Source: Candidatus Nezhaarchaeota archaeon (GTDB taxonomy: Archaea; Thermoproteota; Methanomethylicia; Nezhaarchaeales; WYZ-LMO8). From it: a DNA stretch of 64,000 bases. The stretch is taken from NCBI GenBank assembly GCA_030055465.1, contig JASFYF010000001.1, positions 289,179 through 353,178 of the forward strand. The letters run 5' to 3'. Under the pieces are notes generated by a model. It was not told the DNA's origin, did no database searches, and saw nothing but the letters and a program-made list of their open reading frames with translations. The position numbers and the translations under genes were made by a program. Of this stretch, positions 1 to 64,000 are shown piece by piece; position 1 is the stretch's first letter, and every line of letters begins with the position of its first letter.

Positions 1-7
1 AGCGGTA

Positions 8-1564
8 ATGAGTCAAGAAAAGGCCGTTGTAAGGTTTAAGGTGTACAGATACGATCCCGAGAGGGATGAAAAGCCAAGGTATGAAGCCTATGAGGTGCCG
101 TTCTATCGAGGTATGAAAGTCCTAGACGCATTGATATTCATACACGACAACTACGATCCAACACTAGCCTTCAGGTACAGCTGCAAGATTTGGCGCTGCG
201 GCTCCTGCGCCGTTATGGTCAATGGGGATGCTAGGCCAGCATGTCGAGCTGAAGTGGAGCCCGGCAAGGAGTACGTGATAGAGCCCCTCAGCAACCTGCC
301 GGTCGTCAGAGACCTCGTTGTAGACTTCGGCAAGCTCTACAAGAGGTTCACTGCCCTTGGACCCTACTTCGTTACAACAAAGCCAAGAGGTGAGGAGCCG
401 GCTAGGGTTCCAAACCACAAGTACGAGGACTTCATAAAGGTAGCTGGATGCATTGAGTGCTGGTCCTGCTTGTCCGTGTGCCCTGCAGTGAAGGTTGCAT
501 GGTCTGAAATGGCTGGCCCAGGACTCATGGTTGCCATTGCTCAATCAGCATATAATCCACTCAACGAGCACGATGTGCTGCCAACAGCCTTCGCCCAAGG
601 TCTATACTCCTGCACGACCTGCAGGAAGTGTTCTCAGGTGTGCCCAGAGGAGATAGCAATACCGGAAGTCGTCTTCGAGAAGATGAGGGCGATGGCTGTA
701 AGCAGGGGTATAGGGCCTCTACCGGGTCACCTAGTCCCCAAGGACCTAATAGAAAAGACTGGAAGATCCGTAACGAAGAAAGATGTGCCCTTCCTCGAAA
801 GCATCGGAACCGAGGTGTTTAAGGCTAGCAGCAACGCAGCGGATAGAGTCGGATATTTCACCGGTTGTTTAGCCGATTACAGGCTTCAACCAGTAGCTGA
901 AGCCACACTAGACATACTACGAAAACTGGGCGTCGAGGTTGTGATACCTAAAGACCAAGTATGTTGCGGTTCACCCATGATAAGGGTGGGCGCGCTTAAC
1001 ACCCTGGAAAACCTAGTGAAAAGAAATGTAGCCGCCTTTGAAAGGTTGGGCGTGAAAACGATAGTTACCCCATGCGCGGGCTGTAGCCTGACGCTTAAAA
1101 GCAACTACCCCGAATACGTTAAGAAGTTCCTTGGAAAGGATATGCCATTTAAGGTCTACCACCTCTCCGAGTATATAGTCGATGTGTTGAAGCGCAAATT
1201 ACCGGAGCTCAAAGAGGTTAAGATGAGGGTTACGTGGCATGACCCCTGCCACCTGGGTAGAGGTCAAGGAATATACAAGCAACCGAGAGAGCTGCTAACC
1301 TCGATACCTGGAGTAGAGCTCGTAGAGATGAAAAAGCCGGATCAATGCTGCGGTGCGGGTGGAGGCGTTAGGTCAGGTAAAAGGGAGCTGAGCGACTTGA
1401 TAAGGGCCGACAAGGTGAAGATGATCCTCGAAACAGGCGCTAAAGCCGTTGTAACCGAATGCCCGTTCTGCGTGATACAGCTAAGAGATGCATTAGACGA
1501 GGCAGGGTACAAGAACATAGAGGTATTCTACTTAGAGGACCTGATAAAGAGAGCCATGAAATGA
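8..1564 (+). CDS. tfrB: Thiol:fumarate reductase subunit B-like iron-sulfur protein
   Basis: This 518-residue protein joins a succinate dehydrogenase B-like half to a HdrD-like half, as in methanogen TfrB, which reduces fumarate with thiol coenzymes. Seen: a 2Fe-2S set at C59, C64, C67 and C79; two CxxCxxCxxxCP clusters at C148-C158 and C202-C212; and two CCG domains, with CCGSP near 320 and CCGAGGG near 455. The ATG overlaps by one base a TAA at 6-8 that could end an upstream gene, which in this family would be the flavoprotein TfrA, outside the window. It converges on the next operon. Whether the thiol donor is coenzyme M/B or another thiol cannot be told. It could also be a fumarate reductase or Hdr-like electron carrier. 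Confidence 0.8.
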   Translation: MSQEKAVVRFKVYRYDPERDEKPRYEAYEVPFYRGMKVLDALIFIHDNYDPTLAFRYSCKIWRCGSCAVMVNGDARPACRAEVEPGKEYVIEPLSNLPVVRDLVVDFGKLYKRFTALGPYFVTTKPRGEEPARVPNHKYEDFIKVAGCIECWSCLSVCPAVKVAWSEMAGPGLMVAIAQSAYNPLNEHDVLPTAFAQGLYSCTTCRKCSQVCPEEIAIPEVVFEKMRAMAVSRGIGPLPGHLVPKDLIEKTGRSVTKKDVPFLESIGTEVFKASSNAADRVGYFTGCLADYRLQPVAEATLDILRKLGVEVVIPKDQVCCGSPMIRVGALNTLENLVKRNVAAFERLGVKTIVTPCAGCSLTLKSNYPEYVKKFLGKDMPFKVYHLSEYIVDVLKRKLPELKEVKMRVTWHDPCHLGRGQGIYKQPRELLTSIPGVELVEMKKPDQCCGAGGGVRSGKRELSDLIRADKVKMILETGAKAVVTECPFCVIQLRDALDEAGYKNIEVFYLEDLIKRAMK

Positions 1565-1565
1565 G

Positions 1566-1634
1566 ACATCATTTCTTTCTTTTTCTAAAAATCGGTTTTT
1601 CTTTTTCTCGACGATTAATAAAAAGTAAAAAAGG
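1566..1634. terminator. Bidirectional T-tract terminator between convergent genes
   Basis: The short gap between two convergent genes holds pyrimidine-rich T runs on the plus strand (about 1570-1612) and A runs at about 1619-1632, which are T runs on the minus strand. Archaeal RNA polymerase stops at such T tracts, so both genes probably terminate here. No strong hairpin was seen. Confidence 0.55.
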
Positions 1635-1639
1635 GTACG

Positions 1640-2857
1640 CTACTCTGTTACCATGTCCAGTATCTCCACTAGGTCGTACATCTTCATCTTTGAATTGATC
1701 ATTTGCATGGCATCGCTAAGGTTCCTGTAACAGAAGGGGCATATCGAAGTCAGTATGTCCGCGCCAGTTTTTTCTGCCTCTCTAACCCTGTTCTTTGCAA
1801 GTGCGAGAGATACATCTGAGTTATACGACCTTAAGCCTCCGCCTGCACCACAACACCAGGAGTTTCTCCTGTTCCTCTCCATCTCGACGAACTCAAGCCC
1901 AGGTATCTTGGCGAGCACCTCCCTCGGCTGCTCGTAAAGCTCGGCTTTTAGATGTACAAGGTGCCTGCCGGTGTGGCAGGGATCATGTAGTGTCACCTTA
2001 CCCTTGAACCCTCCTTTTATTGTCAGCTTACCCTCGTTTACGAGTTGGCGCGCTAAGTCAATTACATGCCTAAGCTCGAAGGTTGGCTTTAAGCCTAAGT
2101 CGGGATAGTCGACTTTAAACGCCCTGTAGCAGCCCGCGCACGAGAAGACCACGGTCTTAGCCCCCATCTTCTCAATGGTTGAGACGTTATGTTGAGCTAC
2201 CGCCTTCGCTAGGTCCCTGTGGCCTATCCTCATCATCGGTGAGCCGCAGCACCACTCCTCGGAGCCCATCACTGCAACGTTAATTCCCGCCTTCCTTAAC
2301 AGCCTGAGGGTTGCTGCCGCTACGTGTTTCTGCCTGTAAGACGCCGTGCAACCAACGAAGTAAACCACCTCGCCTTTTAAGGGAGGAGGTGCCACGTTTT
2401 CGGGAATCCACTTAACCCTATCTTCGTGCTTTTCGAGGTAGGGATTGTGTTCCCTTTCGGCCCAGTCCAGTATTTGCTTGTGTCTTGGACTTACAAGCCC
2501 GGCTTTGAAAAGGTCGTGTCTAAACGCCTCGTATATCTCCACCTGGTTAAGCATGTGTTCTCCTTTAAGTTTCGTCTGCGCCACGTAGCACTTGTCCCAA
2601 CAGTTCCTGCAGGTTGGGCAGGTGTAAAGGAGCTCGGCTAGCTTCTCGTTTAGCGAGAGCTTACCTTCTAGAACGTATCTTATCAGCATTAAGCGGCCTC
2701 GAGCGCTGTAAGGTTCGAAGCCCGGAGTAGCGTCGTTCTCCCTTAACGGGCATACCCTATACGCCGAGTCTCTATACCTAGAGAAGTCCCTACAGTAGCC
2801 GCACCTAATGCACCTGTATATTTCGTCTTTAAACTGCTCCACAAACAGCTTACTCAT
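1640..2857 (-). CDS. CCG-domain iron-sulfur protein (GlpC/HdrD/LutA-like)
   Basis: A 405-residue electron-transfer protein. Near the N-terminus are two 4Fe-4S-type motifs (CIRCGYC...CP and CPTCRNCWDKC). They are followed by two CCG domains, with CCGSPMMRIG near 210 and CCGAGGGLRS near 340. Proteins of this kind take electrons from FAD-linked hydroxyacid dehydrogenases and pass them to quinone, thiol or ferredoxin-like acceptors. It is the last gene of a minus-strand set behind two FAD oxidases and starts 12 bases after the nearer one. Context makes it the electron acceptor subunit of a lactate- or glycolate-type dehydrogenase. It is soluble, with no membrane segment seen. Substrate and partner are inferred. 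Confidence 0.8.
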   Translation of the reverse strand: MSKLFVEQFKDEIYRCIRCGYCRDFSRYRDSAYRVCPLRENDATPGFEPYSARGRLMLIRYVLEGKLSLNEKLAELLYTCPTCRNCWDKCYVAQTKLKGEHMLNQVEIYEAFRHDLFKAGLVSPRHKQILDWAEREHNPYLEKHEDRVKWIPENVAPPPLKGEVVYFVGCTASYRQKHVAAATLRLLRKAGINVAVMGSEEWCCGSPMMRIGHRDLAKAVAQHNVSTIEKMGAKTVVFSCAGCYRAFKVDYPDLGLKPTFELRHVIDLARQLVNEGKLTIKGGFKGKVTLHDPCHTGRHLVHLKAELYEQPREVLAKIPGLEFVEMERNRRNSWCCGAGGGLRSYNSDVSLALAKNRVREAEKTGADILTSICPFCYRNLSDAMQMINSKMKMYDLVEILDMVTE

Positions 2858-2869
2858 GGTTTCACCACC

Positions 2870-4279
2870 TTAAAGCAGTAAAAGACCTGGATTCAATATG
2901 TTGTTGGGGTCAAGGGACCTCTTTATGGTCCTCAAGAAGTCGAAGTAAGGTCCAGTGTAGTTTTTGGCGACCCGCTCACCTATAACTTTCCCTAGCCAAT
3001 AGTGGATCGCGCCGTGCTTTATCTCGTTCTCTATGAGGTCCCTCCATATCCTTCTAACCCATTCTCTAGCCTCTTCATCTTCGTCGAACCAGTATATCAC
3101 GTTCATTGGATCCAGGGCGTTTTCCACAACCAGCGAAGCCACGTAGAAGTCTATTTTCTTCTCTTTCATCTTCTCCTTGTATTTGTCGAGAACCCTATAC
3201 CATAACACCCTATGATCTGGGTAATCGAGTATTGGAACTTTATAGCATGCCGTGATCCAAGCCTGTCCAAGGGGGCCCGTTCTAGGCTGCCACTCCCACG
3301 GTCTCAAGAAGTTCCAGCTTGGGAAGTCGGGAGGAACCTCTTGGCCTCCGTTTTTCTTCATTATGTCGTCTGCGGTTGCCTTCAGCTTCTCGACCTCCTC
3401 CTTCGTATAGCCTTCTATGTGCAGATGAACTGAGAAAGGCACGTTTTCCAGCCCGCGGAAACCTGCTTTGCCGAATAACCTGTTGAAGTCTGGTTCTAGG
3501 AGAATTATGTTTGTGGGTATGTGCTTTAGTTGAACCTCGTAGATAGCTCTACAGGCCTTTTCAAGGTCTTGGAAGGTGTAGCTGCCAAAGGTCTGCTCGT
3601 CCGGCCACGGCATTATCTTTAATGTTGCCTCCGTCTTCACCCCGAAGACTCCTTGATCTCCTACGAACAGGCCAGTCATATCGGGGCCGAAGCCCCATCT
3701 CGCAAACTTCCTAGCATAGGGGTTGGCGCCTGAACCAGTCCTTATCACATCGCCCATGGGCAACACGACCTCTAGGCCTAGGAGTATGTCTGCCACGGTT
3801 CCATACCTAGCGCTTCCAAGACCAGCGCTCGCGTTGCTTATTCCTCCACCTATGGTTGCTGCCCCTCCGCTGAAGGGTCCGTAGAATGGGGTTCGGTAAC
3901 CCTTCTTTTTGAGCTCGTAAGTTAAAAGGGACCAGTTAATGCCTGTTTGGGCTGTGACGCTCATTGATGTTTCGTCCACTTCCACCACGTTTATCATTCT
4001 GGTCATGTCAATTGTTATTCCACCGCTACCGGGCGGAAGGCCCACTAGGTTTGCTCCTCCACCCCTAACGATTATCGGGACCTTAAACCTGTTCGCTGCC
4101 TTCACTATTTCAGCTACCTCTTCAGTGGAGGCCGGCCTAACGACCACGTCGCATATGCGTGGAGGCTCCGGACTGGCGTCCCTCGCATACGCTAACCTAA
4201 TATTGATGTCGTCGCTGACGTACCTGGAGCCAACAATGTTGCTCAACGTCTCTACTAGATTTGAGGGCGTGCTCAACAT
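2870..4279 (-). CDS. FAD-linked oxidase, vanillyl-alcohol-oxidase/GlcD superfamily
   Basis: A 469-residue flavoprotein with the PCMH FAD-binding fold: a VVRPASTEEV strand near 45, RGGGANLVG near 70, and a GGISNASAGLGSARYGT segment near 145 where FAD pyrophosphate binds. The C-terminal SLDPNNILNPG motif is typical of the family. The middle and end (PWEWQPRTGP, HYWLGKVIGER) resemble 4-cresol or vanillyl-alcohol oxidase-type members more than D-lactate dehydrogenase. It sits between a GlcD-like gene upstream and the CCG protein downstream, so it may oxidise a hydroxyacid or aromatic alcohol. The substrate is unknown. Confidence 0.75.
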   Translation of the reverse strand: MLSTPSNLVETLSNIVGSRYVSDDINIRLAYARDASPEPPRICDVVVRPASTEEVAEIVKAANRFKVPIIVRGGGANLVGLPPGSGGITIDMTRMINVVEVDETSMSVTAQTGINWSLLTYELKKKGYRTPFYGPFSGGAATIGGGISNASAGLGSARYGTVADILLGLEVVLPMGDVIRTGSGANPYARKFARWGFGPDMTGLFVGDQGVFGVKTEATLKIMPWPDEQTFGSYTFQDLEKACRAIYEVQLKHIPTNIILLEPDFNRLFGKAGFRGLENVPFSVHLHIEGYTKEEVEKLKATADDIMKKNGGQEVPPDFPSWNFLRPWEWQPRTGPLGQAWITACYKVPILDYPDHRVLWYRVLDKYKEKMKEKKIDFYVASLVVENALDPMNVIYWFDEDEEAREWVRRIWRDLIENEIKHGAIHYWLGKVIGERVAKNYTGPYFDFLRTIKRSLDPNNILNPGLLLL

Positions 4280-4433
4280 TGCCTATAAAACCTCCTACAC
4301 TTTGGAGATTATATTGTAATTTAAAGTTTTCTAGTTCCTTTACGTAGCACGGCTTTCCATTCACGCTCTACGGATCCTCCGCCGAAGGGCCACCTTAGGA
4401 TCTTATACAGTTAACGCGAAGCATCAGCTTCAA

Positions 4434-5912
4434 TTAGCTAACCTTTTTAAGGAGCTGCTCTAAGAAGTCTTCTTCGTCCTCAGGCCATAGTTTGCCCGGG
4501 TTCATAATGTTATTTGGGTCGAAAACCGCCTTTATGCGTTTCATGTATTCGAGAAGCGGACCATGCTGGAGGCTGACGTAATGGGATCTTAGAGCTCCTA
4601 CGCCGTGCTCCGCAGAAATCGTTCCACCCAGTTCTATTACTTTCTCTATCATTTTCTTGGTCAGGGCAATTGCGGCCCGTATGCTCGCTTCGCTGCTTGT
4701 ATCAACATACCAATTAACGTGCAAGTTGCCATCCCCCAGGTGACCATAGGGCAACAGGGATATTCCGAGCTTCGAGGCTTCTTCCTCGGCATATCTCAAA
4801 TATTCGAGTATCCTCGATAGCGGCAGGCAAACATCGTGTATGTGGGCTGCTTTTATCTTAACTTCGCTGCTCGTGAACATCCTCAGTATCGTGAAACCAG
4901 CATGATGTCTGGCATGCCACAGCTCGGCTCTATCGTTCTCATTCCAGTAAACTTCAAGTGCTTCAGCCCCTACAGATTTAAACTCCTTCGCTACGAAGCT
5001 GGAGCCATGTTCAACCTCCACTTGCGAGCCGTCGAGCTCCACCATTATGACCGCCTTACATGGTGGATATTTAAAGTGCTTCATAACCTTATTCATGGTT
5101 TCAACGTACTTCTCTGTTAAGAGCTCCAGCGAAGAAGGCGTTGTTCTCCGCAGAATCAGTTGAGCTGCCTTTACTGCCTCCTCTAATCCGCGGAAGCCAG
5201 CAATTATCAAAGTCCTCTGCTCCGGGCAGGGTAGAATCTTAAGCGCGGCTTCAACTATAACCCCAAGGGTCCCCTCAGAGCCCACAAAGAGCTGGGTCAG
5301 ATTATAGCCCGAGGCGTCCTTGAGGGCCCTAGACCCTAGGCTTACAAGCGCGCCTGTTGGCAAAACGACTTTAAGCCCCAAAACCCAATCCCTCGTGGTC
5401 CCATACTTGCACGCCCTCACGCCGCTTGCATTATTCGCTAGCATGCCACCAATGGTGCACATGTCAGCGCTTCCGGGCTCCGGAGGAAAGAACATGGCAT
5501 GCTCGTGCAGGCGCTCCTCAAGAGCCCTGTGAACCACACCTGGTTCAACCACAGCCACCCTATCATCTGGGTTTATGGATTTAACAGCGTTCATCGAAGT
5601 CAAGTCGAGCAGTATGCCGCCCTTAACCGACAGGCTGTTCCCGCTTAGGCTTGTGCCCGCGCCTCGGGGCGTTACAGGTATTTTCTCCACGTTTGCCACA
5701 TTCAGCGTGTTAATCACGTCTTCCACGGTTTCAGCTTTTACGACCACGTCTGGCATGAACATGGGCTTATCATAGTGTAGCGTCAGCAATGAAAGTGGTC
5801 CGCTGTCCCACGAGTAAGCGTAGAGGACGGCTTCATCAGTGAATACTTTATCGCGCCCCACCGCATCTTCAAGGAGTTTTAAAGCTCCCTCGGTAAGAGT
5901 CATGGTTGACAC
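4434..5912 (-). CDS. FAD-linked D-lactate/glycolate dehydrogenase (GlcD/Dld-like)
   Basis: A full-length 492-residue GlcD-type dehydrogenase. Seen: TPRGAGTSLSGN near 80 for FAD binding, a GGMLANNASGVRACKYGTTRD segment near 155, the LPYGHLGDGNLHVNW motif near 390, SAEHGVGALR near 435 and DPNNIMNPGKLWP near the C-terminus. These match D-2-hydroxyacid dehydrogenases that oxidise lactate or glycolate to the oxoacid. It is the first gene of a minus-strand set; 154 bases separate it from the next oxidase, so a separate promoter there is possible. Electrons probably go to the CCG iron-sulfur protein. D-lactate is the likeliest substrate but is not proven. Confidence 0.8.
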   Translation of the reverse strand: MSTMTLTEGALKLLEDAVGRDKVFTDEAVLYAYSWDSGPLSLLTLHYDKPMFMPDVVVKAETVEDVINTLNVANVEKIPVTPRGAGTSLSGNSLSVKGGILLDLTSMNAVKSINPDDRVAVVEPGVVHRALEERLHEHAMFFPPEPGSADMCTIGGMLANNASGVRACKYGTTRDWVLGLKVVLPTGALVSLGSRALKDASGYNLTQLFVGSEGTLGVIVEAALKILPCPEQRTLIIAGFRGLEEAVKAAQLILRRTTPSSLELLTEKYVETMNKVMKHFKYPPCKAVIMVELDGSQVEVEHGSSFVAKEFKSVGAEALEVYWNENDRAELWHARHHAGFTILRMFTSSEVKIKAAHIHDVCLPLSRILEYLRYAEEEASKLGISLLPYGHLGDGNLHVNWYVDTSSEASIRAAIALTKKMIEKVIELGGTISAEHGVGALRSHYVSLQHGPLLEYMKRIKAVFDPNNIMNPGKLWPEDEEDFLEQLLKKVS

Positions 5913-5967
5913 CGAGCAAAGCTGTCAAAGCTAATAAAAAGGCAACGAAATAAGCTTTTAGAAAAGC

Positions 5968-5982
5968 GAAGCTTTAAAGCAG
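5968..5982 (+). promoter_or_regulatory. TATA-like promoter element for the 3-hydroxyacyl-CoA dehydrogenase gene
   Basis: GCTTTAAAGC at 5971-5980 is a good archaeal TATA-like box in the divergent gap. It lies about 25-30 bases before a plausible start near 6002. A GAGGTG ribosome site at 6005-6010 then precedes the ATG at 6019 by 8 bases. The palindrome could also serve the minus-strand FAD oxidase gene. Confidence 0.4.
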
Positions 5983-6018
5983 CCTCAAGCACCTTAGGAG
6001 ATTTGAGGTGTATCGTGG

Positions 6019-6891
6019 ATGAAGGTTGAAGACGTGAGGAAGGTCGCTGTTATAGGCTTTGGAACTATGGGTAGCGGGATTGCGCAGGTGTTTGCTGTAG
6101 CTGGCTACGACGTTGTGGCTAGAGACGTAACCCAGGAACTCGTGGAGAGGGGGTTGAACCTCATAAAGGGCGGCCCCTTCGGCCTCAATAAGGCCGTTGA
6201 GAAGGGAAGGATGAAGCGTGAGGATGCCGACGCTGCCCTTTCAAGGATAAAAACCACCACGAACCTGGTCGAGGCCGTGAAGGATGCCGACCTAATCATT
6301 GAGGCAGTCTTCGAAAACCTAGACCTTAAAAGGCAGATACTCAAAGAAGTCGACGAGAACGCGCCTCCACACTCAATAATAGCGAGCAACACCTCCACCC
6401 TCAGCATAACCGCTTTGGCCGCAGCCACGAAGAGGCCTGAGAAGGTTGTAGGCATGCACTTTTTCAACCCCGTCCCAGTGATGAGGCTTGTAGAGGTTGT
6501 GAAGGGCCTAGCAACCTCAGAGGAGGTCGCGGAGATGGTAAGACAGCTGGCGGTGAAGCTCGGAAAGACTCCGGTGCTATGCAAAGATGTCCCAGGATTC
6601 GTCGCCAACAGGATTGCCTTTCCCTACCTAGTTGAAGCCATGAAGCTTTACGAGATGGGCGTGGCGTCAGCACAAGACATCGACGCAGCCTTGAAGCTTG
6701 GCTATAACTTCCCAATGGGCCCCTTAGAGCTCATAGACCTCATAGGCTTAGATGTGACGCTGGACATCCTTGAAACCCTCTATAGGGAGACTGGAGAAAG
6801 CAAGTTCTGCCCGCCAACTATATTGAGGCAAATGGTTAGGGCTGGCTGGCTTGGCAGAAAGAGCGGCAGGGGCTTCTACACCTACAAGTAG
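6019..6891 (+). CDS. 3-hydroxyacyl-CoA (3-hydroxybutyryl-CoA) dehydrogenase
   Basis: A complete 290-residue NAD-dependent dehydrogenase. The N-terminal Rossmann motif GFGTMGSGIAQVF is at about 13-25, the catalytic histidine segment GMHFFNPVPVMRLVEVV near 147, and the C-terminal helical domain ends with GRKSGRGFYTYK. It interconverts 3-hydroxyacyl-CoA and 3-oxoacyl-CoA in beta-oxidation or butanoate-type pathways. The start is supported by GAGGTG 8 bases upstream. It converges on a thiolase-fold/DUF35 pair, which together suggests acyl-CoA chain chemistry. No enoyl-CoA hydratase domain is fused, unlike many archaeal homologues of twice the length. Confidence 0.9.
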   Translation: MKVEDVRKVAVIGFGTMGSGIAQVFAVAGYDVVARDVTQELVERGLNLIKGGPFGLNKAVEKGRMKREDADAALSRIKTTTNLVEAVKDADLIIEAVFENLDLKRQILKEVDENAPPHSIIASNTSTLSITALAAATKRPEKVVGMHFFNPVPVMRLVEVVKGLATSEEVAEMVRQLAVKLGKTPVLCKDVPGFVANRIAFPYLVEAMKLYEMGVASAQDIDAALKLGYNFPMGPLELIDLIGLDVTLDILETLYRETGESKFCPPTILRQMVRAGWLGRKSGRGFYTYK

Positions 6892-6899
6892 GTCTTGAG

Positions 6900-6931
6900 C
6901 CCCCTAATAAGGGGGTAGGTTGACTTTTTTT
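6900..6931 (+). terminator. Hairpin plus T-run terminator
   Basis: CCCCCT at 6900-6905 pairs with AGGGGG at 6910-6915 around an AATA loop, and a run of seven T follows at about 6924-6930. It lies just after the stop of the 3-hydroxyacyl-CoA dehydrogenase gene and before the convergent thiolase-like gene. Confidence 0.6.
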
Positions 6932-6997
6932 AAATTCTTCACTATTTTTAGGCTAAAAGCCTTATTATGCAGCAAAAAAGTGAAGGGTTAAGGGGTT

Positions 6998-8233
6998 CTA
7001 CCAACCCTTGCTCAATATGCAGGCCGCGTTGTTCCCAGCGTAACCGTAGGTCTGCGCTAAAGCGTATTTTATCTCCTTCCTGACCTGCCTCTCCCCGGCT
7101 TCGCCGCGTAGCTGCCACACGAGCTCGCATACCTGAGCTAAACCTTGAGCTACAACAGCTTCACCGAAAGCACCTAGGCCGGCGCTTGGGCAGACAGGTA
7201 TCTTACCGCTCACAGGGTCTGTCTCCCCCTTCCGCAACATCTTTTCAGGTTCCCCTGGATCCAAGTTCAGTATGCAATCCAAGTAAGCGAAGTAGTGCCA
7301 GGAACTGTTGTCCGGCAGCTCTATCACGTCTACCTTGTCCGGCCCGATTCCAGCCATCTTATAGACCTTCCGCACAGCGTTTCTGCTTTCGCTTAAATTA
7401 GGCACTCCCGACCTCTTATTGGAGCTCAAGTACGTTAGCCTAACTGTCGGATCGCCAAAGGTGGGAGTTCCAACAGTTACAGCATTTATGTAAACCGGCT
7501 TCTTGCATATCTTCTTGGCTTTCTCGTATTCTGCAACCACAACCGCCGCAGCTCCATCGCTCGTCGCGCATATCTCGTACAGCCTCAGCGGGTCACACAC
7601 CATTGGTGATTTGAGAACCTCCTCGAGGGTGAAGGTTCTCCTATACCTAGCATATGGGTTGTACGGTGCTGTCTTACTCGTCACAACCTTAACTAAGGCC
7701 AAGTCCTCCTCGGTTGTGCCGGCCTCGTACATTCTCCTCCTGCACTCCATAGCCCAGTAGGCTGGGTTTGTCTCTCCGCACATAACGAACCGCATGTAGT
7801 CGATGTCTGCCCTGCCATCAGTTGACTGAGGCCTGAAAAACCCGAAAGCCGATTTGTCGGCAGCAACCGCCACCGCTATATCGCATTCGCCGCTAGCGAC
7901 AGCTAGTACGGCCTCCCTGAGTATGGATTGCCCAGTAGCGCAAGCGTTGGCGACGCTGACGATTGGAATGCCGGTATAACCCATTAAGTTAGCTATCGCG
8001 GTTCCGCTTAGCGTCCCATGAATACCGGCCTGTTGACTCACCCACAGGTATACGCCCGAAACCATGGCCTCAACTTGTCGCCAGCTTATACCTGCATCTT
8101 TAATGGCCTTCTTCAGGGCTTCAACAGCCAGCTCCGGCATTGTTAGGTCTGGAAAAGCTGCAGGCTGCTTGGGATCAGGGTATCTACCCCACGGGGTCAT
8201 CCCTACACCTATTATTGCAACATCCCTTTCCAT
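6998..8233 (-). CDS. Thiolase-fold protein (SCP2-thiolase-like), atypical active site
   Basis: A 411-residue thiolase-superfamily protein. The nucleophile segment NACATG is intact, with C98. The second-half motifs are altered. Where SCP2-type thiolases have an HD-F motif, this has LPDNSSWHYF at 307-316. Where they have NxSGG...GHPxGATG, it has CPSAGLGAFGEAV at 348-360, so the catalytic histidine is missing. The last part (ELVWQLRGEAGERQV) is normal for the family. It follows its DUF35 partner by 13 bases in one operon. It may still be an acetyl-CoA C-acyltransferase, but an aldolase-like role as in Ltp2-ChsH2 (DUF35) complexes is a real alternative. Assignment to the fold is firm; the reaction is not. 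Confidence 0.8.
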   Translation of the reverse strand: MERDVAIIGVGMTPWGRYPDPKQPAAFPDLTMPELAVEALKKAIKDAGISWRQVEAMVSGVYLWVSQQAGIHGTLSGTAIANLMGYTGIPIVSVANACATGQSILREAVLAVASGECDIAVAVAADKSAFGFFRPQSTDGRADIDYMRFVMCGETNPAYWAMECRRRMYEAGTTEEDLALVKVVTSKTAPYNPYARYRRTFTLEEVLKSPMVCDPLRLYEICATSDGAAAVVVAEYEKAKKICKKPVYINAVTVGTPTFGDPTVRLTYLSSNKRSGVPNLSESRNAVRKVYKMAGIGPDKVDVIELPDNSSWHYFAYLDCILNLDPGEPEKMLRKGETDPVSGKIPVCPSAGLGAFGEAVVAQGLAQVCELVWQLRGEAGERQVRKEIKYALAQTYGYAGNNAACILSKGW

Positions 8234-8246
8234 ATTTCTCCACCAC

Positions 8247-8702
8247 TTATTTCTCTACGGGCTTCCACATCCAAGTTATGTACTCGTTCTCGCCGTCCTC
8301 GTATAGCTTGCCCACCGTAAGCTCCACCTCCATGTCGCACTTGATGTTCTCAGTCGTCGTGAGCATGCCAAGCACTCTCACGCCCTCCGGTAGATCAACC
8401 ATGCCTATGGCATACGGCTTAAACGGCTCCATCTTGAATGGTGGAGGGGGCGAGTAGAACTGGATAGTCCAGCTCCAGAGCTTGCCTCTGCGGCTCAGCT
8501 GTATCACCTCCATGTTTTGGGGGTCTTTCTCACAGTCCGGGTTAGGACAGTACGCTGCCTTTGGAAAGGCAACTGCACCACACTTCTTGCACCGAGAAGC
8601 TATAAGGGCTGGTTGATTTGATGGCCACGTGAAGAGGCCTTCAACCAGCGGAACCCTTTTCTTCTCTTTCTTTGCAGAGGGTTCTCCAGCCATCACAACC
8701 AC
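8247..8702 (-). CDS. DUF35 zinc-ribbon/OB-fold acyl-CoA-binding partner protein
   Basis: A 151-residue protein with a rubredoxin-like zinc ribbon (RCKKCGAVAFPKAAYCPNPDC, residues about 37-57), followed by an OB-fold with the GKLWSWTIQ and YAIGMVDLPEGVRVLG strands typical of DUF35. Such proteins bind beside thiolase-fold enzymes and hold or channel CoA substrates. It is the first gene of a two-gene operon with the thiolase-like gene, so the two products very likely form one complex. The first ATG at 8702 and a second at 8693 are both possible starts. Confidence 0.85.
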   Translation of the reverse strand: MVVMAGEPSAKKEKKRVPLVEGLFTWPSNQPALIASRCKKCGAVAFPKAAYCPNPDCEKDPQNMEVIQLSRRGKLWSWTIQFYSPPPPFKMEPFKPYAIGMVDLPEGVRVLGMLTTTENIKCDMEVELTVGKLYEDGENEYITWMWKPVEK

Positions 8703-8740
8703 TAGGTAAGAGGTGAAGTAGACGTTTTATAATACTTGCG

Positions 8741-8765
8741 CCTCCACGAGGAGGCCTTTAAAGGC
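8741..8765. promoter_or_regulatory. Hairpin and 12-base palindrome in a divergent promoter region
   Basis: CCTCC/GGAGG (8741-8745 with 8750-8754) forms a stem around ACGA. Next to it is the perfect palindrome GCCTTTAAAGGC at 8754-8765, whose centre TTTAAA resembles a TATA core. It lies about 40-60 bases upstream of the DUF35-thiolase operon start on the minus strand and faces the DUF22-like gene. It may be a TATA box with an overlapping operator; no regulator is identified. Confidence 0.3.
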
Positions 8766-8937
8766 TCGCAAGCGTCGATTAACCGGATTACAGATAAGCC
8801 AGCCCCAACCCAAGGGGGTTAATGTAGTCTCCTATTCATATAGCTACATTTTATCTCAAGGGCTGATCGCTTTCGTGCCCCTCATATTTCATTGATTACT
8901 GAACTTAGCGAAAGCAGCGTACGTCTGGAAACCAACA

Positions 8938-8950
8938 GATATAAATTATT
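8938..8950 (+). promoter_or_regulatory. TATA-like box upstream of the first DUF22-like gene
   Basis: AGATATAAATTATT at 8938-8951 is a strong archaeal TATA-like sequence. A start site about 25 bases downstream, near 8970, would place the first TTG of the open frame (8892) outside the transcript. This supports a translation start at TTG 8982, which has AGGTG at 8969-8973. Confidence 0.45.
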
Positions 8951-8981
8951 CCATTCCAAAAATTCTTTAGGTGTTAGCGCA

Positions 8982-9404
8982 TTGAGGTGTAGTACCTTTC
9001 TGACCGTGAAGTACGTAAGCAAGAAAACAGGTGAAGTTAAGAGCTTTAAGTATCCTAACGACGTCTTCGACTACATTATTAGCACCGCGGGGAGGTGGAT
9101 CAACGTAGTGGCCGATGAAAACTTCAAGGTTAAGGCCGGCCAAACATACATAGTAAAGATAGAGCCGATAAAGCTTTACCCAAAGGAGATAACACTTATG
9201 TGCCCCGTTTCTAGACACGCTTTGGGCATGCTTCTTGGACTTTACGGCTCCGAAGGCAAGCCCCGGGCAGTGGAGAAAGAAAGGGAGTTCGCTCAAGCCG
9301 TTTTCCAAGCGTTTAGAGATGGCACCGTGGAAAAAGGAGACTTAATCGGGGTACTCAACGTGCTGGTGGTCTACGAGGTCCTAGAAAAGCAGGTAAAGCA
9401 TTGA
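8982..9404 (+). CDS. DUF22-like small archaeal protein, copy 1
   Basis: A 140-residue protein from TTG 8982. The frame is open further up to a TTG at 8892, but a TATA-like box at 8938-8950 and AGGTG 8 bases before 8982 favour the shorter form, which also matches the length of the paralogue at 40050. Shared features of both copies: an (I/V)IST-x2-RW motif, a hydrophobic strand and a conserved CP pair near the middle, a KVEK-like or AVEKE stretch, and the C-terminal GDL(I/L)GVLNV block. This pattern resembles the archaeal DUF22 family as I remember it; the function is unknown. No membrane segment is seen. It stands alone between the DUF35 operon and the convergent elp3. Confidence 0.7.
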   Translation: MRCSTFLTVKYVSKKTGEVKSFKYPNDVFDYIISTAGRWINVVADENFKVKAGQTYIVKIEPIKLYPKEITLMCPVSRHALGMLLGLYGSEGKPRAVEKEREFAQAVFQAFRDGTVEKGDLIGVLNVLVVYEVLEKQVKH

Positions 9405-9466
9405 AGAGAGCCCATGCGGGAAGGACTCCAAAACTTTTGTTATATATCTTTCCTCTCCAAGGCCTG

Positions 9467-10906
9467 CTACGCCAGGTCCTTCACCACGTAGGGGCCAACC
9501 CTCCGGTATCCCAACGAGTAAAAGTAAGTTCTCGCGCCCACAGCGCTTATTACCGCCAGCCTCTTCACATCAAGCTCTTCCCTAGCAGTTCTTTCAGCCT
9601 CGGCCATAAGCGCCTTCCCAAATCCCCTATGCTGCCACGCACCATCGTCTTCTCCTCCCACGGGAACCTCAGGACCATAAATATGAAGTTCCCTGACGAT
9701 CGCGGTCGGCTTTTCGGCGAGCTCACTCCTCCAAGGGTTTGAAGGGACTCTAACCCTCACGTAGCCTGCTATCAAGTCGAGCTCATCGTCTTCGAGAGAC
9801 AAGAAGTACTCGGTTCCACCAGAGGCACTATATGCTCGGCGCTTCAACTTGAAGTTTAGGTCGGAGGGCTTAAGATCAAACTTCAGCTTTGCAAATCCAA
9901 CTTCCCTGCACCGTATGCACCTGCACTTTAATCCGAGCTCGCTGATCTTCTCCCTTACGACTTCCCTTATATTGTTCATCTTCGTGCCGGCTGCTATACA
10001 GCAGCTTGGTATAGCCCTTTGGATTCTTATCAGCCTGACCCACTCAGGTATGAACGGTTTAACCCTCAAGAGGAACTCAACCGCCTTATCGTCGTCCATC
10101 TCGTCGTATTCTCCTTTAACCCACATCTCGTAGAGCTCTGTTCCGGGTATCACAAGTGTCGGGTACACCTTGACCATATCGGGCTTGAAGTCTGGATTCC
10201 TGAAAAGCTCTTTGAATCCCTCAACGTCTCTGTCTAGGTCTACGCCCGGCAGCCCAGGCATATAATGGTAGACGACTTTAAAGCCCGCATCTTTAAGCGC
10301 CAGCGTCGCGTTTACCACATCGCCGATCGTGTGGCCCCGCTTAACCCTTATTAGCACGTCGTCAAATACTGTTTGGACCCCCAACTCGACCCTGGTAACC
10401 CCCAGGGCTAATAGGAGGTCGGCGATGTGGTGGTCAGCGTAATCCGGTCTAGTCTCGACGGTTAAGCCTACGCATCTGCACTGGGCGTTCTCGTTTATGG
10501 CATGGGCTTCTTCGAGGCTCCCCGACGAGGCTGCAAAGCTTGGATACGAGTTTAAGGCATCGAAACACCTTCGTATGAAGAACTCTTGATAATCTCTTGG
10601 AAGCGCCGGGAAGGTTCCGCCGATGACTATAAGCTCCACCTTTGATGGGGTGTGGCCCATGAGCTGGTACGTGCCCAACCTCGAGTTGACTTGGAGGTAG
10701 GGATCGTAGTTCACCCTTTTGGCTCTAAGCGCTACAGGGCTTAGATCCACATAGCTTTGAGGCGTAACTCCCGAACCCTTCGGACAGTATATGCACCTGC
10801 CGTGAGGGCATGGGTGGTATCTAGTCATAGCTGTTACAACCACTACACCTGATATTGATCTCACGGGTTTCCTTACCCTAGCTTGGGCTTTGCCTCCTTC
10901 AGGCAT
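9467..10906 (-). CDS. elp3: Elp3-type tRNA uridine (34) acetyltransferase/radical SAM enzyme
   Basis: A 479-residue Elp3. It has the radical SAM cluster motif PCPHGRCIYCPKGSG near 32-46, TVETRPDYA near 155, and a C-terminal GNAT acetyltransferase domain with GFGKALMAEAER near 433. Elp3 uses acetyl-CoA and SAM to start carboxymethyl modification of wobble uridine in tRNA. Only about 13 residues precede the PVRSISGV segment, so the N-terminal helical domain of roughly 80-90 residues found in most archaeal Elp3 is absent. A TATA-like stretch (TTTAATTATA on the minus strand, about 10960-10970) is consistent with a true start here. It converges with the DUF22-like gene. Confidence 0.9.
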   Translation of the reverse strand: MPEGGKAQARVRKPVRSISGVVVVTAMTRYHPCPHGRCIYCPKGSGVTPQSYVDLSPVALRAKRVNYDPYLQVNSRLGTYQLMGHTPSKVELIVIGGTFPALPRDYQEFFIRRCFDALNSYPSFAASSGSLEEAHAINENAQCRCVGLTVETRPDYADHHIADLLLALGVTRVELGVQTVFDDVLIRVKRGHTIGDVVNATLALKDAGFKVVYHYMPGLPGVDLDRDVEGFKELFRNPDFKPDMVKVYPTLVIPGTELYEMWVKGEYDEMDDDKAVEFLLRVKPFIPEWVRLIRIQRAIPSCCIAAGTKMNNIREVVREKISELGLKCRCIRCREVGFAKLKFDLKPSDLNFKLKRRAYSASGGTEYFLSLEDDELDLIAGYVRVRVPSNPWRSELAEKPTAIVRELHIYGPEVPVGGEDDGAWQHRGFGKALMAEAERTAREELDVKRLAVISAVGARTYFYSLGYRRVGPYVVKDLA

Positions 10907-11122
10907 CCCAGCCTCTCAACTCCAAGGGGCTCCCCACCCCAAGAACCAGGGGCCGCGCACCCTATAATTAAACCTGTAGAAAAGCGTTTACTCAACCGTC
11001 AAACTACGTGAAGGCCACTTGAGGGTCAACGAACTTCACATGGGTTGTGCAGCTCAGTTTAAGGCGACACCTTAAGGCTTATCTAGGCCTGGAGGCTATG
11101 TTGGAGGGCGGTGCTGGGGGCC

Positions 11123-11962
11123 ATGACGTGGGTTACGGACAATCACGCCCACGCAAACCCTTTCTCCGGCTTCGGCTTTGTAGAAGTTGCCAAGAGGTTT
11201 AAGCGCACGGGTGGCTTAGCCATGGTGTTCGCCCCTCTTCTTTCGTGGCACTACCAAGTCTCGGTGAGGTCTCCCATAGATTACGAGAGGATCTACGAAG
11301 TTGTGGTCAAGGGCGTTAAGGACGCCTCAGCTCATCTAAAAGCTCTGGCCGTGTTGGGAGTGCACCCGGCTGAGGTGTGCAGGTTAATCGAGAATTTCGG
11401 CGTTGAAGTCGCATACAACATAGCTGAAGGATCCATGAATCTGGCTGCACGATACGTGGAGCAGGGCCTTGCAGTTGGACTAGGCGAAGTGGGAAGACCT
11501 CACTACACGGTCAGCAGCGCGGCGCTAAGCGTTTGCAACGATATATTGGATTTGTCCCTGCGGCTTGCCAAGGACCTTTCATGCCCTATACACCTCCACG
11601 TTGAGAGAGGCGACGAGAGCGTTAAGAGCATCGTCGAGGGAATTAGAAAGATTGGCTTGAAACCGGAGCTGGTTGTACTACATCACGCTGAGCCCAAAAA
11701 CATAGGGAGGTGCGGGGGGCTCACCCCTTCGATACCTCACAGGGGAAGATATCTTGAGGAAGCCTTCATGCGGAAATCCAAGTCATTTCTGGTTGAAAGC
11801 GACTTCATTGATGATCCCAAAAGGCCTGGAGCCGTCTCTTATCCATGGGCCATCTCGTACAAGGTGCAGGAAATGTTGAAGATGGGCATCGTAACCGAAG
11901 ACGTTATCCACAGAGTGTTCGTCGAGAACTTCGAGAAGCTATATAACACTAAAATTCATTAA
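11123..11962 (+). CDS. TatD-like/COG1099-type metal-dependent hydrolase
   Basis: A TIM-barrel hydrolase of about 280 residues. Metal-binding positions can be followed: DNHAHAN at the N-terminus, GLGEVGRP near 135, HLHVE near 175, LHHAE near 205 and ESDFIDD near 245, the order of the amidohydrolase/TatD fold. Substrate unknown; relatives include nucleases and predicted phosphoesterases. The start is uncertain: GTG at 11111 has GGAGGG only 2 bases before it, ATG at 11123 has it 14 bases before. It stands alone, divergent from elp3 and convergent with the LeuD-like gene. Confidence 0.7.
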   Translation: MTWVTDNHAHANPFSGFGFVEVAKRFKRTGGLAMVFAPLLSWHYQVSVRSPIDYERIYEVVVKGVKDASAHLKALAVLGVHPAEVCRLIENFGVEVAYNIAEGSMNLAARYVEQGLAVGLGEVGRPHYTVSSAALSVCNDILDLSLRLAKDLSCPIHLHVERGDESVKSIVEGIRKIGLKPELVVLHHAEPKNIGRCGGLTPSIPHRGRYLEEAFMRKSKSFLVESDFIDDPKRPGAVSYPWAISYKVQEMLKMGIVTEDVIHRVFVENFEKLYNTKIH

Positions 11963-12030
11963 CCATATCCTAGTGGTCGCAGATTGCGATGACACGACAT
12001 AAATAAAGAAGGGGTGAAAGAATGCCAATT

Positions 12031-12531
12031 CTACTTGCTGAACCTCTTCTTGAGAAGCTCCAGTGCCCCCCCAGCGGAGAGTATTTCAAGCATCATAGGT
12101 GGTAAGGGCTTAGCCTTAAGGGCCAACCCCTTTGTTACGTTCTTTATCTCGCCAGTAGAGAAGTCCGCCTCAAGTACATCGCCGTCGCTGAAGGCCTGCG
12201 AGACGCCTTCACATATTAGGACGGGCAACCCTATACTGATGGCGTTTCTAAAGAATATTCTTGCGAAGCTCTCCGCTATCACTGCCGCTACGCCAACCTC
12301 TTTTAGTGCTCGAGGGGCTTGCTCCCTGCTTGAGCCGCACCCGAAGTTTCTCCCGCCCACTATCACGTCTCCTGGCTTCACGAGCTTGGCGAAGTCTGGG
12401 TTTATTGGTTCCAAAACGTGCTGCTTAAGCTGGTCCATAGGCAGGCTTAGGTATTTACCGGGTGTTATAACGTCTGTGTCTATGTTGTCCCCCAGCTTCC
12501 ATACCTTACCTCTAACCTTTATAGTAGTCAT
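12031..12531 (-). CDS. leuD: Small subunit of 3-isopropylmalate dehydratase/homoaconitase family
   Basis: A 166-residue swivelling-domain subunit. It has NIDTDVITPGKYL at 15-27, GGRNFGCGSSREQAP near 60-73 and SFARIFFRNAIS near 90. With the large subunit it isomerises 2- or 3-hydroxy tricarboxylates by dehydration and rehydration. The substrate loop after the Tyr-Leu pair reads YLSLP, which is neither the YLRT reported for homoaconitase-type subunits nor the YLVY-like form of isopropylmalate isomerases as I recall them. The substrate (isopropylmalate, homocitrate, methylmalate or other) is therefore open. It overlaps the upstream large-subunit gene by 4 bases. Confidence 0.85.
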   Translation of the reverse strand: MTTIKVRGKVWKLGDNIDTDVITPGKYLSLPMDQLKQHVLEPINPDFAKLVKPGDVIVGGRNFGCGSSREQAPRALKEVGVAAVIAESFARIFFRNAISIGLPVLICEGVSQAFSDGDVLEADFSTGEIKNVTKGLALKAKPLPPMMLEILSAGGALELLKKRFSK

Positions 12532-13796
12532 TTTCTGACCTCCATGAGCTTTCTTGGATCGGTTATCTCACCTCTAACGGCCGAGGCCGCTACAACATAC
12601 GGAGAGGCCAGATATATTTCAGACTTAGAGCTGCCCATCCTGCCTTTAAAGTTCCTGTTTGAGGAGCTTATGCATCTCTCCCCCTCAGCCAATAGGCCTA
12701 AGTGAGTGCCCATGCATGGCCCACAGGTGGGGTTGCACACCACAGCTCCAGCCTCCAGCAGGGTCTCAATTATGCCTGCCCTCAGCGCCTCTAGGTACAC
12801 TTCCCTCGATGCTGGTATTACTATTAGCCTGACGTCAGGATGAACCTTCCTGTTCTTAAGGATTTCAGCGGCTGCGGCTAGGTCCTCCAACCTGCCATTA
12901 GTGCAGGAGCCTATGAGTGCTTGGTCAACCTTCACTCCTTCAGCCTCGCTTACCGGCTTAACGTTGTCGACACTGTGCGGAAAGGCCACCTGCGGCTCCA
13001 AGTCGCTAACGTTCAGCTCGTAGACCTTTTCGTAGCTTGCATCTGGGTCCGGGTACATTGGCGTGAACGGCTTTGTTGTCCTAGACTTCACGTAGCTTAT
13101 CGTCTTATCGTCTGGCGCTATCAAGGCAAACTTGGCTCCTATCTCCATGGTCATGTTCGATAGCGTCATCCTTGAGGCAAGGCTCATAGCTCTTATGGCT
13201 GAACCCTCAAACTCCACAGATTTGTATTGAGCAACTTCAGTTCCGTACTTGCCAGCTATCTTAAGTATCACATCTTTGGAGGTGACGTATTTGGGAAGCG
13301 ATCCATCCACTTGAAACTTTATCGTTTCCGGAACCCTGAACCACAGCTCGCCGGTTACAAAAACGACAGCCATGTCAGTTGTGCCTAAACCCGTACCCCC
13401 GGCCCCGAAAGCCCCGTAAGTTGTAGTGTGCGAGTCAGTTCCCACAATAAGCTCTCCGGGCCTCACGTGACCCATCTCAGGCATTATCTGGTGGCAGATG
13501 CCGGCCTTTATGTCGTAGAAGTGCTTTATCTTGTGTCTCTTGACGAATTCCCTAACCTTCTTATGCATCGTAGCCGTGAGCTCGGTGGGAGCAGGTGCCC
13601 AGTGGTCAAAGAGTATAACTATCCTCTCCGAATCCCACACTTTGTCGATACCTGCTCTCATCAGCTCATCGATGACCCACGATGCTCCCTCATGAGCCAT
13701 TGCCACGTCTATCTTAGCAGTAACGTAGTCCCCGGCAGCCACTTCCCTGTTCCCCGATGCTCTAGCCAGGATCTTCTCGGCCAAAGTCATAGGCAT
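12528..13796 (-). CDS. leuC: Large subunit of 3-isopropylmalate dehydratase/homoaconitase family
   Basis: A 422-residue aconitase-fold subunit. The 4Fe-4S ligands are in IGSCTNGR near 300 and in NPTCGPCMGTH near 360; the substrate-binding segments GTDSHTTTYGAFG and GTGLGTTDMA near 120-140 are intact. The length is that of archaeal and bacterial two-subunit enzymes. It is the first gene of a two-gene operon. Archaea often carry two copies with different specificities, so LeuC and homoaconitase HacA are both possible. No other leucine or lysine biosynthesis gene lies in the window. Confidence 0.88.
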   Translation of the reverse strand: MPMTLAEKILARASGNREVAAGDYVTAKIDVAMAHEGASWVIDELMRAGIDKVWDSERIVILFDHWAPAPTELTATMHKKVREFVKRHKIKHFYDIKAGICHQIMPEMGHVRPGELIVGTDSHTTTYGAFGAGGTGLGTTDMAVVFVTGELWFRVPETIKFQVDGSLPKYVTSKDVILKIAGKYGTEVAQYKSVEFEGSAIRAMSLASRMTLSNMTMEIGAKFALIAPDDKTISYVKSRTTKPFTPMYPDPDASYEKVYELNVSDLEPQVAFPHSVDNVKPVSEAEGVKVDQALIGSCTNGRLEDLAAAAEILKNRKVHPDVRLIVIPASREVYLEALRAGIIETLLEAGAVVCNPTCGPCMGTHLGLLAEGERCISSSNRNFKGRMGSSKSEIYLASPYVVAASAVRGEITDPRKLMEVRK

Positions 13797-14174
13797 GGTT
13801 TATCTACCCCAATAATCCGAGGTGCGTAAGGATACTAAAAACATGGTTATTTAAGCGTTACCGAGAAGGTAAGCTACGGTTTATTGGCTTAAGCATGAAA
13901 CTCGCAAAACAGCCATAAGGCTCCGCGAGCTCGGGAACAGCACGTTTTAGGCACCTGTCCTGCCCGATGAGACGGCTTGCAATATGTTCTTCCCCGCTAA
14001 CACATAAAGTTTAACGCGCAATCATTCACCCATGATTGGATGGTTGCATCCGCGCTCAGGTTGAAGGGGGCCTTGAAGCTCCTCACGAGGTGGATAGGCG
14101 TCAATAGACTAAGCTTAAAATTAAAGGCGCCCCAAAGCTTAAAATAGCGGTAAACGTTGCGGAGTTGAAGGTCA
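13797..14174. other. 378-base gap before the mre11 operon
   Basis: This divergent gap has no convincing gene. It holds a 35-codon open frame (14040-14147, plus strand), basic and leucine-rich, with no recognisable match, and a TATA-like AGCTTAAAAT at about 14136-14145 that could drive the repair operon. A stretch near 13905-13975 reads like protein in one frame but has an internal stop. No structured RNA was recognised. Confidence 0.4.
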
Positions 14175-15350
14175 TTGTTGATAGCCCATCTAAGCGATAG
14201 CCACCTAGGCTACAGGCAGTATGGACTTATAGAGAGGGAGAGGGACATATACGCCTGCTTTGAGGAGGCCGTGGACAAAGCAATTGAAGAGCACGTGGAC
14301 GCAGTAATTCATAGTGGCGACCTCTTCCATTCTCCGAACCCGCCACCCCAGGCTTATAGGTCTGCTTTAAGGGCTTTGAGGAGGCTTAAGCAGAAGGGCA
14401 TCCCATTCCTCTACATAATGGGGCAACACGATAAACCAAAAATGCAGGCCATACCACCTCTAACGATATTTGAGGACATGGAGCTACTGAGGCATGTGAG
14501 TGAAAAACCGTACTCCCATAACGAGTTCAGCGTAGTTGGAGTGGATCATCTAAGGAGGGACCTGCTCAAAAGCAGGCTGCAGGAATTAAAACCGCCCACT
14601 CGAAACAGCGTGTTAATGTTGCACGTCCTACTCAAAGAGGTGTCGCCGCTCGGCGATGTGTCCCTCTACGAGTTACCCACAGGTTTCCGCTACTTTGCGC
14701 TTGGAGATTACCATATATTTAAATCGTTGAAGACAAGGGGAGGAGTAGCTGTTTATCCAGGCTCCAGCGAGATTATATCGTTAAACGACTTGACTGAGGC
14801 GGGAAAAGGCTTCTGCATAGCTGACCTCTCGAAAGACGAGGTTACCGTGGCCTTCCAGAAGCTAGAAAGCGTCAGACCTAGGATAGTGCTTGACGTTGAT
14901 GCGAACAAAATAGAGGAAGCCGCTTCAAAGCTGATATCGCAAGCATCATCTATGAATACGAAGCCATTAATACACTTGACGGTTAGGGGTGTTGGAGTTA
15001 AAAGGAGGGGCCTAGACCAAATCAGGGATGAACTGTCGAAGGTAAGCCTGAGAGCCTTTATATCGATTGAGGAGGGGCCCTTAACGTTTCAGGGTGGCAA
15101 GCGCTTTTTCAGCGACATCGAAAGCGTGATCCAAGCCTCCATACCCAACATAGGATGCGTGATCCTCGATATCTATAAGGCATTCAAGGCGGGAAACCTA
15201 CATGACGAGATTGAGAGGCTTTTAAAAACTGGGGAGTGGACTAAGTGGAGCGAGCGGCCCAGTGAAGTCGAGCAAAAGGCCTCTTCAGAGGCTTCCCGGA
15301 AGTCGAGCAAGCCTAAGGATCCCAACATATTGGAGTGGGTCGAAAGGTGA
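14175..15350 (+). CDS. mre11: DNA double-strand break repair nuclease Mre11
   Basis: A 391-residue metallophosphoesterase. Compared with Pyrococcus Mre11, ligand positions D8, H10 (SDSH), D49 (SGDLFH), H85 (QHD) and H150 (LMLH) are present. The GNHD motif is GQHD (Q84), and the late GHxH motif is GDYH (D178, H180). Mre11 with Rad50 trims DNA ends using manganese. The start is TTG 14175 or TTG 14178; AAGGT lies just upstream. It is the first gene of mre11-rad50-nurA-herA, all with overlapping stops and starts, an arrangement typical of thermophilic archaea. The tail beyond residue 360 is Ser/Lys/Glu-rich, consistent with a Rad50-contact linker. Confidence 0.9.
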   Translation: MLIAHLSDSHLGYRQYGLIERERDIYACFEEAVDKAIEEHVDAVIHSGDLFHSPNPPPQAYRSALRALRRLKQKGIPFLYIMGQHDKPKMQAIPPLTIFEDMELLRHVSEKPYSHNEFSVVGVDHLRRDLLKSRLQELKPPTRNSVLMLHVLLKEVSPLGDVSLYELPTGFRYFALGDYHIFKSLKTRGGVAVYPGSSEIISLNDLTEAGKGFCIADLSKDEVTVAFQKLESVRPRIVLDVDANKIEEAASKLISQASSMNTKPLIHLTVRGVGVKRRGLDQIRDELSKVSLRAFISIEEGPLTFQGGKRFFSDIESVIQASIPNIGCVILDIYKAFKAGNLHDEIERLLKTGEWTKWSERPSEVEQKASSEASRKSSKPKDPNILEWVER

Positions 15351-17713
15351 TAGTGGAGAAGCTCGAGCTCTTGGACTTCTTGTCGCATAGGAACACGGCC
15401 CTCACCTTTGGTAAAGGGTTGACTGCCATAATAGGGCCTAATGGTTCTGGGAAGTCATCCATGATAGAAGGAATAGTGTATTCGCTTTTCCAAGACAGCT
15501 TTAGAAGTCTAAGGGGTGGAACCAAGGAGTCTCTTAAGAGGATAGGCGCGAAGAGCGCCTTCGTGAGGCTGACGTTTAACGTAGCCGGCAGAGTCTTTAA
15601 GGCTGAAAGAGCCATTGAGAGGGGTGCAACAGATAGGCTATACGAAGGCGACAGGCTAATCGCCTCTCAAACCGCAACAGTCGACAATAAGATACTCGAG
15701 ATACTCGGCATACCGAGGAAGGAAGCTTACCTGAACACGGTGATAGTCAGGCAAGGTGAGCTGGAAAGAATCTTAGAGTCCTTCACGGCGGCCAGCGGGA
15801 GAGAGGAACTCATGAGGGCCTTGGGATTTAAGGAGTTGGAGGATATAGCTGAAGAATTGAAGGAAGAACGCGACTGGGCTCTACGCAAAGAGATTGAAAA
15901 GGCGGAGAAAGCCAAGTACCTAGGCAACTGGAAGAGGCAGCTAGAGAGGCTGGAGGCTGAGTTTAAGAGGCTGGAGGCTGAAAGAACGCTAATCAGCGAG
16001 AAACTGAAGGCACTGCAAAAAGGGCTGTCTCACATTGAGAAGGAGCTCTCGGGCATGCCCGAGAGCTTGGAAATTGAGTTCCAAGAGCTTCTAATGTCGT
16101 ACTCCGCCAAGAGAAACCGCCTGCAGCAGCTTAACAACAATGTCGAGAAGCTTAAAGAAAAGCTCAAGCGCCTAAATGACCTTAAAACGGAACTTACCAG
16201 GATCAACTCGTTAATCTCCTTTAAGGAGAGGCTTAGGCACCTACAAAAAACGCTTGAAGCAGCTGCTTTCGCAAGCCCTGTAGTTGAAAGCTTAACGGCA
16301 ACGATATCGAAGAACCTGGATAGATTCAACTTTAAGCTGAAAACGCTTGCTCAAGCGCTTTACTGCTCGCCGGACATCGACTCAGTGATTAAAGCCTACG
16401 AAGAATTGAAGTGCGACGTCGAGCTGAAAGAGAGAGAGGCGAGCGGCCTCAAAACAATTATCGAGGAAAAGAAGGCTATTTTAAGCGGCTTACATAAAAG
16501 CGGAAGCGCATGCCCACTTTGCGGGGCTGAGCTAACGAGCGAGGCTAAACTCAAACTGCACGAGAAGATAGAGGGCGAAATAAGTGAGGCCACCATAAAT
16601 CTCGAGAAGGCCCTAAACATCCTGGACGAGAAAAAGAAGCTGCTGCACTACCTCGATAAGCTTAACGTAAAGGGCTTAGTAAACGAAGCCAACACGATAA
16701 ACGAGGACATAAGAAGAAAGGAAGAGGAAGAAAGGAAACTCATGAAGTCTTTAGAGGATGCGAACAGAGCTTTAGAGGATGTGTTGAGCCGTGAAGTTGA
16801 CGAAGAATTGGCCTCTAAGCTGAGAAAGCTCATAACGGTCCTCGACGCGCCGCTTGAGGCCATGGAAGCGGCTAGAGATATAATGAACTTCATAAACAGG
16901 GTTGAGGGCAGAGTTGAGGAATTGAAGAAGAAGGTTGAAGAAGAGGAGGAGACAAAGAGGGAGCTTGAGGGGGCCGTTCAAGAGGTGGAACAGCTATCCA
17001 GGGACGTTGAGGGCCTTGAGGTGAAAATTAAAGATGTGAAAGAGAAGGTTGAAACACGGAGAAAGCTCGTCGAAAAGAACATATCCGTAAAAAGCGAGAT
17101 CGCAAACTGCGAATGGCAGCTCTCCAACATCGAGAAGGGCTTGGAAGAGCGGAGGAAGGCAATCCAAGAACTTAAAGATTTATGTGAGGAGGCAGAGAAG
17201 GCTCAAGAGGAGGCCAAAAGGATAAGGCTCTTCGCCGAATTCCTCGACTATGTGAGGAATGAAATTTTTGGCAAGGACGGGATAATCGCAAGGAACCTTA
17301 GAGGCGCTTACAGGAACAAGCTCGAAAACGACGTTAACGATTACTTATCAAGGTTCGGCATGGATTTCGAAGTCGAGTTCGACTACGATCTAAAGCTGAA
17401 GGTCGAAGTTGGGGGTAAAGAGGTAAACGTGGACAACTTGAGCGGCGGCGAAAAAGCAGTGCTAGCTCTGTCGACCCGCCTCGCCTTAGCCAAAGCTCTT
17501 AGCGCAAAGGAGGTGGAGTTCATCATACTTGATGAACCCACAGCCAACTTGGACTCCGACAGGAGAAGAGAGCTCATCAGGGTTTTAAGAGACCTTGCAG
17601 ATGAGATACCTCAAGTCATTGTGGTAACGCACGACCTTGAGGTTGCAGAGGCCGCTGACCAGCTGTATAAAGTCAGGAAGATGGATGGCGCCTCAATAGT
17701 GGAGGCCGAGTAA
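15347..17713 (+). CDS. rad50: DNA double-strand break repair ATPase Rad50
   Basis: A 788-residue SMC-like ATPase: Walker A GPNGSGKSS near 31, long coiled coils, a zinc hook CPLC near 389 almost exactly at the centre, the ABC signature LSGGEKAVLALS near 700 and Walker B FIILDEPTANLD near 725. It binds and tethers DNA ends with Mre11. I chose GTG 15347 because GTGA overlaps the mre11 stop and a GGAGTGGGT site lies just upstream; GTG 15335 is also open in frame. It is slightly shorter than the roughly 880 residues of Pyrococcus Rad50, which reflects shorter coils. Confidence 0.93.
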   Translation: MIVEKLELLDFLSHRNTALTFGKGLTAIIGPNGSGKSSMIEGIVYSLFQDSFRSLRGGTKESLKRIGAKSAFVRLTFNVAGRVFKAERAIERGATDRLYEGDRLIASQTATVDNKILEILGIPRKEAYLNTVIVRQGELERILESFTAASGREELMRALGFKELEDIAEELKEERDWALRKEIEKAEKAKYLGNWKRQLERLEAEFKRLEAERTLISEKLKALQKGLSHIEKELSGMPESLEIEFQELLMSYSAKRNRLQQLNNNVEKLKEKLKRLNDLKTELTRINSLISFKERLRHLQKTLEAAAFASPVVESLTATISKNLDRFNFKLKTLAQALYCSPDIDSVIKAYEELKCDVELKEREASGLKTIIEEKKAILSGLHKSGSACPLCGAELTSEAKLKLHEKIEGEISEATINLEKALNILDEKKKLLHYLDKLNVKGLVNEANTINEDIRRKEEEERKLMKSLEDANRALEDVLSREVDEELASKLRKLITVLDAPLEAMEAARDIMNFINRVEGRVEELKKKVEEEEETKRELEGAVQEVEQLSRDVEGLEVKIKDVKEKVETRRKLVEKNISVKSEIANCEWQLSNIEKGLEERRKAIQELKDLCEEAEKAQEEAKRIRLFAEFLDYVRNEIFGKDGIIARNLRGAYRNKLENDVNDYLSRFGMDFEVEFDYDLKLKVEVGGKEVNVDNLSGGEKAVLALSTRLALAKALSAKEVEFIILDEPTANLDSDRRRELIRVLRDLADEIPQVIVVTHDLEVAEAADQLYKVRKMDGASIVEAE

Positions 17714-18639
17714 TGTCGCTCTGGGAGGAGGACGTCAAGGAAGTGAGGTCTGCTGTGGAGAACGTGAAGAGGCTTCAATTTACAAGCACGTTGAATTCAG
17801 CGTATACGCATTGGGTAAAGGTTGAAGAATGGAGACGCTGCGAGGAACCAGAGTTCATAGGGATTGACGGTAGCTTCAGGGTTAGGCCCTTAAGTTTCTC
17901 GACGCTATACTTGGCTAGAGCTATAGCCCTAGGATCGTCCATCGGCAACGTAAGGCGTTCCAAAAGTGAGCTTCTAACAACGGTTAACGACGATCAGGCG
18001 AAGCAACACGCCAAAGCTGTAATGTCAATGCTGGAGGTTGAAGTGGCTTCGAACGCCTTGAAGAAGGCCTTGGATCGAGGCATCACGTGCACATTGCTTT
18101 TCGATGGTAGTCTCTCAGCCATAATTCTAAGCCGAAGCCCCAAGAAGGCTTCTCTGAGGAGAGCAACTATTAGGAATTTATCGTCACTCATAGAACAATG
18201 CGAGGCCATCTTCATAGCCAAGAGGAGCAGCAAAGACGAGTACGTGAAGGGAATCCCGGACATTATGCTGTTCAGCTCAATGCCCATGGGCTACAGCAAA
18301 CCACGATACACATCGTTGCCGAGCCATTATGGCATCCCCGAGACCTCGCAAGAATGCTCTAGGCTTACCTCGAAGCTTAAAACCATAACTGTGTTCTATG
18401 CTAGGTTTACGGAGGGGGGTCCTCTACTAATGGTTGAGGTTCCGGGAAGAAAAACGGAAGAAGAAGTGTCTGAGATAGCATCCAAGATAAGAACCACATC
18501 CCCTACTGGTTATCCTGTCCCGCTTCTAGCGGCGCACAAAAACGTCAAGATAAGCTCGTTGCTTGTAAAGAAGGCCCTATCGGTTACTGGTTTGAGGGCC
18601 TTAAGCGGAAGAGAGGTCTTGGGGGAGGGACTCATATGA
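17713..18639 (+). CDS. nurA: NurA 5'-3' nuclease
   Basis: A 308-residue protein with the NurA-type catalytic start (FIGIDGSFRV near 50, with its aspartate) and LLFDGSLSA near 130, a second acidic motif. NurA degrades the 5' strand while HerA pumps DNA. Its start shares the final base of the rad50 stop (TAATG), and its end overlaps herA by ATGA, so the four genes are translationally coupled. Sequence identity in this family is low, so the call rests on the aspartate motifs, size and operon position. Confidence 0.88.
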   Translation: MSLWEEDVKEVRSAVENVKRLQFTSTLNSAYTHWVKVEEWRRCEEPEFIGIDGSFRVRPLSFSTLYLARAIALGSSIGNVRRSKSELLTTVNDDQAKQHAKAVMSMLEVEVASNALKKALDRGITCTLLFDGSLSAIILSRSPKKASLRRATIRNLSSLIEQCEAIFIAKRSSKDEYVKGIPDIMLFSSMPMGYSKPRYTSLPSHYGIPETSQECSRLTSKLKTITVFYARFTEGGPLLMVEVPGRKTEEEVSEIASKIRTTSPTGYPVPLLAAHKNVKISSLLVKKALSVTGLRALSGREVLGEGLI

Positions 18640-20267
18640 GTCGCAGAGAAATAGGCCTAGTGGCTAGTTCAACGCCTACAACGGTACAGGTAATAGCATA
18701 TGAGGCCCCTCAAGTTGCAAGCTACCTGTATTCGGAATGCAATGAAATGAAGGTCGTGATGGTTGTAACAAACATAGAGGCCGTAGATCAGGCTTTCACG
18801 GGGGTTTTCGACTCTCGAGAGGCCGAGCTCATGGCCAAATACGTTGAAGGAAGTGGGGCCTCCAAGATTCTTGTTAAAGCATCTCCTGTTGTGGACCTAA
18901 CCACTAGGCGGAGACCTCAGCTGCCACTACCTCCAAGAACTAAAGTGTACATGGCCTCCAAGGGGGTTCTCGAAGATGCATTTTCAGCCTCTTATGAGGC
19001 TTTCAAGGAACTATACTCGGAATCCCCCATTTCAAGCTGGATCAGGATAGGCGTTTTAAGGTCTCACCATGAGGTTGTGGTTAAGGTTAACGTAGATGCA
19101 GTGTTATCCAAGCACCTCGCCGTTCTTGGAAGCACAGGCAGCGGAAAAAGCAATATGGTTGCCGTGTTGGTCGACAGGATAGCTGGGCTTGGCGGACAAG
19201 TCGTGATTCTGGATAGCCACGGAGAGTATTCTGATATGGAGGTTGAGTCAGAGGGAGTGAAGCTCATCCCTTTCCAGGCCAAGGTTAACCCGCTAAAGGT
19301 AAGCCCGGTTCTATTAGCCTCAACTCTAATACCTGAAGCAGCCGCCACAAAGCAGAGGAACATCCTGAGAAAGGCCATCAGAGAGCTGAATTCTCTACAT
19401 CTGGCCCTCGGAGATGGAAAGTCTAAAGCTGATATCAGGCTCGCCGAGCTCATCGAAAAGGCTAAAGAAGAGCTTGAAGTAGACGTCGAAGATTCCAGCG
19501 GGAGAAGGTACCTTAAAGCCTTATATGCATTAATCATGGAGATGAGGGATAAGGATAAGGCTGCTCACGGAGCTAGAAAGGACGTCTTTGACAGCATACT
19601 TCTCAAGTTAGAGAAGAACATAGTAGAATACGATGTCTACGACACAGAGGCCCTAGATCCCGTGGACCTACTGGAGCCTGGAGTTGTAGTGGACGTGGAC
19701 GTCTCACCTCTACCCGACGCGGCCAGGGACGAGGTGGTATCCTATATTTGTAGGCAGATCCTCCAAAGGTCTATGACGAGTAGGACGCTGCCAACACTCA
19801 TAGTGCTCGAGGAGGCGCATCTATATCTTAAAAGCGGCGTCGAGACCGCAGCTAAGCATGCCATTGAGAGGGTGGCGCGGGAGGGCAGGAAGTACGGTGT
19901 TGGATTAGTCATAGTCTCCCAGAGGCCAAAGAGGCTTGATCCAGACGTCTTAAGCCAGATAAACAGCCTGTGCGTCATGAAGATCATGCAACCTGAAGAC
20001 CAGAGCTACGTTAAGCAGTACAGCGAGTGGCTCACCGACGAAATGTACGCTGCACTCACAACCCTCGAGAGGGGCGAAGCAATACTTCTAGGTGAGTGGG
20101 TGAGGATGCCTGTAACTGTGCTTATAGACAAGCATGCAGGAAAGAGGAGGGGTACAACGATAAGCGCAGCTAAGTGCTGGAGCGAGGAGAGGAAGAGGAG
20201 AGAGGAGGAGAGGAAGAAGCAGAGGGATGAAGAAGAGATGATCAAAAAAGCCGGAGAAGTCTTCTAG
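18636..20267 (+). CDS. herA: HerA bipolar DNA helicase/translocase
   Basis: A 543-residue hexameric FtsK/HerA-family ATPase. It has an N-terminal HAS-barrel-like domain; Walker A GSTGSGKSNM near 165; VVILDSHGEYSD near 187; Walker B LIVLEEAHLYL near 388; and the arginine/sensor region SQRPKRLDPDVLSQINSL near 427. A charged, Glu/Lys/Arg-rich tail ends the protein. It works with NurA and Mre11-Rad50 in resecting DNA ends. It is the last gene of the operon and converges with the bax1-xpb operon, leaving only 23 bases between them. Confidence 0.93.
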   Translation: MSRREIGLVASSTPTTVQVIAYEAPQVASYLYSECNEMKVVMVVTNIEAVDQAFTGVFDSREAELMAKYVEGSGASKILVKASPVVDLTTRRRPQLPLPPRTKVYMASKGVLEDAFSASYEAFKELYSESPISSWIRIGVLRSHHEVVVKVNVDAVLSKHLAVLGSTGSGKSNMVAVLVDRIAGLGGQVVILDSHGEYSDMEVESEGVKLIPFQAKVNPLKVSPVLLASTLIPEAAATKQRNILRKAIRELNSLHLALGDGKSKADIRLAELIEKAKEELEVDVEDSSGRRYLKALYALIMEMRDKDKAAHGARKDVFDSILLKLEKNIVEYDVYDTEALDPVDLLEPGVVVDVDVSPLPDAARDEVVSYICRQILQRSMTSRTLPTLIVLEEAHLYLKSGVETAAKHAIERVAREGRKYGVGLVIVSQRPKRLDPDVLSQINSLCVMKIMQPEDQSYVKQYSEWLTDEMYAALTTLERGEAILLGEWVRMPVTVLIDKHAGKRRGTTISAAKCWSEERKRREEERKKQRDEEEMIKKAGEVF

Positions 20268-20290
20268 GGGTTTTTCCAAGTCTTCTCCCG

Positions 20291-21748
20291 CTACACCCTT
20301 TTCACTACGGCTTCGGATTGATCAAGACCTCTCCAAATAACCGTTAACCCGCGCATCTTCAAGGTGTTGAATATTTCTCGGGGATCCTCTAGGCCAAATG
20401 CCTTTAGCCTCTCTAAGACCTTCACTAGAGGTTCCTCCCTAATGCCAGACAAGTAGTTGGCTACTGCGTCCTCATCTACTTGGCGCTTGGGTTCAAGTCC
20501 TTTAACCTCAAACTTCTCGATTGGGTTAGCCAACACGGCAGTTCCTTCAAGCTCCCGAAGCGCAACGACCACGTCCGATGATCTCAACTTGTCTGCAAAT
20601 ACGATTAACTTAGCTTTAGGCATCGTAGAGAGTAGACCTTTAACGTCGTTTGCACAAGCTAGGTTTTTGCTCACCGCAACTATGATGGGCTCTCGCAGGT
20701 TTCTAAGCTTTCTCAACTTCTTTTCCAAGTACTCCGGCGTCCAGAATCCAACTATCTCAAGGTACACTTTGCTGTTCCCCTTAAGTATAGCGAAGTCGGG
20801 TATGAATATAAGGCCGTCAATTATGAGCGGCTCCGGCTCCCTCACTATGTCCCAGCCTAGGTTTAAGGCCTTAAATCTGAGCATGAAGTCCTCCTCTATA
20901 AAGCTGTCAAAGGACTCCTCGATAGGTGGCTGAATAGGCAGCAGGTCTTTGCAGCGGTCGTCAAGTTCCACGAATAAGCGCTTGTCCATGTAGTAGATGT
21001 CGGCTTTAAGTCTCCACACCTTTAACCTGGTTATTAGCGGAACAACCTTCGCCATTCTAGTGCCATACCTTCTCGTCAGTAGAAATAGCGAGGCGGGACC
21101 ATCTATATCAAGCTTAACTTCCCCGTTTGCTTTCGTGGCCGTGTACATAAGTCCAAGACGCTTCACCGCCGCCACCACCCTCTTCATTTCGCCCCCAGTC
21201 ATGCTAGCAACCAAACTCATGGATATCGCTTTGAAGATCAACGTTTGCAGCAGAGAAAGGTTATAGTACTTTATGAGGTCTGCTGGCTCCAACGATTTGA
21301 AGCTGATTATGATCTCCGATCCCTCGTAGCTAGCGTCAAAAGCTTTCACGAGCTCCTCCAAGGATAAGTTAAGCCTTTTAGCCGCCTCTTCCATTATTGA
21401 ACTTCTGGCTTCGCCGCTAACAGCAAAGCCCTTCTCAGAGGATACCGTGAAGACTGTTCTTCTGGCTACCTCAGGTGGTATCGAAGTCTTGGGCTTCTCA
21501 CACACCACCAGCCTGTCCAAGAGCTCTAGTAAGCCCTTCACAAACTTGGGATGGTAACCCATATCTTCCAGCTGGCTCTCCACCTCCTCTAGAGAGGATT
21601 CAAGCTCGCCTTTGGTCTTCCCCACGTGCTCCTCGTAGAGGCCTATCAGAAGAGAGGCCGCGTACTCGTTCTCGTAGCTGATGGACGCGAAGCTTGGCAA
21701 TATCCTGTTGCCTTTTCTTTTAACCCTCAATAGATTTGATGAGAGCAT
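20291..21748 (-). CDS. bax1: Bax1 nuclease, DUF790 (XPB partner)
   Basis: A 485-residue DUF790 protein. In archaea Bax1 binds XPB helicase and acts as a structure-specific endonuclease in a nucleotide-excision-type reaction. Seen: a long N-terminal helical part (YENEYAASLLIGLYEEHVG) and a C-terminal restriction-endonuclease-like core with PDFAILKGNSKVYLEIVGFW near 335, which supplies the D-E-x-type metal site. Its ATG overlaps the XPB stop (TGATG), so XPB and Bax1 are made together. The RecB-like acidic motif appears intact. Confidence 0.85.
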   Translation of the reverse strand: MLSSNLLRVKRKGNRILPSFASISYENEYAASLLIGLYEEHVGKTKGELESSLEEVESQLEDMGYHPKFVKGLLELLDRLVVCEKPKTSIPPEVARRTVFTVSSEKGFAVSGEARSSIMEEAAKRLNLSLEELVKAFDASYEGSEIIISFKSLEPADLIKYYNLSLLQTLIFKAISMSLVASMTGGEMKRVVAAVKRLGLMYTATKANGEVKLDIDGPASLFLLTRRYGTRMAKVVPLITRLKVWRLKADIYYMDKRLFVELDDRCKDLLPIQPPIEESFDSFIEEDFMLRFKALNLGWDIVREPEPLIIDGLIFIPDFAILKGNSKVYLEIVGFWTPEYLEKKLRKLRNLREPIIVAVSKNLACANDVKGLLSTMPKAKLIVFADKLRSSDVVVALRELEGTAVLANPIEKFEVKGLEPKRQVDEDAVANYLSGIREEPLVKVLERLKAFGLEDPREIFNTLKMRGLTVIWRGLDQSEAVVKRV

Positions 21749-23136
21749 CAGCCGCCTACCAGCCCTCTGCGCCTTCTCCTAGAGACTAGGACTTCAGGTG
21801 TCCCCTTCGCCACGACTTCGTATAGCACCGCCCTCTTACCAGGCGCAGGTCTCAGTATTCTTCCAAGCCTTTGGATGAAGGAGCGCCTACTACCGGACCC
21901 GCTTAAAACTATGGCTACATTCGCGTCAGGAAAGTCCACTCCCTCTTCGAGGACCTTGCTTGTGACAACTGCCTTATAAACACCCCTCCTAAAGAGTTCC
22001 ATGACAGTGGATCTCTCGCTTGGCTTAGTTTTATATGTTATTTCCGGTATTAAGAGTTCCTTCGATATCTTGTGTACCGTCTTATTAAGTTCAGTGAAGA
22101 TTATTATCCTATCATTCTCGTGCTTCTTGAGCAATTGCCTCAAGACTTCGAGCTTCGTGATAGAGTTTAGCGCGAGAAGCCTGGAATCCCTCCAAGCAAT
22201 GAGGGCTCTTCGCGCCTCAGGGCTCAGCCCGCTTGCCATGATCAACCGTTTAAAATCATGAAGAGACCTCAACCTCCAACCTTTCCTCTCGAGGAACCCC
22301 TTGTATTTGGAGTGCAGCCTTGAGAATTGCTCTTTTTCATACTCGGATAGCTCTACGTTCACTTTGACTAAGTCGAAGTCGGCTAGGTGCTCGCTTTTCA
22401 TCTCAACTACCGCCTTCCTATAAACAACATCGCCTACCAAATCTAAAAGGTCCACGTGTCTACCGTCCTCTCGCTCGAATGTTGCTGTGAGGCCGAGCCT
22501 GTATGGTGCAGCGCTGAGCAGGGCTATCTGCCTAAAGCTTTCACTTGGAAGATGATGAACCTCGTCGAACACCAGCAGCTTAAACATGTTTCCGAGCTCT
22601 TCAGCGTTTATGTACGCTGAACTGTAAGTTGATACCGTGATAGGCGCCAAATTCCTCTCTCCGCCACCGAGAATGCCCGCCTCTACACCCAGTGATCTCG
22701 AGATTTCAAGTCTCCACTGCTCGAGTAGTTCTACTGTTGGCACGACGATAAGTGCAGCTTCATTAAGCATCGAAATTATCTTTACGGCCACAATGGTCTT
22801 GCCCGTTCCGGTCGGCAACACGATTATGCCTCTCCTCCCAGCTCTCATCCATGATTCAACAGCCTCCTCTTGATAATCCCTCAGGGGCTTGATGTTTGGT
22901 GTTAGGGAAGGGCGCTTTACGTATGAGAACACCGTGTCCTCCACCTTTAGTGCTAAGTTCTCCAACGTTTTCTTTACTTCAGGGTACTTGTAGGCTGGCG
23001 CCCTAAAGCAGCGCGTCCTTGGATCCCACCTTAGCGGTGGAATTTCATACTTTAACCCCCTTACAGCTATGGTGCCGCGCTCGTACTCCATTATCACTTG
23101 GCTTGTTTCAGACTCCTCCATCTCCTGCGGATTCAC
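21748..23136 (-). CDS. xpb: XPB family DNA helicase
   Basis: A 462-residue superfamily 2 helicase. Walker A PTGTGKT is at 108-114, DEVHH at 190-194, the RED motif EREDGR at about 220-225, a thumb-like segment (KYKGFLERKGW) near 280, and motif VI SFIQRLGRILRPAPGK near 430. XPB with Bax1 unwinds and cuts damaged DNA. The start may be GTG 23136 or the in-frame ATG at 23121. It is the first gene of the xpb-bax1 operon, tail to tail with herA, which makes this a DNA-repair island. Confidence 0.9.
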   Translation of the reverse strand: MNPQEMEESETSQVIMEYERGTIAVRGLKYEIPPLRWDPRTRCFRAPAYKYPEVKKTLENLALKVEDTVFSYVKRPSLTPNIKPLRDYQEEAVESWMRAGRRGIIVLPTGTGKTIVAVKIISMLNEAALIVVPTVELLEQWRLEISRSLGVEAGILGGGERNLAPITVSTYSSAYINAEELGNMFKLLVFDEVHHLPSESFRQIALLSAAPYRLGLTATFEREDGRHVDLLDLVGDVVYRKAVVEMKSEHLADFDLVKVNVELSEYEKEQFSRLHSKYKGFLERKGWRLRSLHDFKRLIMASGLSPEARRALIAWRDSRLLALNSITKLEVLRQLLKKHENDRIIIFTELNKTVHKISKELLIPEITYKTKPSERSTVMELFRRGVYKAVVTSKVLEEGVDFPDANVAIVLSGSGSRRSFIQRLGRILRPAPGKRAVLYEVVAKGTPEVLVSRRRRRGLVGG

Positions 23137-23219
23137 CTTTCAATCTCCAAGGTTAAGTATTAGGTCGCGGGCTCATATGCTTATGCCTGCATGTGGTTTT
23201 CTGCATTCTAAGCCCGAGG

Positions 23220-24113
23220 CTACGGCTTGTTAAGTTGGTTAGAGAGGCTAACCTTCAGGTTGCCAACAACCTCCGCTAAACTCTTAGGGTTCGCGTCTCT
23301 ACCTTGAGAGTCCTTGAATGCCTCTATCACCGCAAAGCTCAAGTCAATTCCACTTTTCCGTGCAGAGTTGATAAGCGCCCTAACAGATGATGAGCAATTG
23401 GATGGAGCAATGTGCTCGTCTATCCATTTCCCTTGAACCAAACAATCGTAGACGTGGACGCCCCGAATCGCTGAACCAAACCCCTTAAACCACGAGAGTA
23501 CAAGCTCCTCAACGTTCACGTTCCTCTTGATGGTTCTAGCGGCGTAGACTTGCGCGTGCCCTATGTCAAGGCATATCCTTGCGTGATCAAGGTTCTTAAG
23601 GACCTTCCTAAAGTGATTTAAAGATGCGCAAAATTGCGAGGGCACGTTTTCGAAGAGCAGTTCTAAACCCATACTTGACGCCAGCTTCAATATGCTTCGC
23701 ACGGATTTTCTAGCCGCATTCACAAATGAGGCTTCGCGTTCGCTTGCCTCGCGAAACGCTTGGTCAGTTGATATATGCAAAACAACGTACATTGGATCCC
23801 ACTTCTTCGCCATCTCAATAGTTCTCAAAACGTGTTTTACCGATGCTTTCCTCACCTCCTCTATTGGTGAGGCCAGCTTAACGTCCCTCCAGCAACCATG
23901 TACCGCAAGTTCCAAACCCGCTTCGCGAACCCTAAACGCTATGTTGCTCGGCGTAAGGACATCGGCTACAGCCCAAGGATAGTCAAGGCTAAGCTCCATA
24001 AAGTCAAACCCTGCTTCAACGGCTTCTTTCACCTTTACCTCAATGTTTTTTCTATCGCCAAGCCACAGCGGAAAGCCTATAAGCGTCATAGTTTTCAGGC
24101 TCGAGTAAAACAC
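23220..24113 (-). CDS. Sugar-phosphate isomerase/AP endonuclease 2-like TIM-barrel protein
   Basis: A 297-residue xylose-isomerase-like TIM barrel. Metal-site positions typical of the fold can be seen: a FDFMELSLDYP strand near 37, VVLHIST near 112, LLFENVPSQF near 150, CLDIGHAQ near 190 and VHVYDC near 230, with AVIEAF near 270. Such proteins include hydroxypyruvate isomerases, sugar epimerases and endonuclease IV; the substrate cannot be told. The start may be TTG/ATG at 24113 or the Met nine codons in. It is a single gene with no clear operon partner. Confidence 0.65.
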   Translation of the reverse strand: MFYSSLKTMTLIGFPLWLGDRKNIEVKVKEAVEAGFDFMELSLDYPWAVADVLTPSNIAFRVREAGLELAVHGCWRDVKLASPIEEVRKASVKHVLRTIEMAKKWDPMYVVLHISTDQAFREASEREASFVNAARKSVRSILKLASSMGLELLFENVPSQFCASLNHFRKVLKNLDHARICLDIGHAQVYAARTIKRNVNVEELVLSWFKGFGSAIRGVHVYDCLVQGKWIDEHIAPSNCSSSVRALINSARKSGIDLSFAVIEAFKDSQGRDANPKSLAEVVGNLKVSLSNQLNKP

Positions 24114-24378
24114 TTAGAGGAGGGATGTACTTTAACGCTTCCCTACGAGCCAACGCGGCTGGGAGCTGACCGCGGGGACGTAATGTAATTCAATGGGGAT
24201 AAGGTGCGACCACACCTTTAACTTGATTAGGGAAGTTTGGCTATTCAGGCCAACCTCGGTCTGGTCGCTGGGGAACTTGGAGAACAGGTTCCTTTAAATA
24301 AGGGAGTAACAATAAAAGTTAAGTAATTAAGCCGTGTCTCCTATACGCTGTAAGTAAATGAGAGGTGGCATTAACCAT

Positions 24379-25449
24379 ATGAAATGGCAACCAAAACTTC
24401 CAATTACGAGCGTCTACACGCTTCTTGAAGCGGACATATGTTCGCTCTGCGGAGCATGCGTCGCTGCCTGCTACTGGGGTGCTCTCTACTTTAATCCTCA
24501 GCAGCCGAGCCAGCTGGCTCGGGAAAATAAGCTCTGCGTCAACTGTTCCCGTTGCGTTATAGTGTGCCCCCAAGCAACGCTATGGGCTAGGAAAGACCTT
24601 TACCACGAAGATGTCAAAGTGTTGGATGCATTCCATGCGAGAAGCAAAAACAAAGATGTTCTATCTAGAGCCCAAGATGGCGGCGTTACAACAACTTTAG
24701 CTATGAGCGCTTTGGAGAAGGGCCTCGTAGATGCCGTGGTTCTAGCAGGCACTGAAGATAAGTGGGTCCCTAAGCCGGTTTTGGCGTTCAGGGCTGAAGA
24801 CGTTTTAGGATGCTCTAAGTCTAAGTACTTTTACGTGCCCTCACTTGTGGAGCTGGGCAGGCTTGATAATGTCAACAAAATAATGGTCGTAGGACTTCCA
24901 TGCCAGATTAGGGCTGTTGAAAGGCTTGCAGAGCTCGACGTAGGCATATCCAGGAAGGTTGCCTACAAAGTAGGACTTTTCTGTGCTCATAACGTCGACT
25001 ACTCATCTATGATCGAGAAGCTTGCGCCAAAAGCTGGAGTCAACGTAAATCGCCTAGTGAAAATTGACATTAAGAGAAGGCTGATATTCTACGATAAAGA
25101 GGGCAAATCGTATGAGTTGCCGCTCTCGGAGTTCGAGAGCCTCACCAGGCCCTCGTGCCTCCAATGCCCTGAATTCGTTTCGAGGGGAGCCGACATAAAT
25201 GTTGGTTTCAGGGGGGCTAGCGAAGGATGGAACATGGTTCTGGTGATGAGCAAGCTTGGGGAGAGGCTCTTCAACGAAGTGATGGATGGATTCGAGGTTA
25301 AAAAGCCTTCAAGCGAGGATCTATCTAGAGTCTACGATATGGACAGGAAAAAGAGGGAGAAAGCGGGTAACTACTTCATGGAGTTCTACGGCGCAGGCCT
25401 AGGAGATAGATTCCTAGACTACGCTACTTGGAGGGTTATCTGCAGGTAA
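24379..25449 (+). CDS. FrhB-like F420/flavin iron-sulfur oxidoreductase
   Basis: A 356-residue protein of the coenzyme F420 hydrogenase/dehydrogenase beta-subunit family. It begins with two 4Fe-4S ferredoxin motifs (C21, C24, C27, C31 and C53, C56, C59, C63). The FrhB domain follows with SRAQDGGVTTTLAMSALEKG near 90, VVGLPCQIRAVERLAE near 170, and a late CLQCPEF motif. These proteins pass electrons between F420 or another carrier and iron-sulfur partners through FAD. I prefer ATG 24379, because GAGGTGG 10 bases upstream overlaps the earlier ATG at 24358. It has no hydrogenase or Fpo neighbour, so the partner is unknown. Confidence 0.8.
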   Translation: MKWQPKLPITSVYTLLEADICSLCGACVAACYWGALYFNPQQPSQLARENKLCVNCSRCVIVCPQATLWARKDLYHEDVKVLDAFHARSKNKDVLSRAQDGGVTTTLAMSALEKGLVDAVVLAGTEDKWVPKPVLAFRAEDVLGCSKSKYFYVPSLVELGRLDNVNKIMVVGLPCQIRAVERLAELDVGISRKVAYKVGLFCAHNVDYSSMIEKLAPKAGVNVNRLVKIDIKRRLIFYDKEGKSYELPLSEFESLTRPSCLQCPEFVSRGADINVGFRGASEGWNMVLVMSKLGERLFNEVMDGFEVKKPSSEDLSRVYDMDRKKREKAGNYFMEFYGAGLGDRFLDYATWRVICR

Positions 25450-25463
25450 AAGCTAAAATCGAC

Positions 25464-25480
25464 TCCTTATTTTTTACTTC
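25464..25480 (+). terminator. T-tract terminator after the FrhB-like gene
   Basis: A TTATTTTTTACTT tract at 25467-25478, within 30 bases of the stop codon, is a likely archaeal terminator. No stable stem was seen. Confidence 0.4.
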
Positions 25481-25681
25481 ATCTGGCAGGTAAGACTCGA
25501 ATTGACTTCCCGCCCCAAATAACTTCTACCCTTGAATCGCCCACGTCTTAATAATTGTTCAAGAAATCAAATCAAAAATCCTCTTTTCTCTAGGTTACCT
25601 TCGGTTGTTGTGAAGTTTGCATTGAGCATCCGTAAAGAAGTTTTTTAAACCAACTTGTCCGAGAAGCGTCTGTGACCGGAA

Positions 25682-27034
25682 ATGCCCGGGAGAACCTACG
25701 CGGAAGTGCTCGCGGAGTTTGTTGAAGATCTAAGGCTAGAGAAGCTCCCGACAGAGGTCGTCGAGCACGCGAAGCTATGCGTACTGGATTGGTTGGGCGC
25801 TACTATAGCCGGCACGCTCGAGAAGGAGGCGTCACTGCTTGTAGAGGTGTTTGGATCCTTAAAGCCCGAGGAGGCCACAATAGTTGGCTTTGGAGCCAAA
25901 GTGCCATCACACGAGGCGGCTTACGTCAACGGTGCAATAAGCCACTTAATTGAGCTAGACGACATACACAGAGAAGCAATAATACACCCCGGCGTCCCCG
26001 TGGTGCCTGCTGCGTTGGCGTTATCGGAGAAGCTGGGGGCTTCAGGCAAAGTTTTCTTGGAGGCGGTAATAGTCGGCTACGAAGTCGAAATAGCCTTAGG
26101 TAAAGCTGTAAACCCCTCGCATTACAGATTTTGGCATACGACGGGCACGTGCGGCACCTTTGGTGCAGCGGCGGCCGCCTGTAAAGTCCTAGGCCTAAGC
26201 AATGATAACATAGCGAGCTCGCTTGGCATTGCTGGAACCCACGCAGCTGGGCTAATAGAGGTCTTCGGTACTTCGAGTAAACCTCTGAATCCGGGGAGGG
26301 CTGCTCGAGATGGCGTTTTGGCTGCTCTTCTATCCGAAAAAGGTTTTACGGGGCCCAAAACCATATTTGAAGGCGAGAAGGCCTTCTTTAAGGCTACCTC
26401 AACTGAGAGAGACTACGATAAGGGATTCAGGGAACTGGGCGTGATCTACGAGATAACCAGAAATGGTTTCAAAAGGTATTCATCGTGCGGCCACACGCAC
26501 GCCGCGATCGACGCCGTTCTGGCCTTAAAAGGCGAAGCTGGATTGTCATGCAACGATATTGTTGAGGTAGAAGTAGGAACCTACAGGGATGCGCTTGAAA
26601 TTGTGGGCAGAAACTACGAGCCCAATAGCCCGGCTCAAGCTAAGTTCAGCTTGCCGTACTGCGTTGCCGTGGCGCTGCTGGACGGCTCGGTTAGCCTGAA
26701 GCAGTTTATGGAAGAGAGAATTCGAAGCCCTGACGTGTTAACCCTATCAAAGAAGGTCAAGGTCTACGTGGATGAAGAGGTTAATAGGCTCTACCCTCAC
26801 AAGCTCGGGGCACGAGTCAGAATTAAAACGAAGAGCGGTGAGACCCACGAGAAACTTGTGGAAGTAGCTAAGGGAAACCCCGAGAACCCCCTGAGCAAAA
26901 GAGAACTTGTTGATAAATTCTTGGAGCTAGCGACTCTAAGGGTCCAATTGGAGAAGTGCAGGAAGGTTGTCGAAGAAGTTATGAGGCTAGATGAGATGGA
27001 AAATGTAAGAAAGCTCCTCGAGCCTCTACATTGA
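25682..27034 (+). CDS. MmgE/PrpD family protein (2-methylcitrate dehydratase-like)
   Basis: A complete 450-residue MmgE/PrpD protein. Typical segments are LDWLGATIAGT near 38, ELDDIHREAIIHPGVPVVPAALAL at about 90-113, the FWHTTGTCGTFGAAAAA region near 145, and KRYSSCGHTHAAIDA near 268. Family members include 2-methylcitrate dehydratase and cis-aconitate decarboxylase; archaeal members are mostly uncharacterised. No methylcitrate synthase or lyase lies nearby, so propionate oxidation is not supported by context. It stands alone on the plus strand and ends in a hairpin plus T-rich terminator. Confidence 0.8.
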   Translation: MPGRTYAEVLAEFVEDLRLEKLPTEVVEHAKLCVLDWLGATIAGTLEKEASLLVEVFGSLKPEEATIVGFGAKVPSHEAAYVNGAISHLIELDDIHREAIIHPGVPVVPAALALSEKLGASGKVFLEAVIVGYEVEIALGKAVNPSHYRFWHTTGTCGTFGAAAAACKVLGLSNDNIASSLGIAGTHAAGLIEVFGTSSKPLNPGRAARDGVLAALLSEKGFTGPKTIFEGEKAFFKATSTERDYDKGFRELGVIYEITRNGFKRYSSCGHTHAAIDAVLALKGEAGLSCNDIVEVEVGTYRDALEIVGRNYEPNSPAQAKFSLPYCVAVALLDGSVSLKQFMEERIRSPDVLTLSKKVKVYVDEEVNRLYPHKLGARVRIKTKSGETHEKLVEVAKGNPENPLSKRELVDKFLELATLRVQLEKCRKVVEEVMRLDEMENVRKLLEPLH

Positions 27035-27046
27035 GGTTAGCATCGA

Positions 27047-27128
27047 AGGGGTTCCACCCCTCATTTCTAGTTTTTATCTAGTTTTTAACTTCACGGGTAA
27101 CGCCGCAATGACAAGAAAAAGAAAAAAC
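27047..27128. terminator. Bidirectional terminator region
   Basis: AGGGGT at 27047-27052 pairs with ACCCCT at 27056-27061 around a TCC loop, followed by T-rich sequence with two TTTTT runs to about 27087 for the plus-strand gene. An A-rich run at 27112-27127 is a T tract for the convergent minus-strand gene. Confidence 0.55.
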
Positions 27129-27139
27129 GATGGAAGCCC

Positions 27140-29158
27140 CTAAATCTTCAGAGCCACCTCGAAGCCGTCGTGAATCGCATTGGGCGCGTTAGATGGTATA
27201 GCTGCATCACCTATAACGTAGAGCTCTGGAACCTTGCCTTTAAGCGCATCGACAAGCCTTCTATTAGGTTTGAACCCTACGCTGTACACGAAAGTGTCAA
27301 CGGCTATCTTCGTGTCGATTCCAGCCCCGCTAACTATAACACCACCATCAGTTATGCCCTTGACCCTTATGTTCTTGGCCATCTTGACGCCCGAGAAGAA
27401 GAGCCTATTAAACAATGGCACTCTCGTGGTGAAGCCTATACCTGGAGCTATTTCGCTTCGCTCGGATACCAAGTAGACAAGCTTGCCCTCTGAGATCAAC
27501 TTCTCAGCTGCGAATACGGCAGCGTATCCCGCGCCGCAGGCTGCCCTCACCCTCCTTAAGGTGCCACATACGTACGGGCAGTAATAGCTGCACGTCCATA
27601 TGAATACCTTGTCTCCAGCTTTAAATCGATCGGCCAAAACATCCACGGCGTTAACGACCTTTGGGGTTTCGTAACCAGAATTCATGCCTTCCAATTTGGG
27701 TACTATTGGTTCAGCACCCGTCGCCACAACGACAACATCAGGCTTATATGCAGAAACCATGTCAGGTGTGAACTCCTTCCCAAGCTTCACGTCGACGCCC
27801 AGCTTGTAAAGCTGCGTCTCATAGTACTTGATGATCCTAGCTATTTCTTGTCTGAGCGGGGAACCGACGGAATATATGTACATGCCTCCAAGCTTGTAGG
27901 ATTTCTCGAAGAGCGTGACTTTGTGTCCCCTTCTTGCAAGGGTTTCAGCCGCGCTTAAACCGGCTGGTCCTCCACCAACGACTATCACGTTCTTAGCTTT
28001 TGAGGCTGGCGTCACCTTAAGCTCGTACTCCCTTCCCAGCATCGGGTTGACGGTGCACGTGATTGGTATGAGAGTCCAGAGAGTGTCGTAGCAGCCCTCG
28101 TTACAGTATATGCAAGGCCTAATGTCTTCAATCCTTCCTTCCTTAGCTTTAGTCGGCCAGTCAGGGTCTGCCAGTGTTTGTCTGGCCACAGCCACGAAGT
28201 CCGCCTTACCCTCCGCCAACACCTGCTCTGCGAAGAATGGATCATATATCCTGTGGACTATTATAACCGGGATGTTCACCGCCTTCTTTATCGCCTCAGC
28301 CGTGTAGACCCATGTACCTGGTGGTGATGCCATTGATGCATCTCCTAGCGGGTGGTTAGTATCCCTAGTCCTACCTGATATGTTGATCGCATCAACCCCG
28401 AACTTTTCAAGCGCTTTGGCTATTATCTGAGATTCCAATAACGTTATGCCGCCCTCGGCTACGTAGTCTTCACCGTTAATTCTAACCAATAATGCCATGT
28501 CCTTACCTAAGTTGTCCTTAACCTCTCCTATAAGCTCCTCCATAAAGCGGAGGCCGCCCTCAAGTCCCCCATACTCGTCTCTCCTCATGTTTATGTATGG
28601 ATTTAAGAATGTGTGAAGTAGGTATCCGTGAGCTGCGTGAAGCTCAACGGCATTCCAACCAGCTTCCTTTGCCCTCCTAGCTGAGGTGCCGAAGGCTTTT
28701 ATGATCTCGCGAATTTCATCTTTCGTCAGCTCTCTTGGAACCTCTGGATATAGGAGCGAGCCCCTTATGAAGGGGACCGGGGATGGACAAACCGGGTGGG
28801 CTTTGGCGATTGAGGATTTCGTTTGCCTGCCAGCATGCATTATCTGGATGCAGGCCTTGGCGCCGCCCGATTTTATCGCTTCTGCGAGCTTAGCTAAGCC
28901 GGGTATGTACTTGTCATCGCTTATGGCTGAGTTTATGACTGCTCTTGCCTGTGGGTGGTAAATTACTGAGGCTCCATAGATCACCATTCCAACTCCGCCT
29001 TGAGATCGGCGCCGGTAGTATTCAATGGCCCTTTCGGTTATGAAGCCATCATCAGTGGCGAAGTTGTCACAAACTGCCGGTAGTACTATCCTGTTCCTTA
29101 TCTGCAGGGGACCTATATTTCCTGGCTCAAAAAGCTTTTTCAGGCTGTGAATGGCCAT
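27140..29158 (-). CDS. 2,4-dienoyl-CoA reductase-like enzyme (Old Yellow Enzyme family)
   Basis: A 672-residue enzyme from ATG 29158, chosen because GGAGG lies 8 bases upstream; a GTG at 29173 is also open. Order: an FMN TIM barrel (IGPLQIRNRIVLPA near 15, HAAHGYLLHTFL near 175), a 4Fe-4S motif CIYCNEGC...CTVNP near 340-362, then FAD and NAD(P) domains with VVGGGPAGLSAAETLARRG near 388. The family reduces enoyl or dienoyl compounds. The second dinucleotide site is unusual: before GAGYAAVFAAEKL there is a Cys-rich stretch (WTCSYYCPYVCGT...AAC, about 517-545). The substrate is unknown. It stands alone and converges with the PrpD-like gene. Confidence 0.8.
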   Translation of the reverse strand: MAIHSLKKLFEPGNIGPLQIRNRIVLPAVCDNFATDDGFITERAIEYYRRRSQGGVGMVIYGASVIYHPQARAVINSAISDDKYIPGLAKLAEAIKSGGAKACIQIMHAGRQTKSSIAKAHPVCPSPVPFIRGSLLYPEVPRELTKDEIREIIKAFGTSARRAKEAGWNAVELHAAHGYLLHTFLNPYINMRRDEYGGLEGGLRFMEELIGEVKDNLGKDMALLVRINGEDYVAEGGITLLESQIIAKALEKFGVDAINISGRTRDTNHPLGDASMASPPGTWVYTAEAIKKAVNIPVIIVHRIYDPFFAEQVLAEGKADFVAVARQTLADPDWPTKAKEGRIEDIRPCIYCNEGCYDTLWTLIPITCTVNPMLGREYELKVTPASKAKNVIVVGGGPAGLSAAETLARRGHKVTLFEKSYKLGGMYIYSVGSPLRQEIARIIKYYETQLYKLGVDVKLGKEFTPDMVSAYKPDVVVVATGAEPIVPKLEGMNSGYETPKVVNAVDVLADRFKAGDKVFIWTCSYYCPYVCGTLRRVRAACGAGYAAVFAAEKLISEGKLVYLVSERSEIAPGIGFTTRVPLFNRLFFSGVKMAKNIRVKGITDGGVIVSGAGIDTKIAVDTFVYSVGFKPNRRLVDALKGKVPELYVIGDAAIPSNAPNAIHDGFEVALKI

Positions 29159-29395
29159 CGTAGATGCCTCCACACGAGGAATGTAGTCTATCTTTACTAG
29201 TTTAAATCTTTCCTTTTGTCTTTGAAAAGTGAGGTTGATATCAATATAATACCCTATATATGCTATTTAGATTGTACACGTCACAGGCGAATTGAACGAC
29301 GAAATTATGGCTCGTAGTCCACGTTGGGGATCTCGGAGGTTCTCCTTAACGCTTTGGTTCTAGTCAAAGGATTCACAGATTACCTAGGCCATCAC

Positions 29396-30325
29396 CTAAG
29401 AGAAAATAGATTCTTCGGCCAAGTTCATGAACGTCTCTTCTTGGTCGCCTAGCCTAACTATAACTTTTCTATCCCCCGTTATTTCCCCTACAATAGAGGC
29501 GACGTAGCCAAACCTTTCGAGGTGCTTCGCGCAGAGTAGAGGCTCGCTGGAAACCAGTATAAACCCAAAGGATGGGTACATCTTAAGCCATACTTCTAGG
29601 CCTACGCCCTTAGGTAGGGGCAACGAGTTTAAATCCACGATTGCGCCCACTCGACTGGACTCGCATAGCATCGTCAAAGAACCGAGTAGTCCCGGTGCGC
29701 TTATATCTCGTGAGGCTGAGGCGAGCTCGCGCTCCGCCACGGATACCATACCATCTATCAGCCCTTTAATGTGGTCTGGCGTCCTGTTCCTCGTTGTATC
29801 GAAGCAGCAGACCCAACCTTTGGAGCCCATTCTACCATCAACGTCAACGGCCACCACGATCTTTTGACTCGGCTTCGCTGTGCTGCTCGGAATAACTTTT
29901 TTCGCAACACCAACAACGCATCCATCGATAGCATCATAGCTCGTGTCCGGGTGAGTATGTACTTTAAGCAGCACTAGGTCGTATAGCCTGATGGCTTCTC
30001 GAAGCCCCTCCGCCAGCTTCATTCTGACATCTGAAGAGCGCGAAGCCAACACGCCAGCATAACCCATCGGTCTTGCACCCTTGGCAACCACGTCATTCAC
30101 GTTGACTAGCACTGAGTAGTATCCCGCTAGAAACGGGTCATCGTTTATCAGGTCCTCAGTTATACCATCGCTCGACACGACTACGTAGGAGTCGCCAACC
30201 TTGAACCACCCAGCATCGTCGTATCGACATTCCTCACTGAAAAGCCTCGCGAGGACACCTATACACGACTTCCTAGCAAAACCCTTATACTCTCTTAGTT
30301 GCTTTATCAAGTCTTTGAGGTGCAT
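29396..30325 (-). CDS. AIR-synthase-like protein resembling methanogenesis marker protein 2
   Basis: A 309-residue PurM/HypE/ThiL-fold protein (COG2144 type). Motifs in order: ARKSCIG near 17, YDDAGWF near 35 for ATP/Mg, DPFLAGYYSVLVNVNDVVAKGARP near 63-86, HTHPDTSYDAIDG near 123, SRDISAPGLLGSL near 205 and LKMYPSFGF near 243. The pattern fits the family named methanogenesis marker 2 as I remember it. The reaction is unknown; relatives use ATP to activate small molecules. It lies downstream of the Nudix gene with 79 bases between. No other methanogenesis gene is visible in the window. Confidence 0.7.
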   Translation of the reverse strand: MHLKDLIKQLREYKGFARKSCIGVLARLFSEECRYDDAGWFKVGDSYVVVSSDGITEDLINDDPFLAGYYSVLVNVNDVVAKGARPMGYAGVLASRSSDVRMKLAEGLREAIRLYDLVLLKVHTHPDTSYDAIDGCVVGVAKKVIPSSTAKPSQKIVVAVDVDGRMGSKGWVCCFDTTRNRTPDHIKGLIDGMVSVAERELASASRDISAPGLLGSLTMLCESSRVGAIVDLNSLPLPKGVGLEVWLKMYPSFGFILVSSEPLLCAKHLERFGYVASIVGEITGDRKVIVRLGDQEETFMNLAEESIFS

Positions 30326-30404
30326 AGGGCCTACCTTTATGGACTGCCAACTTTTCAGGATATTTTCTTCTTCATAGAGTCGCTTTTAACATTTACTTCA
30401 CGCT

Positions 30405-30971
30405 TTATAGCACACTCAACTTCAACAATGCCAAGGCCACCGATGTGGTCGGCACAAGCTTTATGGCTCTCCTACCTCGAAGCTCAAGGGCCTCCTCCAA
30501 ACTCATGTAGGTTATCTCCAGCGCTGCGGCAGTCGTCTTCGGCTTACCGAGAAGGGCGCAGGGTATGTAAAAGTACTTCTTGTGGTCTTTATTCACGGGT
30601 TCCTCCACATTCATTGGAATTGAATTGAATACAACATAATGGTGCTGCCCTACAAAGACTTCGCGCGGGGGCCAGCTCTTTTCAAGGTAATCGTCGGGCA
30701 GCAAAGAGTTCGTTGGTCCCTCCAGCATCAGCACTTTCGAATTCAACGGCGCAACGCTGCACCCTATCTCTTCAAGGCATTCTCTCTTAATGCCTTCAGC
30801 TATTCCCTCCCCTACCTTCAGGTGCCCCTCCGGAAAAGAGTAATACCCCCTTCTCGGCGACTCCCCCCTCTTAATTAGGAGGAGCCTTCCTTCGTCTAAG
30901 ATCATGGCTGAAACGACTATTCTGAGGTCGTCCCTTTCTTTACCTTCAAGTGCTAGTATGTCCCCACCCAT
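30405..30971 (-). CDS. Nudix hydrolase
   Basis: A 188-residue Nudix protein. The Nudix box begins at GHLKVGEGIAEG and continues to KRECLEEIG (about residues 50-72), matching GX5EX7REUXEEXGU. The domain starts with VVSAMILDEGRLLLIKRG near 18. It hydrolyses a nucleoside diphosphate linked to another group; the substrate cannot be told. The C-terminal part has no recognised extra domain. It shares the minus strand with the AIR-synthase-like gene and diverges from mevalonate kinase. Confidence 0.8.
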   Translation of the reverse strand: MGGDILALEGKERDDLRIVVSAMILDEGRLLLIKRGESPRRGYYSFPEGHLKVGEGIAEGIKRECLEEIGCSVAPLNSKVLMLEGPTNSLLPDDYLEKSWPPREVFVGQHHYVVFNSIPMNVEEPVNKDHKKYFYIPCALLGKPKTTAAALEITYMSLEEALELRGRRAIKLVPTTSVALALLKLSVL

Positions 30972-31100
30972 ATCAGGTGCACCTTGGCTTCACATGCCCT
31001 CCTTAAGAGAGCGATTAAGTTGTTGTGGGGCTTCCAAACCTAAATCTTTTTTGCGAAAATGCTTATACTCTATGCAGCCTTTCACGGGGTGTCTCGTACA

Positions 31101-32096
31101 TTGATAAGGGTATCGACGCCGGGCAAAGTCACCTTGTTCGGCGAGCACGCAGTCGTTTATGGTGAACCAGCTATAGCTACAGCCATTGACAGGAGGGTAA
31201 GGGTTGAGGCTGAAAGGAGGGGCGACGACCTCATAAGGATTGAGGCTAAAGATCTGACTCTCGCGGGCTTTAAAGCTTTGTTGTCCCCTAACGGTTCCAT
31301 AACACTTGAAGGAGAATCGAAGAAAGTTTTGGCTGCTATAAGCTACGTTAAAAGGGCGGTTGAGTTGATCCAAGAGAAGTATAGCGTAAAGAGGGGCGCC
31401 CACATAGTCATCACTTCGGAAATGCCCGTGGGGGCTGGCCTAGGAACATCAGCGGCAGTTGCGGTATCGGTAGTTAAGGCGTATTCACTGTTAGCGGGCA
31501 TTGAGTTGAACAAGGATGAGTGCGCCGAGCTCGGCTATAATGTTGAGTTGAGCGTTCAGGGTATAGCAAGCAGGATGGACTCCACAACGGTAGCTGTGGG
31601 CGGAATATTATACATAGATCCAAAGGCTGAAAAAACATATGAAGGCATAGCGTGTAGGAGGGGTTTTGAAGGCCTAGTAGTCGGCTACACCAATAGGGAG
31701 GCCAGCACAGGCGAAATGGTGGAGAGAGTTAAAAGGTTCAGAGATGATGTCCCCGAAATAGTTACGCCGTTAATTAATGTTATAGGCGAAGTTGCGAGGA
31801 AGGCTAGAACCTACATTGAGGCGGGCGACTTCCAGAGGATAGGGGCACTTATGAACATTAATCAAGGCCTACTAGAGGCCATAGGGGTATCAACAAGCAA
31901 GCTATCGCAAATGGTGTATGCTGCAAGGTGCGCTGGAGCTCTAGGATCGAAGATTACGGGTGCTGGTGGTGGAGGGTGCATTATAGCCTTGGCTCCTGGA
32001 AAAGAGTATGAGGTAATGGCGGCATTGAGGGCTATAGGGGTATCGGCGTTTAGGGCGTCACCCACAAGCGATGGGATAAAAGTTGAGGAAGGATAA
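31101..32096 (+). CDS. mvk: Mevalonate kinase
   Basis: A 331-residue GHMP kinase. Motif 1 is PGKVTLFGEHAVVYG at 7-21, motif 2 is PVGAGLGTSAAVAVS near 97-111, and motif 3 is GSKITGAGGGGCIIAL near 290. It phosphorylates mevalonate with ATP in archaeal isoprenoid lipid synthesis. The open frame extends to ATG 31059, but TTG 31101 has GGGGTG 9 bases upstream and gives the usual N-terminus. It is the first gene of a set leading into a decayed GDPD gene and a membrane sugar-phosphate transferase. Confidence 0.92.
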   Translation: MIRVSTPGKVTLFGEHAVVYGEPAIATAIDRRVRVEAERRGDDLIRIEAKDLTLAGFKALLSPNGSITLEGESKKVLAAISYVKRAVELIQEKYSVKRGAHIVITSEMPVGAGLGTSAAVAVSVVKAYSLLAGIELNKDECAELGYNVELSVQGIASRMDSTTVAVGGILYIDPKAEKTYEGIACRRGFEGLVVGYTNREASTGEMVERVKRFRDDVPEIVTPLINVIGEVARKARTYIEAGDFQRIGALMNINQGLLEAIGVSTSKLSQMVYAARCAGALGSKITGAGGGGCIIALAPGKEYEVMAALRAIGVSAFRASPTSDGIKVEEG

Positions 32097-32097
32097 G

Positions 32098-32657
32098 ATG
32101 ATAGGCCACAAGGGAAGGCCCATCATTTAAAGTTGAGAACAGCTTTGAAGCCGTGGAGGAAGCCTTGAAGGCACTCAAGGTAGATAAGCTCTTCCCTTAT
32201 CTTGGAGTAAGTTAATGCTTTATGTAGGGTTCAAGGATTTGCAATGCCAACGCTAAGCAATGTAATCGTCGTCAACCACCTCGATTGCATTCTCGTGCTT
32301 AACGTCAAAGTGCTGACTACAGTAAAACAGGATTGTCGACGTGCTTGAAGCCTTTTGATATAGAAGAGATGCCCTCATAATTGACCACGGAATTTTCCTC
32401 CGCGTTAAGGGCAGGCTTCGCTGGGTTCACGTTATGCCTCAAATCGCTTAGCCCGTCTAGGATGTTAAGTGAAGGCATGGGCTGCTTACTCGTGAATAGG
32501 TGTTACCTTGATAAGGTGGTGACGCAGGAGGCTTTACGCCTCGGGCTTGATGGTATTGTGTAGACCGTTAACTCTATATCTAAAGCCATGACGTTTCTGT
32601 CTTCAGGCGCGGGGAGATATGGCAAACCAGCAAACCCCACGTATTCGTTGGCGGTGA
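32098..32657 (+). pseudogene. Decayed glycerophosphodiester phosphodiesterase (GDPD) gene
   Basis: This 560-base stretch fills the space between mevalonate kinase and the glycosyltransferase gene exactly, yet has no long frame. Joining frames gives GDPD-like order. ATG 32098 starts MIGHKGRP (family GHRG motif). After a shift near 32126 comes ENSFEAVEEALKA (family PENTxEAFxxA). A later frame reads VTQEALRLGLDGIV, stop, TVNS near 32519-32580, where the family has a WTVN motif and the Trp codon is now TAG. The end reads DMANQQTPRI to TGA 32655, like the usual ADGIxTNxP ending. About 185 codons remain versus roughly 230. Several stops and frameshifts mean it is not functional unless the sequence is wrong. 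Confidence 0.6.
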
Positions 32658-32660
32658 TGC

Positions 32661-33671
32661 ATGATGATATTTTTGAGGTCCCTAGCGATTTTGACGGCTA
32701 GCTTCCTAGTTTCCTTTATCGTTACACCGGTGATAATTAGGTTTTCTCGGAGGATGGGGTTTGTTGGCAGGGACGTCCATAAACCTGGCCAACCATTGGT
32801 TCCCGAGCTGGGCGGCTTAGGCATCCTACTTGGTATATTCGCAGGTGCAGCGCTTTACATGGCTATCACCTTAAGCTTTGAGGCTTGGGTATTAGTTTTC
32901 GTGGGATGCACGGCGATAGCCGGAGCAATAGGTTTGTGGGACTACTTCGTAACCATGAGTGGAGTTAAGAAAACTGTCCTGACAACCTTGGCTTGCATAC
33001 CTCTTGTTCTTGGAGCGATCCTATGGCCCAATGATATAGTGATAGGAAGACCCGAAGTGCCCTTCATAGGAGTCATGAGGCTTACGCTCATATACTGGAT
33101 TCTATTGCCATTTGCAGTGGCCGTGCCTGCGAACGCTGTTAACATGATGGATACATTCAACGGAGTCATGCCTATCACATCGATCTTCAGCGTCTTGGGG
33201 TTGTTAACGTCTGCTGTATTGCTTAACAGGGTTGAGGCTATGTTTATGTGCTTGATTCTGCTGGGCTCGCTGCTCGGATTTCTGCCGTACAACCTCTATC
33301 CTTCAAAGGTTTTTGCAAGTGATGTCGGCAGCTTAGCTGTTGGAGCGGCCATAGGCGTCATAGCCGTTATCGGTAGGCTTGAAATAATCGGGGTGACGGC
33401 GATGATGCCTCAGATAATGAATGGATTCTACATACTCTCCTCGATTAAGGGGCTTGTTGAGAGGAGAAAGATAAAGGAGAGACCAACGATAATTCTCGGG
33501 GATAACGTACTAGCCGCAAACAACAGCAAGATGGCTCCTCTAACCTTAGCCAACATAATACTCTCAAAGGGTCCACTTCGAGAACCAGAGCTGGTCAATT
33601 GTTATGCTACGCTGTCGTTTTTCTCATTTATGTTATCTGTCCTGACGGCGTGGTTGATGGTGATCACATGA
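32661..33671 (+). CDS. Membrane GlcNAc-1-phosphate transferase (GT4/Alg7/AglH-like)
   Basis: A 336-residue multi-pass membrane protein with about ten hydrophobic segments. Seen: KPGQPLVPELGGLGILLG near 37-54, the catalytic-loop motif NMMDTFNGVMP near 157 (family NxxD-x-x-NG), and FLPYNLYPSKVFASDVGSL near 210. It transfers a sugar-1-phosphate from a UDP-sugar to a dolichyl or polyprenyl phosphate, the first step of N-glycan or surface glycan assembly. It starts 3 bases after the decayed GDPD frame and overlaps the next small gene by ATGA. Confidence 0.85.
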   Translation: MMIFLRSLAILTASFLVSFIVTPVIIRFSRRMGFVGRDVHKPGQPLVPELGGLGILLGIFAGAALYMAITLSFEAWVLVFVGCTAIAGAIGLWDYFVTMSGVKKTVLTTLACIPLVLGAILWPNDIVIGRPEVPFIGVMRLTLIYWILLPFAVAVPANAVNMMDTFNGVMPITSIFSVLGLLTSAVLLNRVEAMFMCLILLGSLLGFLPYNLYPSKVFASDVGSLAVGAAIGVIAVIGRLEIIGVTAMMPQIMNGFYILSSIKGLVERRKIKERPTIILGDNVLAANNSKMAPLTLANIILSKGPLREPELVNCYATLSFFSFMLSVLTAWLMVIT

Positions 33672-33931
33672 AGAACTTGAAACTGGTACTTGACATGGTC
33701 TGTTTGATGTGCTTTATTTGGCTTTTAATAATAGCATTGCTAATATTAATAAACACGGTAATCGTAAACCTAAGGATCCCGCTTGAAGGCGTCATTGGTG
33801 CGGCAATAAATAACGGCATTCAAATAGCATTGAGCGGAATCTTGTTCCTATTGTTGCTTATAGCCTGGCACAAGCTCACAATGTACTGCCGCGAGAGAAG
33901 GCTTAAACATTGGAGGCAACGCGCTCAATAA
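33668..33931 (+). CDS. Small two-helix membrane protein
   Basis: An 87-residue protein from ATG 33668, which overlaps the GT4 stop codon as ATGA; the open frame upstream is only a shadow inside the GT4 gene. Two clear membrane helices lie at about 8-33 and 50-68, followed by a basic tail (CRERRLKHWRQRAQ). No family is recognised. Translational coupling suggests it helps the sugar-phosphate transferase, but this is inference. Its end overlaps the convergent DUF354 gene by 29 bases. Confidence 0.6.
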   Translation: MKNLKLVLDMVCLMCFIWLLIIALLILINTVIVNLRIPLEGVIGAAINNGIQIALSGILFLLLLIAWHKLTMYCRERRLKHWRQRAQ

Positions 33932-34970
33932 CTTCGATTATCCTTGACATTGGATCCTCCATTAAGTTCCAAAGCTTTTTGCTGAGCTCTTGGTTTTTGC
34001 ATTTCACGTAATCTATGTTAGACAAGGTGCTTAAAACTACGTCGACAAGTTCCTCGGCCTTTGCCTTGGAGATAAGACCAAAGTTTATAAGATATCGCTC
34101 TACGTAAAGGTCATCCCTTGGATAGTATGAAATAGCGGGCGTCCCCATAAGCGCCGCCTCACAGGTCATTGTTCCTCCAGACCCTACAAACAGCGTTGCC
34201 CGACTTAATATAGATGGAGCATAGACTGGTTTCCTTAGGACGACCACGTTTTTAAGTCTTTTGAACCTCTGATTAAGGTATTTCATTTGCCACCCATACC
34301 TAGGCATAACCAATATTAAAGCGTCGGGAACCCTCACTGACAAAGAATGTATTGAGTCCTCGATCAAGGTTGGTTTATCGAACATCATGTAGGAGGCGTG
34401 AACCTCTTCAACCCTCACTATGATAAGTTGCTTGAAATGCATCTTCCAACGAAATGGGGTCCCATCCTCAACGCTCATGTGCTTAAGCCACATTACCGGG
34501 TCCAATGCTCTATATCGCACAACGTTTTTTTCCTCGATGCCATATTTAGTCCATTCCTCCACCGGTATGATCCAAGGAGTTAGAAGCTTAAAGCTTAGGG
34601 GGACCGTTAGCTTCGCTACGGCTGCCGAATGCGGCGAGTCGTTGGCTAACAAATGGGGTATCCCAAGCCCAAAGGATACTCGGGCGGCATCGGGTGATGT
34701 TGACAACGCAACCTTGGGCTTGAACCTATCAACTAAGCGGATGAGTTTTTTCATTCTGTTAATGCTGCAGGCCAGTTTTCCACGAAGGCTGCCACCACCA
34801 TGCTTCCCTACGGCTTGAGCCTCAACACCGACTATCCTAGCTAAGGCATCGGTTTCCCTGTACCTGCGCGTTGTCACCAATGCATTCCACCCCCTTCCCT
34901 TGAGCTCATCTATCAACGGTTTATAGAACAGCATCTGCTTCGGGGTCAAGTATTCAACCCATATTCTCAT
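33903..34970 (-). CDS. DUF354 family glycosyltransferase-like protein
   Basis: A 355-residue protein of the COG1817/DUF354 type with a GT-B-like fold. It starts MRIWVEYLTPKQMLFYKPLI, has PHLLANDSPHSAAVAKL near 125, and a nucleotide-sugar-site-like segment VGSGGTMTCEAALMGTPAISYYPRD near 263-287, as in MurG or UDP-GlcNAc epimerase folds. It probably handles UDP-GlcNAc-type sugars in surface glycan or lipid synthesis. It overlaps tail to tail with the small membrane protein gene and diverges from the nucleotide-sugar dehydrogenase. Confidence 0.75.
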   Translation of the reverse strand: MRIWVEYLTPKQMLFYKPLIDELKGRGWNALVTTRRYRETDALARIVGVEAQAVGKHGGGSLRGKLACSINRMKKLIRLVDRFKPKVALSTSPDAARVSFGLGIPHLLANDSPHSAAVAKLTVPLSFKLLTPWIIPVEEWTKYGIEEKNVVRYRALDPVMWLKHMSVEDGTPFRWKMHFKQLIIVRVEEVHASYMMFDKPTLIEDSIHSLSVRVPDALILVMPRYGWQMKYLNQRFKRLKNVVVLRKPVYAPSILSRATLFVGSGGTMTCEAALMGTPAISYYPRDDLYVERYLINFGLISKAKAEELVDVVLSTLSNIDYVKCKNQELSKKLWNLMEDPMSRIIEVIERVASNV

Positions 34971-35191
34971 GGCTCACCCTCTCAACCATAGGTTCACCTT
35001 AAATTTTCATTTTAACCATTGCATGTTTTCGAGGTTTACTTGCGCCATTTATAGCGTTAAGCTTCTCTTTATTTTGCTTTCTAACGGGCCTTCGGCAGCT
35101 CCACAGCGGCCGTCAGAGCTGAAGGAGCTTCAAACGGAAAAAGCTTAATACCCATAACCTACAAGAGGGGTCCATTGATGTTGGTGGTTTC

Positions 35192-36565
35192 ATGTCCGTA
35201 TTTGAGCTTTCGCCTGCGGATTTGCTGGCGCACCTTAGAGATGGCAAGCTGAGGGCCGGCGTGGTTGGGCTTGGACGCATGGGTCTGCCTATAGCATGCA
35301 CGTTGGCCGAGGCGGGCTTCAGCGTTTCGGGCATAGATGTAAATGAAGAGCTCGTTAGTATGGTAAACCTCGGAGTGGGGTTTGAAGACGAAGCTGGCCT
35401 GAACGATGAGGTTAAAAAATGGGTTTCAAGCGGGAAGCTCAGAGCACACACGGGTTTCGAAGTTCTCAAAGAGTGCGACGTTGTATTCATTGTCGTTCCA
35501 ACTAAAGCTGTAAACCGAAGGGCTGACTACAGCACCCTTTATAGTGCGTGTAAGGACATAGGGAGCTACTTAAAGAGGGGCATGCTCACAGTTCTATGCA
35601 GCACTGTGGGGCCCCTTGTAACGGAGAGGATAGTTAAAGGCGTCCTTGAAGAGCGGTCAGGGCTCAGAGCTGAAGTCGATTTTGGGCTCGCTTACAGCCC
35701 CATAAGGGCGACGTCTGGTAGGGTGCTTAGAGATTTAAGGTCATACCCTAGGATTGTTGCTGGATTAAGCGTTCGAAGCCTCGAAGCGGCCTCTACAATA
35801 ATAGGTCAGACAACCAGCGGTGGCGTCGTCAAGGTGTCCTCGGTGAGGGTGGCTGAAGTCGCTAAGCTAGCTGAAAACGTCTACAGGGATGTCAACATAG
35901 CCCTAGCCAACGAGATAGCGCTCATCTGCGAAAAGTTAGGCGTCGACTACAACGAAGTAGCCCACGCCGCAAACACTCAGCCATTCTGCCACCTGCATGT
36001 CCCAGGGCTGGGCGTAGGTGGACACTGCATTCCCCACAATCCGTACTTCCTCGTCGATTACGCTATATCCGAGGATTTAAAGCCCTCTTTAATTGTAACA
36101 GCCCGAAACGTCAACGACGCCATGCCAAGACACACATTGAAGCTCATAATTGATGGTTTAAACGAGTGCGGCAAGGATATCAGAGGCTCCCATATAGCCA
36201 TACTTGGAGCTGCGTTTAAACCGGATTCGGCTGACCCAAGGTACTCGCCGGTGAAAGGGCTTTTCGAGGATCTGAGGATGATGGGGGCAAAGGTCAAGGT
36301 CTACGATCCATTGGTACCGCTTAAGGCGCTTCGCGAGCAGGGTTATAGTGCTCGCGGAAGCCTCGAGGAGGCTGTGCGCAGAGCCAATTGCATCGTCGTT
36401 GCAGTACCCCACGTTGCTCTAAAAAAAGAGCTTGAAGATAAGCTGGAGAGGGTGCTGGAAGCGGTTAAGGCGCCTAGGTTGATAGTGGATTGCTGGAGAA
36501 TGCTGGATCCCGACGCGGTTAGGAGGCTCGGGTTTAAGTACAGGGCTGTGGGGAGAGGCCTTTGA
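35192..36565 (+). CDS. Nucleotide-sugar dehydrogenase (UDP-glucose/UDP-ManNAc 6-dehydrogenase family)
   Basis: A 457-residue enzyme with an N-terminal Rossmann motif GVVGLGRMGLPIA near 19 and the catalytic cysteine in VGGHCIPHNPYF near 272. The C-terminal NAD/substrate domain has GAAFKPDSADPRYSPV near 345. It oxidises C6 of a UDP-sugar to a uronic acid in two steps. Which sugar cannot be decided from motifs alone; the next gene, a WlbA-like dehydrogenase, favours a UDP-N-acetylhexosamine uronate. It overlaps that gene by 4 bases. Confidence 0.87.
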   Translation: MSVFELSPADLLAHLRDGKLRAGVVGLGRMGLPIACTLAEAGFSVSGIDVNEELVSMVNLGVGFEDEAGLNDEVKKWVSSGKLRAHTGFEVLKECDVVFIVVPTKAVNRRADYSTLYSACKDIGSYLKRGMLTVLCSTVGPLVTERIVKGVLEERSGLRAEVDFGLAYSPIRATSGRVLRDLRSYPRIVAGLSVRSLEAASTIIGQTTSGGVVKVSSVRVAEVAKLAENVYRDVNIALANEIALICEKLGVDYNEVAHAANTQPFCHLHVPGLGVGGHCIPHNPYFLVDYAISEDLKPSLIVTARNVNDAMPRHTLKLIIDGLNECGKDIRGSHIAILGAAFKPDSADPRYSPVKGLFEDLRMMGAKVKVYDPLVPLKALREQGYSARGSLEEAVRRANCIVVAVPHVALKKELEDKLERVLEAVKAPRLIVDCWRMLDPDAVRRLGFKYRAVGRGL

Positions 36566-37512
36566 AGGGAGTTCTACGAGTATCAGTGATAGGTGTGGGC
36601 TTCTGGGGTAGAAACCACGCAAGGGTCTTCAGCGAAATGAGCGGAGTAACCTTGGAGTCAGTATACGACTTAAAGCGCGATGCCGCCCAAGGCGTGGCCG
36701 AGAAGTACAATTGTCGAGTTGCCGAAAGCCTTGGAGATGCCCTTGAGAACAGCGATGCCGCCACTATATGCACTCCGTCCTCAACGCACTTCGAAGTGGC
36801 AATGGAGGCCATAAATGCTGGGAAGCCCATCCTCGTAGAGAAGCCCCTAACTACCAGCAGCGAAGATGCCTTGAGGCTTTTAAGGAAGGCAGAGGAGAAA
36901 AAACTGCTGCTTATGGTAGGTCACATAGAGAGATATAACATGGGGTTTAAGAAGCTCTACGAGATTGCAAGGTCTGGTAAGCTAGGGGAGCTTCTATCCA
37001 TCAGATCGAAGAGGCTCTCGCTTGGCTCATCCCGGATTTCAGACATCGGAGTTATTCACGACCTGGCGATTCACGACTTAGACCTATCAATGTTTTTAGC
37101 AGGCTCAAAACCTTTACACGTCTACTCAATAGTTGATCTCAAAGGCTCGAGCCACGAAGAGCGCGCCCACTTAATGTTAAACATGGATAATGGAGTTTGC
37201 GTCTACATAGAGGCTTCTTGGCGCACTAAGAGGAAGATAAGAATAATGGAGGTTACGGGAAGCGAGGGGACGGCTGAGCTCGACTTCCTAAGCCAAGAAG
37301 TTATTGTCAAGCTCAGCGGAGAGGAGTTTAGGCTACGGGATCCATGGATAGAGCCGTTGAAGCTTGAGCTCGAAAACTTCGTTAATGCAGTTAAAGGGCT
37401 TGAGGCACCTATGGTAACTGGAATCGACGGCTACAGGGCTTTAATATGCGCTGAGGCTGCACTCAAGGCTGCGAGAGAAGGGAGACCCGTAGCAGTTAGC
37501 TTCGAAGTTTAG
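36562..37512 (+). CDS. Gfo/Idh/MocA family sugar dehydrogenase (WlbA-like)
   Basis: A 316-residue NAD(P)-dependent dehydrogenase: Rossmann motif VIGVGFWGRNHARVF near 8-22, LVEKPLTTSSEDA near 92 with the catalytic lysine, and GHIERYNMGF near 120. Starting at TTG 36562 inside the previous stop (TTGA), it is coupled to the nucleotide-sugar dehydrogenase. In UDP-GlcNAc-uronate pathways an enzyme of this family oxidises C3 before transamination, which makes that role plausible here. No aminotransferase or acetyltransferase follows in the window. Confidence 0.82.
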   Translation: MKGVLRVSVIGVGFWGRNHARVFSEMSGVTLESVYDLKRDAAQGVAEKYNCRVAESLGDALENSDAATICTPSSTHFEVAMEAINAGKPILVEKPLTTSSEDALRLLRKAEEKKLLLMVGHIERYNMGFKKLYEIARSGKLGELLSIRSKRLSLGSSRISDIGVIHDLAIHDLDLSMFLAGSKPLHVYSIVDLKGSSHEERAHLMLNMDNGVCVYIEASWRTKRKIRIMEVTGSEGTAELDFLSQEVIVKLSGEEFRLRDPWIEPLKLELENFVNAVKGLEAPMVTGIDGYRALICAEAALKAAREGRPVAVSFEV

Positions 37513-37573
37513 GCTACCTGGAACAACAAAGGGAGGGAAAAACGCCAGCTAGCTCCGCACCTTCAAGGATGCC

Positions 37574-39112
37574 CTAAGCCATCGGCCTTACTTCAATATG
37601 CACATCAAACCGCTTGCCTATCCTATCCAGTTTCTTACGGCATTTCTTGATAACCAACGGAACGTGGTGTCTAGGTACGTAGATGAAGGCTACACCTTCC
37701 TCTGGAATTTCAACTTCGAAGTCCGGCGTAACTTTACTTAATGCATGTTCTAGGGCCTTTGCAACAGCGGCATCACCTGCCTTTAAGGTCTTCTTTACTG
37801 GGACCACGAAGGTTCTTTCGCCGAAGACGTACATTTCGTATTCAGGCTCATCTGTTAAGAAGTCCTTGACCACCACTACAGGCCTTGCTAGGTCCTCCTC
37901 CTTGAGTCCGTGAGGTATCTTAATTGTGGTTTCAATGGAGTAAACCTTCCTTACAAATCCCTCACTTATGAATATTACAGTGTCAACGATTGATGGTATC
38001 ATTCCCAGCTCCACTCTTCCAACAAATCGCTGTATCGCGTCTATAGGCGACGTCGCGTGGACTACCCCAACCATCCCCACACCGGCTAGCCTCAGATCAG
38101 AGTAAAGCTTGAAGTCCTCCGTATCCCTCATCTCATCGAATATAGTGTAGTCGGGCCTACTCAGCAATAGGACATCGTGTATCTCCTCCGAGGAGGCGGC
38201 GCTTTTCGAGTATTGAGTGATATCGTGGGGCAGCTGCAGGTCCCTTGGAGCCTCAATGGTCTTCACTATCTTGTTTTTTCTTCTATAATACTCTGCGATC
38301 GCTTGAGCAAAGGTGCTCTTACCCATGCCTGGGGCCCCGGCTATCAGTATACCTTCAGCATGAAGGTCCAGCCTATCGACTAGCTTGGGCGGCAAGTTGT
38401 AGTCCTCGAGCCGCAGCTTGAGTATGGGCCTAACAGCCGTGACCTCAAGCCCGTCCGAGAATGGGGGACGAGTGATGACAATCCTGAAGTTTCCCAGTTG
38501 TACTATCGTGGAGGTTTCTCTATCAGCTTCCACGAAGCCGTCGGGTGAGCTCCTAGCTTTCTCTATAACTTCAGTTATTATCGCCTGAATTTCCTCATGT
38601 GAGGCTACCGTGTTCCTCACAGGTTCAAAAATCCAGTTTCCTGGTTGTCCTCTCTTCGCGTATGGGATAACCCCCTCCTTAAGGTGCACCGACATTGTTT
38701 TATCATCAAAGAAATCCTCCAGCTTCAGCTTTCCTTCAGGCTTCACGTAAATGACGTTTATCCCCATAGCTTCGGCTGTTTTAGCCATTACCACGTCGCA
38801 AGTTATGATGGTGGCGTTAAGGTCCAAGGCGAGCTCCCTCACCATTTCATTGATGACTTCAGGAGTCGCTTTGCTTCCGCCGTATTCCCCCACGAACGCT
38901 ATTTTTACTCCGCTCTCCTCGCATACCTTCCTCAGCCTAGAAAGGCCCTCTAAACCCGAGAAGTTGTTGAACTTGGCTTTTCTCTCGAATTCGCCTACTA
39001 TAGCTCTATGTATTACAAGCTTGTTTCTAACTGCGCCGCTTTCTACAAGCCTTCTCACTACTTCTGCTTCTAATGCTGGGAGGTCAGGCACGTAGACTTC
39101 AGGGCTCAGCAT
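37574..39112 (-). CDS. PIN-domain/KH-domain ATPase (COG1855)
   Basis: A 512-residue archaeal protein. The N-terminal PIN domain has acidic positions in YVPDLPALE near 7-15, EFERK near 47 and CDVVMAKTAE near 105. A PilT-like ATPase follows, with Walker A GAPGMGKST near 260 and a DEMRDTEDF segment near 320. The C-terminal part has a KH-like stretch. Proteins of this build are conserved in archaea and are thought to act on RNA, but the role is not settled. It is the only gene of its unit and diverges from the MBL-fold gene across a shared TATA-like region. Confidence 0.85.
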   Translation of the reverse strand: MLSPEVYVPDLPALEAEVVRRLVESGAVRNKLVIHRAIVGEFERKAKFNNFSGLEGLSRLRKVCEESGVKIAFVGEYGGSKATPEVINEMVRELALDLNATIITCDVVMAKTAEAMGINVIYVKPEGKLKLEDFFDDKTMSVHLKEGVIPYAKRGQPGNWIFEPVRNTVASHEEIQAIITEVIEKARSSPDGFVEADRETSTIVQLGNFRIVITRPPFSDGLEVTAVRPILKLRLEDYNLPPKLVDRLDLHAEGILIAGAPGMGKSTFAQAIAEYYRRKNKIVKTIEAPRDLQLPHDITQYSKSAASSEEIHDVLLLSRPDYTIFDEMRDTEDFKLYSDLRLAGVGMVGVVHATSPIDAIQRFVGRVELGMIPSIVDTVIFISEGFVRKVYSIETTIKIPHGLKEEDLARPVVVVKDFLTDEPEYEMYVFGERTFVVPVKKTLKAGDAAVAKALEHALSKVTPDFEVEIPEEGVAFIYVPRHHVPLVIKKCRKKLDRIGKRFDVHIEVRPMA

Positions 39113-39164
39113 TCCTCTTAAATCACACCTCTTAAGGAGGTCAACCCTAGCTTAGGGTAGGGTG

Positions 39165-39177
39165 TATTTTATAAATC
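39165..39177. promoter_or_regulatory. TATA-like element between divergent PIN-ATPase and MBL genes
   Basis: TATTTTATAAATC at 39165-39177 contains TTTATAAA, a near-consensus archaeal TATA box, palindromic at its core. It lies about 50 bases from both divergent start codons, so it could serve either or both. GGTGGTGATT then precedes ATG 39222. Confidence 0.45.
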
Positions 39178-39221
39178 TTTTCAATGAGTAGTAGTGCCGA
39201 AGTTTAGCCGGTGGTGATTAC

Positions 39222-39881
39222 ATGAGAATAATGGATGGGTTGTACTACTATCCCGAGACCGGGTTCACATCCAATTCCTACATAATCGATAATGAGGTTC
39301 GAATACTTGTAGATCCAGGCCACCAAGAACACATTAAAGATCTAATCGAGTTGCTCAGCGAGGACGGCTTCACCCTGAGAGACGTTGATTTAATTATCGT
39401 GACGCACGCACACGTAGATCACTGTGGTTCAGTCCGCGTGCTCCAAAATGAGCTAAACGTAAGGGTGGCAATGCATGAAGCTGAAAGGGAGTACCTTGTT
39501 GACCAAGCACGCTACTTCCATAGACTCCTAGGAGAGGAGCTGTGGATGTTCACCGTTAACCAATGGTTTAAAGGAGAAAGGGACGAATGCGTGAGCAATT
39601 CAAACCTGTTGATTTTACACACTCCTGGTCACACTCCTGGAAGCATATCGATATACTCACCCGATAAGGGGTACTTGATATCAGGCGACCTAATCTTTCA
39701 GGGCGGTGTAGGCAGAACAGATCTGGGCGGAAGCGGCGAACTGCTTAAGAAATCCATAGAGTTAGTTTCGAAGCTTGATATAGACATGCTTTTGCCCGGC
39801 CATGGACCCATAGTAGTGGGGAAAAATGAGGTGAAACGAAATTTCAACTTTGTAAAAGGCTTCATGGATAGCGTGCTCTGA
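39222..39881 (+). CDS. MBL-fold metallohydrolase (glyoxalase II-like)
   Basis: A 219-residue metallo-beta-lactamase-fold protein. The dinuclear metal motif THAHVDHCG has H62, H64, D66 and H67; later ligands are in HTPGHTPGS near 138, SGDLIFQGG near 157 and LLPGHGPIV near 196. This layout matches small glyoxalase II-like hydrolases that cleave thioesters. The substrate is unknown. It is a single gene followed 159 bases later by the second DUF22-like gene. Confidence 0.85.
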   Translation: MRIMDGLYYYPETGFTSNSYIIDNEVRILVDPGHQEHIKDLIELLSEDGFTLRDVDLIIVTHAHVDHCGSVRVLQNELNVRVAMHEAEREYLVDQARYFHRLLGEELWMFTVNQWFKGERDECVSNSNLLILHTPGHTPGSISIYSPDKGYLISGDLIFQGGVGRTDLGGSGELLKKSIELVSKLDIDMLLPGHGPIVVGKNEVKRNFNFVKGFMDSVL

Positions 39882-40049
39882 GCACCAGCTCCAAAGGGGC
39901 CTTACCCATACAATCGATCTATTGGAGCTTAATCCCCATCGTTCAAGGGTTTAATCTCGCATACTTATAGACAATTAAGTCCGAACACGGAGCTTAAGGA
40001 AAAAAGTAAGAGCGGCTTAAACTGTAATTGTAGTGGTGGAGTGGTTGTC

Positions 40050-40502
40050 GTGATCCACGGCATAAACTTAGTGTACGAAGAAGTAGAAGGGCCACCTACC
40101 CTAAAGAGGGTGAAAGTCGAAGAAGAGATCTACGAGTACGTGATAAGTACTAGGGCTCGGTGGGAGCCGATAATAGCGATTGAAAAGGTAGCCATTAAGG
40201 CCAATAGCGTACATCAAGTAGCTATTAGACCCGTGAGGCTAAACCCGAACGAACTGATGATTCCCTGCCCTGCCTCTTGGAATTGCCTAGGACACGTGGT
40301 GAATGTGGGACGTAAAGGAATCCCCCAGAAAGTAGAGAAGGCAAGAACCTTCGACTACGCTAACTTTCTAGCATTCAAAGATGGGGCTATAGTCGAGGGA
40401 GACCTGTTAGGAGTACTAAACGTGTTCCCGAAAGCAACCATAATGGCAATATTTAGAGGTAGCAGCGGGGCACGAGAAGTTTATCCCCCTTACAGGGGTT
40501 AA
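40050..40502 (+). CDS. DUF22-like small archaeal protein, copy 2
   Basis: A 150-residue paralogue of the protein at 8982-9404. Shared blocks are YVIST-x2-RW near 30, CPASW near the middle, KVEKARTF, and the GAIVEGDLLGVLNVF ending, followed by a short extra tail (REVYPPYRG). GTG 40050 is preferred because GGTGGA lies 6-10 bases upstream; GTG 40041 is open too. The family resembles DUF22, with no known function. It lies just before, and convergent with, the CODH/ACS-cooC operon, which may or may not be meaningful. Confidence 0.7.
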   Translation: MIHGINLVYEEVEGPPTLKRVKVEEEIYEYVISTRARWEPIIAIEKVAIKANSVHQVAIRPVRLNPNELMIPCPASWNCLGHVVNVGRKGIPQKVEKARTFDYANFLAFKDGAIVEGDLLGVLNVFPKATIMAIFRGSSGAREVYPPYRG

Positions 40503-40536
40503 AGGTGAAGCCAAATTACGAGCAAAGGGAAAGGGT

Positions 40537-41313
40537 TCAAATCAAGCCAATCTTCTTTACAAATCCCTTAATTGCGATTAGGGCCGGGCTATTATCCGGG
40601 AGCTTTAGAAGCGGTATCCCTTCAAGGTTGAATCGCGCTACGTTGTCGTCGTAGGGCACAATTCCGAGGGGTTCCACGCCTATTTCTTTCGCGTAGCTGT
40701 TAAGGATTGCCTCCTTATCGGCCGGGAACCTGTTGCCCAACAGGAATACCCTCTTGAAATTTATGTGCACCTCTTCCGCCAGTTTCTTTATTCTAGCCGC
40801 CGTCAGGAATCCCATTCTGCTTAGGTCCGTCACGATTAGCATGTAATCCACGTCTCTGTCGGTCCTTCTGCTTAGGTGTTCAAGCCCCGCCTCCATGTCC
40901 ATCAGCGTTATCGCGTAGTTCTTCGACAGCGTGTCCACAACCTCGGTTAACACGTCGTTTACCATGCAATAGCAACCTTCACCCTCAGTCCTACCCATGA
41001 CTAGGAGATCAAATTCCGGAAGCTCTTTCAGCACCTCGAATACCTTGAACTCCAACATGTCCCTTTTCGAGACGGTTGGCGGAAGCTCGCCCCTGTCGAT
41101 AGCCTTCTTGAGCTCACTTGTTACGTCGCCAACGGTTTTCTCAACTTTAACCCCCAGCACTTCGGGTAGGTTTGAGTCGGGGTTCGCGTCGACAACCAGC
41201 ATGGATCTGAGGCCCGAACCTAAAAGCGCCTTGACCATTAAGGCCGTAGTCGTCGTTTTACCTACTCCACCTTTCCCTGAGACCGCTATTACAAGCTTGT
41301 TTCCTGCCTGCAT
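40537..41313 (-). CDS. cooC: CODH maturation ATPase CooC
   Basis: A 258-residue MinD/Mrp-type ATPase with the deviant Walker A motif GKGGVGKTT at 13-21, VVDANPDSNLPEVLGV near 40 and TEGEGCYC near 110, whose cysteines are typical for CooC. It inserts nickel into carbon monoxide dehydrogenase. It is the last gene of cdhABCDE-cooC, 62 bases after cdhE; in many methanogens cooC sits in the middle of the cluster. A GAGGGGTGTG site precedes the ATG. Confidence 0.88.
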   Translation of the reverse strand: MQAGNKLVIAVSGKGGVGKTTTTALMVKALLGSGLRSMLVVDANPDSNLPEVLGVKVEKTVGDVTSELKKAIDRGELPPTVSKRDMLEFKVFEVLKELPEFDLLVMGRTEGEGCYCMVNDVLTEVVDTLSKNYAITLMDMEAGLEHLSRRTDRDVDYMLIVTDLSRMGFLTAARIKKLAEEVHINFKRVFLLGNRFPADKEAILNSYAKEIGVEPLGIVPYDDNVARFNLEGIPLLKLPDNSPALIAIKGFVKKIGLI

Positions 41314-41375
41314 AGAGACACACCCCTCAAGGTGAGGGAATGAGATGAAAAAACGTTGTGAAAGTGAGTTTTTTA

Positions 41376-42791
41376 TTACAGCTCCTTCTTCAGGACCTTC
41401 TCAGCGTAATCCGGTATGCCTGAAGAGTCTCGGGGTCCCACTAGAACCTTCCATCCAGGAAGGAGCTCTTCTAGTTCACCGCTCAGCCTAGCAGCTCTAC
41501 CGGGCAAAACCACTACCTTCTTCTTGAGCTTCTTGTCTAAGCCGCTTGACTTTATCGCATCGGCAAACTTCTCCGCGGTCAGCCTTCTACCCGCGACAGA
41601 TGATTCTACGCTTATCCCCTCGCTATCAGCCACCACAAGGTAGGCATCTATTTTTGAGTTCTCTATGTCGCCTTTAACTAGGAAGTACGTCAAGGCGAAG
41701 TTGCCCGTTACGAAGACCGGCGACATCTCACCTGGCTTGCCTATCTCGTATACTCCAGGCTTAACAGATGGTGGCACCCTCGGATCAGTATATACGTTCT
41801 GTCTCCAAACCAGCACAGGCATTAACGCCCAGAAGTCAAGGCTGTGCATCACCATGAGGTCCGCGAACCTAGTCATCAATATGGATGCGATGTAAGATTC
41901 CATCATCTTCTTCTCGTCTTCGCTGCCCTCAGCCTCCATCCATACGGCGGCTGGCACAGCCAGCAACGGGAAGCCGACAGCTTTATCCTCCTTCTCTATG
42001 GCAGCTCTCCTAAGCATGGTAAACATATTGAGGGTCTCCGCCAGCGAGTCGCCCCTCACGAATGTTCCCGGGTCTAGGATTAGGTCCTCTAAACCCGCGT
42101 CCACAAAGGTGGCGGCGAGGCTCTTAAGCAAGTTGAGGTCTCCGGGAGCAGAGATGGCTACTGGGCACTTGTATTTGCTCGCTAATTCTAGCATGTCCCT
42201 CCAGTTGTCCCTTGTAGCAGCGTAGATGAGCGGTCTCTTGTTGCCGACTATGATTAACGCCTCCTCCATTATGTTGGGGTCGTAGCTACACAACATCAAA
42301 GGCAGGGATACATTCTTAGATATGAGGTCTGAGGCTTTAGCGAACTTTTCAGGTGTGCCAGAGGTGCATCTCAAAGCTATCATGTTGAGCCTTAATGGCT
42401 GCCCGATCCTCTCGAATACGAAGGCCTCCACTGCTTTAGCCCGATCAATCAGGGCCTTCTCATCCATTTCGTCGGTTACGTCTATGGCTATTGCCGTAGG
42501 GTTGTACCACGTTAATTCATGCCTGTACATAACAACCTTGTTCCCAACGACAACATGGTTTGGCGGCACGCCTATGGTCACATCTTTAACTGGCGGCCTT
42601 ACCAGTTCAAGCACCGATTGGAGCTTACCTTTGAACTTTGGATCCTCGAGAAGCGGCGTGCATAACTTCACATCAACTGCCCTGTCAGCAACCCTAGCAG
42701 CAAATGCCATACACGTGGATTCCCCGCATTTACCACAGTTGGTTTGAGGCAGAAGCTTGTACACGTCTAAGGGCCTGAGGATTTTTGGCAT
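41376..42791 (-). CDS. cdhE: Acetyl-CoA decarbonylase/synthase gamma subunit (corrinoid iron-sulfur protein, large)
   Basis: A 471-residue subunit. The N-terminal 4Fe-4S motif is QTNCGKCGESTCMAFA near 14-29 with a fourth cysteine in VKLCTPL near 43. A methyltetrahydropterin-methyltransferase-like TIM barrel (LILDPGTFVRGDSLAET near 240) and a C-terminal cobamide-binding domain follow. With CdhD it carries the methyl group to the ACS active site on a corrinoid. It follows cdhD by 3 bases. The length is normal. Confidence 0.92.
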   Translation of the reverse strand: MPKILRPLDVYKLLPQTNCGKCGESTCMAFAARVADRAVDVKLCTPLLEDPKFKGKLQSVLELVRPPVKDVTIGVPPNHVVVGNKVVMYRHELTWYNPTAIAIDVTDEMDEKALIDRAKAVEAFVFERIGQPLRLNMIALRCTSGTPEKFAKASDLISKNVSLPLMLCSYDPNIMEEALIIVGNKRPLIYAATRDNWRDMLELASKYKCPVAISAPGDLNLLKSLAATFVDAGLEDLILDPGTFVRGDSLAETLNMFTMLRRAAIEKEDKAVGFPLLAVPAAVWMEAEGSEDEKKMMESYIASILMTRFADLMVMHSLDFWALMPVLVWRQNVYTDPRVPPSVKPGVYEIGKPGEMSPVFVTGNFALTYFLVKGDIENSKIDAYLVVADSEGISVESSVAGRRLTAEKFADAIKSSGLDKKLKKKVVVLPGRAARLSGELEELLPGWKVLVGPRDSSGIPDYAEKVLKKEL

Positions 42792-42794
42792 AAC

Positions 42795-43994
42795 CTACAC
42801 CTTCATCTTAACCCATCCATCGTATTTAACTTCCTCGAGTTTTGTTTCGAGTTTAGGTTTCGATAGCACCTCGGCCAGACCCTTGACTATCTTGGCCGCC
42901 ACCGGGTGCATCATCATGAATATGTCCGCTCCAGCCATCATGCCAACTATAGCCGTGGTGGCCTCCCAAAGAGGCCCTCGGTACTCCCTGGGGCCCCATT
43001 CGTCCAGCTTCATCCAAGCTTCCCTTGCCGCCCAAGCGTTCGTCGCCGCACACGATATGGGCGCTTGAAGCGTTTCGTCCCCCATCAAGCCGGAGAGCCT
43101 TACCCTCTCCATAACGCTGAAAGAATACTCTATGCCGTATCCGAGTGCGCCGGTCGTTGGATCTATTATTAGGTGGTCCCTTGGGAGACCGGCTTCCGTA
43201 AGCTTCCGCGACAGCTCCTTTGCTTGGTTTATATCCATGAATGCAAGCGCGATGAGGTTGTGGCCTGTCTTAGAGATCACTTTTGCAACAGCCTCTAAAT
43301 CCATGTCTATAGTGGCTGAGGCGAATACAAGCCTTTCCCCTGCAGTCATTTCACCTATATGCTGGAAGAGTTGAAGGTCTTTTTGGGGATTGCCTGAACC
43401 TCCAACAACTATCGGTATGTCGACGGCGTCGAGAACCTTCTTAACGGTTTTAGCGGCCTCCTCTACAGGGGTGTCCTTCAACGTGGGGTCTGTGCTTACA
43501 AGGTGCAGTGATATCAGATCTGCGCCGTATACTTCTATGGCTTTTCTAGCCCACTCAGCTGGGTCGTTCAGCACATCCTTGTAGGCGTTTTTGACGGGTC
43601 CGGCCAGCGGCACTATGGGCTGATCGAAGACGTCCAGCGCTACAACGGGCCTGTTCTTGGGTGGGCTCTCAAACCTGTAGAAAGGCGGACACACCTCTCC
43701 CCCTATCCTTATCACTCTGCCTCTACTTCCACCTTCAGCCCTCGTAGCGCCTATCTGGACTTCAGGTATCGAGCCGGGGTACTTCATCACAGGCGGCTCT
43801 AACTTCTCGGCCTTAAGCTCCACCACCTTCTTGACGGCGGCAGCGGCTTCAGGGGCAACCTTAGCCACCGCTTGTACGATGGCTGGCAAGATCTCTATTG
43901 TAAGCTCATCTGCCTCCACGTCAACGTCTTCGAGCTCCAGCTCGGACCAGTCACCAAAAATATCGAAGATTTCAGAGAGCTTGTCTTTGCTCAC
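42795..43994 (-). CDS. cdhD: Acetyl-CoA decarbonylase/synthase delta subunit (corrinoid protein, small)
   Basis: A 399-residue TIM-barrel subunit. Characteristic segments are VVALDVFDQP near 110, LISLHLVSTDPT near 155, VVGGSGNPQKDLQLFQHIGE near 195 and IIDPTTGALGYGIEYSFSVMERVR near 265. It pairs with CdhE in the corrinoid iron-sulfur protein. Its start overlaps the cdhC end by 4 bases, so the two are translationally coupled. The acidic N-terminal 30 residues (LELEDVDVEADE) are a typical linker-like extension. Confidence 0.92.
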   Translation of the reverse strand: MSKDKLSEIFDIFGDWSELELEDVDVEADELTIEILPAIVQAVAKVAPEAAAAVKKVVELKAEKLEPPVMKYPGSIPEVQIGATRAEGGSRGRVIRIGGEVCPPFYRFESPPKNRPVVALDVFDQPIVPLAGPVKNAYKDVLNDPAEWARKAIEVYGADLISLHLVSTDPTLKDTPVEEAAKTVKKVLDAVDIPIVVGGSGNPQKDLQLFQHIGEMTAGERLVFASATIDMDLEAVAKVISKTGHNLIALAFMDINQAKELSRKLTEAGLPRDHLIIDPTTGALGYGIEYSFSVMERVRLSGLMGDETLQAPISCAATNAWAAREAWMKLDEWGPREYRGPLWEATTAIVGMMAGADIFMMMHPVAAKIVKGLAEVLSKPKLETKLEEVKYDGWVKMKV

Positions 43995-45388
43995 TTCTTT
44001 TCAACCCTTTTTATCACCATTTTCTTGATGGATATCTTAGCCCCTTGAAGTATTACCTTTATTCCGCCGCCTGTAACCGGCATTGCCCCGACAGGTACCC
44101 CTGTCACCTCTAGGGTCGGTGCAGCTGCTGGCACAGCCTCTGGCTTCTCCTCCGGAGGTGGAGCCGCAGCCTCCTTTAACTTTGCCGCCAAGGGATGTCC
44201 TTTCTCGACGAGGAACTTCTTGAGCTCCTCGACGTTGGTGACCTCTTTCTCCGTTGCTATTTTATCGTAGAGCTCAGCAGGTATTGCATCTTTGACCCTC
44301 TCTTTAAGCTCTACAGGCATCCATACAACCCTCGACCAGCCACCGTCAGCTTGGAAGAACTTCGGAGACCTGAAGTACTCGATGCCCATGCCTAGAAAGC
44401 CCTCTGTCTGTATGCCTCCACCGGTCTGCGCAGCCATAGTTGAGAACGGCAAGCCGTTGACGGCTGACCCCCTGAAGCCCCTATGGACGAAGCCTATGCC
44501 GTCGACCTCGGGTACGTAGAAGGCTATGCATTCGAAGCATCCGCAAGAGGTGTGCGGGTAGCCAAACATCGAATACATGTAAACCCTCTTAACGGCTCCC
44601 AAGGATCGTTTCGCTACGACCTCGTTTACTCCCTCGTATTCTCCCTTAACTGAGTCTATGCACTTGCCCTTAGGTATTGGGAAGTTGGGCCCCTTCGGAT
44701 CCACGTTAGCGGCTGCCCTAGCGTCAAACCAGTTGAGTGCACCGCAGAGCGAAACCCTGTTGGGCGCTATGACGCAGACGTGCTGCGGCGCAAAGGATTG
44801 ACACAGAACGCAGCCGTAAAATGTATCCACATCCTCATCCTTCATGGCTCGAGCCCTTGCATCCCTAGCATTGTAGATCTCAAGTGCTTTCTGATACCAT
44901 TCCTTGACTTTTTCTGGATCCGTTATGAATGTGACCTCCATTTTCTCTATGAAGGGCATTTCAGCCTTGAAGAGCCTTACAAGCGCTTTACCCCACCAAG
45001 ACAAACTCGTCATTCCCTTCTTCACGGATTTCTTGCTTATTCTGATCCATATGTCGTATCGCTGGTTCAGGTGCATTACACCCTCGATGTAATTTGTGTA
45101 GAGGTGGATTCTCCTCTCCACGACCGGCTCCAGATCCTTCTCTATCTTTGAACCAGAAACTTTGATCAGAATGCCCAGCGGGTAGCTTTCGCCCTCTTTG
45201 AGCTCCGTGAGATCGGGCCCCACCACCTTCACGGATTCGTCCTCAACCTCACCCATGGGCGCTGATAGCACAAGCTCGAACTTGTAGGGAACCTTGCCGC
45301 CGCCGAACTCAACGTACATGTCCTCTTTTCTGATCCTCTCGCCTTCGTATATTGGGCTTACTTCGACTGGAAATCCTTCAAAGGACAT
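43991..45388 (-). CDS. cdhC: Acetyl-CoA synthase beta subunit (ACS)
   Basis: A 465-residue ACS subunit from ATG 45388, chosen because AAAGGTGAT lies just upstream and the usual MSFEGFPVEVSP start results; a GTG at 45397 is also open. A-cluster cysteines are seen in GCVLCQSF near 190, VSLCGALNW near 215 and HTSCGCFEC near 275. A flexible Ala/Pro/Glu linker (PPPEEKPEAVPAAAP) leads to a short basic C-terminal domain. It joins CO, methyl and CoA into acetyl-CoA or does the reverse. The bacterial N-terminal CODH-binding domain is absent, as in archaea. Confidence 0.93.
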   Translation of the reverse strand: MSFEGFPVEVSPIYEGERIRKEDMYVEFGGGKVPYKFELVLSAPMGEVEDESVKVVGPDLTELKEGESYPLGILIKVSGSKIEKDLEPVVERRIHLYTNYIEGVMHLNQRYDIWIRISKKSVKKGMTSLSWWGKALVRLFKAEMPFIEKMEVTFITDPEKVKEWYQKALEIYNARDARARAMKDEDVDTFYGCVLCQSFAPQHVCVIAPNRVSLCGALNWFDARAAANVDPKGPNFPIPKGKCIDSVKGEYEGVNEVVAKRSLGAVKRVYMYSMFGYPHTSCGCFECIAFYVPEVDGIGFVHRGFRGSAVNGLPFSTMAAQTGGGIQTEGFLGMGIEYFRSPKFFQADGGWSRVVWMPVELKERVKDAIPAELYDKIATEKEVTNVEELKKFLVEKGHPLAAKLKEAAAPPPEEKPEAVPAAAPTLEVTGVPVGAMPVTGGGIKVILQGAKISIKKMVIKRVEKK

Positions 45389-45405
45389 ATTTATCACCTT
45401 TAAGT

Positions 45406-45939
45406 CTAACTCTTCAAAGCCTTAACCACATTATTTAAAACTTGCTCCCATTCGTCCTGCTTTAAGTTTGGCAGCGAAAAGGTGGCGTTGGGATGGAAGT
45501 ACCTGTCAAGTGACATGGTTTTTAGATGCGTTGCAAAGTTCTTCAGGGTCGATAGCATCTGCGATTGAAGCTGGTATGATATCCCAACGTACATCACTAG
45601 GTCATATGAGCCCTTGCCATCTATGCTCCATGCCGGATCTTGAAGCCTATTCGTCACGTCTGCCACGCTCATTATGGCGGCTGGTTCAACTCCCCTATCC
45701 CTCAACGCCTTGTAGGAGTCGGCTGTGGCAATCACGGGTATCCCGATTTTGGCCACTTCAGCCACGAAGTCGATGAGAGGTTTGTCGCCCCATTTTTCCT
45801 TGAGGGCTTCCCCGCCGGTTATAAGTAGTGGCCTCTTAGCAGCCTTCATAAGCTTCGGGACGACTTCTCCCTTCACTGGGGTTGCCATTTCATGGCTGGG
45901 AACATTTCCCCATTGCCAAGGTTTAACGGTCATAGCCAT
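45406..45939 (-). CDS. cdhB: CODH/ACS epsilon subunit
   Basis: A 177-residue subunit with the DHS/NAD-binding-like fold of CdhB: RPLLITGGEALKE near 36, IPVIATADSYKALRDRGVEPAAIM near 68-91 and YDLVMYVGISYQLQSQML near 128. It binds the alpha subunit and may assist electron transfer. A strong AGGAGGTGG precedes its ATG. It lies between cdhA and cdhC in the canonical order. Confidence 0.9.
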   Translation of the reverse strand: MAMTVKPWQWGNVPSHEMATPVKGEVVPKLMKAAKRPLLITGGEALKEKWGDKPLIDFVAEVAKIGIPVIATADSYKALRDRGVEPAAIMSVADVTNRLQDPAWSIDGKGSYDLVMYVGISYQLQSQMLSTLKNFATHLKTMSLDRYFHPNATFSLPNLKQDEWEQVLNNVVKALKS

Positions 45940-45951
45940 TCAAACCACCTC

Positions 45952-48306
45952 CTAAACTCTCACAAGCCTCCTCAAAAGCGTTGGATCTACCGAGGGCTTC
46001 TCCCAGGGTTTCCATCCAACCTCTTTGAGGTGCTGCACCACTTCGTCCTTGAAGGTGATGGGGATATCGGCTTCCGTCCTCACAAACATCTGCAGGTCCG
46101 GTGGCAGCCTGCCGTATATCCTCTTGTAAAGGTCGACGTAGTGCGTCAACTTGATCATCCTGCCCTTGGTTGTATCGTTAGGCCTTATGCAGAGCTTAGC
46201 CGTCCAAACCATGCATTCATTCATGTTTTCTAGTGCTATTATCAGGTGCTCGGGGACTGGCCCCACCCAGGATTGTTCTCCCGTCCTAGCATCATACACC
46301 GTGAAGGAATCCCTATCTTCAGCCTTGCCAAGATACATCCTCCTATACTTGGAGCCCTGCGGGCCAACTATGACCGGTATGCCCAGCCTATTGCAGCCAG
46401 TCGCGATCGAGGCAGCCTTTTGCGAGTATGCACCCCACGCGACTCCCACTGCTCCAACCCTGTTCAGTATGTAGTCTGCTATCTCCTCGTAGTTCGCGCG
46501 TAGCGGTCTCCTAGCGAATATGTTGGCTATCTTTATGGCCGCCCCGGTTATGTGGGCGTTAGCTACGCAAGAGCCAACGTTGACGACTCCTCCCCTGTCG
46601 AAGGAGCCTGGAAACTCCTCGTATATGGTTTTGCCTTCCTCGTTCCTGTAGTACGATGCAACCATTGCTGAGCATCCCGAAAGCGTCACTATGAAGCCCC
46701 TTCTGGCGAACTCCCTAGCCATAAGGGCCACCTCCATACCGCCGTTGGGGAAGTTTGCGCAGCCAACGTAGGCTACGACTCCCGGTATCTCACCTAAGAC
46801 TATGGGTGAACCGACCTCCCTGATCTCCGTGTCAAGTATTGGACCCCTGCCAACCCTCATGAGATACTTTTCAGTCTTGATCTTGGCTTGGGCAGCCGCC
46901 TCTATGAGTGTTAAAGGCGCTATCTTCTGCGGGCAGACCTGTTCGCACCTAGCACATCCCAAGCACACATCGTGAAGCGCGGCGAGCATGTCGAAGGATC
47001 CCTTCTTCGCGTTGAAGACCGCCTGATCGACGGGTAGGTCTATCGGGCAGTTCCTCCTGCAAGTTCCACAAAGCGTGCACTTTGAGGCAGCCGACTGTAT
47101 TTGAGATGTGTCGGGTATTATCTTGAACTTCTGCCTTATAGGGGCCATCCTTATAGCTGTAACTGCCACAACGGCGCCGGCCTTCTCGAGGTCCGGTAGG
47201 TACACGCCCGGCACGCTCCCGCTCACCAGCATCTCAACTATCTTCTCGACCGGCAGGTCGCTCACATCCATCAAGCCATAGGATGCCTTATCTGATGTGG
47301 CTATGAGTGGTGTTTTAACCCTCTGCGCCTCGAACAAAACGTTGGTCCTTATGCATTGCTCATCCGTCATTATGGCGTCCGCGGCGCCGGACCTTATGAT
47401 CCTGAGCTGGTCTGATATTGGGCCGACAACCTTTGCTTGATCCCTGTACCTAGTTATATCGTGGGCTGTACAGCATAAGCCACCTATATCGACTGTTTGG
47501 CCCGGTCCTCCTAGGCCAGACTTCTCCAAGTACTCTATAACCTCTATGCCGGCCGAGACGTTGTGTCCTATGCAGAGGACAACAGGCTTTCTTAGGTCGA
47601 GCACGCCAAGCCCAAGCCAAGTCAACGGCGCGTTGGGGTCACCCTTCGGGAAGTTGAAGGCAACTATCTGGGCTACATCGGCTATCTCCATTGAGAGGTG
47701 GTCTATCATGCCCACGTGCAGGGCCTTCGATTCGAAGTCGATGTAGCTGCCCTCCTGACCCGTGTGGGTGGCTGAAAGGCATTGGGTGATCTGCTGCTCA
47801 CAGTAGTTAAGGAGGTAAGCGAGATCGCCTAGAGTCTTCGGTTTTACCCCTGTTATGAGCCTTGCATGTGGCATTTCCACCGCTATATCCTGACCTAAGT
47901 TTATCGGGAAGTCATGACCGTACTTCTCTATTAAGTGGTCCACCATGTGCCTAGCATGAGAGGTATGGGTCGCAGCCCCAATGCAGCAAGCTAAGAGTAC
48001 TATCCTACCTTGCTGAGCCTTCAGGTCGAGGCCGCACGCGCCCAGCTTACCCTTGGATAAGTCGCATTTACCATAAGTGCACAGGCAACAATAGTCGCAA
48101 AACGGAGCGTAGAACGGTTTATAACGACCTAGAAGCTTGTGATCCCACGACCTCAACGTTGAAACGTGGGGGAACGGTGTAGGCCCGATGGGTTCCCATG
48201 CCTCCTCCATTGCCAGCCTCCCTATCATAACTTCGACGTCCTTGGCGTGTAGAAGGCCGCTGGTTATTTCCTTGGCTGATACCTTCAAAGGCCACTTCTC
48301 GCTCAT
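45952..48306 (-). CDS. cdhA: Carbon monoxide dehydrogenase alpha subunit
   Basis: A 784-residue archaeal CODH. Seen: the B/D-cluster cysteine region (CDYCCLCTYGKCDLSKGKLG, about 70-89), CIGAATHTSHARH near 111, C-cluster positions in GGLCCTAHD and DEQCIRTN, and two inserted ferredoxin clusters (CTLCGTCRRNCP near 410, CLGCARCEQVCP near 450) found only in the archaeal form. It oxidises CO or reduces CO2 at a nickel-iron cluster. ATG 48306 is preferred over TTG 48309 because GGAGG lies 8 bases upstream. It is the first gene of the six-gene operon. Confidence 0.95.
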   Translation of the reverse strand: MSEKWPLKVSAKEITSGLLHAKDVEVMIGRLAMEEAWEPIGPTPFPHVSTLRSWDHKLLGRYKPFYAPFCDYCCLCTYGKCDLSKGKLGACGLDLKAQQGRIVLLACCIGAATHTSHARHMVDHLIEKYGHDFPINLGQDIAVEMPHARLITGVKPKTLGDLAYLLNYCEQQITQCLSATHTGQEGSYIDFESKALHVGMIDHLSMEIADVAQIVAFNFPKGDPNAPLTWLGLGVLDLRKPVVLCIGHNVSAGIEVIEYLEKSGLGGPGQTVDIGGLCCTAHDITRYRDQAKVVGPISDQLRIIRSGAADAIMTDEQCIRTNVLFEAQRVKTPLIATSDKASYGLMDVSDLPVEKIVEMLVSGSVPGVYLPDLEKAGAVVAVTAIRMAPIRQKFKIIPDTSQIQSAASKCTLCGTCRRNCPIDLPVDQAVFNAKKGSFDMLAALHDVCLGCARCEQVCPQKIAPLTLIEAAAQAKIKTEKYLMRVGRGPILDTEIREVGSPIVLGEIPGVVAYVGCANFPNGGMEVALMAREFARRGFIVTLSGCSAMVASYYRNEEGKTIYEEFPGSFDRGGVVNVGSCVANAHITGAAIKIANIFARRPLRANYEEIADYILNRVGAVGVAWGAYSQKAASIATGCNRLGIPVIVGPQGSKYRRMYLGKAEDRDSFTVYDARTGEQSWVGPVPEHLIIALENMNECMVWTAKLCIRPNDTTKGRMIKLTHYVDLYKRIYGRLPPDLQMFVRTEADIPITFKDEVVQHLKEVGWKPWEKPSVDPTLLRRLVRV

Positions 48307-48354
48307 CAATTAAACCTCCAAGATGATATACCAGCCGCTACTAATTCGCGGCAG

Positions 48355-48370
48355 GCGTTTTAAAACTTAC
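48355..48370 (-). promoter_or_regulatory. Candidate TATA box of the CODH/ACS operon
   Basis: On the minus strand GTAAGTTTTAAAACGC (48370-48355) contains TTTTAAAA about 50-60 bases upstream of cdhA. On the plus strand GGTTTAATACC near 48407-48417 could serve the divergent hypothetical gene. Both are judged by eye only. Confidence 0.35.
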
Positions 48371-48468
48371 GTAGAGCTCAGGTACGCACGCTGTAAGACC
48401 AAAAAGGGTTTAATACCATGAAGGCGCTATACTAGCTGAAAGCCTGAAAGGTGTAAGAGGCGTCGACC

Positions 48469-48891
48469 ATGTCAATCGGGAAGGGGGATTTGGTTAGCAT
48501 AAGGGAGTTTGAAGGGGGCCTCGCCCACGACAGGTTTCTGAAGAACGCTATACAGCTCAGGGTTGAAGCCTTCAGGGGGCTTACGCCGCAAGACGTTAAG
48601 GCTGTTGCTGCAGCCGTGGGAGGTAGGCTGTTGGACTTCAAAATCGACGACGCGACGGCATGGACAATAGCCGTCACGCCAATACCCGGATTCCACATGC
48701 TCTTCTGCATGCAGAAGTACTCACCCGAGTTCGAAGACACCATAGAGGTCCTCTTCTCCAAAAAGGCTGTGGAGTTCGGCATACCAGCTGAAGATGCAAG
48801 CGAATGGGCCATTCTATACCTGAACGCCATGATCTACGCAATAAGGAGGCTCCCTGGAAAGGGCTCCAAGAGGATATCTCACTACCTTTAA
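48469..48891 (+). CDS. Hypothetical protein divergent from the CODH/ACS operon
   Basis: A 140-residue soluble protein that I do not recognise. It has no Cys-rich cluster motif (only one Cys, in FCMQKYSPEF) and no membrane segment, and is rich in Ala and Glu. The centre reads RLLDFKIDDATAWTIAVTPIPGFHMLF and the end is basic (RRLPGKGSKRISHYL). Codon use looks like that of its neighbours and no frame interruption is seen. It faces away from cdhA across 160 bases with TATA-like elements on both sides, and is followed by tRNA-Val 43 bases later. A link to CODH/ACS is possible by position only. Confidence 0.6.
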   Translation: MSIGKGDLVSIREFEGGLAHDRFLKNAIQLRVEAFRGLTPQDVKAVAAAVGGRLLDFKIDDATAWTIAVTPIPGFHMLFCMQKYSPEFEDTIEVLFSKKAVEFGIPAEDASEWAILYLNAMIYAIRRLPGKGSKRISHYL

Positions 48892-48899
48892 ATCCATAA

Positions 48900-48911
48900 A
48901 GCATAAAACTC
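48900..48911 (+). promoter_or_regulatory. Possible TATA box of tRNA-Val
   Basis: AGCATAAAACT at 48900-48910 lies about 25-30 bases before the tRNA 5' end, the normal distance for an archaeal TATA box. The gene also ends in a T run, so it is probably its own transcription unit. Confidence 0.35.
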
Positions 48912-48934
48912 CCAACTAATGGAGCTAGAGGAGT

Positions 48935-49009
48935 GGGCCGGTAGTTCAGCTTGGCTAGAACGCTACCCTTACGAGGTAGTGGTCCCCGGTTCAAGTCCGG
49001 GCCGGCCCA
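48935..49009 (+). tRNA. tRNA-Val (anticodon TAC)
   Basis: A full cloverleaf can be drawn. The acceptor stem GGGCCGG (48935-48941) pairs with CCGGCCC (49002-49008), with discriminator A at 49009. The D arm has GTTC/GAAC pairing. The anticodon stem CTACC/GGTAG holds loop CTTACGA with anticodon TAC at 48970-48972. The variable loop has 5 bases, and the T arm is CCCGG-TTCAAGT-CCGGG (48985-49001). No intron and no encoded CCA. A CTTTTT run follows directly as the terminator. Confidence 0.95.
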
Positions 49010-49574
49010 CTTTTTAATGGAATATGGCGTTACACTTGCCGTATAACCTAGTTAGCTTAGCTCAAGTTTAAGCCTCATTTTGCGAGTTAACGTGTGAAGA
49101 GGACATAGCTGATCCCCGTGAACTGAGGGAGTTCCGCCCACCATCTCCTTGTCTCAAGACCCATATTGGAGCATAGCCTTAATCTGCATAGTTCGACGAT
49201 TCTTGGGTGTCGGTTGCAAACACGGCTCTAGGGTGAGGAAACAACGATGCACTTTCTCTATCACGATGCATATGAGAGACACTCTGATCAATAGAGTTGA
49301 AGTTAAGGCATAGGCTAAGTAGAAGCGAAGCAAATAGCCAAGACAAGATGTAAGGCCTAAACTCAGCGCAGGATAAGCCCTTGAAGAGCTTGTCTGCGCA
49401 AGGCTGGGGGTAAAGGTCGACAGGGCTCCTTGATGAATAGCTTCACGAAAGGTACCCTTATCGTAGCAGTACGACAAAGTTTAATGGTTTTTACTTCTGA
49501 GATTAACATTCAGGTGTTGCTTGCCACTGATGGGGCTTAGCCTTGTCAAAATAGGAACAAAGGCTTAAACTCAG
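49010..49574. other. 565-base gap downstream of tRNA-Val
   Basis: No recognisable gene. The minus strand holds an open frame of 107 codons (49154-49477, TTG start) with a hydrophobic middle, and an overlapping shorter frame (to about 49087) ending in GLETRRWWAELPQF; together they could be remains of a gene, but no family is recognised. No repeat of the tRNA 3' end was seen here, so there is no sign of an integrated element. Confidence 0.35.
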
Positions 49575-49898
49575 CTACTCCTTACTGCGTTTTTCCCTCA
49601 TAATTTTTTCAAGTTCTTCAGCCCTCTCAGGGGAGATCGCTCCCAAGGCCTTCAAGTTGGCTAAGCATTCAGCCGCTGACTTACACCACATGATACACGA
49701 GGGCGACGCCTCCCTCTTGACAGTCCTGCCGCAGTCTGGGCACTTCCTTTCAAGCTCGTACTCGAAGAACTCGACTTCGGCACCGCATACTGGGCAGTAG
49801 GAGGTTATTATCTGGGGTTCGACTAGGCTTTTAGCTCCAGGACAGTATTTCAATGACACTGTTGCGCTACACCTCACTTCTGTGTTTAAGCTTCCCAT
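49575..49898 (-). CDS. Zinc-ribbon protein with C-terminal CxxWC motif
   Basis: A 107-residue protein. The centre holds a four-Cys zinc ribbon (CPVCGAEVEF...CPDCGRTV, about 34-57), then a second Cys motif SCIMWCKSAAECL near 67-79, and a charged tail. Similar small proteins are found in anaerobes next to the ferredoxin-like protein encoded just upstream here, with which it overlaps by 32 bases. Function unknown; a metal or redox sensing role is a guess from the cysteines and from the neighbour. Confidence 0.65.
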   Translation of the reverse strand: MGSLNTEVRCSATVSLKYCPGAKSLVEPQIITSYCPVCGAEVEFFEYELERKCPDCGRTVKREASPSCIMWCKSAAECLANLKALGAISPERAEELEKIMREKRSKE

Positions 49899-50511
49899 CT
49901 ACATTTACAATGGCTTCCTCAACTTTAATTTGTTTTTCGGCTTTTCTAAGCGCCTCCCCCACTATCTTCGTAAGATTGGAGCAGCACGGGACCTCCACTC
50001 TGAGGACCTTGATTGTCACCACGTCGTTGTGCTTCAGGATGCCCATCACTTTGTCCCTATAAAGGTCCTTATCGCCCAGAATGGCGCACCCCGACACCAC
50101 AACCCCGCCTTTAACCTCGTCGTGAAAGGCCTTGTAAATAAAAGGTACACAGTCGGCGGTCACCACCAAGTGGCATTTCTCTAGGATGGGCGCTCTAGGG
50201 TTTATGAGTTCAAGCTTCACAGGCCAGTTGAGGTTGTAGTCGTTCGCAGCCATAACGCTGAGTTCAGCTTTGCGTTTAAGGCCTCCACGTTCAGGCCCTT
50301 CGGATTCCTCGTCCTCAAAGGCTATAGCATCTTTTGGACATTCTTTTATGCATGCACCGAGGCCGTCGCACGCGGACTCGTCCACAAGCTTGGCTTTGCC
50401 GTTAACTATTCGAAGCGCCCCCTCAAGGCACGCTGGGATGCAGGCTCCGCATCCATTGCATTTTGCCTCGTCTATCTTAATTCTACCCTTCTTCACGTTT
50501 TTCCTGCTCAC
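49867..50511 (-). CDS. 4Fe-4S ferredoxin-domain protein with conserved C-terminal domain
   Basis: A 214-residue protein. The first cluster, CNGCGACIPAC, is complete near 18-28. The second reads CDGLGACIKECP near 48-59 with Leu where the second Cys would be, a form I recall as usual in this family. The rest (about 95-200) is a soluble domain with ADCVPFIYKAFHDEVKGG, VVSGCAI and VEVPCC, which suggests extra cysteine ligands. Homologues occur widely in strict anaerobes, without a settled function. It is the first gene of a two-gene unit with the zinc-ribbon protein. Confidence 0.75.
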   Translation of the reverse strand: MSRKNVKKGRIKIDEAKCNGCGACIPACLEGALRIVNGKAKLVDESACDGLGACIKECPKDAIAFEDEESEGPERGGLKRKAELSVMAANDYNLNWPVKLELINPRAPILEKCHLVVTADCVPFIYKAFHDEVKGGVVVSGCAILGDKDLYRDKVMGILKHNDVVTIKVLRVEVPCCSNLTKIVGEALRKAEKQIKVEEAIVNVDGKLKHRSEV

Positions 50512-50528
50512 TTAAAGACCCTCGCTAT

Positions 50529-50826
50529 AATCTAGCTTCCTCCAGCTTTTATATTTAGAGAGTAAGGCATGGACGAGTTCATTCCCTTCTTCACACCTCG
50601 TAGATCTGAAAATTTTTGCTTCAGACTTTTCACTAGGCCATCAAACTCGTGCGGGGTTCCTTAGGTGCAGCGTCTCCAATCATCTTGCCCGCCAGGCATC
50701 TTGAATGCAGTAGCACACTAAGACCTTGCCATTCTTCCAATTTAGGCCAATAATCATGTAGGTTTTAAGTTTAAGAGCGTGCCCTCTTGAAGTCGAGCCT
50801 GCTCCCGCATCTGGTAGACCTTTCAT
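50529..50826 (-). pseudogene. Possible decayed gene in the gap before pckA
   Basis: Minus-strand reading from ATG 50826 gives MKGLPDAGAGSTSRGHALKL and then YMIIGLNWKNGKVLVCYC, ending at a stop near 50655. A frame shift restores KMIGDAAPKEP, and a second shift gives HEFDGLVKSLKQKFSDLRGV and MNSSMPYSLNI up to a TAG near 50530. The joined product has protein-like composition over about 95 residues, but I do not recognise the family. Two shifts are needed, so it is either decayed, mis-sequenced, or chance. Confidence 0.3.
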
Positions 50827-51046
50827 ATGGTGTTTACAGCTGAAACCCGACCGTTAAGGGTGGAGAGGCTGATGAGCTAAATTCGTGTCAGCCCGAGGTT
50901 GACTCGGGGTTTCATCCATTTATGGGCCTTGCTAGGATTCCTCAAACTATTTCCGTTATTGGTTCGTTGAGAAAAGAAGACTTTTTAAGCCCTCCCTAAC
51001 GTTAAGGTGGAAACCGTAGAGCAGAGAGCATGGAGGGTTCAAAGAG
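50827..51046. other. Leader region of pckA with a small hairpin
   Basis: Non-coding. CCCGAG (50892-50897) and CTCGGG (50903-50908) form a 6-bp stem with loop GTTGA. A TTTTTAAG element lies near 50982-50989, about 60 bases upstream of the pckA start. GGAGGG at 51032-51037 is the ribosome site for TTG 51047. Confidence 0.35.
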
Positions 51047-52795
51047 TTGGCCAGCATCATCGGCATAAGCGTTGATGACATGTTAAGGAGCGTATTAGAA
51101 AACGTGAAGATGCTTGAAGAGCGGCCTAACGTTGTTAAGCCCTCCTCCGATGTATTGTTCAGAATGGCTGAAGAACATGGGATAAAGACCAAGTACAAGA
51201 ACCTAGTGTTCATGACCAACGTTAGAAATAGGAGTGCAGGATTAACGGTTTACGTGGGTAGCCCTAGGATTATGGATCATCAGCAACTAAACGAAAAGCA
51301 AGCCGAGATCCTCGAGAAGCTTCCCAAAACCCTTGAGAGGCTTCACAACTACGTTAAGATGGTTCCACTTGTACGCATAGATAAAGTCATGGGCAGCAAC
51401 GAGGACTTCACACCGGTTTGCACCATGTACGTATCGCTTCAAAAAAAGGACTGCGTCAGGCTTGCATACATGCTTGATGTTCTCCTATTCAACAAGGACC
51501 AAGTCATCATGGGAAAGGAGAAGCCCCAACTATACCTACTCTACATCCCCGAGTGGCAGGAAAAAGATAGACAAATAGTGGTTTTCCCAGAGATAGGAGT
51601 CACATATGTCCTTGGCTCCGACTACTTCGGCGAGGCGAAGAAGGGATTCCTCAGGATGGCTATGTGGTATGCGAAGCAGAGAGAGATGCTCGGAGTCCAC
51701 GCTGGGGCTAAGATAGCTAAGGCGAGGGGGGCTGACGGTGTTTTGCGCAGGTATTCAATGCTTCTTTTCGGCTTATCCGCCACCGGCAAAACGACCCACA
51801 TATGCCACAGCCATGGATTGGATCCAGCCCTCGGCGAGGGCATAGAGATAGTCCAAGACGACGTCCTCTTTTTAAGGAAGGATGGATCTGCACTTGGAAC
51901 AGAAAATGGTTTCTTCCTGAAGACCGATATAGACCCCGTAAATCAACCTCTAATATGGAAAGCTGCAACAAAGGAGGGGGCGGTCTTCGAGAATGTCATG
52001 GTCGACTTCGAGGGCAACGTCCACTTTTTAGATGAAACGCTAACAGGTAACGGCAGAGGAGTCTTCCCAAGATCTAACCTGGATGCTTCATGTCTAAGCC
52101 CATCAATAAACCTACCCTCGCTGAGCGAGCTTGACGGCATGGTGATAATCTTCATAACGAGAAGGAATACCGTGGTTCCAATAATCTCGAAGTTGACTAC
52201 GGAGCAGGCGGCCGCAGCATTCATGCTCGGGGAATCCATAGAAACCGCGGCGAGCGACCCTACAAGGATAGGTGAATCCGTAAGGGTTGTGGGCACGAAC
52301 CCGTTTATCGTGGGAAACCAAAATGAGGAGGGTTTATGGTTTTACGACTTCTTAAAGAGGAACAGGGATAAAATACAATGTTACCTGCTCAACACGGGCG
52401 GGGTCGGTGAGATCCTAGTTAAAAAGGGACGGAAAACCATAGTAGAGCAGAAAGTCCTTCGGGTTCAAATATGGGAAACAGCCTCAATAATTAGAGGGAT
52501 ACTGCGAGGAACCGTGGAGTGGACAAACGATGAATGGTTTGGGGTGCTAATCCCGAAGCACGTTGATGGTGTAGACATCTCAAAGTTTGATCCCAGAAAC
52601 TTCTACTTGGAGGAGCAGTTAGAGGAGTACGTGAGGGGACTCAAGACGGAAAGGGCTCAATACATGATTTACAACTGTTGGAGCTTCCTAGAGGCTGTAG
52701 AGATGACGGAAGAGCTCGTAAAGTTCCTGGGGTTCGATGTAGTCAGCTACGATATCCCAACACCGTGGGCTGGCAGCTCAAATAGAAATAAGTGA
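51047..52795 (+). CDS. pckA: Phosphoenolpyruvate carboxykinase (ATP-type family)
   Basis: A 582-residue PEPCK. The P-loop GLSATGKTTH near 242, VQDDVLFL near 268 and the VRVVGTNPFIVGNQ segment near 417 follow the ATP-dependent PckA family rather than the GTP family of Thermococcales. The C-terminal half keeps CYLLNTGGVGE. It interconverts oxaloacetate with PEP and CO2, linking C4 acids to gluconeogenesis. TTG start with GGAGGG 9 bases upstream. It stands alone and converges with the Mbh operon. Confidence 0.85.
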   Translation: MASIIGISVDDMLRSVLENVKMLEERPNVVKPSSDVLFRMAEEHGIKTKYKNLVFMTNVRNRSAGLTVYVGSPRIMDHQQLNEKQAEILEKLPKTLERLHNYVKMVPLVRIDKVMGSNEDFTPVCTMYVSLQKKDCVRLAYMLDVLLFNKDQVIMGKEKPQLYLLYIPEWQEKDRQIVVFPEIGVTYVLGSDYFGEAKKGFLRMAMWYAKQREMLGVHAGAKIAKARGADGVLRRYSMLLFGLSATGKTTHICHSHGLDPALGEGIEIVQDDVLFLRKDGSALGTENGFFLKTDIDPVNQPLIWKAATKEGAVFENVMVDFEGNVHFLDETLTGNGRGVFPRSNLDASCLSPSINLPSLSELDGMVIIFITRRNTVVPIISKLTTEQAAAAFMLGESIETAASDPTRIGESVRVVGTNPFIVGNQNEEGLWFYDFLKRNRDKIQCYLLNTGGVGEILVKKGRKTIVEQKVLRVQIWETASIIRGILRGTVEWTNDEWFGVLIPKHVDGVDISKFDPRNFYLEEQLEEYVRGLKTERAQYMIYNCWSFLEAVEMTEELVKFLGFDVVSYDIPTPWAGSSNRNK

Positions 52796-52847
52796 ATCCT
52801 TGCTGGAAGGCGCCTCGGCCCACTTTATTTAAAGAACCCCAGGGCAT

Positions 52848-53834
52848 TTATGAAAGCGTTGTTAGCAACGATAACACCAAAGCCAACATAGATGTTGGTA
52901 CCACGTACTTCCAAAACATGCCGATAGCTTGATCTACCCTTAACCTTGCCGTCACTGCCTTAATCCACGTTACAGCTATTATTACCAACAGGTACTCTAC
53001 AATCGTTATCATAAGGGCTATAGGCCACGGCAACCATGCGAACGGTGCGAAGCCCCCAAAGAATAGCATTATCAGAAGCAGCGAGCCCACAACCATTTCG
53101 AGGTCGTGTAACCCCATTATCAAGGCAAGCTTGAAGCCTGAGTATTCTGTAAAGGGTCCAGCTACTATCTCGGTCTCGGCTTCGGGTATGTCAAATGGCC
53201 TAACCAGCAGTTTGCATTGAAAGGAAAGCAGGGCCACGGCTACTGCCAGAGCCATCAATGGTGCCGTGGACCAGTTAAGCCAAAGCTTCCAAGCGTTAAG
53301 ACAGGATAGGTAGAGCGAGAAGTTGGCTCCATACTTCGAGCTGGCTAATGTTATTGGGGTTAATAGCGAGGCTGCGAACGTAACTTCGTAAGCCACCATC
53401 ATGCTGAAGACCCTGGAAGACCCTGTGGCGCTGAATGGATTGGGGGTCAACATTCCTATCAACGCCACAGTTATCGTTGGCCACACCAGCAGATACAATG
53501 CTAATACAACGTCGTAATCAGCGGCTATTGGGTGGAGTGGCGCTAATGGAAGCATGATTGGCAACGCGACAAGGGAGCCCAAGGCGATAAACAATAAACT
53601 TAGGGAGAGCTTAGAGTTAGAGCCCTCAATGGAGACGTCCTCTTTGAAGAATAGCTTAGTGTAGTCGGCTATCGGTTGCAGCAACCCCATGAAGCCAGTG
53701 TATAAGGGGCCTATCCTATTCTGCATGCGTGCGTACACCTTTCTGTGAAACCACTGAGTTAACCATGCAACTATCCATAAGAAGAGGAGGCCTGGATATA
53801 GGAAGGCCTCAACTATGAGTTCTGGAACTATCAT
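52848..53834 (-). CDS. mbhM: Membrane-bound hydrogenase subunit M (NuoH-like)
   Basis: A 328-residue membrane protein with about eight helices and the signature RPFDIPEAETEIVAGPFTEY near 211-230 of complex I subunit 1. KVYARMQNRIGPLYTGFMG near 32-50 is the conserved first loop. It anchors the hydrogenase core and shapes the proton path. It is the last gene of the minus-strand Mrp-type operon, 4 bases after mbhI, whereas the soluble core subunits lie on the other strand. Confidence 0.9.
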   Translation of the reverse strand: MIVPELIVEAFLYPGLLFLWIVAWLTQWFHRKVYARMQNRIGPLYTGFMGLLQPIADYTKLFFKEDVSIEGSNSKLSLSLLFIALGSLVALPIMLPLAPLHPIAADYDVVLALYLLVWPTITVALIGMLTPNPFSATGSSRVFSMMVAYEVTFAASLLTPITLASSKYGANFSLYLSCLNAWKLWLNWSTAPLMALAVAVALLSFQCKLLVRPFDIPEAETEIVAGPFTEYSGFKLALIMGLHDLEMVVGSLLLIMLFFGGFAPFAWLPWPIALMITIVEYLLVIIAVTWIKAVTARLRVDQAIGMFWKYVVPTSMLALVLSLLTTLS

Positions 53835-53838
53835 GGAA

Positions 53839-54189
53839 TTACACCACCATAACTAGCACGACTGTCATGATTACCATGAATAATATCATCCAAAAAAGCC
53901 ACTCACTCAAAATCCCCGTGTGGACCTTGATCACGAGCGCTTCGTAGATGGATTTAAAGACGTTCTTCCATATCGTTGTGTACACTCCGGCATCCGGGAC
54001 GCCTGTCTTGGATGGATGCACCGATTCACCACACATGAATGGTTTACGTCTTTCAGCGGATCTCCCCGAGAAAGAGCTTGTGGCTCTTCGAGAAAGGCCA
54101 TATAGCAACAGCAGAACAAGTGAGGTTACAACTACAACGAAGGCTGCTTCTAACACTACAATGAAAGCTTGGTACATGTCAACCACCAC
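53839..54189 (-). CDS. mbhI: Membrane-bound hydrogenase subunit I-like
   Basis: A 116-residue protein with membrane helices at about 8-30 and 93-115. A middle loop carries ERRKPFMCGESV near 45-56 with a single Cys. Size and position match MbhI, which links the Mrp-like antiporter module to the hydrogenase module. It overlaps mbhH by 11 bases and precedes mbhM. Similarity to NuoA-like subunits is possible. Confidence 0.7.
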   Translation of the reverse strand: MVVDMYQAFIVVLEAAFVVVVTSLVLLLLYGLSRRATSSFSGRSAERRKPFMCGESVHPSKTGVPDAGVYTTIWKNVFKSIYEALVIKVHTGILSEWLFWMILFMVIMTVVLVMVV

Positions 54190-55768
54190 TCACCATGCGC
54201 ATGATAGACTGGGCCGCTGAGACGTATTCCTGAACGCTTAAGAGCGATGATGTTGCCGGAGAGACCACGTGCTCTACAAAGAGTGGAGCTGTTAAGCCTA
54301 AAAGGATGCAGAGGCTTGCAAGAACAAGTAGAGGGGCCAGCATCGACGCGGGCAACCTCTTAGAGGTAATGTCTGCTGCGGGTTGCCTAGCATAAATATG
54401 GTAGAACGCCTTCAAGTATCCCATCAAGGTCAAAGCGCTTGTCAAAACCACTATTACTACGACTGGTGTTAACCATGTAGACTCAAGGTAAGCCACAAGC
54501 AAAAGCAGCTTACTCATAAAGCAGTTCAACGGCGGGGCCCCGGCAAGCGCTAAAGCTCCTATGAGGTAGGAGGCGCTAACCAACGGCATCCTCTTGCCTA
54601 CTCCGGCTAGCTCATCTAGGTTTCTAGCGCCCGCAACATGAATAAACGCTCCAGAAGCCATGAATAACAGAGACTTGCCTATCGCGTGGTTTACTAGGTG
54701 GAAGAGTGCGGCTGTTAAACCGCTGGGGCTGGCTAATCCAATCCCCATGGCTATGTAACCTACGTTCACAATGGTTCCATAGGCGATTAGTCTCTTGAGG
54801 TCGCGTTGGGTAAGCATGAGCAAGCTACCTATTAAGGCGGAGACGCCCCCCAACAATATCAGTGCATAGTTGAGGGCTTGCACTACCGGTGCAACCTTAA
54901 CTGCTCCCCCAAATATCGTGAACAGGTACCTCATCAACGCGAACAACGAGACCTTAACCATTGCTCCAGATAGAAGGGCGGAGATGGGTGATGGTGCAGC
55001 CGGGTGGGCGTCGGGAAGCCAGAAGTGGTTTGGAGCTATAGCAGCCTTTAAGCTGAATGCCCAGAAAGTCAAAGCTAAAAATAGGGCTGAGCCCAATAAA
55101 ACGTTGCCGAGAAACGGAGCGGATATCGGCATGTATGATTCCCTAAGCCTCAACGCCAAGTCAGCCATGTTCAAGGTACCAAAGGTACCATAGACAAAGG
55201 CTATAGCTATAAAGTACGCTGTCGTAGCAATCGATCCTACTATAGCGTACTTAACAGCTGCTTCTATTGCCTCAGGTACTTCGCGATGGAAGGCTACTAG
55301 ACAATATGCAGCTACCGACATAACCTCCAGCATTACGAAGAGGTTGAATATGTCGCCTGTGTAGACGCAGCCCAGCATGCCAGCTTCGAAGCCGAGCAAT
55401 AGAGTGTAGTATAGGTTAACCCTCTCCTCACCTTTCAAGTAGCCTACGCTGAACACCGCAGCAATCAACACCAGACCGCTTATCAAAGATCCTACCAGCG
55501 CACCGGCGCGGTCCACCTCGTAGACTATGCCGACGGGTGGAGGCCACGATCCGAAGGCGTATACCAACGGCTTATCGCAGACGAGGTATAGGTGAATGAA
55601 GACGAAGAGGGACAAAGCGAAGTTTGCTGAAAGCACTGTTAGGGCAAACCCATCTAACGCTTCTTTCTTCTTTACCATCAAGCTTGTGAGGGGAAGCGTG
55701 AAGGCTGCAGCTATTGCGATGAATGGCTGCAGCGCCGCTGCGAGGGTTGCGTAACTCGCATCCATCAC
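54179..55768 (-). CDS. mbhH: Antiporter-like subunit MbhH (MrpD/NuoN-like)
   Basis: A 529-residue protein with about fourteen helices. The conserved lysine and histidine region is seen in KAAIAPNHFWLPDAHPAAPS near 223-242, with SGAMVKVSLF near 248 and LIAYGTIVNVGYI near 310. In Mbh this subunit carries the ion pump channel. It overlaps the mrpE-like gene upstream and mbhI downstream by a few bases. Confidence 0.9.
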   Translation of the reverse strand: MMDASYATLAAALQPFIAIAAAFTLPLTSLMVKKKEALDGFALTVLSANFALSLFVFIHLYLVCDKPLVYAFGSWPPPVGIVYEVDRAGALVGSLISGLVLIAAVFSVGYLKGEERVNLYYTLLLGFEAGMLGCVYTGDIFNLFVMLEVMSVAAYCLVAFHREVPEAIEAAVKYAIVGSIATTAYFIAIAFVYGTFGTLNMADLALRLRESYMPISAPFLGNVLLGSALFLALTFWAFSLKAAIAPNHFWLPDAHPAAPSPISALLSGAMVKVSLFALMRYLFTIFGGAVKVAPVVQALNYALILLGGVSALIGSLLMLTQRDLKRLIAYGTIVNVGYIAMGIGLASPSGLTAALFHLVNHAIGKSLLFMASGAFIHVAGARNLDELAGVGKRMPLVSASYLIGALALAGAPPLNCFMSKLLLLVAYLESTWLTPVVVIVVLTSALTLMGYLKAFYHIYARQPAADITSKRLPASMLAPLLVLASLCILLGLTAPLFVEHVVSPATSSLLSVQEYVSAAQSIMRMVSGG

Positions 55769-56283
55769 TCGAACATCCTCCTAGCGTACTTCTCGAAGGC
55801 TCCGGATATTGCTTTACGACACTCATCTTCTTCCATGGTTTTAACATCTATCCAATGAACGTAGAACTTTCTTCCATTTCCATCAAGGTCTACGACCACC
55901 GTGCCCGGCGTGTTAGTTATCGAGCATGCAAGCATTGTAACAGCGTAGTCGCCTTTCAAGTTGTAGGGCACCCTCACTATGCCTGGGTTTATCGGCATTT
56001 TCGGGTGGAGTATCCTCTTAGCAACGTCGAAGTGACATAAAGGTTCAACAACCAAGAAGAAGTAGAGGAAATAAACCAATGCCCAGAACCACCTTCTCAC
56101 GTCAAATGCCTTGTGGGGTTGCTCCTTTATGACCATGGTTGATGTGAAGGCTGCAACAATGCCGGCGACGATCAATCCCATTGCTATATCGGCAGGAGAT
56201 ACTGACGCCGACGCCACCAAGAAGAACGCAAATAGTAGGAGAAAAACTGCTGCGAAGCCTAGAACTCTTTTCGTTAAGTTCAC
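55765..56283 (-). CDS. mbhA: Antiporter subunit MbhA (MrpE-like)
   Basis: A 172-residue MrpE family protein. Two or three N-terminal helices are followed by a soluble part with INPGIVRVPYNLKGDYAV near 98-115 and SITNTPGTVVVDL near 121, the MrpE hallmark. In Pyrococcus mbhA is the first gene of the operon; here it sits between the MrpC-like and MrpD-like genes. It overlaps both neighbours by 4 bases. Confidence 0.85.
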   Translation of the reverse strand: MNLTKRVLGFAAVFLLLFAFFLVASASVSPADIAMGLIVAGIVAAFTSTMVIKEQPHKAFDVRRWFWALVYFLYFFLVVEPLCHFDVAKRILHPKMPINPGIVRVPYNLKGDYAVTMLACSITNTPGTVVVDLDGNGRKFYVHWIDVKTMEEDECRKAISGAFEKYARRMFE

Positions 56284-56669
56284 CCCCTCAGCCTCGATAT
56301 TTTCTTAACCATTGTCGTTCCATAGATCCTGTAAACCTGTATCACTGTGAATACCAAGAACATGGTTATGGCCATGTTTATGACTATTGCCGTTATCACT
56401 AGGCATTGAGGAACGGGATCCACAGCTACCGAAACAAACCACGAGATGTCCTCGGGGGCTGGGGTTAAGCTAGGGAGTACCGGAGGATATTTGGCCCCAA
56501 ACCTGAACCCGATATATACTATCAAGGCATTTGCAGCATCTCCAAGTATCGTTAGTGCTATAAGCTTCTTTATCAACGAACGTCCTTTGACGATTCCATA
56601 CAACGATATAGCCATGATTGCTGCCAGAACCAAGTAGCCGCAGATTTGAAGGAAACTTTCGATGGTCAT
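56280..56669 (-). CDS. mbhG: Antiporter subunit MbhG (MrpC/NuoK-like)
   Basis: A 129-residue three-helix protein of the NuoK/MrpC family. It has SLIKKLIALTILGDAANALIV near 31-50 and VDPVPQCLVITAIVINMAI near 89-107, the usual DPxPQALVLTAIVI block. It overlaps the genes on both sides by 4 bases. Confidence 0.87.
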   Translation of the reverse strand: MTIESFLQICGYLVLAAIMAISLYGIVKGRSLIKKLIALTILGDAANALIVYIGFRFGAKYPPVLPSLTPAPEDISWFVSVAVDPVPQCLVITAIVINMAITMFLVFTVIQVYRIYGTTMVKKISRLRG

Positions 56670-57460
56670 AGCCCAATAGCCCTCTTCAACTCTTCTTCAG
56701 GGGCCGAAAGTAGTAAGAAGAGCAATGTGAAGCCGGCGCCAACAGCTAAGAACTCGGCTACATTAAAAAATAAGAGCGTGCCCGAAGTCCATATCGGGCC
56801 AACTGCCTCCGGAAGCTGCAAGGCTTGAGACCATGGTTTGGCCTGATTTTGCATCAACGACAACGAGCCCGCCATTAAAGGCAAGGCCACCAACAAGGCT
56901 ATCGCTATAAGGCCTACGCTCCTGATGATTAGGCACCTATCTTTGCTAAGCTTCAAGTTTTCCTCTAAGAAGCTCCTTGAAAATGCTGCTATCAGGAGCA
57001 ACGGTCCAACAGCTAGTATAACTCCTGCTTGGAAGCCACCACCCGGAGTTAAATTTCCGTGCAGAGCCACGGAAGCTGATACTATCACTACTAGTGGGAA
57101 GACCATCCTAGTTGTTGTCTTAACTATTAGTGATAAGCCCACATCATCCATTTTGCGATGAAGTTTAGCTTCAGTCACCCTAAATATTGTAACCCCACCT
57201 ATCACGGCAAGGAAAAAAACTGACGTTTCGTAGTAGGTGTCGATGCCTCTGTAATCCCAAAGCATGGAGGTTACGGCTTCAGGGCTTGCAGCCCACCATG
57301 TTCTATTGAACACGTTGAAGCAGTTTTCAAGGTAAAACTTGGCTAATGGCCGTATCTCGGTGGATGGAGTCCACCCGGTGCCCCCCAAGACCACAACTAC
57401 GCTTACCATCAACAAGAAAACAGCCATGGCCACGCCTAAAACAGCATCTTTCAAGCTCAT
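56666..57460 (-). CDS. Fused MbhE-MbhF antiporter subunit (MrpA C-terminus plus MrpB)
   Basis: A 264-residue membrane protein covering two Pyrococcus subunits. The first part has DYRGIDTYYETSVFFLAVIG near 68-87, which is MbhE or the MrpA tail. The second has HGNLTPGGGFQAGVILA near 132-148, the MrpB/MbhF signature, with four or more helices after it. No stop or start separates the two parts. It overlaps the next gene by 4 bases and its start shares a base with the stop of the MbhD-like gene. Confidence 0.8.
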   Translation of the reverse strand: MSLKDAVLGVAMAVFLLMVSVVVVLGGTGWTPSTEIRPLAKFYLENCFNVFNRTWWAASPEAVTSMLWDYRGIDTYYETSVFFLAVIGGVTIFRVTEAKLHRKMDDVGLSLIVKTTTRMVFPLVVIVSASVALHGNLTPGGGFQAGVILAVGPLLLIAAFSRSFLEENLKLSKDRCLIIRSVGLIAIALLVALPLMAGSLSLMQNQAKPWSQALQLPEAVGPIWTSGTLLFFNVAEFLAVGAGFTLLFLLLSAPEEELKRAIGL

Positions 57461-57717
57461 TATTCATCCTCCTCAAACCTCTCGGTTTTTTTAACCGCGT
57501 AAAGCAGCACGATGGTGTAGATCCCAACGGCAACGGCTAGGTAAGCTAGAACCACGTCAGGAGCCATTAAGAGGAAGAACGCGAGTGCGAACGCTGATGA
57601 CTGGCCCGCGGAGAACACTATTGCCTTAACTAGATCCCTGCTTTTGATAGCCAAAAAGGAGAAGTAGGCCCCTAAAATGAGCGAAAAGATGAGCAGAAAC
57701 TCGACCAGCAGCGACAT
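57460..57717 (-). CDS. mbhD: Antiporter subunit MbhD (DUF4040-like)
   Basis: An 85-residue three-helix protein with VKAIVFSAGQSSAFALAFFL near 31-50 and PDVVLAYLAVAVGIYTIVLLYA near 53-74, typical of the DUF4040/MbhD piece of MrpA-B. ATG 57717 overlaps the mbhC stop as TGATG, which is preferred to TTG 57720. It ends in TAATG shared with the fused MbhE-F gene. Confidence 0.8.
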   Translation of the reverse strand: MSLLVEFLLIFSLILGAYFSFLAIKSRDLVKAIVFSAGQSSAFALAFFLLMAPDVVLAYLAVAVGIYTIVLLYAVKKTERFEEDE

Positions 57718-58091
57718 CAATCTCCTCTCCTGTCTTCTGCAAGCTTATCGCAGAGTTTGGGTTCCACAGCAACACCAGACCGGTGAGCCCCCCTAGCTAG
57801 GGCATGTGAGCCCGCGGGGGCGGTAATGGCTATGATTATCGCGGTAATGAATGATCCGGATGCGAAAAGCCACCTCCAATAACCCAAGAAGTCACATCCA
57901 ATGGTCATCAACGTCAACCCAAACAGGGGGTAGACGGCTCCACCTATAATTCCGACGGTTGCCGCGTGGAGCCGGACGAAGAAGTTTGGAAACCTTAGAA
58001 GTCCCAAGGCACCCAGCAGGTCGCATAAGGCGCCTGTAACAGCCAACGCTAAGCCCACGTAAAGGCATGCCGACTCGATCAAATCCCACAA
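57717..58091 (-). CDS. mbhC: Antiporter subunit MbhC (MrpG-like)
   Basis: A 124-residue MrpG family protein with three helices and the LLGALGLLRFPNFFVRLHAAT block near 28-48. TTG start two bases after the mbhB stop. The C-terminal 25 residues are polar. It helps assemble the Mrp-type antiporter part of the hydrogenase. Confidence 0.85.
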   Translation of the reverse strand: MWDLIESACLYVGLALAVTGALCDLLGALGLLRFPNFFVRLHAATVGIIGGAVYPLFGLTLMTIGCDFLGYWRWLFASGSFITAIIIAITAPAGSHALARGAHRSGVAVEPKLCDKLAEDRRGD

Positions 58092-58093
58092 GG

Positions 58094-58378
58094 TTACTCA
58101 CCAAGCTCTTTCTTTTCAAGGTATTTGGCCATGTAGAGGTCGAACATGTAAGCCCAAAGAGCAAGACATATCGCGCATACCACCAGAAAAGGGGCTTCGA
58201 AGTAAACGGCTAATAGGGCCATAAGGAAGCAAACGTCATACGACAAACAATCCACGGCTAGAGCCATATCCGGTATTGTCGGACCTCGCGCTACCCTAAC
58301 AGAGTAGAGGATCACCGAAACGCCAAATACCGGTATCAAAAACAATATTACGGTCTTCACAAGCTCCTCCACAGGCAA
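58094..58378 (-). CDS. mbhB: Antiporter subunit MbhB (MrpF-like)
   Basis: A 94-residue MrpF family protein with three helices and RVARGPTIPDMALAVDCLSYD near 28-48. TTG start with GGTGA 6 bases upstream. It is the first gene of the nine-gene minus-strand operon and diverges from mbhJ by 153 bases, a gap that must hold both promoters. Confidence 0.85.
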   Translation of the reverse strand: MPVEELVKTVILFLIPVFGVSVILYSVRVARGPTIPDMALAVDCLSYDVCFLMALLAVYFEAPFLVVCAICLALWAYMFDLYMAKYLEKKELGE

Positions 58379-58531
58379 ACAGTTTCACCATGTCGTCGCT
58401 CCCTGAAGAGCTGTTTAAAGTCTTTCTCCAAGATGCGTTATTAAGTCTTACGTTTGAAGTCCTTCACTTGAATAACTATAGAGCTTAAAATAGAAGCAAA
58501 AAACAGATTACTTGTAAAGGGTGTTAACCAA

Positions 58532-58966
58532 TTGTCGCTCTTAAAGCTTGCGAAGTGGGCTAGGTTGAAGTCGCCTTGGATTCTTCACGTGAACACCGGG
58601 GCATGCAATTCATGCGATATCGAGGTCTTAGCTGCCTTAACCCCGAGGTTTGACGTCGAGAGGTTTGGAGCAATCTTGAAGCCTTCACCTAGGCACGCGG
58701 ACATCCTCATAGTCACGGGGGCTCTTACAAGGCAGGCAGTTGAAAGGGTTAAGAGAGTTTACGAGCAGACACCAGACCCCAAGTTCGTCATAGCGGTGGG
58801 TGCATGCGCACTGAGCGGAGGAGTCTTCCAAGGATGTTATGGTGTGCTGAGCGGTGTCGACAAAGTCATGCCAGTCGACGTTTATGTTCCAGGATGCCCT
58901 CCGAGACCCGACGCGATAATTCACGGAGTTATAAAGCTCATCGAAAAGGTGAGCAAAAGTGGTTGA
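58532..58966 (+). CDS. mbhJ: [NiFe] hydrogenase small subunit MbhJ (NuoB-like)
   Basis: A 144-residue NuoB-type protein. The proximal 4Fe-4S ligands are C25 and C28 (GACNSCDIE), C92 (VGACALSGG) and C122 (VPGCPPRP). It passes electrons from ferredoxin clusters to the nickel site in MbhL. TTG start with AAAGGGTG 9 bases upstream. It begins the plus-strand unit mbhJ-K-L-N and overlaps mbhK by 8 bases. Confidence 0.92.
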   Translation: MSLLKLAKWARLKSPWILHVNTGACNSCDIEVLAALTPRFDVERFGAILKPSPRHADILIVTGALTRQAVERVKRVYEQTPDPKFVIAVGACALSGGVFQGCYGVLSGVDKVMPVDVYVPGCPPRPDAIIHGVIKLIEKVSKSG

Positions 58967-59408
58967 AGTGCATGACATGATCATCGATGAACTGAGGAGG
59001 AGACTTAAAGGTGGTCTCCTAAATTGGGATGTCAATGTCAAAAGCATGTGTTTAACCATACGCGTTGATAGATCCTCAACGCTCGAAGCCATAAGGAGTT
59101 TAGCGGAGATAAGCGAAGGAAGGCTACACCTTACAACCATAAGTGGAGCCGATCTAGGAGGCGACAGTATAGAGCTCACGTACTTTCTTTGGTTACACGA
59201 CCAAGAAGAGCGCATACTACTCAAGGTGAATCTGCCAAAAGATGCCTTAAGGGCACAGAGCGTCACCACTGTGTTGCCGGCTGCCATCCTATACGAGAGG
59301 GAGGTATACGAGATGTTGGGGGTCGTCTTTGAAGGGCACCCGAAACTTGAGCGTTTATTTTTACCTGAAAACTGGCCTGAAGGAGTGTACCCTCTAAGGA
59401 GGAGCTAG
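58959..59408 (+). CDS. mbhK: Hydrogenase subunit MbhK (NuoC-like)
   Basis: A 149-residue NuoC-type protein. The C-terminal block YEREVYEMLGVVFEGHP near 110-126 and LPENWPEGVYPLRRS at the end are diagnostic. GTG 58959 overlaps the mbhJ end and has AGGTGA 6 bases upstream. It is a peripheral-arm subunit holding MbhJ and MbhL together. Confidence 0.9.
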   Translation: MVEVHDMIIDELRRRLKGGLLNWDVNVKSMCLTIRVDRSSTLEAIRSLAEISEGRLHLTTISGADLGGDSIELTYFLWLHDQEERILLKVNLPKDALRAQSVTTVLPAAILYEREVYEMLGVVFEGHPKLERLFLPENWPEGVYPLRRS

Positions 59409-59409
59409 G

Positions 59410-60558
59410 TTGCCGAGCGTTGACATCAATATAGGGCCAGTACACCCCGCATTGCACGAACCTGAAAAGTTCGTGTTCAAAGTCGACGGCGAGGTTGTCG
59501 TCGACGTGGAACCAAGGTTAGGTTACGTTCATAGAGGTATAGAGAAAGCCGCTGGTGAGAAAACCTTCACGCAGGCCGTATACCTAGTTGAGAGGGTCTG
59601 CGGCATATGTAATGTGGCCCACACCTTGGCCAGCGTCCAAGCGATCGAGCGTGCATTTGAAGTCGATGTGCCGGCAAGAGCCAAGTACTTGAGAACCATA
59701 ATCCACGAGCTCAATAGGTTGCACAGCCACCTCCTCCTATTAGGCGTAGCATGTGAGCTCATGGGCTTCGACACGCTGTTCATGATGCTTTGGAGGGACA
59801 GAGAGGTTGTAATGGACCTTATGGAGCTTGCAACCGGAAACAGGGTTATGTCTGCATATAACGTTATAGGTGGTGTGAGAAGGAACATAAGCGATCATGA
59901 GGTCTCGACAATTAGGAAGGCGCTGACTTCGCTATCCGAAGGAGTTAAGCGATACAGAAAAGCGTTTGCTGAGGACCCAACGATAAGGGCCCGCTGCGTC
60001 AACGTTGGACGCCTCAGTCCATTTAAAGGAATTTCGCTCGGAGCAGTGGGACCCACGGCGAGGGGGTCAGGAATCAACGTTGATGTTAGAGTCAAAGAAC
60101 CTTACGCCGCCTTCGACGAAATCCAATGCACTCCCATAACCTACAACGAGGGTGATTCTTGGGCTAGATTCATGGTCAGAATTGACGAACTCCACGAGTC
60201 CATAAGGATCATAGATGAGGCGCTCAACAAGATGCCTAGGGGGCCCATCAGGGTGCCGGTAGCAGAAGTGGCTCCTCAAACTGCGGAGAGCTTCTCCATC
60301 GTTGAGGCGCCGCGGGGCGAGCTCCTACACCATATCTACGTCAAGAAAGGTGAAGATAGGCCGCTACGGTATAGAATTAGAACGCCTACATACGCGAACA
60401 TGCCAGCTCTCTGCGAGATGCTGAAGGGTGGATATATAGCTGACATACCTGTAACTCTTGTGAGCATAGATCCATGCTTCTCATGCACGGATAGGCTTAC
60501 CTTGATTGATATTAGAAGCCATAAAAGAAAAGTTGTAAGGCTCAAATCATCAATCTGA
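59410..60558 (+). CDS. mbhL: [NiFe] hydrogenase large subunit MbhL (NuoD-like)
   Basis: A 382-residue catalytic subunit. Both nickel-binding pairs are present: C64 and C67 in ERVCGICNVAHT, and C356 and C359 in DPCFSCTDR. This makes it a true group 4 hydrogenase rather than the Mbs/Mbx or complex I forms that have lost cysteines. TTG start with AAGGAGGAG about 6 bases upstream. About 26 residues follow the last cysteine pair, with no obvious hydrogenase-type protease site. Confidence 0.93.
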   Translation: MPSVDINIGPVHPALHEPEKFVFKVDGEVVVDVEPRLGYVHRGIEKAAGEKTFTQAVYLVERVCGICNVAHTLASVQAIERAFEVDVPARAKYLRTIIHELNRLHSHLLLLGVACELMGFDTLFMMLWRDREVVMDLMELATGNRVMSAYNVIGGVRRNISDHEVSTIRKALTSLSEGVKRYRKAFAEDPTIRARCVNVGRLSPFKGISLGAVGPTARGSGINVDVRVKEPYAAFDEIQCTPITYNEGDSWARFMVRIDELHESIRIIDEALNKMPRGPIRVPVAEVAPQTAESFSIVEAPRGELLHHIYVKKGEDRPLRYRIRTPTYANMPALCEMLKGGYIADIPVTLVSIDPCFSCTDRLTLIDIRSHKRKVVRLKSSI

Positions 60559-60569
60559 AGGTGGAAGAT

Positions 60570-60908
60570 ATGAGGTTGCCCTCGCTCCTCAAAGAGGTGT
60601 GGAAGAACCTCTTTGAAAAGCCTGCTACAGTTAAGTATCCACACGAAAAGCTAGGCGTACCGGAAAGCTATCGCGGTAAACACCTCCTAGCAAGAAGTAG
60701 ATGTACTGGCTGCGGCCTCTGCGGTGAAGTGTGCCCAGCATCCGCCATAACCATGGAGCAGCTAGGCAATGGTATCTTCCCGGTCATAGATTTGAGCAAG
60801 TGCATTTTCTGCTATCAATGTGGAGATGCTTGCCCTAGAGGGGCAATAATTCGCGGAAGAGAAGTTGAGCTGGCTTCATGGAGTAAGGAGGATTTAATCT
60901 TAAAGTGA
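60570..60908 (+). CDS. mbhN: Hydrogenase ferredoxin-like subunit MbhN (NuoI-like)
   Basis: A 112-residue protein with two 4Fe-4S motifs, CTGCGLCGEVCP near 45-56 and CIFCYQCGDACP near 75-86. It takes electrons from ferredoxin. ATG 60570 is preferred because AAGGTGGA lies 4-5 bases before it; GTG 60561 is also in frame. It is the last gene of the plus-strand unit, so the J-K-L-N core is complete with MbhM on the other strand. Confidence 0.9.
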   Translation: MRLPSLLKEVWKNLFEKPATVKYPHEKLGVPESYRGKHLLARSRCTGCGLCGEVCPASAITMEQLGNGIFPVIDLSKCIFCYQCGDACPRGAIIRGREVELASWSKEDLILK

Positions 60909-61124
60909 CCCGCCTCTCCCAGCTTGTCGGCGACGAGGCTTATCCATTGCTTTGGAGACCGATAATCACTGCACAACCATAGCTTACTGTCTTTGCTATC
61001 ATATTTGAAGCTTGAAAGTCATGACCGTGTAACGGTGGCATATCCCAGGGATTAGCGTCAATTATAAAGGGCAAGGGCCCCCTGAAACTTCAGCAAGCTT
61101 AGCTATTCAGGTGGGGTCTCCAGC

Positions 61125-63992
61125 TCATTCAACGTAGAGCGCCGGCCTGTACGGTAAAGCGTTGAATCGCCTCTTCTTTGGATCGTAGGCTTCGGGGTTT
61201 TCCTCAACCCACACCTCGACTTTAACCTTAAGCTCTCTTTCCAAGAAGTCCCTCGCAGCCTCAACTATAGCCCGCTCATCTATAATTCCGGCTTTAACTC
61301 TGAGCTCTTTTTCCTCACTGCTAATCGCTAGCGATTCCAATACCAGCTTCTGAAGGACTTTGAAGTCCTTCACTCGAAGTTGGTTAGCGCGTTCCGCAGC
61401 CATCTTCATTGCTTCCTTGAGGGATGATGCTTCAAGTGCTTTCAAGTACACGTCCCACTTCCACCCAGAGGCCACGTACACGTGAGCTTTAGAAGGTGTC
61501 TTCCTCATCACTCTAATTACTTCCCTTAAATCCTCAATGATTTGCTGTATAAGGGATTCAGAGGCCTCAGCCCTGTAGCTCACCTTGTTTTTATCATACG
61601 TAGGCCAAGAAGCCTTGGAGACGTAGCCTTCCCCGTGTACTATTGCCCACATCTCCTCACACAGGAAGGGGGCGAACGGGGCTAGAAGCCTAACCCATGT
61701 CTTGGCCACCTCTAAGAGTACCTGCTTGCATGGCTTTTGAGATCTTCTAAAGTACCATCGAATGTCGTTCCAGACCTCGAAAAGCGCGACTTCCAACGCT
61801 GTCCTGTTTTTCAGGTTTTCAAGTGCATCGGTCACGGCCTTGACCCTCCTCTGAAGCCTGCTTTCAAGCCATTCTTCGAGGTGACCGGGCGAGCTCGAAG
61901 CCTCCATTGAGACTATGTCGTTCACTAGCTTGAACACTTGGTTCAGCTTCTCTCTCATGTCTTCACAGGACCCGAACCTCCAGTCAGGATCATCCATTGC
62001 CTCAGCAGCTATCATTAGTGTGCACCTGACAGCATCGGCCCCGTAGCGGTCTATCATGTGCTTCAATGTCACGAAGTTGCCTTTAGACTTCGACATTTTC
62101 TCTCCTTCAACCTTCACTATACCGTTAACCGTGACTCCTCGAGGCCAAAGCTCCTGGGGGAACAGTGCTACATGCTGAAATAGAAAGAACGTTAGATGGT
62201 TCGGAACTAAGTCTTTACCTGAGCCCCTGAGGTCCACGGGATACCAGTAGGTGAATTCCTTCCTTATCTCCTCTACAAGTCCCGGATCTAGGCTGCTCAT
62301 CTTCGCAGCAAGCTCCAAGGAACCCTCGCCTAGGAAGACGTAGTTGAAGAATTCCTCAGTCAAGTTCTCAGGCCTTACAAGACCTTTATTGACGTACTTA
62401 GCTATAGTGTAAAATGCCATGTAAATCGTGGAGTCGCTTAATGTTTCAACTATCCACGATGGGTCCCATGGAAGCGGCGTCCCCATGCCAGTTCTTCTGG
62501 CACAAGCCCAATCTCTAAGCCAGTCCACCACCTCGAGAAAGAAGCTTCTAGCCGAGTCCGGGTAGATGTTGGCCTTCATTATCAGGCTCTTCGTTTTCGA
62601 CTTCCACTCCGGGTCGGAATACCTTAAAAACCACTGGTTCTCAAGTATCTTGACTAGGCACCTGGTCCCACACCTGCACACTACATTCTCGACTAGATCG
62701 TACATGTGGTCTGCAAGGCCCTGTTTCTCCATGTCTACAGCTATCTTTTCCTTGGCCTCCGATACTTTAAGCCCCGAATAACTGGAGCAGTTATCTTTCA
62801 ATATCCCTGAATGATACTCCTTTTTGTACACGAGCCTCGTGGCTTCATCGGCTTTCGGATCCAGTTGGTCTTTGACTCCAAGCTTATCCGCAACTTCAAT
62901 AGCTGGATAGTCTCCGAAGCCTTCAACTTTTATAATGGATATGGGCTTTAAACCCTCAACTAAACCGGGGTTTAAGCCAAAGGCCCTGAGGGTCTCGGGT
63001 TTATTGGTTATATCTCTCAGGGCAAGCCAGTCATATGGGGCGTGGGCCGGCACGCTGAACACTACCCCAGTTCCATTGTTGGGGCTCACAAACGTCGCTG
63101 GCAGTATGGGCAACGATCTATTAGTTAGAGGGGCCGTGCAGTTTAAGCCTAAAAGCTCCCTCCCCTTAATGTAGCGGATGGGCTCAACTTTTTTGAGTTG
63201 CTCCTTCAGCTTTTCCACTGCCAACCTGCTTACGATCCATCTCTCTCCGTTGACTAACGCCTCGACGTAATCCGCCTCAGGGTTAACCCACAGATTGGTG
63301 GCTCCAAATATCGTCTCCGGCCTGAAGGTGGCCGCCGGCAAGAAGGCATCCCCGCATCTGAATTTGAGTAGAACGTAAAGTTCAGGTGACACCCCTTCCC
63401 CTTCAAGCCTGTCATGGTCTCCTGTAGGGCTTTGACAGTGCGGGCACCATACAACCGGATGCGTGCCCTTTACTATGTAGCCGAGCTTCCTTAGCCTGTT
63501 GAACTGCCACGTCACAAATCTGGAGAAGGCTGGATGGTGACTAGTCGTGTGAAACTCTCTTCTCCAATCTATGGAGAGCCCCATGTCCATGACGGTCTTC
63601 TTGTTCTCCTTCATATAGTAAGAGGCCATGTAGACCGGGTCCGTAAACTTCTTTATCTCTTCGTCAGGTATTCCGTCTATAAGCTTCAGCGTCTTTATCA
63701 GCTTTTCATCCCCTTTGCCTATCCTTTCCGCGGCGCCAACTATTGGCTCCCCGGTCCAATGCCACGCAAATGGGAAGAGTACGTTGTAGCCTTGCATGCG
63801 TTTGAAGCGGGCGTAAACATCGAGCCTCGTAGCCGAGAAGCCATGACCTACGTGAAGCCTTCCATTCACATAAGGGAATGGAAATGTAACGAAAATCTTC
63901 GGCTTTCCCGATTTTGGGTCGGCCTCGAAAACTCCTTCGGTAAACCACTTCCTCCTCCATTTCTCCTCGATATCCTTCCAGCAAACCTCCAT
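61125..63992 (-). CDS. leuS: Leucyl-tRNA synthetase, archaeal/eukaryotic type
   Basis: A complete 955-residue class I synthetase. HVGHG at 47-51 is the HIGH motif, and KMSKSKGNF near 630 is the KMSKS motif. The editing domain lies between them (TFRPETIFGATNLWVNPEADY near 222). It charges tRNA-Leu with leucine. The C-terminal part has the archaeal-type extension ending YDPKKRRFNALPYRPALYVE. The start lies 8 bases from the window edge, so upstream signals are not seen. It converges with mbhN across a 216-base gap in which nothing was recognised. Confidence 0.95.
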   Translation of the reverse strand: MEVCWKDIEEKWRRKWFTEGVFEADPKSGKPKIFVTFPFPYVNGRLHVGHGFSATRLDVYARFKRMQGYNVLFPFAWHWTGEPIVGAAERIGKGDEKLIKTLKLIDGIPDEEIKKFTDPVYMASYYMKENKKTVMDMGLSIDWRREFHTTSHHPAFSRFVTWQFNRLRKLGYIVKGTHPVVWCPHCQSPTGDHDRLEGEGVSPELYVLLKFRCGDAFLPAATFRPETIFGATNLWVNPEADYVEALVNGERWIVSRLAVEKLKEQLKKVEPIRYIKGRELLGLNCTAPLTNRSLPILPATFVSPNNGTGVVFSVPAHAPYDWLALRDITNKPETLRAFGLNPGLVEGLKPISIIKVEGFGDYPAIEVADKLGVKDQLDPKADEATRLVYKKEYHSGILKDNCSSYSGLKVSEAKEKIAVDMEKQGLADHMYDLVENVVCRCGTRCLVKILENQWFLRYSDPEWKSKTKSLIMKANIYPDSARSFFLEVVDWLRDWACARRTGMGTPLPWDPSWIVETLSDSTIYMAFYTIAKYVNKGLVRPENLTEEFFNYVFLGEGSLELAAKMSSLDPGLVEEIRKEFTYWYPVDLRGSGKDLVPNHLTFFLFQHVALFPQELWPRGVTVNGIVKVEGEKMSKSKGNFVTLKHMIDRYGADAVRCTLMIAAEAMDDPDWRFGSCEDMREKLNQVFKLVNDIVSMEASSSPGHLEEWLESRLQRRVKAVTDALENLKNRTALEVALFEVWNDIRWYFRRSQKPCKQVLLEVAKTWVRLLAPFAPFLCEEMWAIVHGEGYVSKASWPTYDKNKVSYRAEASESLIQQIIEDLREVIRVMRKTPSKAHVYVASGWKWDVYLKALEASSLKEAMKMAAERANQLRVKDFKVLQKLVLESLAISSEEKELRVKAGIIDERAIVEAARDFLERELKVKVEVWVEENPEAYDPKKRRFNALPYRPALYVE

Positions 63993-64000
63993 CGCATAAC

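Follow-up and report, generated by a model that had tools for sequence, protein, structure and literature searches.

A thiolase-fold and DUF35 gene pair of a nezhaarchaeon and its branch of cysteine/glutamate proteins

We describe a gene pair from a nezhaarchaeal genome that would encode a two-subunit enzyme, in which a thiolase-fold catalytic subunit is predicted to form a complex with a DUF35 protein. In our best reading, the pair belongs to a Cys/Glu, DUF35-partnered variant of the SCP2/benzoylsuccinyl-CoA thiolase branch, and on the evidence of the alignment Glu358 is the defining residue of this larger branch. A Cys/Glu enzyme with thiolase-like acyl transfer, in which Glu358 would act as the base, has roughly an even chance of being the correct description.

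Background

Thiolases are the C-C bond making and breaking enzymes of fatty-acid metabolism. The pair described here is from a heat-loving archaeon of the Candidatus Nezhaarchaeota (GenBank assembly GCA_030055465.1), whose genome is a single contig of 1.02 Mb rated 67% complete; the window is the stretch of 64,000 nucleotides of this contig that was analyzed. In known DUF35 aldolases of the same fold, the Tyr of a YDxF motif is the base, Tyr344 (TcLtp2) or Cys304 (CtSal) is the acid, and the Ltp2 and Sal enzymes carry Gly at the thiolase Cys site (PMC12329534).

Results

The gene pair

The features of the window that concern the pair are as follows.

1640-2857, minus strand: CCG-domain iron-sulfur protein, possible pathway neighbour (Pfam/NCBIfam)
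2870-4279, minus strand: GlcD-like FAD oxidase, possible pathway neighbour (Pfam/NCBIfam)
6019-6891, plus strand: 3-hydroxyacyl-CoA dehydrogenase, converging on the pair, possible pathway neighbour (Pfam 3HCDH_N, 5e-68)
6998-8233, minus strand: thiolase-fold subunit, GE-type (Cys98/Glu358), 411 aa (Pfam and AlphaFold2 model)
7046-7048, minus strand: Tyr396 codon, candidate acid/base in the C-terminal active-site loop (conservation in groups A and D)
7154-7174, minus strand: G354-A-F-G-E358-A-V360, replacing GHPxG, with Glu358 at the thiolase His site (alignment)
7289-7315, minus strand: P307-D-N-S-S-W-H-Y-F315, replacing HDCF and including N309, W312 and H313 (alignment)
7940-7942, minus strand: Cys98 codon, retained nucleophile position within N96-A-C98-A-T-G
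8247-8702, minus strand: DUF35 partner (zinc ribbon and OB fold), 151 aa from GTG (Pfam, phmmer)

The larger ORF gave Pfam matches to Thiolase_C_1 (2e-20) and Thiolase_N (4e-12). Upstream of this ORF, on its own strand and separated from it by 13 nt, is the DUF35 gene, for which an ATG three codons downstream of the GTG is a possible alternative start. Its product has four zinc-type cysteines identified by eye (C38, C41, C52 and C57), matches zf-ChsH2 (29.3 bits against a gathering threshold of 23.2) and OB_ChsH2_C (55.5 against 27.1), and was matched by phmmer to the DUF35 subunits 6esq_E, 7pxp_A and 6ok1_B. An earlier, sequence-only reading of this DNA had described a thiolase fold paired with DUF35, in which Cys98 is kept in NACATG, PDNSSWHYF stands at the HDCF site, GAFGEAV stands at the GHP site and both thiolase histidines are gone. 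The Pfam domains of the two ORFs, the 411-aa translation and the alignment columns, occupied by P307 and E358, bear out this description in full. The whole thiolase-fold protein has just two histidines, H72 and H313.

Alignment and the Cys98/Glu358 branch

In an alignment of 134 proteins, seven of them solved references, C98 aligns with the Cys of 6esq, 6hsj and 7pxp. P307 occupies the column of the HDCF His and the YDxF Tyr, N309 that of the HDCF Cys and Ltp2 His296, and E358 that of the GHP His, Ltp2 Tyr344 and Sal Gln352. Thus, of the features of SCP2-type and archaeal thiolases, the fold and Cys98 are present, and the HDCF His and Cys (P307, N309) and the GHP His (E358) are absent. Of the aldolase features, the Tyr base is replaced by Pro307, the acid columns hold Glu358 and Asn309, and Cys98 is kept. 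Tyr396, judged by eye, presumably stands at the site of the second catalytic Cys in type I/II thiolases.

The sequences were gathered by similarity to the window protein, and the counts that follow describe this sample rather than nature. Branch membership was decided on residues 307-312 or, for four rows, on their position in the tree, and residues 98 and 358 played no part in it. Cys98 and Glu358 occur together in all 87 branch sequences, as does Asp308, whereas Glu is found at position 358 in none of the 47 sequences outside the branch, 25 of which combine Cys98 with His358. Residue 307 is P in 7 branch sequences, A in 5, Y in 71, H in 2 and Q in 2. Because it varies inside the branch, it cannot be a shared catalytic residue; that it was swapped several times against a constant Cys/Glu pair suggests that the working residues are Cys98 and Glu358.

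The altered motif is a stable one. In group A (Nezhaarchaeota/Chloroflexi) it is identical in all seven sequences down to 65% identity, apart from one F315-to-L change outside the invariant run from P307 to H313, and is therefore neither chance nor sequencing error. The proteobacterial group B has D308, N309 and W312 in 5/5 sequences. Tyr396 is conserved in group A (7/7) and group D (2/2) and is mostly L or Q elsewhere. A search of the open-licence literature found no characterized member of the branch.

The behavior of H313 bears on the proposal that a relocated histidine enters the catalytic site and sustains ordinary thiolase chemistry. H313 is the sole His kept in all seven group A relatives, and in the AlphaFold2 model it is placed in the first turn of a helix (311-322) just past the altered loop, as such a proposal would have it. 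It is not retained across the branch, however, being Gln in one of the five group B sequences and Leu, Met, Tyr or Thr in 71/71 of group C, and it is displaced by six residues relative to the HDCF His; a single His would also have to cover two functions. We consider a relocated histidine improbable.

Fold, sequence similarity and phylogeny

The single-chain AlphaFold2 model of the thiolase-fold subunit had a mean pLDDT of 86.4 and a pTM of 0.90. In a structure search, counted as one row per entry and with the proviso that a common fold is no proof of function, the closest matches were archaeal acetoacetyl-CoA thiolase (Z 52.0), zebrafish SCP2 thiolase (51.4) and benzoylsuccinyl-CoA thiolase (51.2), with Ltp2 (45.8) and Sal (43.5) below the thiolases. 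Sequence scores ran in the same direction: 155.7 bits for 6esq, 147 for 7pxp (BbsB), 134.4 for 6hsj and 86 for 6ok1 (Ltp2).

Phylogeny was inferred by a quick maximum-likelihood method from 81 rows with the motif columns excluded; group C was thinned from 71 to 18 rows, and a caution applies to the SCP2 reference as a meeting point of long branches. The window protein groups with four other nezhaarchaeal and two Chloroflexi sequences (support 98). Next to join are two Thermoproteota sequences in which HDT is retained (support 97), followed by the proteobacterial ADN(T/S)xW sequences together with the large YDLS-bearing PRK06059 group (support 98, 32 rows). Two QDT sequences join loosely to complete a 34-row group, at a support of 84 that is not strong. 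Sequence, fold and tree place the window protein nearer to SCP2, benzoylsuccinyl-CoA and archaeal thiolases than to Ltp2.

On this one quick tree of 81 rows, an AU test rejected the union of the branch with Ltp2/Sal (p 0.0115). A kinship to Ltp2 is not supported, and any retro-aldolase activity would be convergent. Of the proposal made in the sequence-only reading, a retro-aldolase or other C-C reaction by comparison with Ltp2, the part that stands is that a changed C-C chemistry is likely; an Ltp2-like mechanism is likewise unsupported.

Comparison with known families

The best family match was NF004715 (PRK06059), a 'lipid-transfer protein' model, at 378.9 bits, below its cut-off of 424; its scores for relatives were 346.8 (Chloroflexi L024) and, in group B, 460.6 (L036) and 420.2 (L065). 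Its members share with the window protein a clade (support 98), Cys98, Asp308, Glu358 and an upstream DUF35 gene, but have YDLS where the window protein has PDNS. In the two DUF35 partners of this group that were examined (L027:5528-5974 and L040:5537-5995) the zinc cysteines are lost, whereas the window DUF35 protein keeps them.

The best structural match, 6esq, is the acetoacetyl-CoA thiolase that forms an archaeal complex with HMGCS and DUF35. It has the same fold, the Cys and a separate DUF35 protein, but carries HDCF and GH, and the window protein reaches 223.8 bits against its equivalog cut-off of 600. BbsAB (7pxp) likewise agrees in fold, Cys and DUF35 partner, and BbsA is the sole NCBIfam match of the window DUF35 protein (75.4 bits, cut-off 250); it differs in its HDAF and GHP motifs, and the window thiolase-fold protein scores 158.9 bits against the BbsB cut-off of 750. 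Ltp2 and Sal, with the DUF35 partners ChsH2 and Shy (6ok1, 9myr), share the fold, the pairing and the loss of the thiolase His, but have Gly for Cys, a retained Tyr base, another acid residue and a separate clade; the window protein scored 143.9 bits with the Ltp2 model NF005892 (PRK07855), below the cut-off of 469. The PhlABC Friedel-Crafts acylase (5m3k) is a DUF35 complex with the Cys kept and a changed active site, in which Cys88 of PhlC is acylated with no clear base nearby (PMC6392133). Unlike the window pair, PhlABC has a third, HMGCS-like subunit and retains His347, and the identity in the structure alignment is 21%.

An identity with Ltp3 by way of NF004715 was also considered. A second 'lipid-transfer protein' model of 353 aa, NF005924, which we take to be Ltp4, is present in 11 of the 13 genomes searched and in G400 adjoins a PRK08313 protein. 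In G400 and G401, the two genomes in which coordinates were compared, the NF005924 and NF004715 genes are not close to each other, and the Ltp3 identity was dropped. Thus, the genetic tie of Ltp3 to the cleavage of C24-branched sterols (PMC4761994, PMC6273163, PMC6678751) cannot be transferred to the window protein.

Conservation and distribution

Two nezhaarchaeal sister genomes (G002 and G004) allowed the window-type genes to be compared with other genes of the same lineage. Synonymous sites were saturated in five of the seven pairs (dS undefined), so dN and identity only were used; one of the 14 sequences included its stop codon. The window-type protein is 91.7% identical between the two genomes (dN 0.053) and its DUF35 partner 82.3%. 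The canonical HDCF/GHP thiolase is 84.4% identical (dN 0.102), HMGCS 82.8% (dN 0.114), the enoyl-CoA hydratase 80.5% and the HMGCS-operon thiolase 71.3%. The window-type gene is under strong purifying selection, and a decayed thiolase is ruled out by its conservation above that of the canonical thiolase, HMGCS and hydratase genes.

In an even draw of 398 genomes across the phylum, seven, including the window's own, matched at E 1e-60 or better. Five are of the window type; G005, of the same family, and G316, from elsewhere in the phylum, are of the HDT type. The named relatives closest to the window genome are a 'Thermoprotei' MAG and Candidatus Nezhaarchaeota WYZ-LMO8, whose versions of this protein are 88-89% identical to it. 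After the archaeal relatives come two Chloroflexi MAGs at 65% identity, which would fit a possible horizontal transfer between archaea and Chloroflexi in either direction.

Gene neighborhoods

A DUF35 ORF lies directly upstream of the thiolase-fold gene in 78 of the 80 related loci, the other two of which start at a contig edge. Five nezhaarchaeal loci were compared: the window, G001 (L021/L106), G002 (L103), G004 (L102) and WYZ-LMO8 (L022). The 3-hydroxyacyl-CoA dehydrogenase adjoins the pair in three of them. The GlcD-like FAD oxidase occurs in all five, truncated in G004 to a matching piece of 140 aa (L102:8650-9069), and the CCG partner stands beside it in four. Also in G004, a LarA-family racemase adjoins the pair (L102:11183-12484), its best NCBIfam match being LarAH6 (nickel-dependent malate racemase) below cut-off; a similar-looking LarA-like gene adjoins the pair in L022.

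Two further observations concern the window itself. A TfrB gene (542.7 bits, cut-off 385) lies beside a TfrA-like flavoprotein gene (596 bits, cut-off 718), suggesting a nezhaarchaeal fumarate reductase of the CoM/CoB type; these genes span window positions 8-1564 and the region upstream on G000:C1 (L105:15449-17173). DUF22-like paralogous ORFs lie at 8892-9404 (PF01629 by Pfam) and 40041-40502 (by eye).

In the window genome, at its rated 67% completeness, a single thiolase family member was found; acyl-CoA dehydrogenase, enoyl-CoA hydratase and the HMGCS family gave no hit, and no HMGCS gene is adjacent at the window locus. In G002, DUF35-thiolase pairs come in three kinds: canonical HDCF/GHP at three loci (L153-L155), HMGCS-linked (L156) and window type (L103). 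The window type is thus a maintained third kind there and not the sole thiolase. In G005, the HDT version is found with genes for a MaoC hydratase and for an acyl-CoA dehydrogenase.

Nezhaarchaeal HMGCS-thiolase-DUF35 operons were examined at four loci, L156 (G002), L160 (G004), L162 (G001) and L164 (G005). In 4/4, the thiolase carries Gly in place of the nucleophilic Cys, YDDY for HDCF and GAP for GHP, an aldolase-like set. As HMGCS has its own thiolase and DUF35 protein at all four loci, and further canonical HDCF/GHP thiolases are present, a mevalonate role need not be that of the window type there, and an identity as the mevalonate-pathway acetoacetyl-CoA thiolase was rejected. A plain beta-oxidation thiolase was rejected as well, since G002 and G004 carry a full operon for that pathway elsewhere, with dehydrogenases, hydratase, HDCF/GHP thiolase, DUF35 and ligase.

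These operons also bear on whether the window protein could be a non-catalytic scaffold subunit of a larger complex, for DUF35 operons do encode thiolase-fold subunits that lack the usual catalytic residues, the nezhaarchaeal HMGCS operons being an example. Invariance of Cys98, D308 and E358 in the 87 branch sequences argues against such a role. Among the listed nezhaarchaeal loci, moreover, none has a further thiolase-type gene beside the pair, and we regard a scaffold as highly unlikely.

Bacterial relatives have a different setting. Chloroflexi loci carry two acyl-CoA dehydrogenase genes, then DUF35 and the thiolase (L024 by Pfam, L023 by similarity). The group B operon encodes an FMO-like monooxygenase, a MaoC-like protein, a second protein with no Pfam hit at 1e-5, DUF35, the thiolase and an AMP-ligase in 4/4 loci with enough flank; domains were assigned by Pfam on L065 and elsewhere by similarity, and the fifth locus (L033) is a 3 kb contig with the middle genes only. 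By our reading the monooxygenase may be of the Baeyer-Villiger type, its Pfam label being 'FMO-like' only. The gene order in these bacteria resembles what we take to be that of the ChsE-ChsH-Ltp2 operon.

Discussion

In the reaction that we favor, Cys98 would take the acyl group from a CoA thioester, Glu358 would serve as general base/acid in place of His, Asn309, Tyr396 or His313 would provide the remaining hydrogen bonding, and a 3-oxoacyl-CoA or close analogue would be cleaved or formed. An acyl-Cys98 intermediate is probably still formed; the acyl-enzyme itself, the role of Glu358, the substrate and the direction are what we infer. This thiolase-like reading is preferred because Cys98 and Glu358 are invariant in a fold whose aldolases have lost the Cys, because sequence and fold lie nearer to SCP2/BbsB and the union with Ltp2/Sal is rejected, and because the adjacent 3-hydroxyacyl-CoA dehydrogenase would supply 3-oxoacyl-CoA. 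It draws as well on the strong conservation of the gene, on the DUF35 gene so regularly upstream, and on PhlC as a precedent for an acyl-Cys without a clear base (PMC6392133).

Several points speak against thiolase-like chemistry. The chemistry of Claisen condensation or thiolysis sits awkwardly with a negatively charged Glu where the enolate binds, the Tyr at residue 307 of group C is aldolase-like, and the window genome (67% complete) gave no acyl-CoA dehydrogenase or hydratase hits. In addition, the group B operon, with its MaoC-like protein and FMO-like monooxygenase, suits hydration followed by a retro-aldol step to a ketone.

The last point leads to a retro-aldolase that arose independently of Ltp2/Sal, in which Glu358 with Tyr396 or Cys98 would be the acid/base acting on a 3-hydroxyacyl-CoA and Asn309 would hold the enolate. 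Glu358 and Asn309 do stand in the columns of Ltp2 Tyr344/Sal Gln352 and Ltp2 His296, positions with assigned roles in the aldolases (PMC12329534). The proteobacterial sequences with D308/N309/W312 are encoded beside a MaoC hydratase, and the Chloroflexi relatives sit after two acyl-CoA dehydrogenases. Against this, no branch sequence in the sample has lost Cys98, the window protein has Pro where the aldolases have their essential Tyr, the tree and AU test set the branch apart from the known aldolases, and the nezhaarchaeal neighbors include a 3-hydroxyacyl-CoA dehydrogenase and no hydratase. Such a retro-aldolase is possible but doubtful.

Tentatively, the branch may form a catalytic class of its own within the thiolase superfamily. 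Its members, with an invariant Cys-Glu pair (plus Asp308 and, in the window subgroup, Tyr396/Asn309) in place of Cys-His-His, would act on CoA esters in a C-C reaction performed by neither the thiolases nor the Ltp2/Sal aldolases; they occur in archaea, Chloroflexi, Actinobacteria, Myxococcota and Proteobacteria and are regularly paired with DUF35.

Conclusions

The absence of the HDCF or GHP motif does not by itself imply an Ltp2-type aldolase, and many database labels ('lipid-transfer protein', 'thiolase') would need correcting. Thiolase-fold/DUF35 pairs have been re-tooled repeatedly, as thiolase, steroid aldolase and aromatic acylase, and to these the present branch would add a Cys and Glu set.
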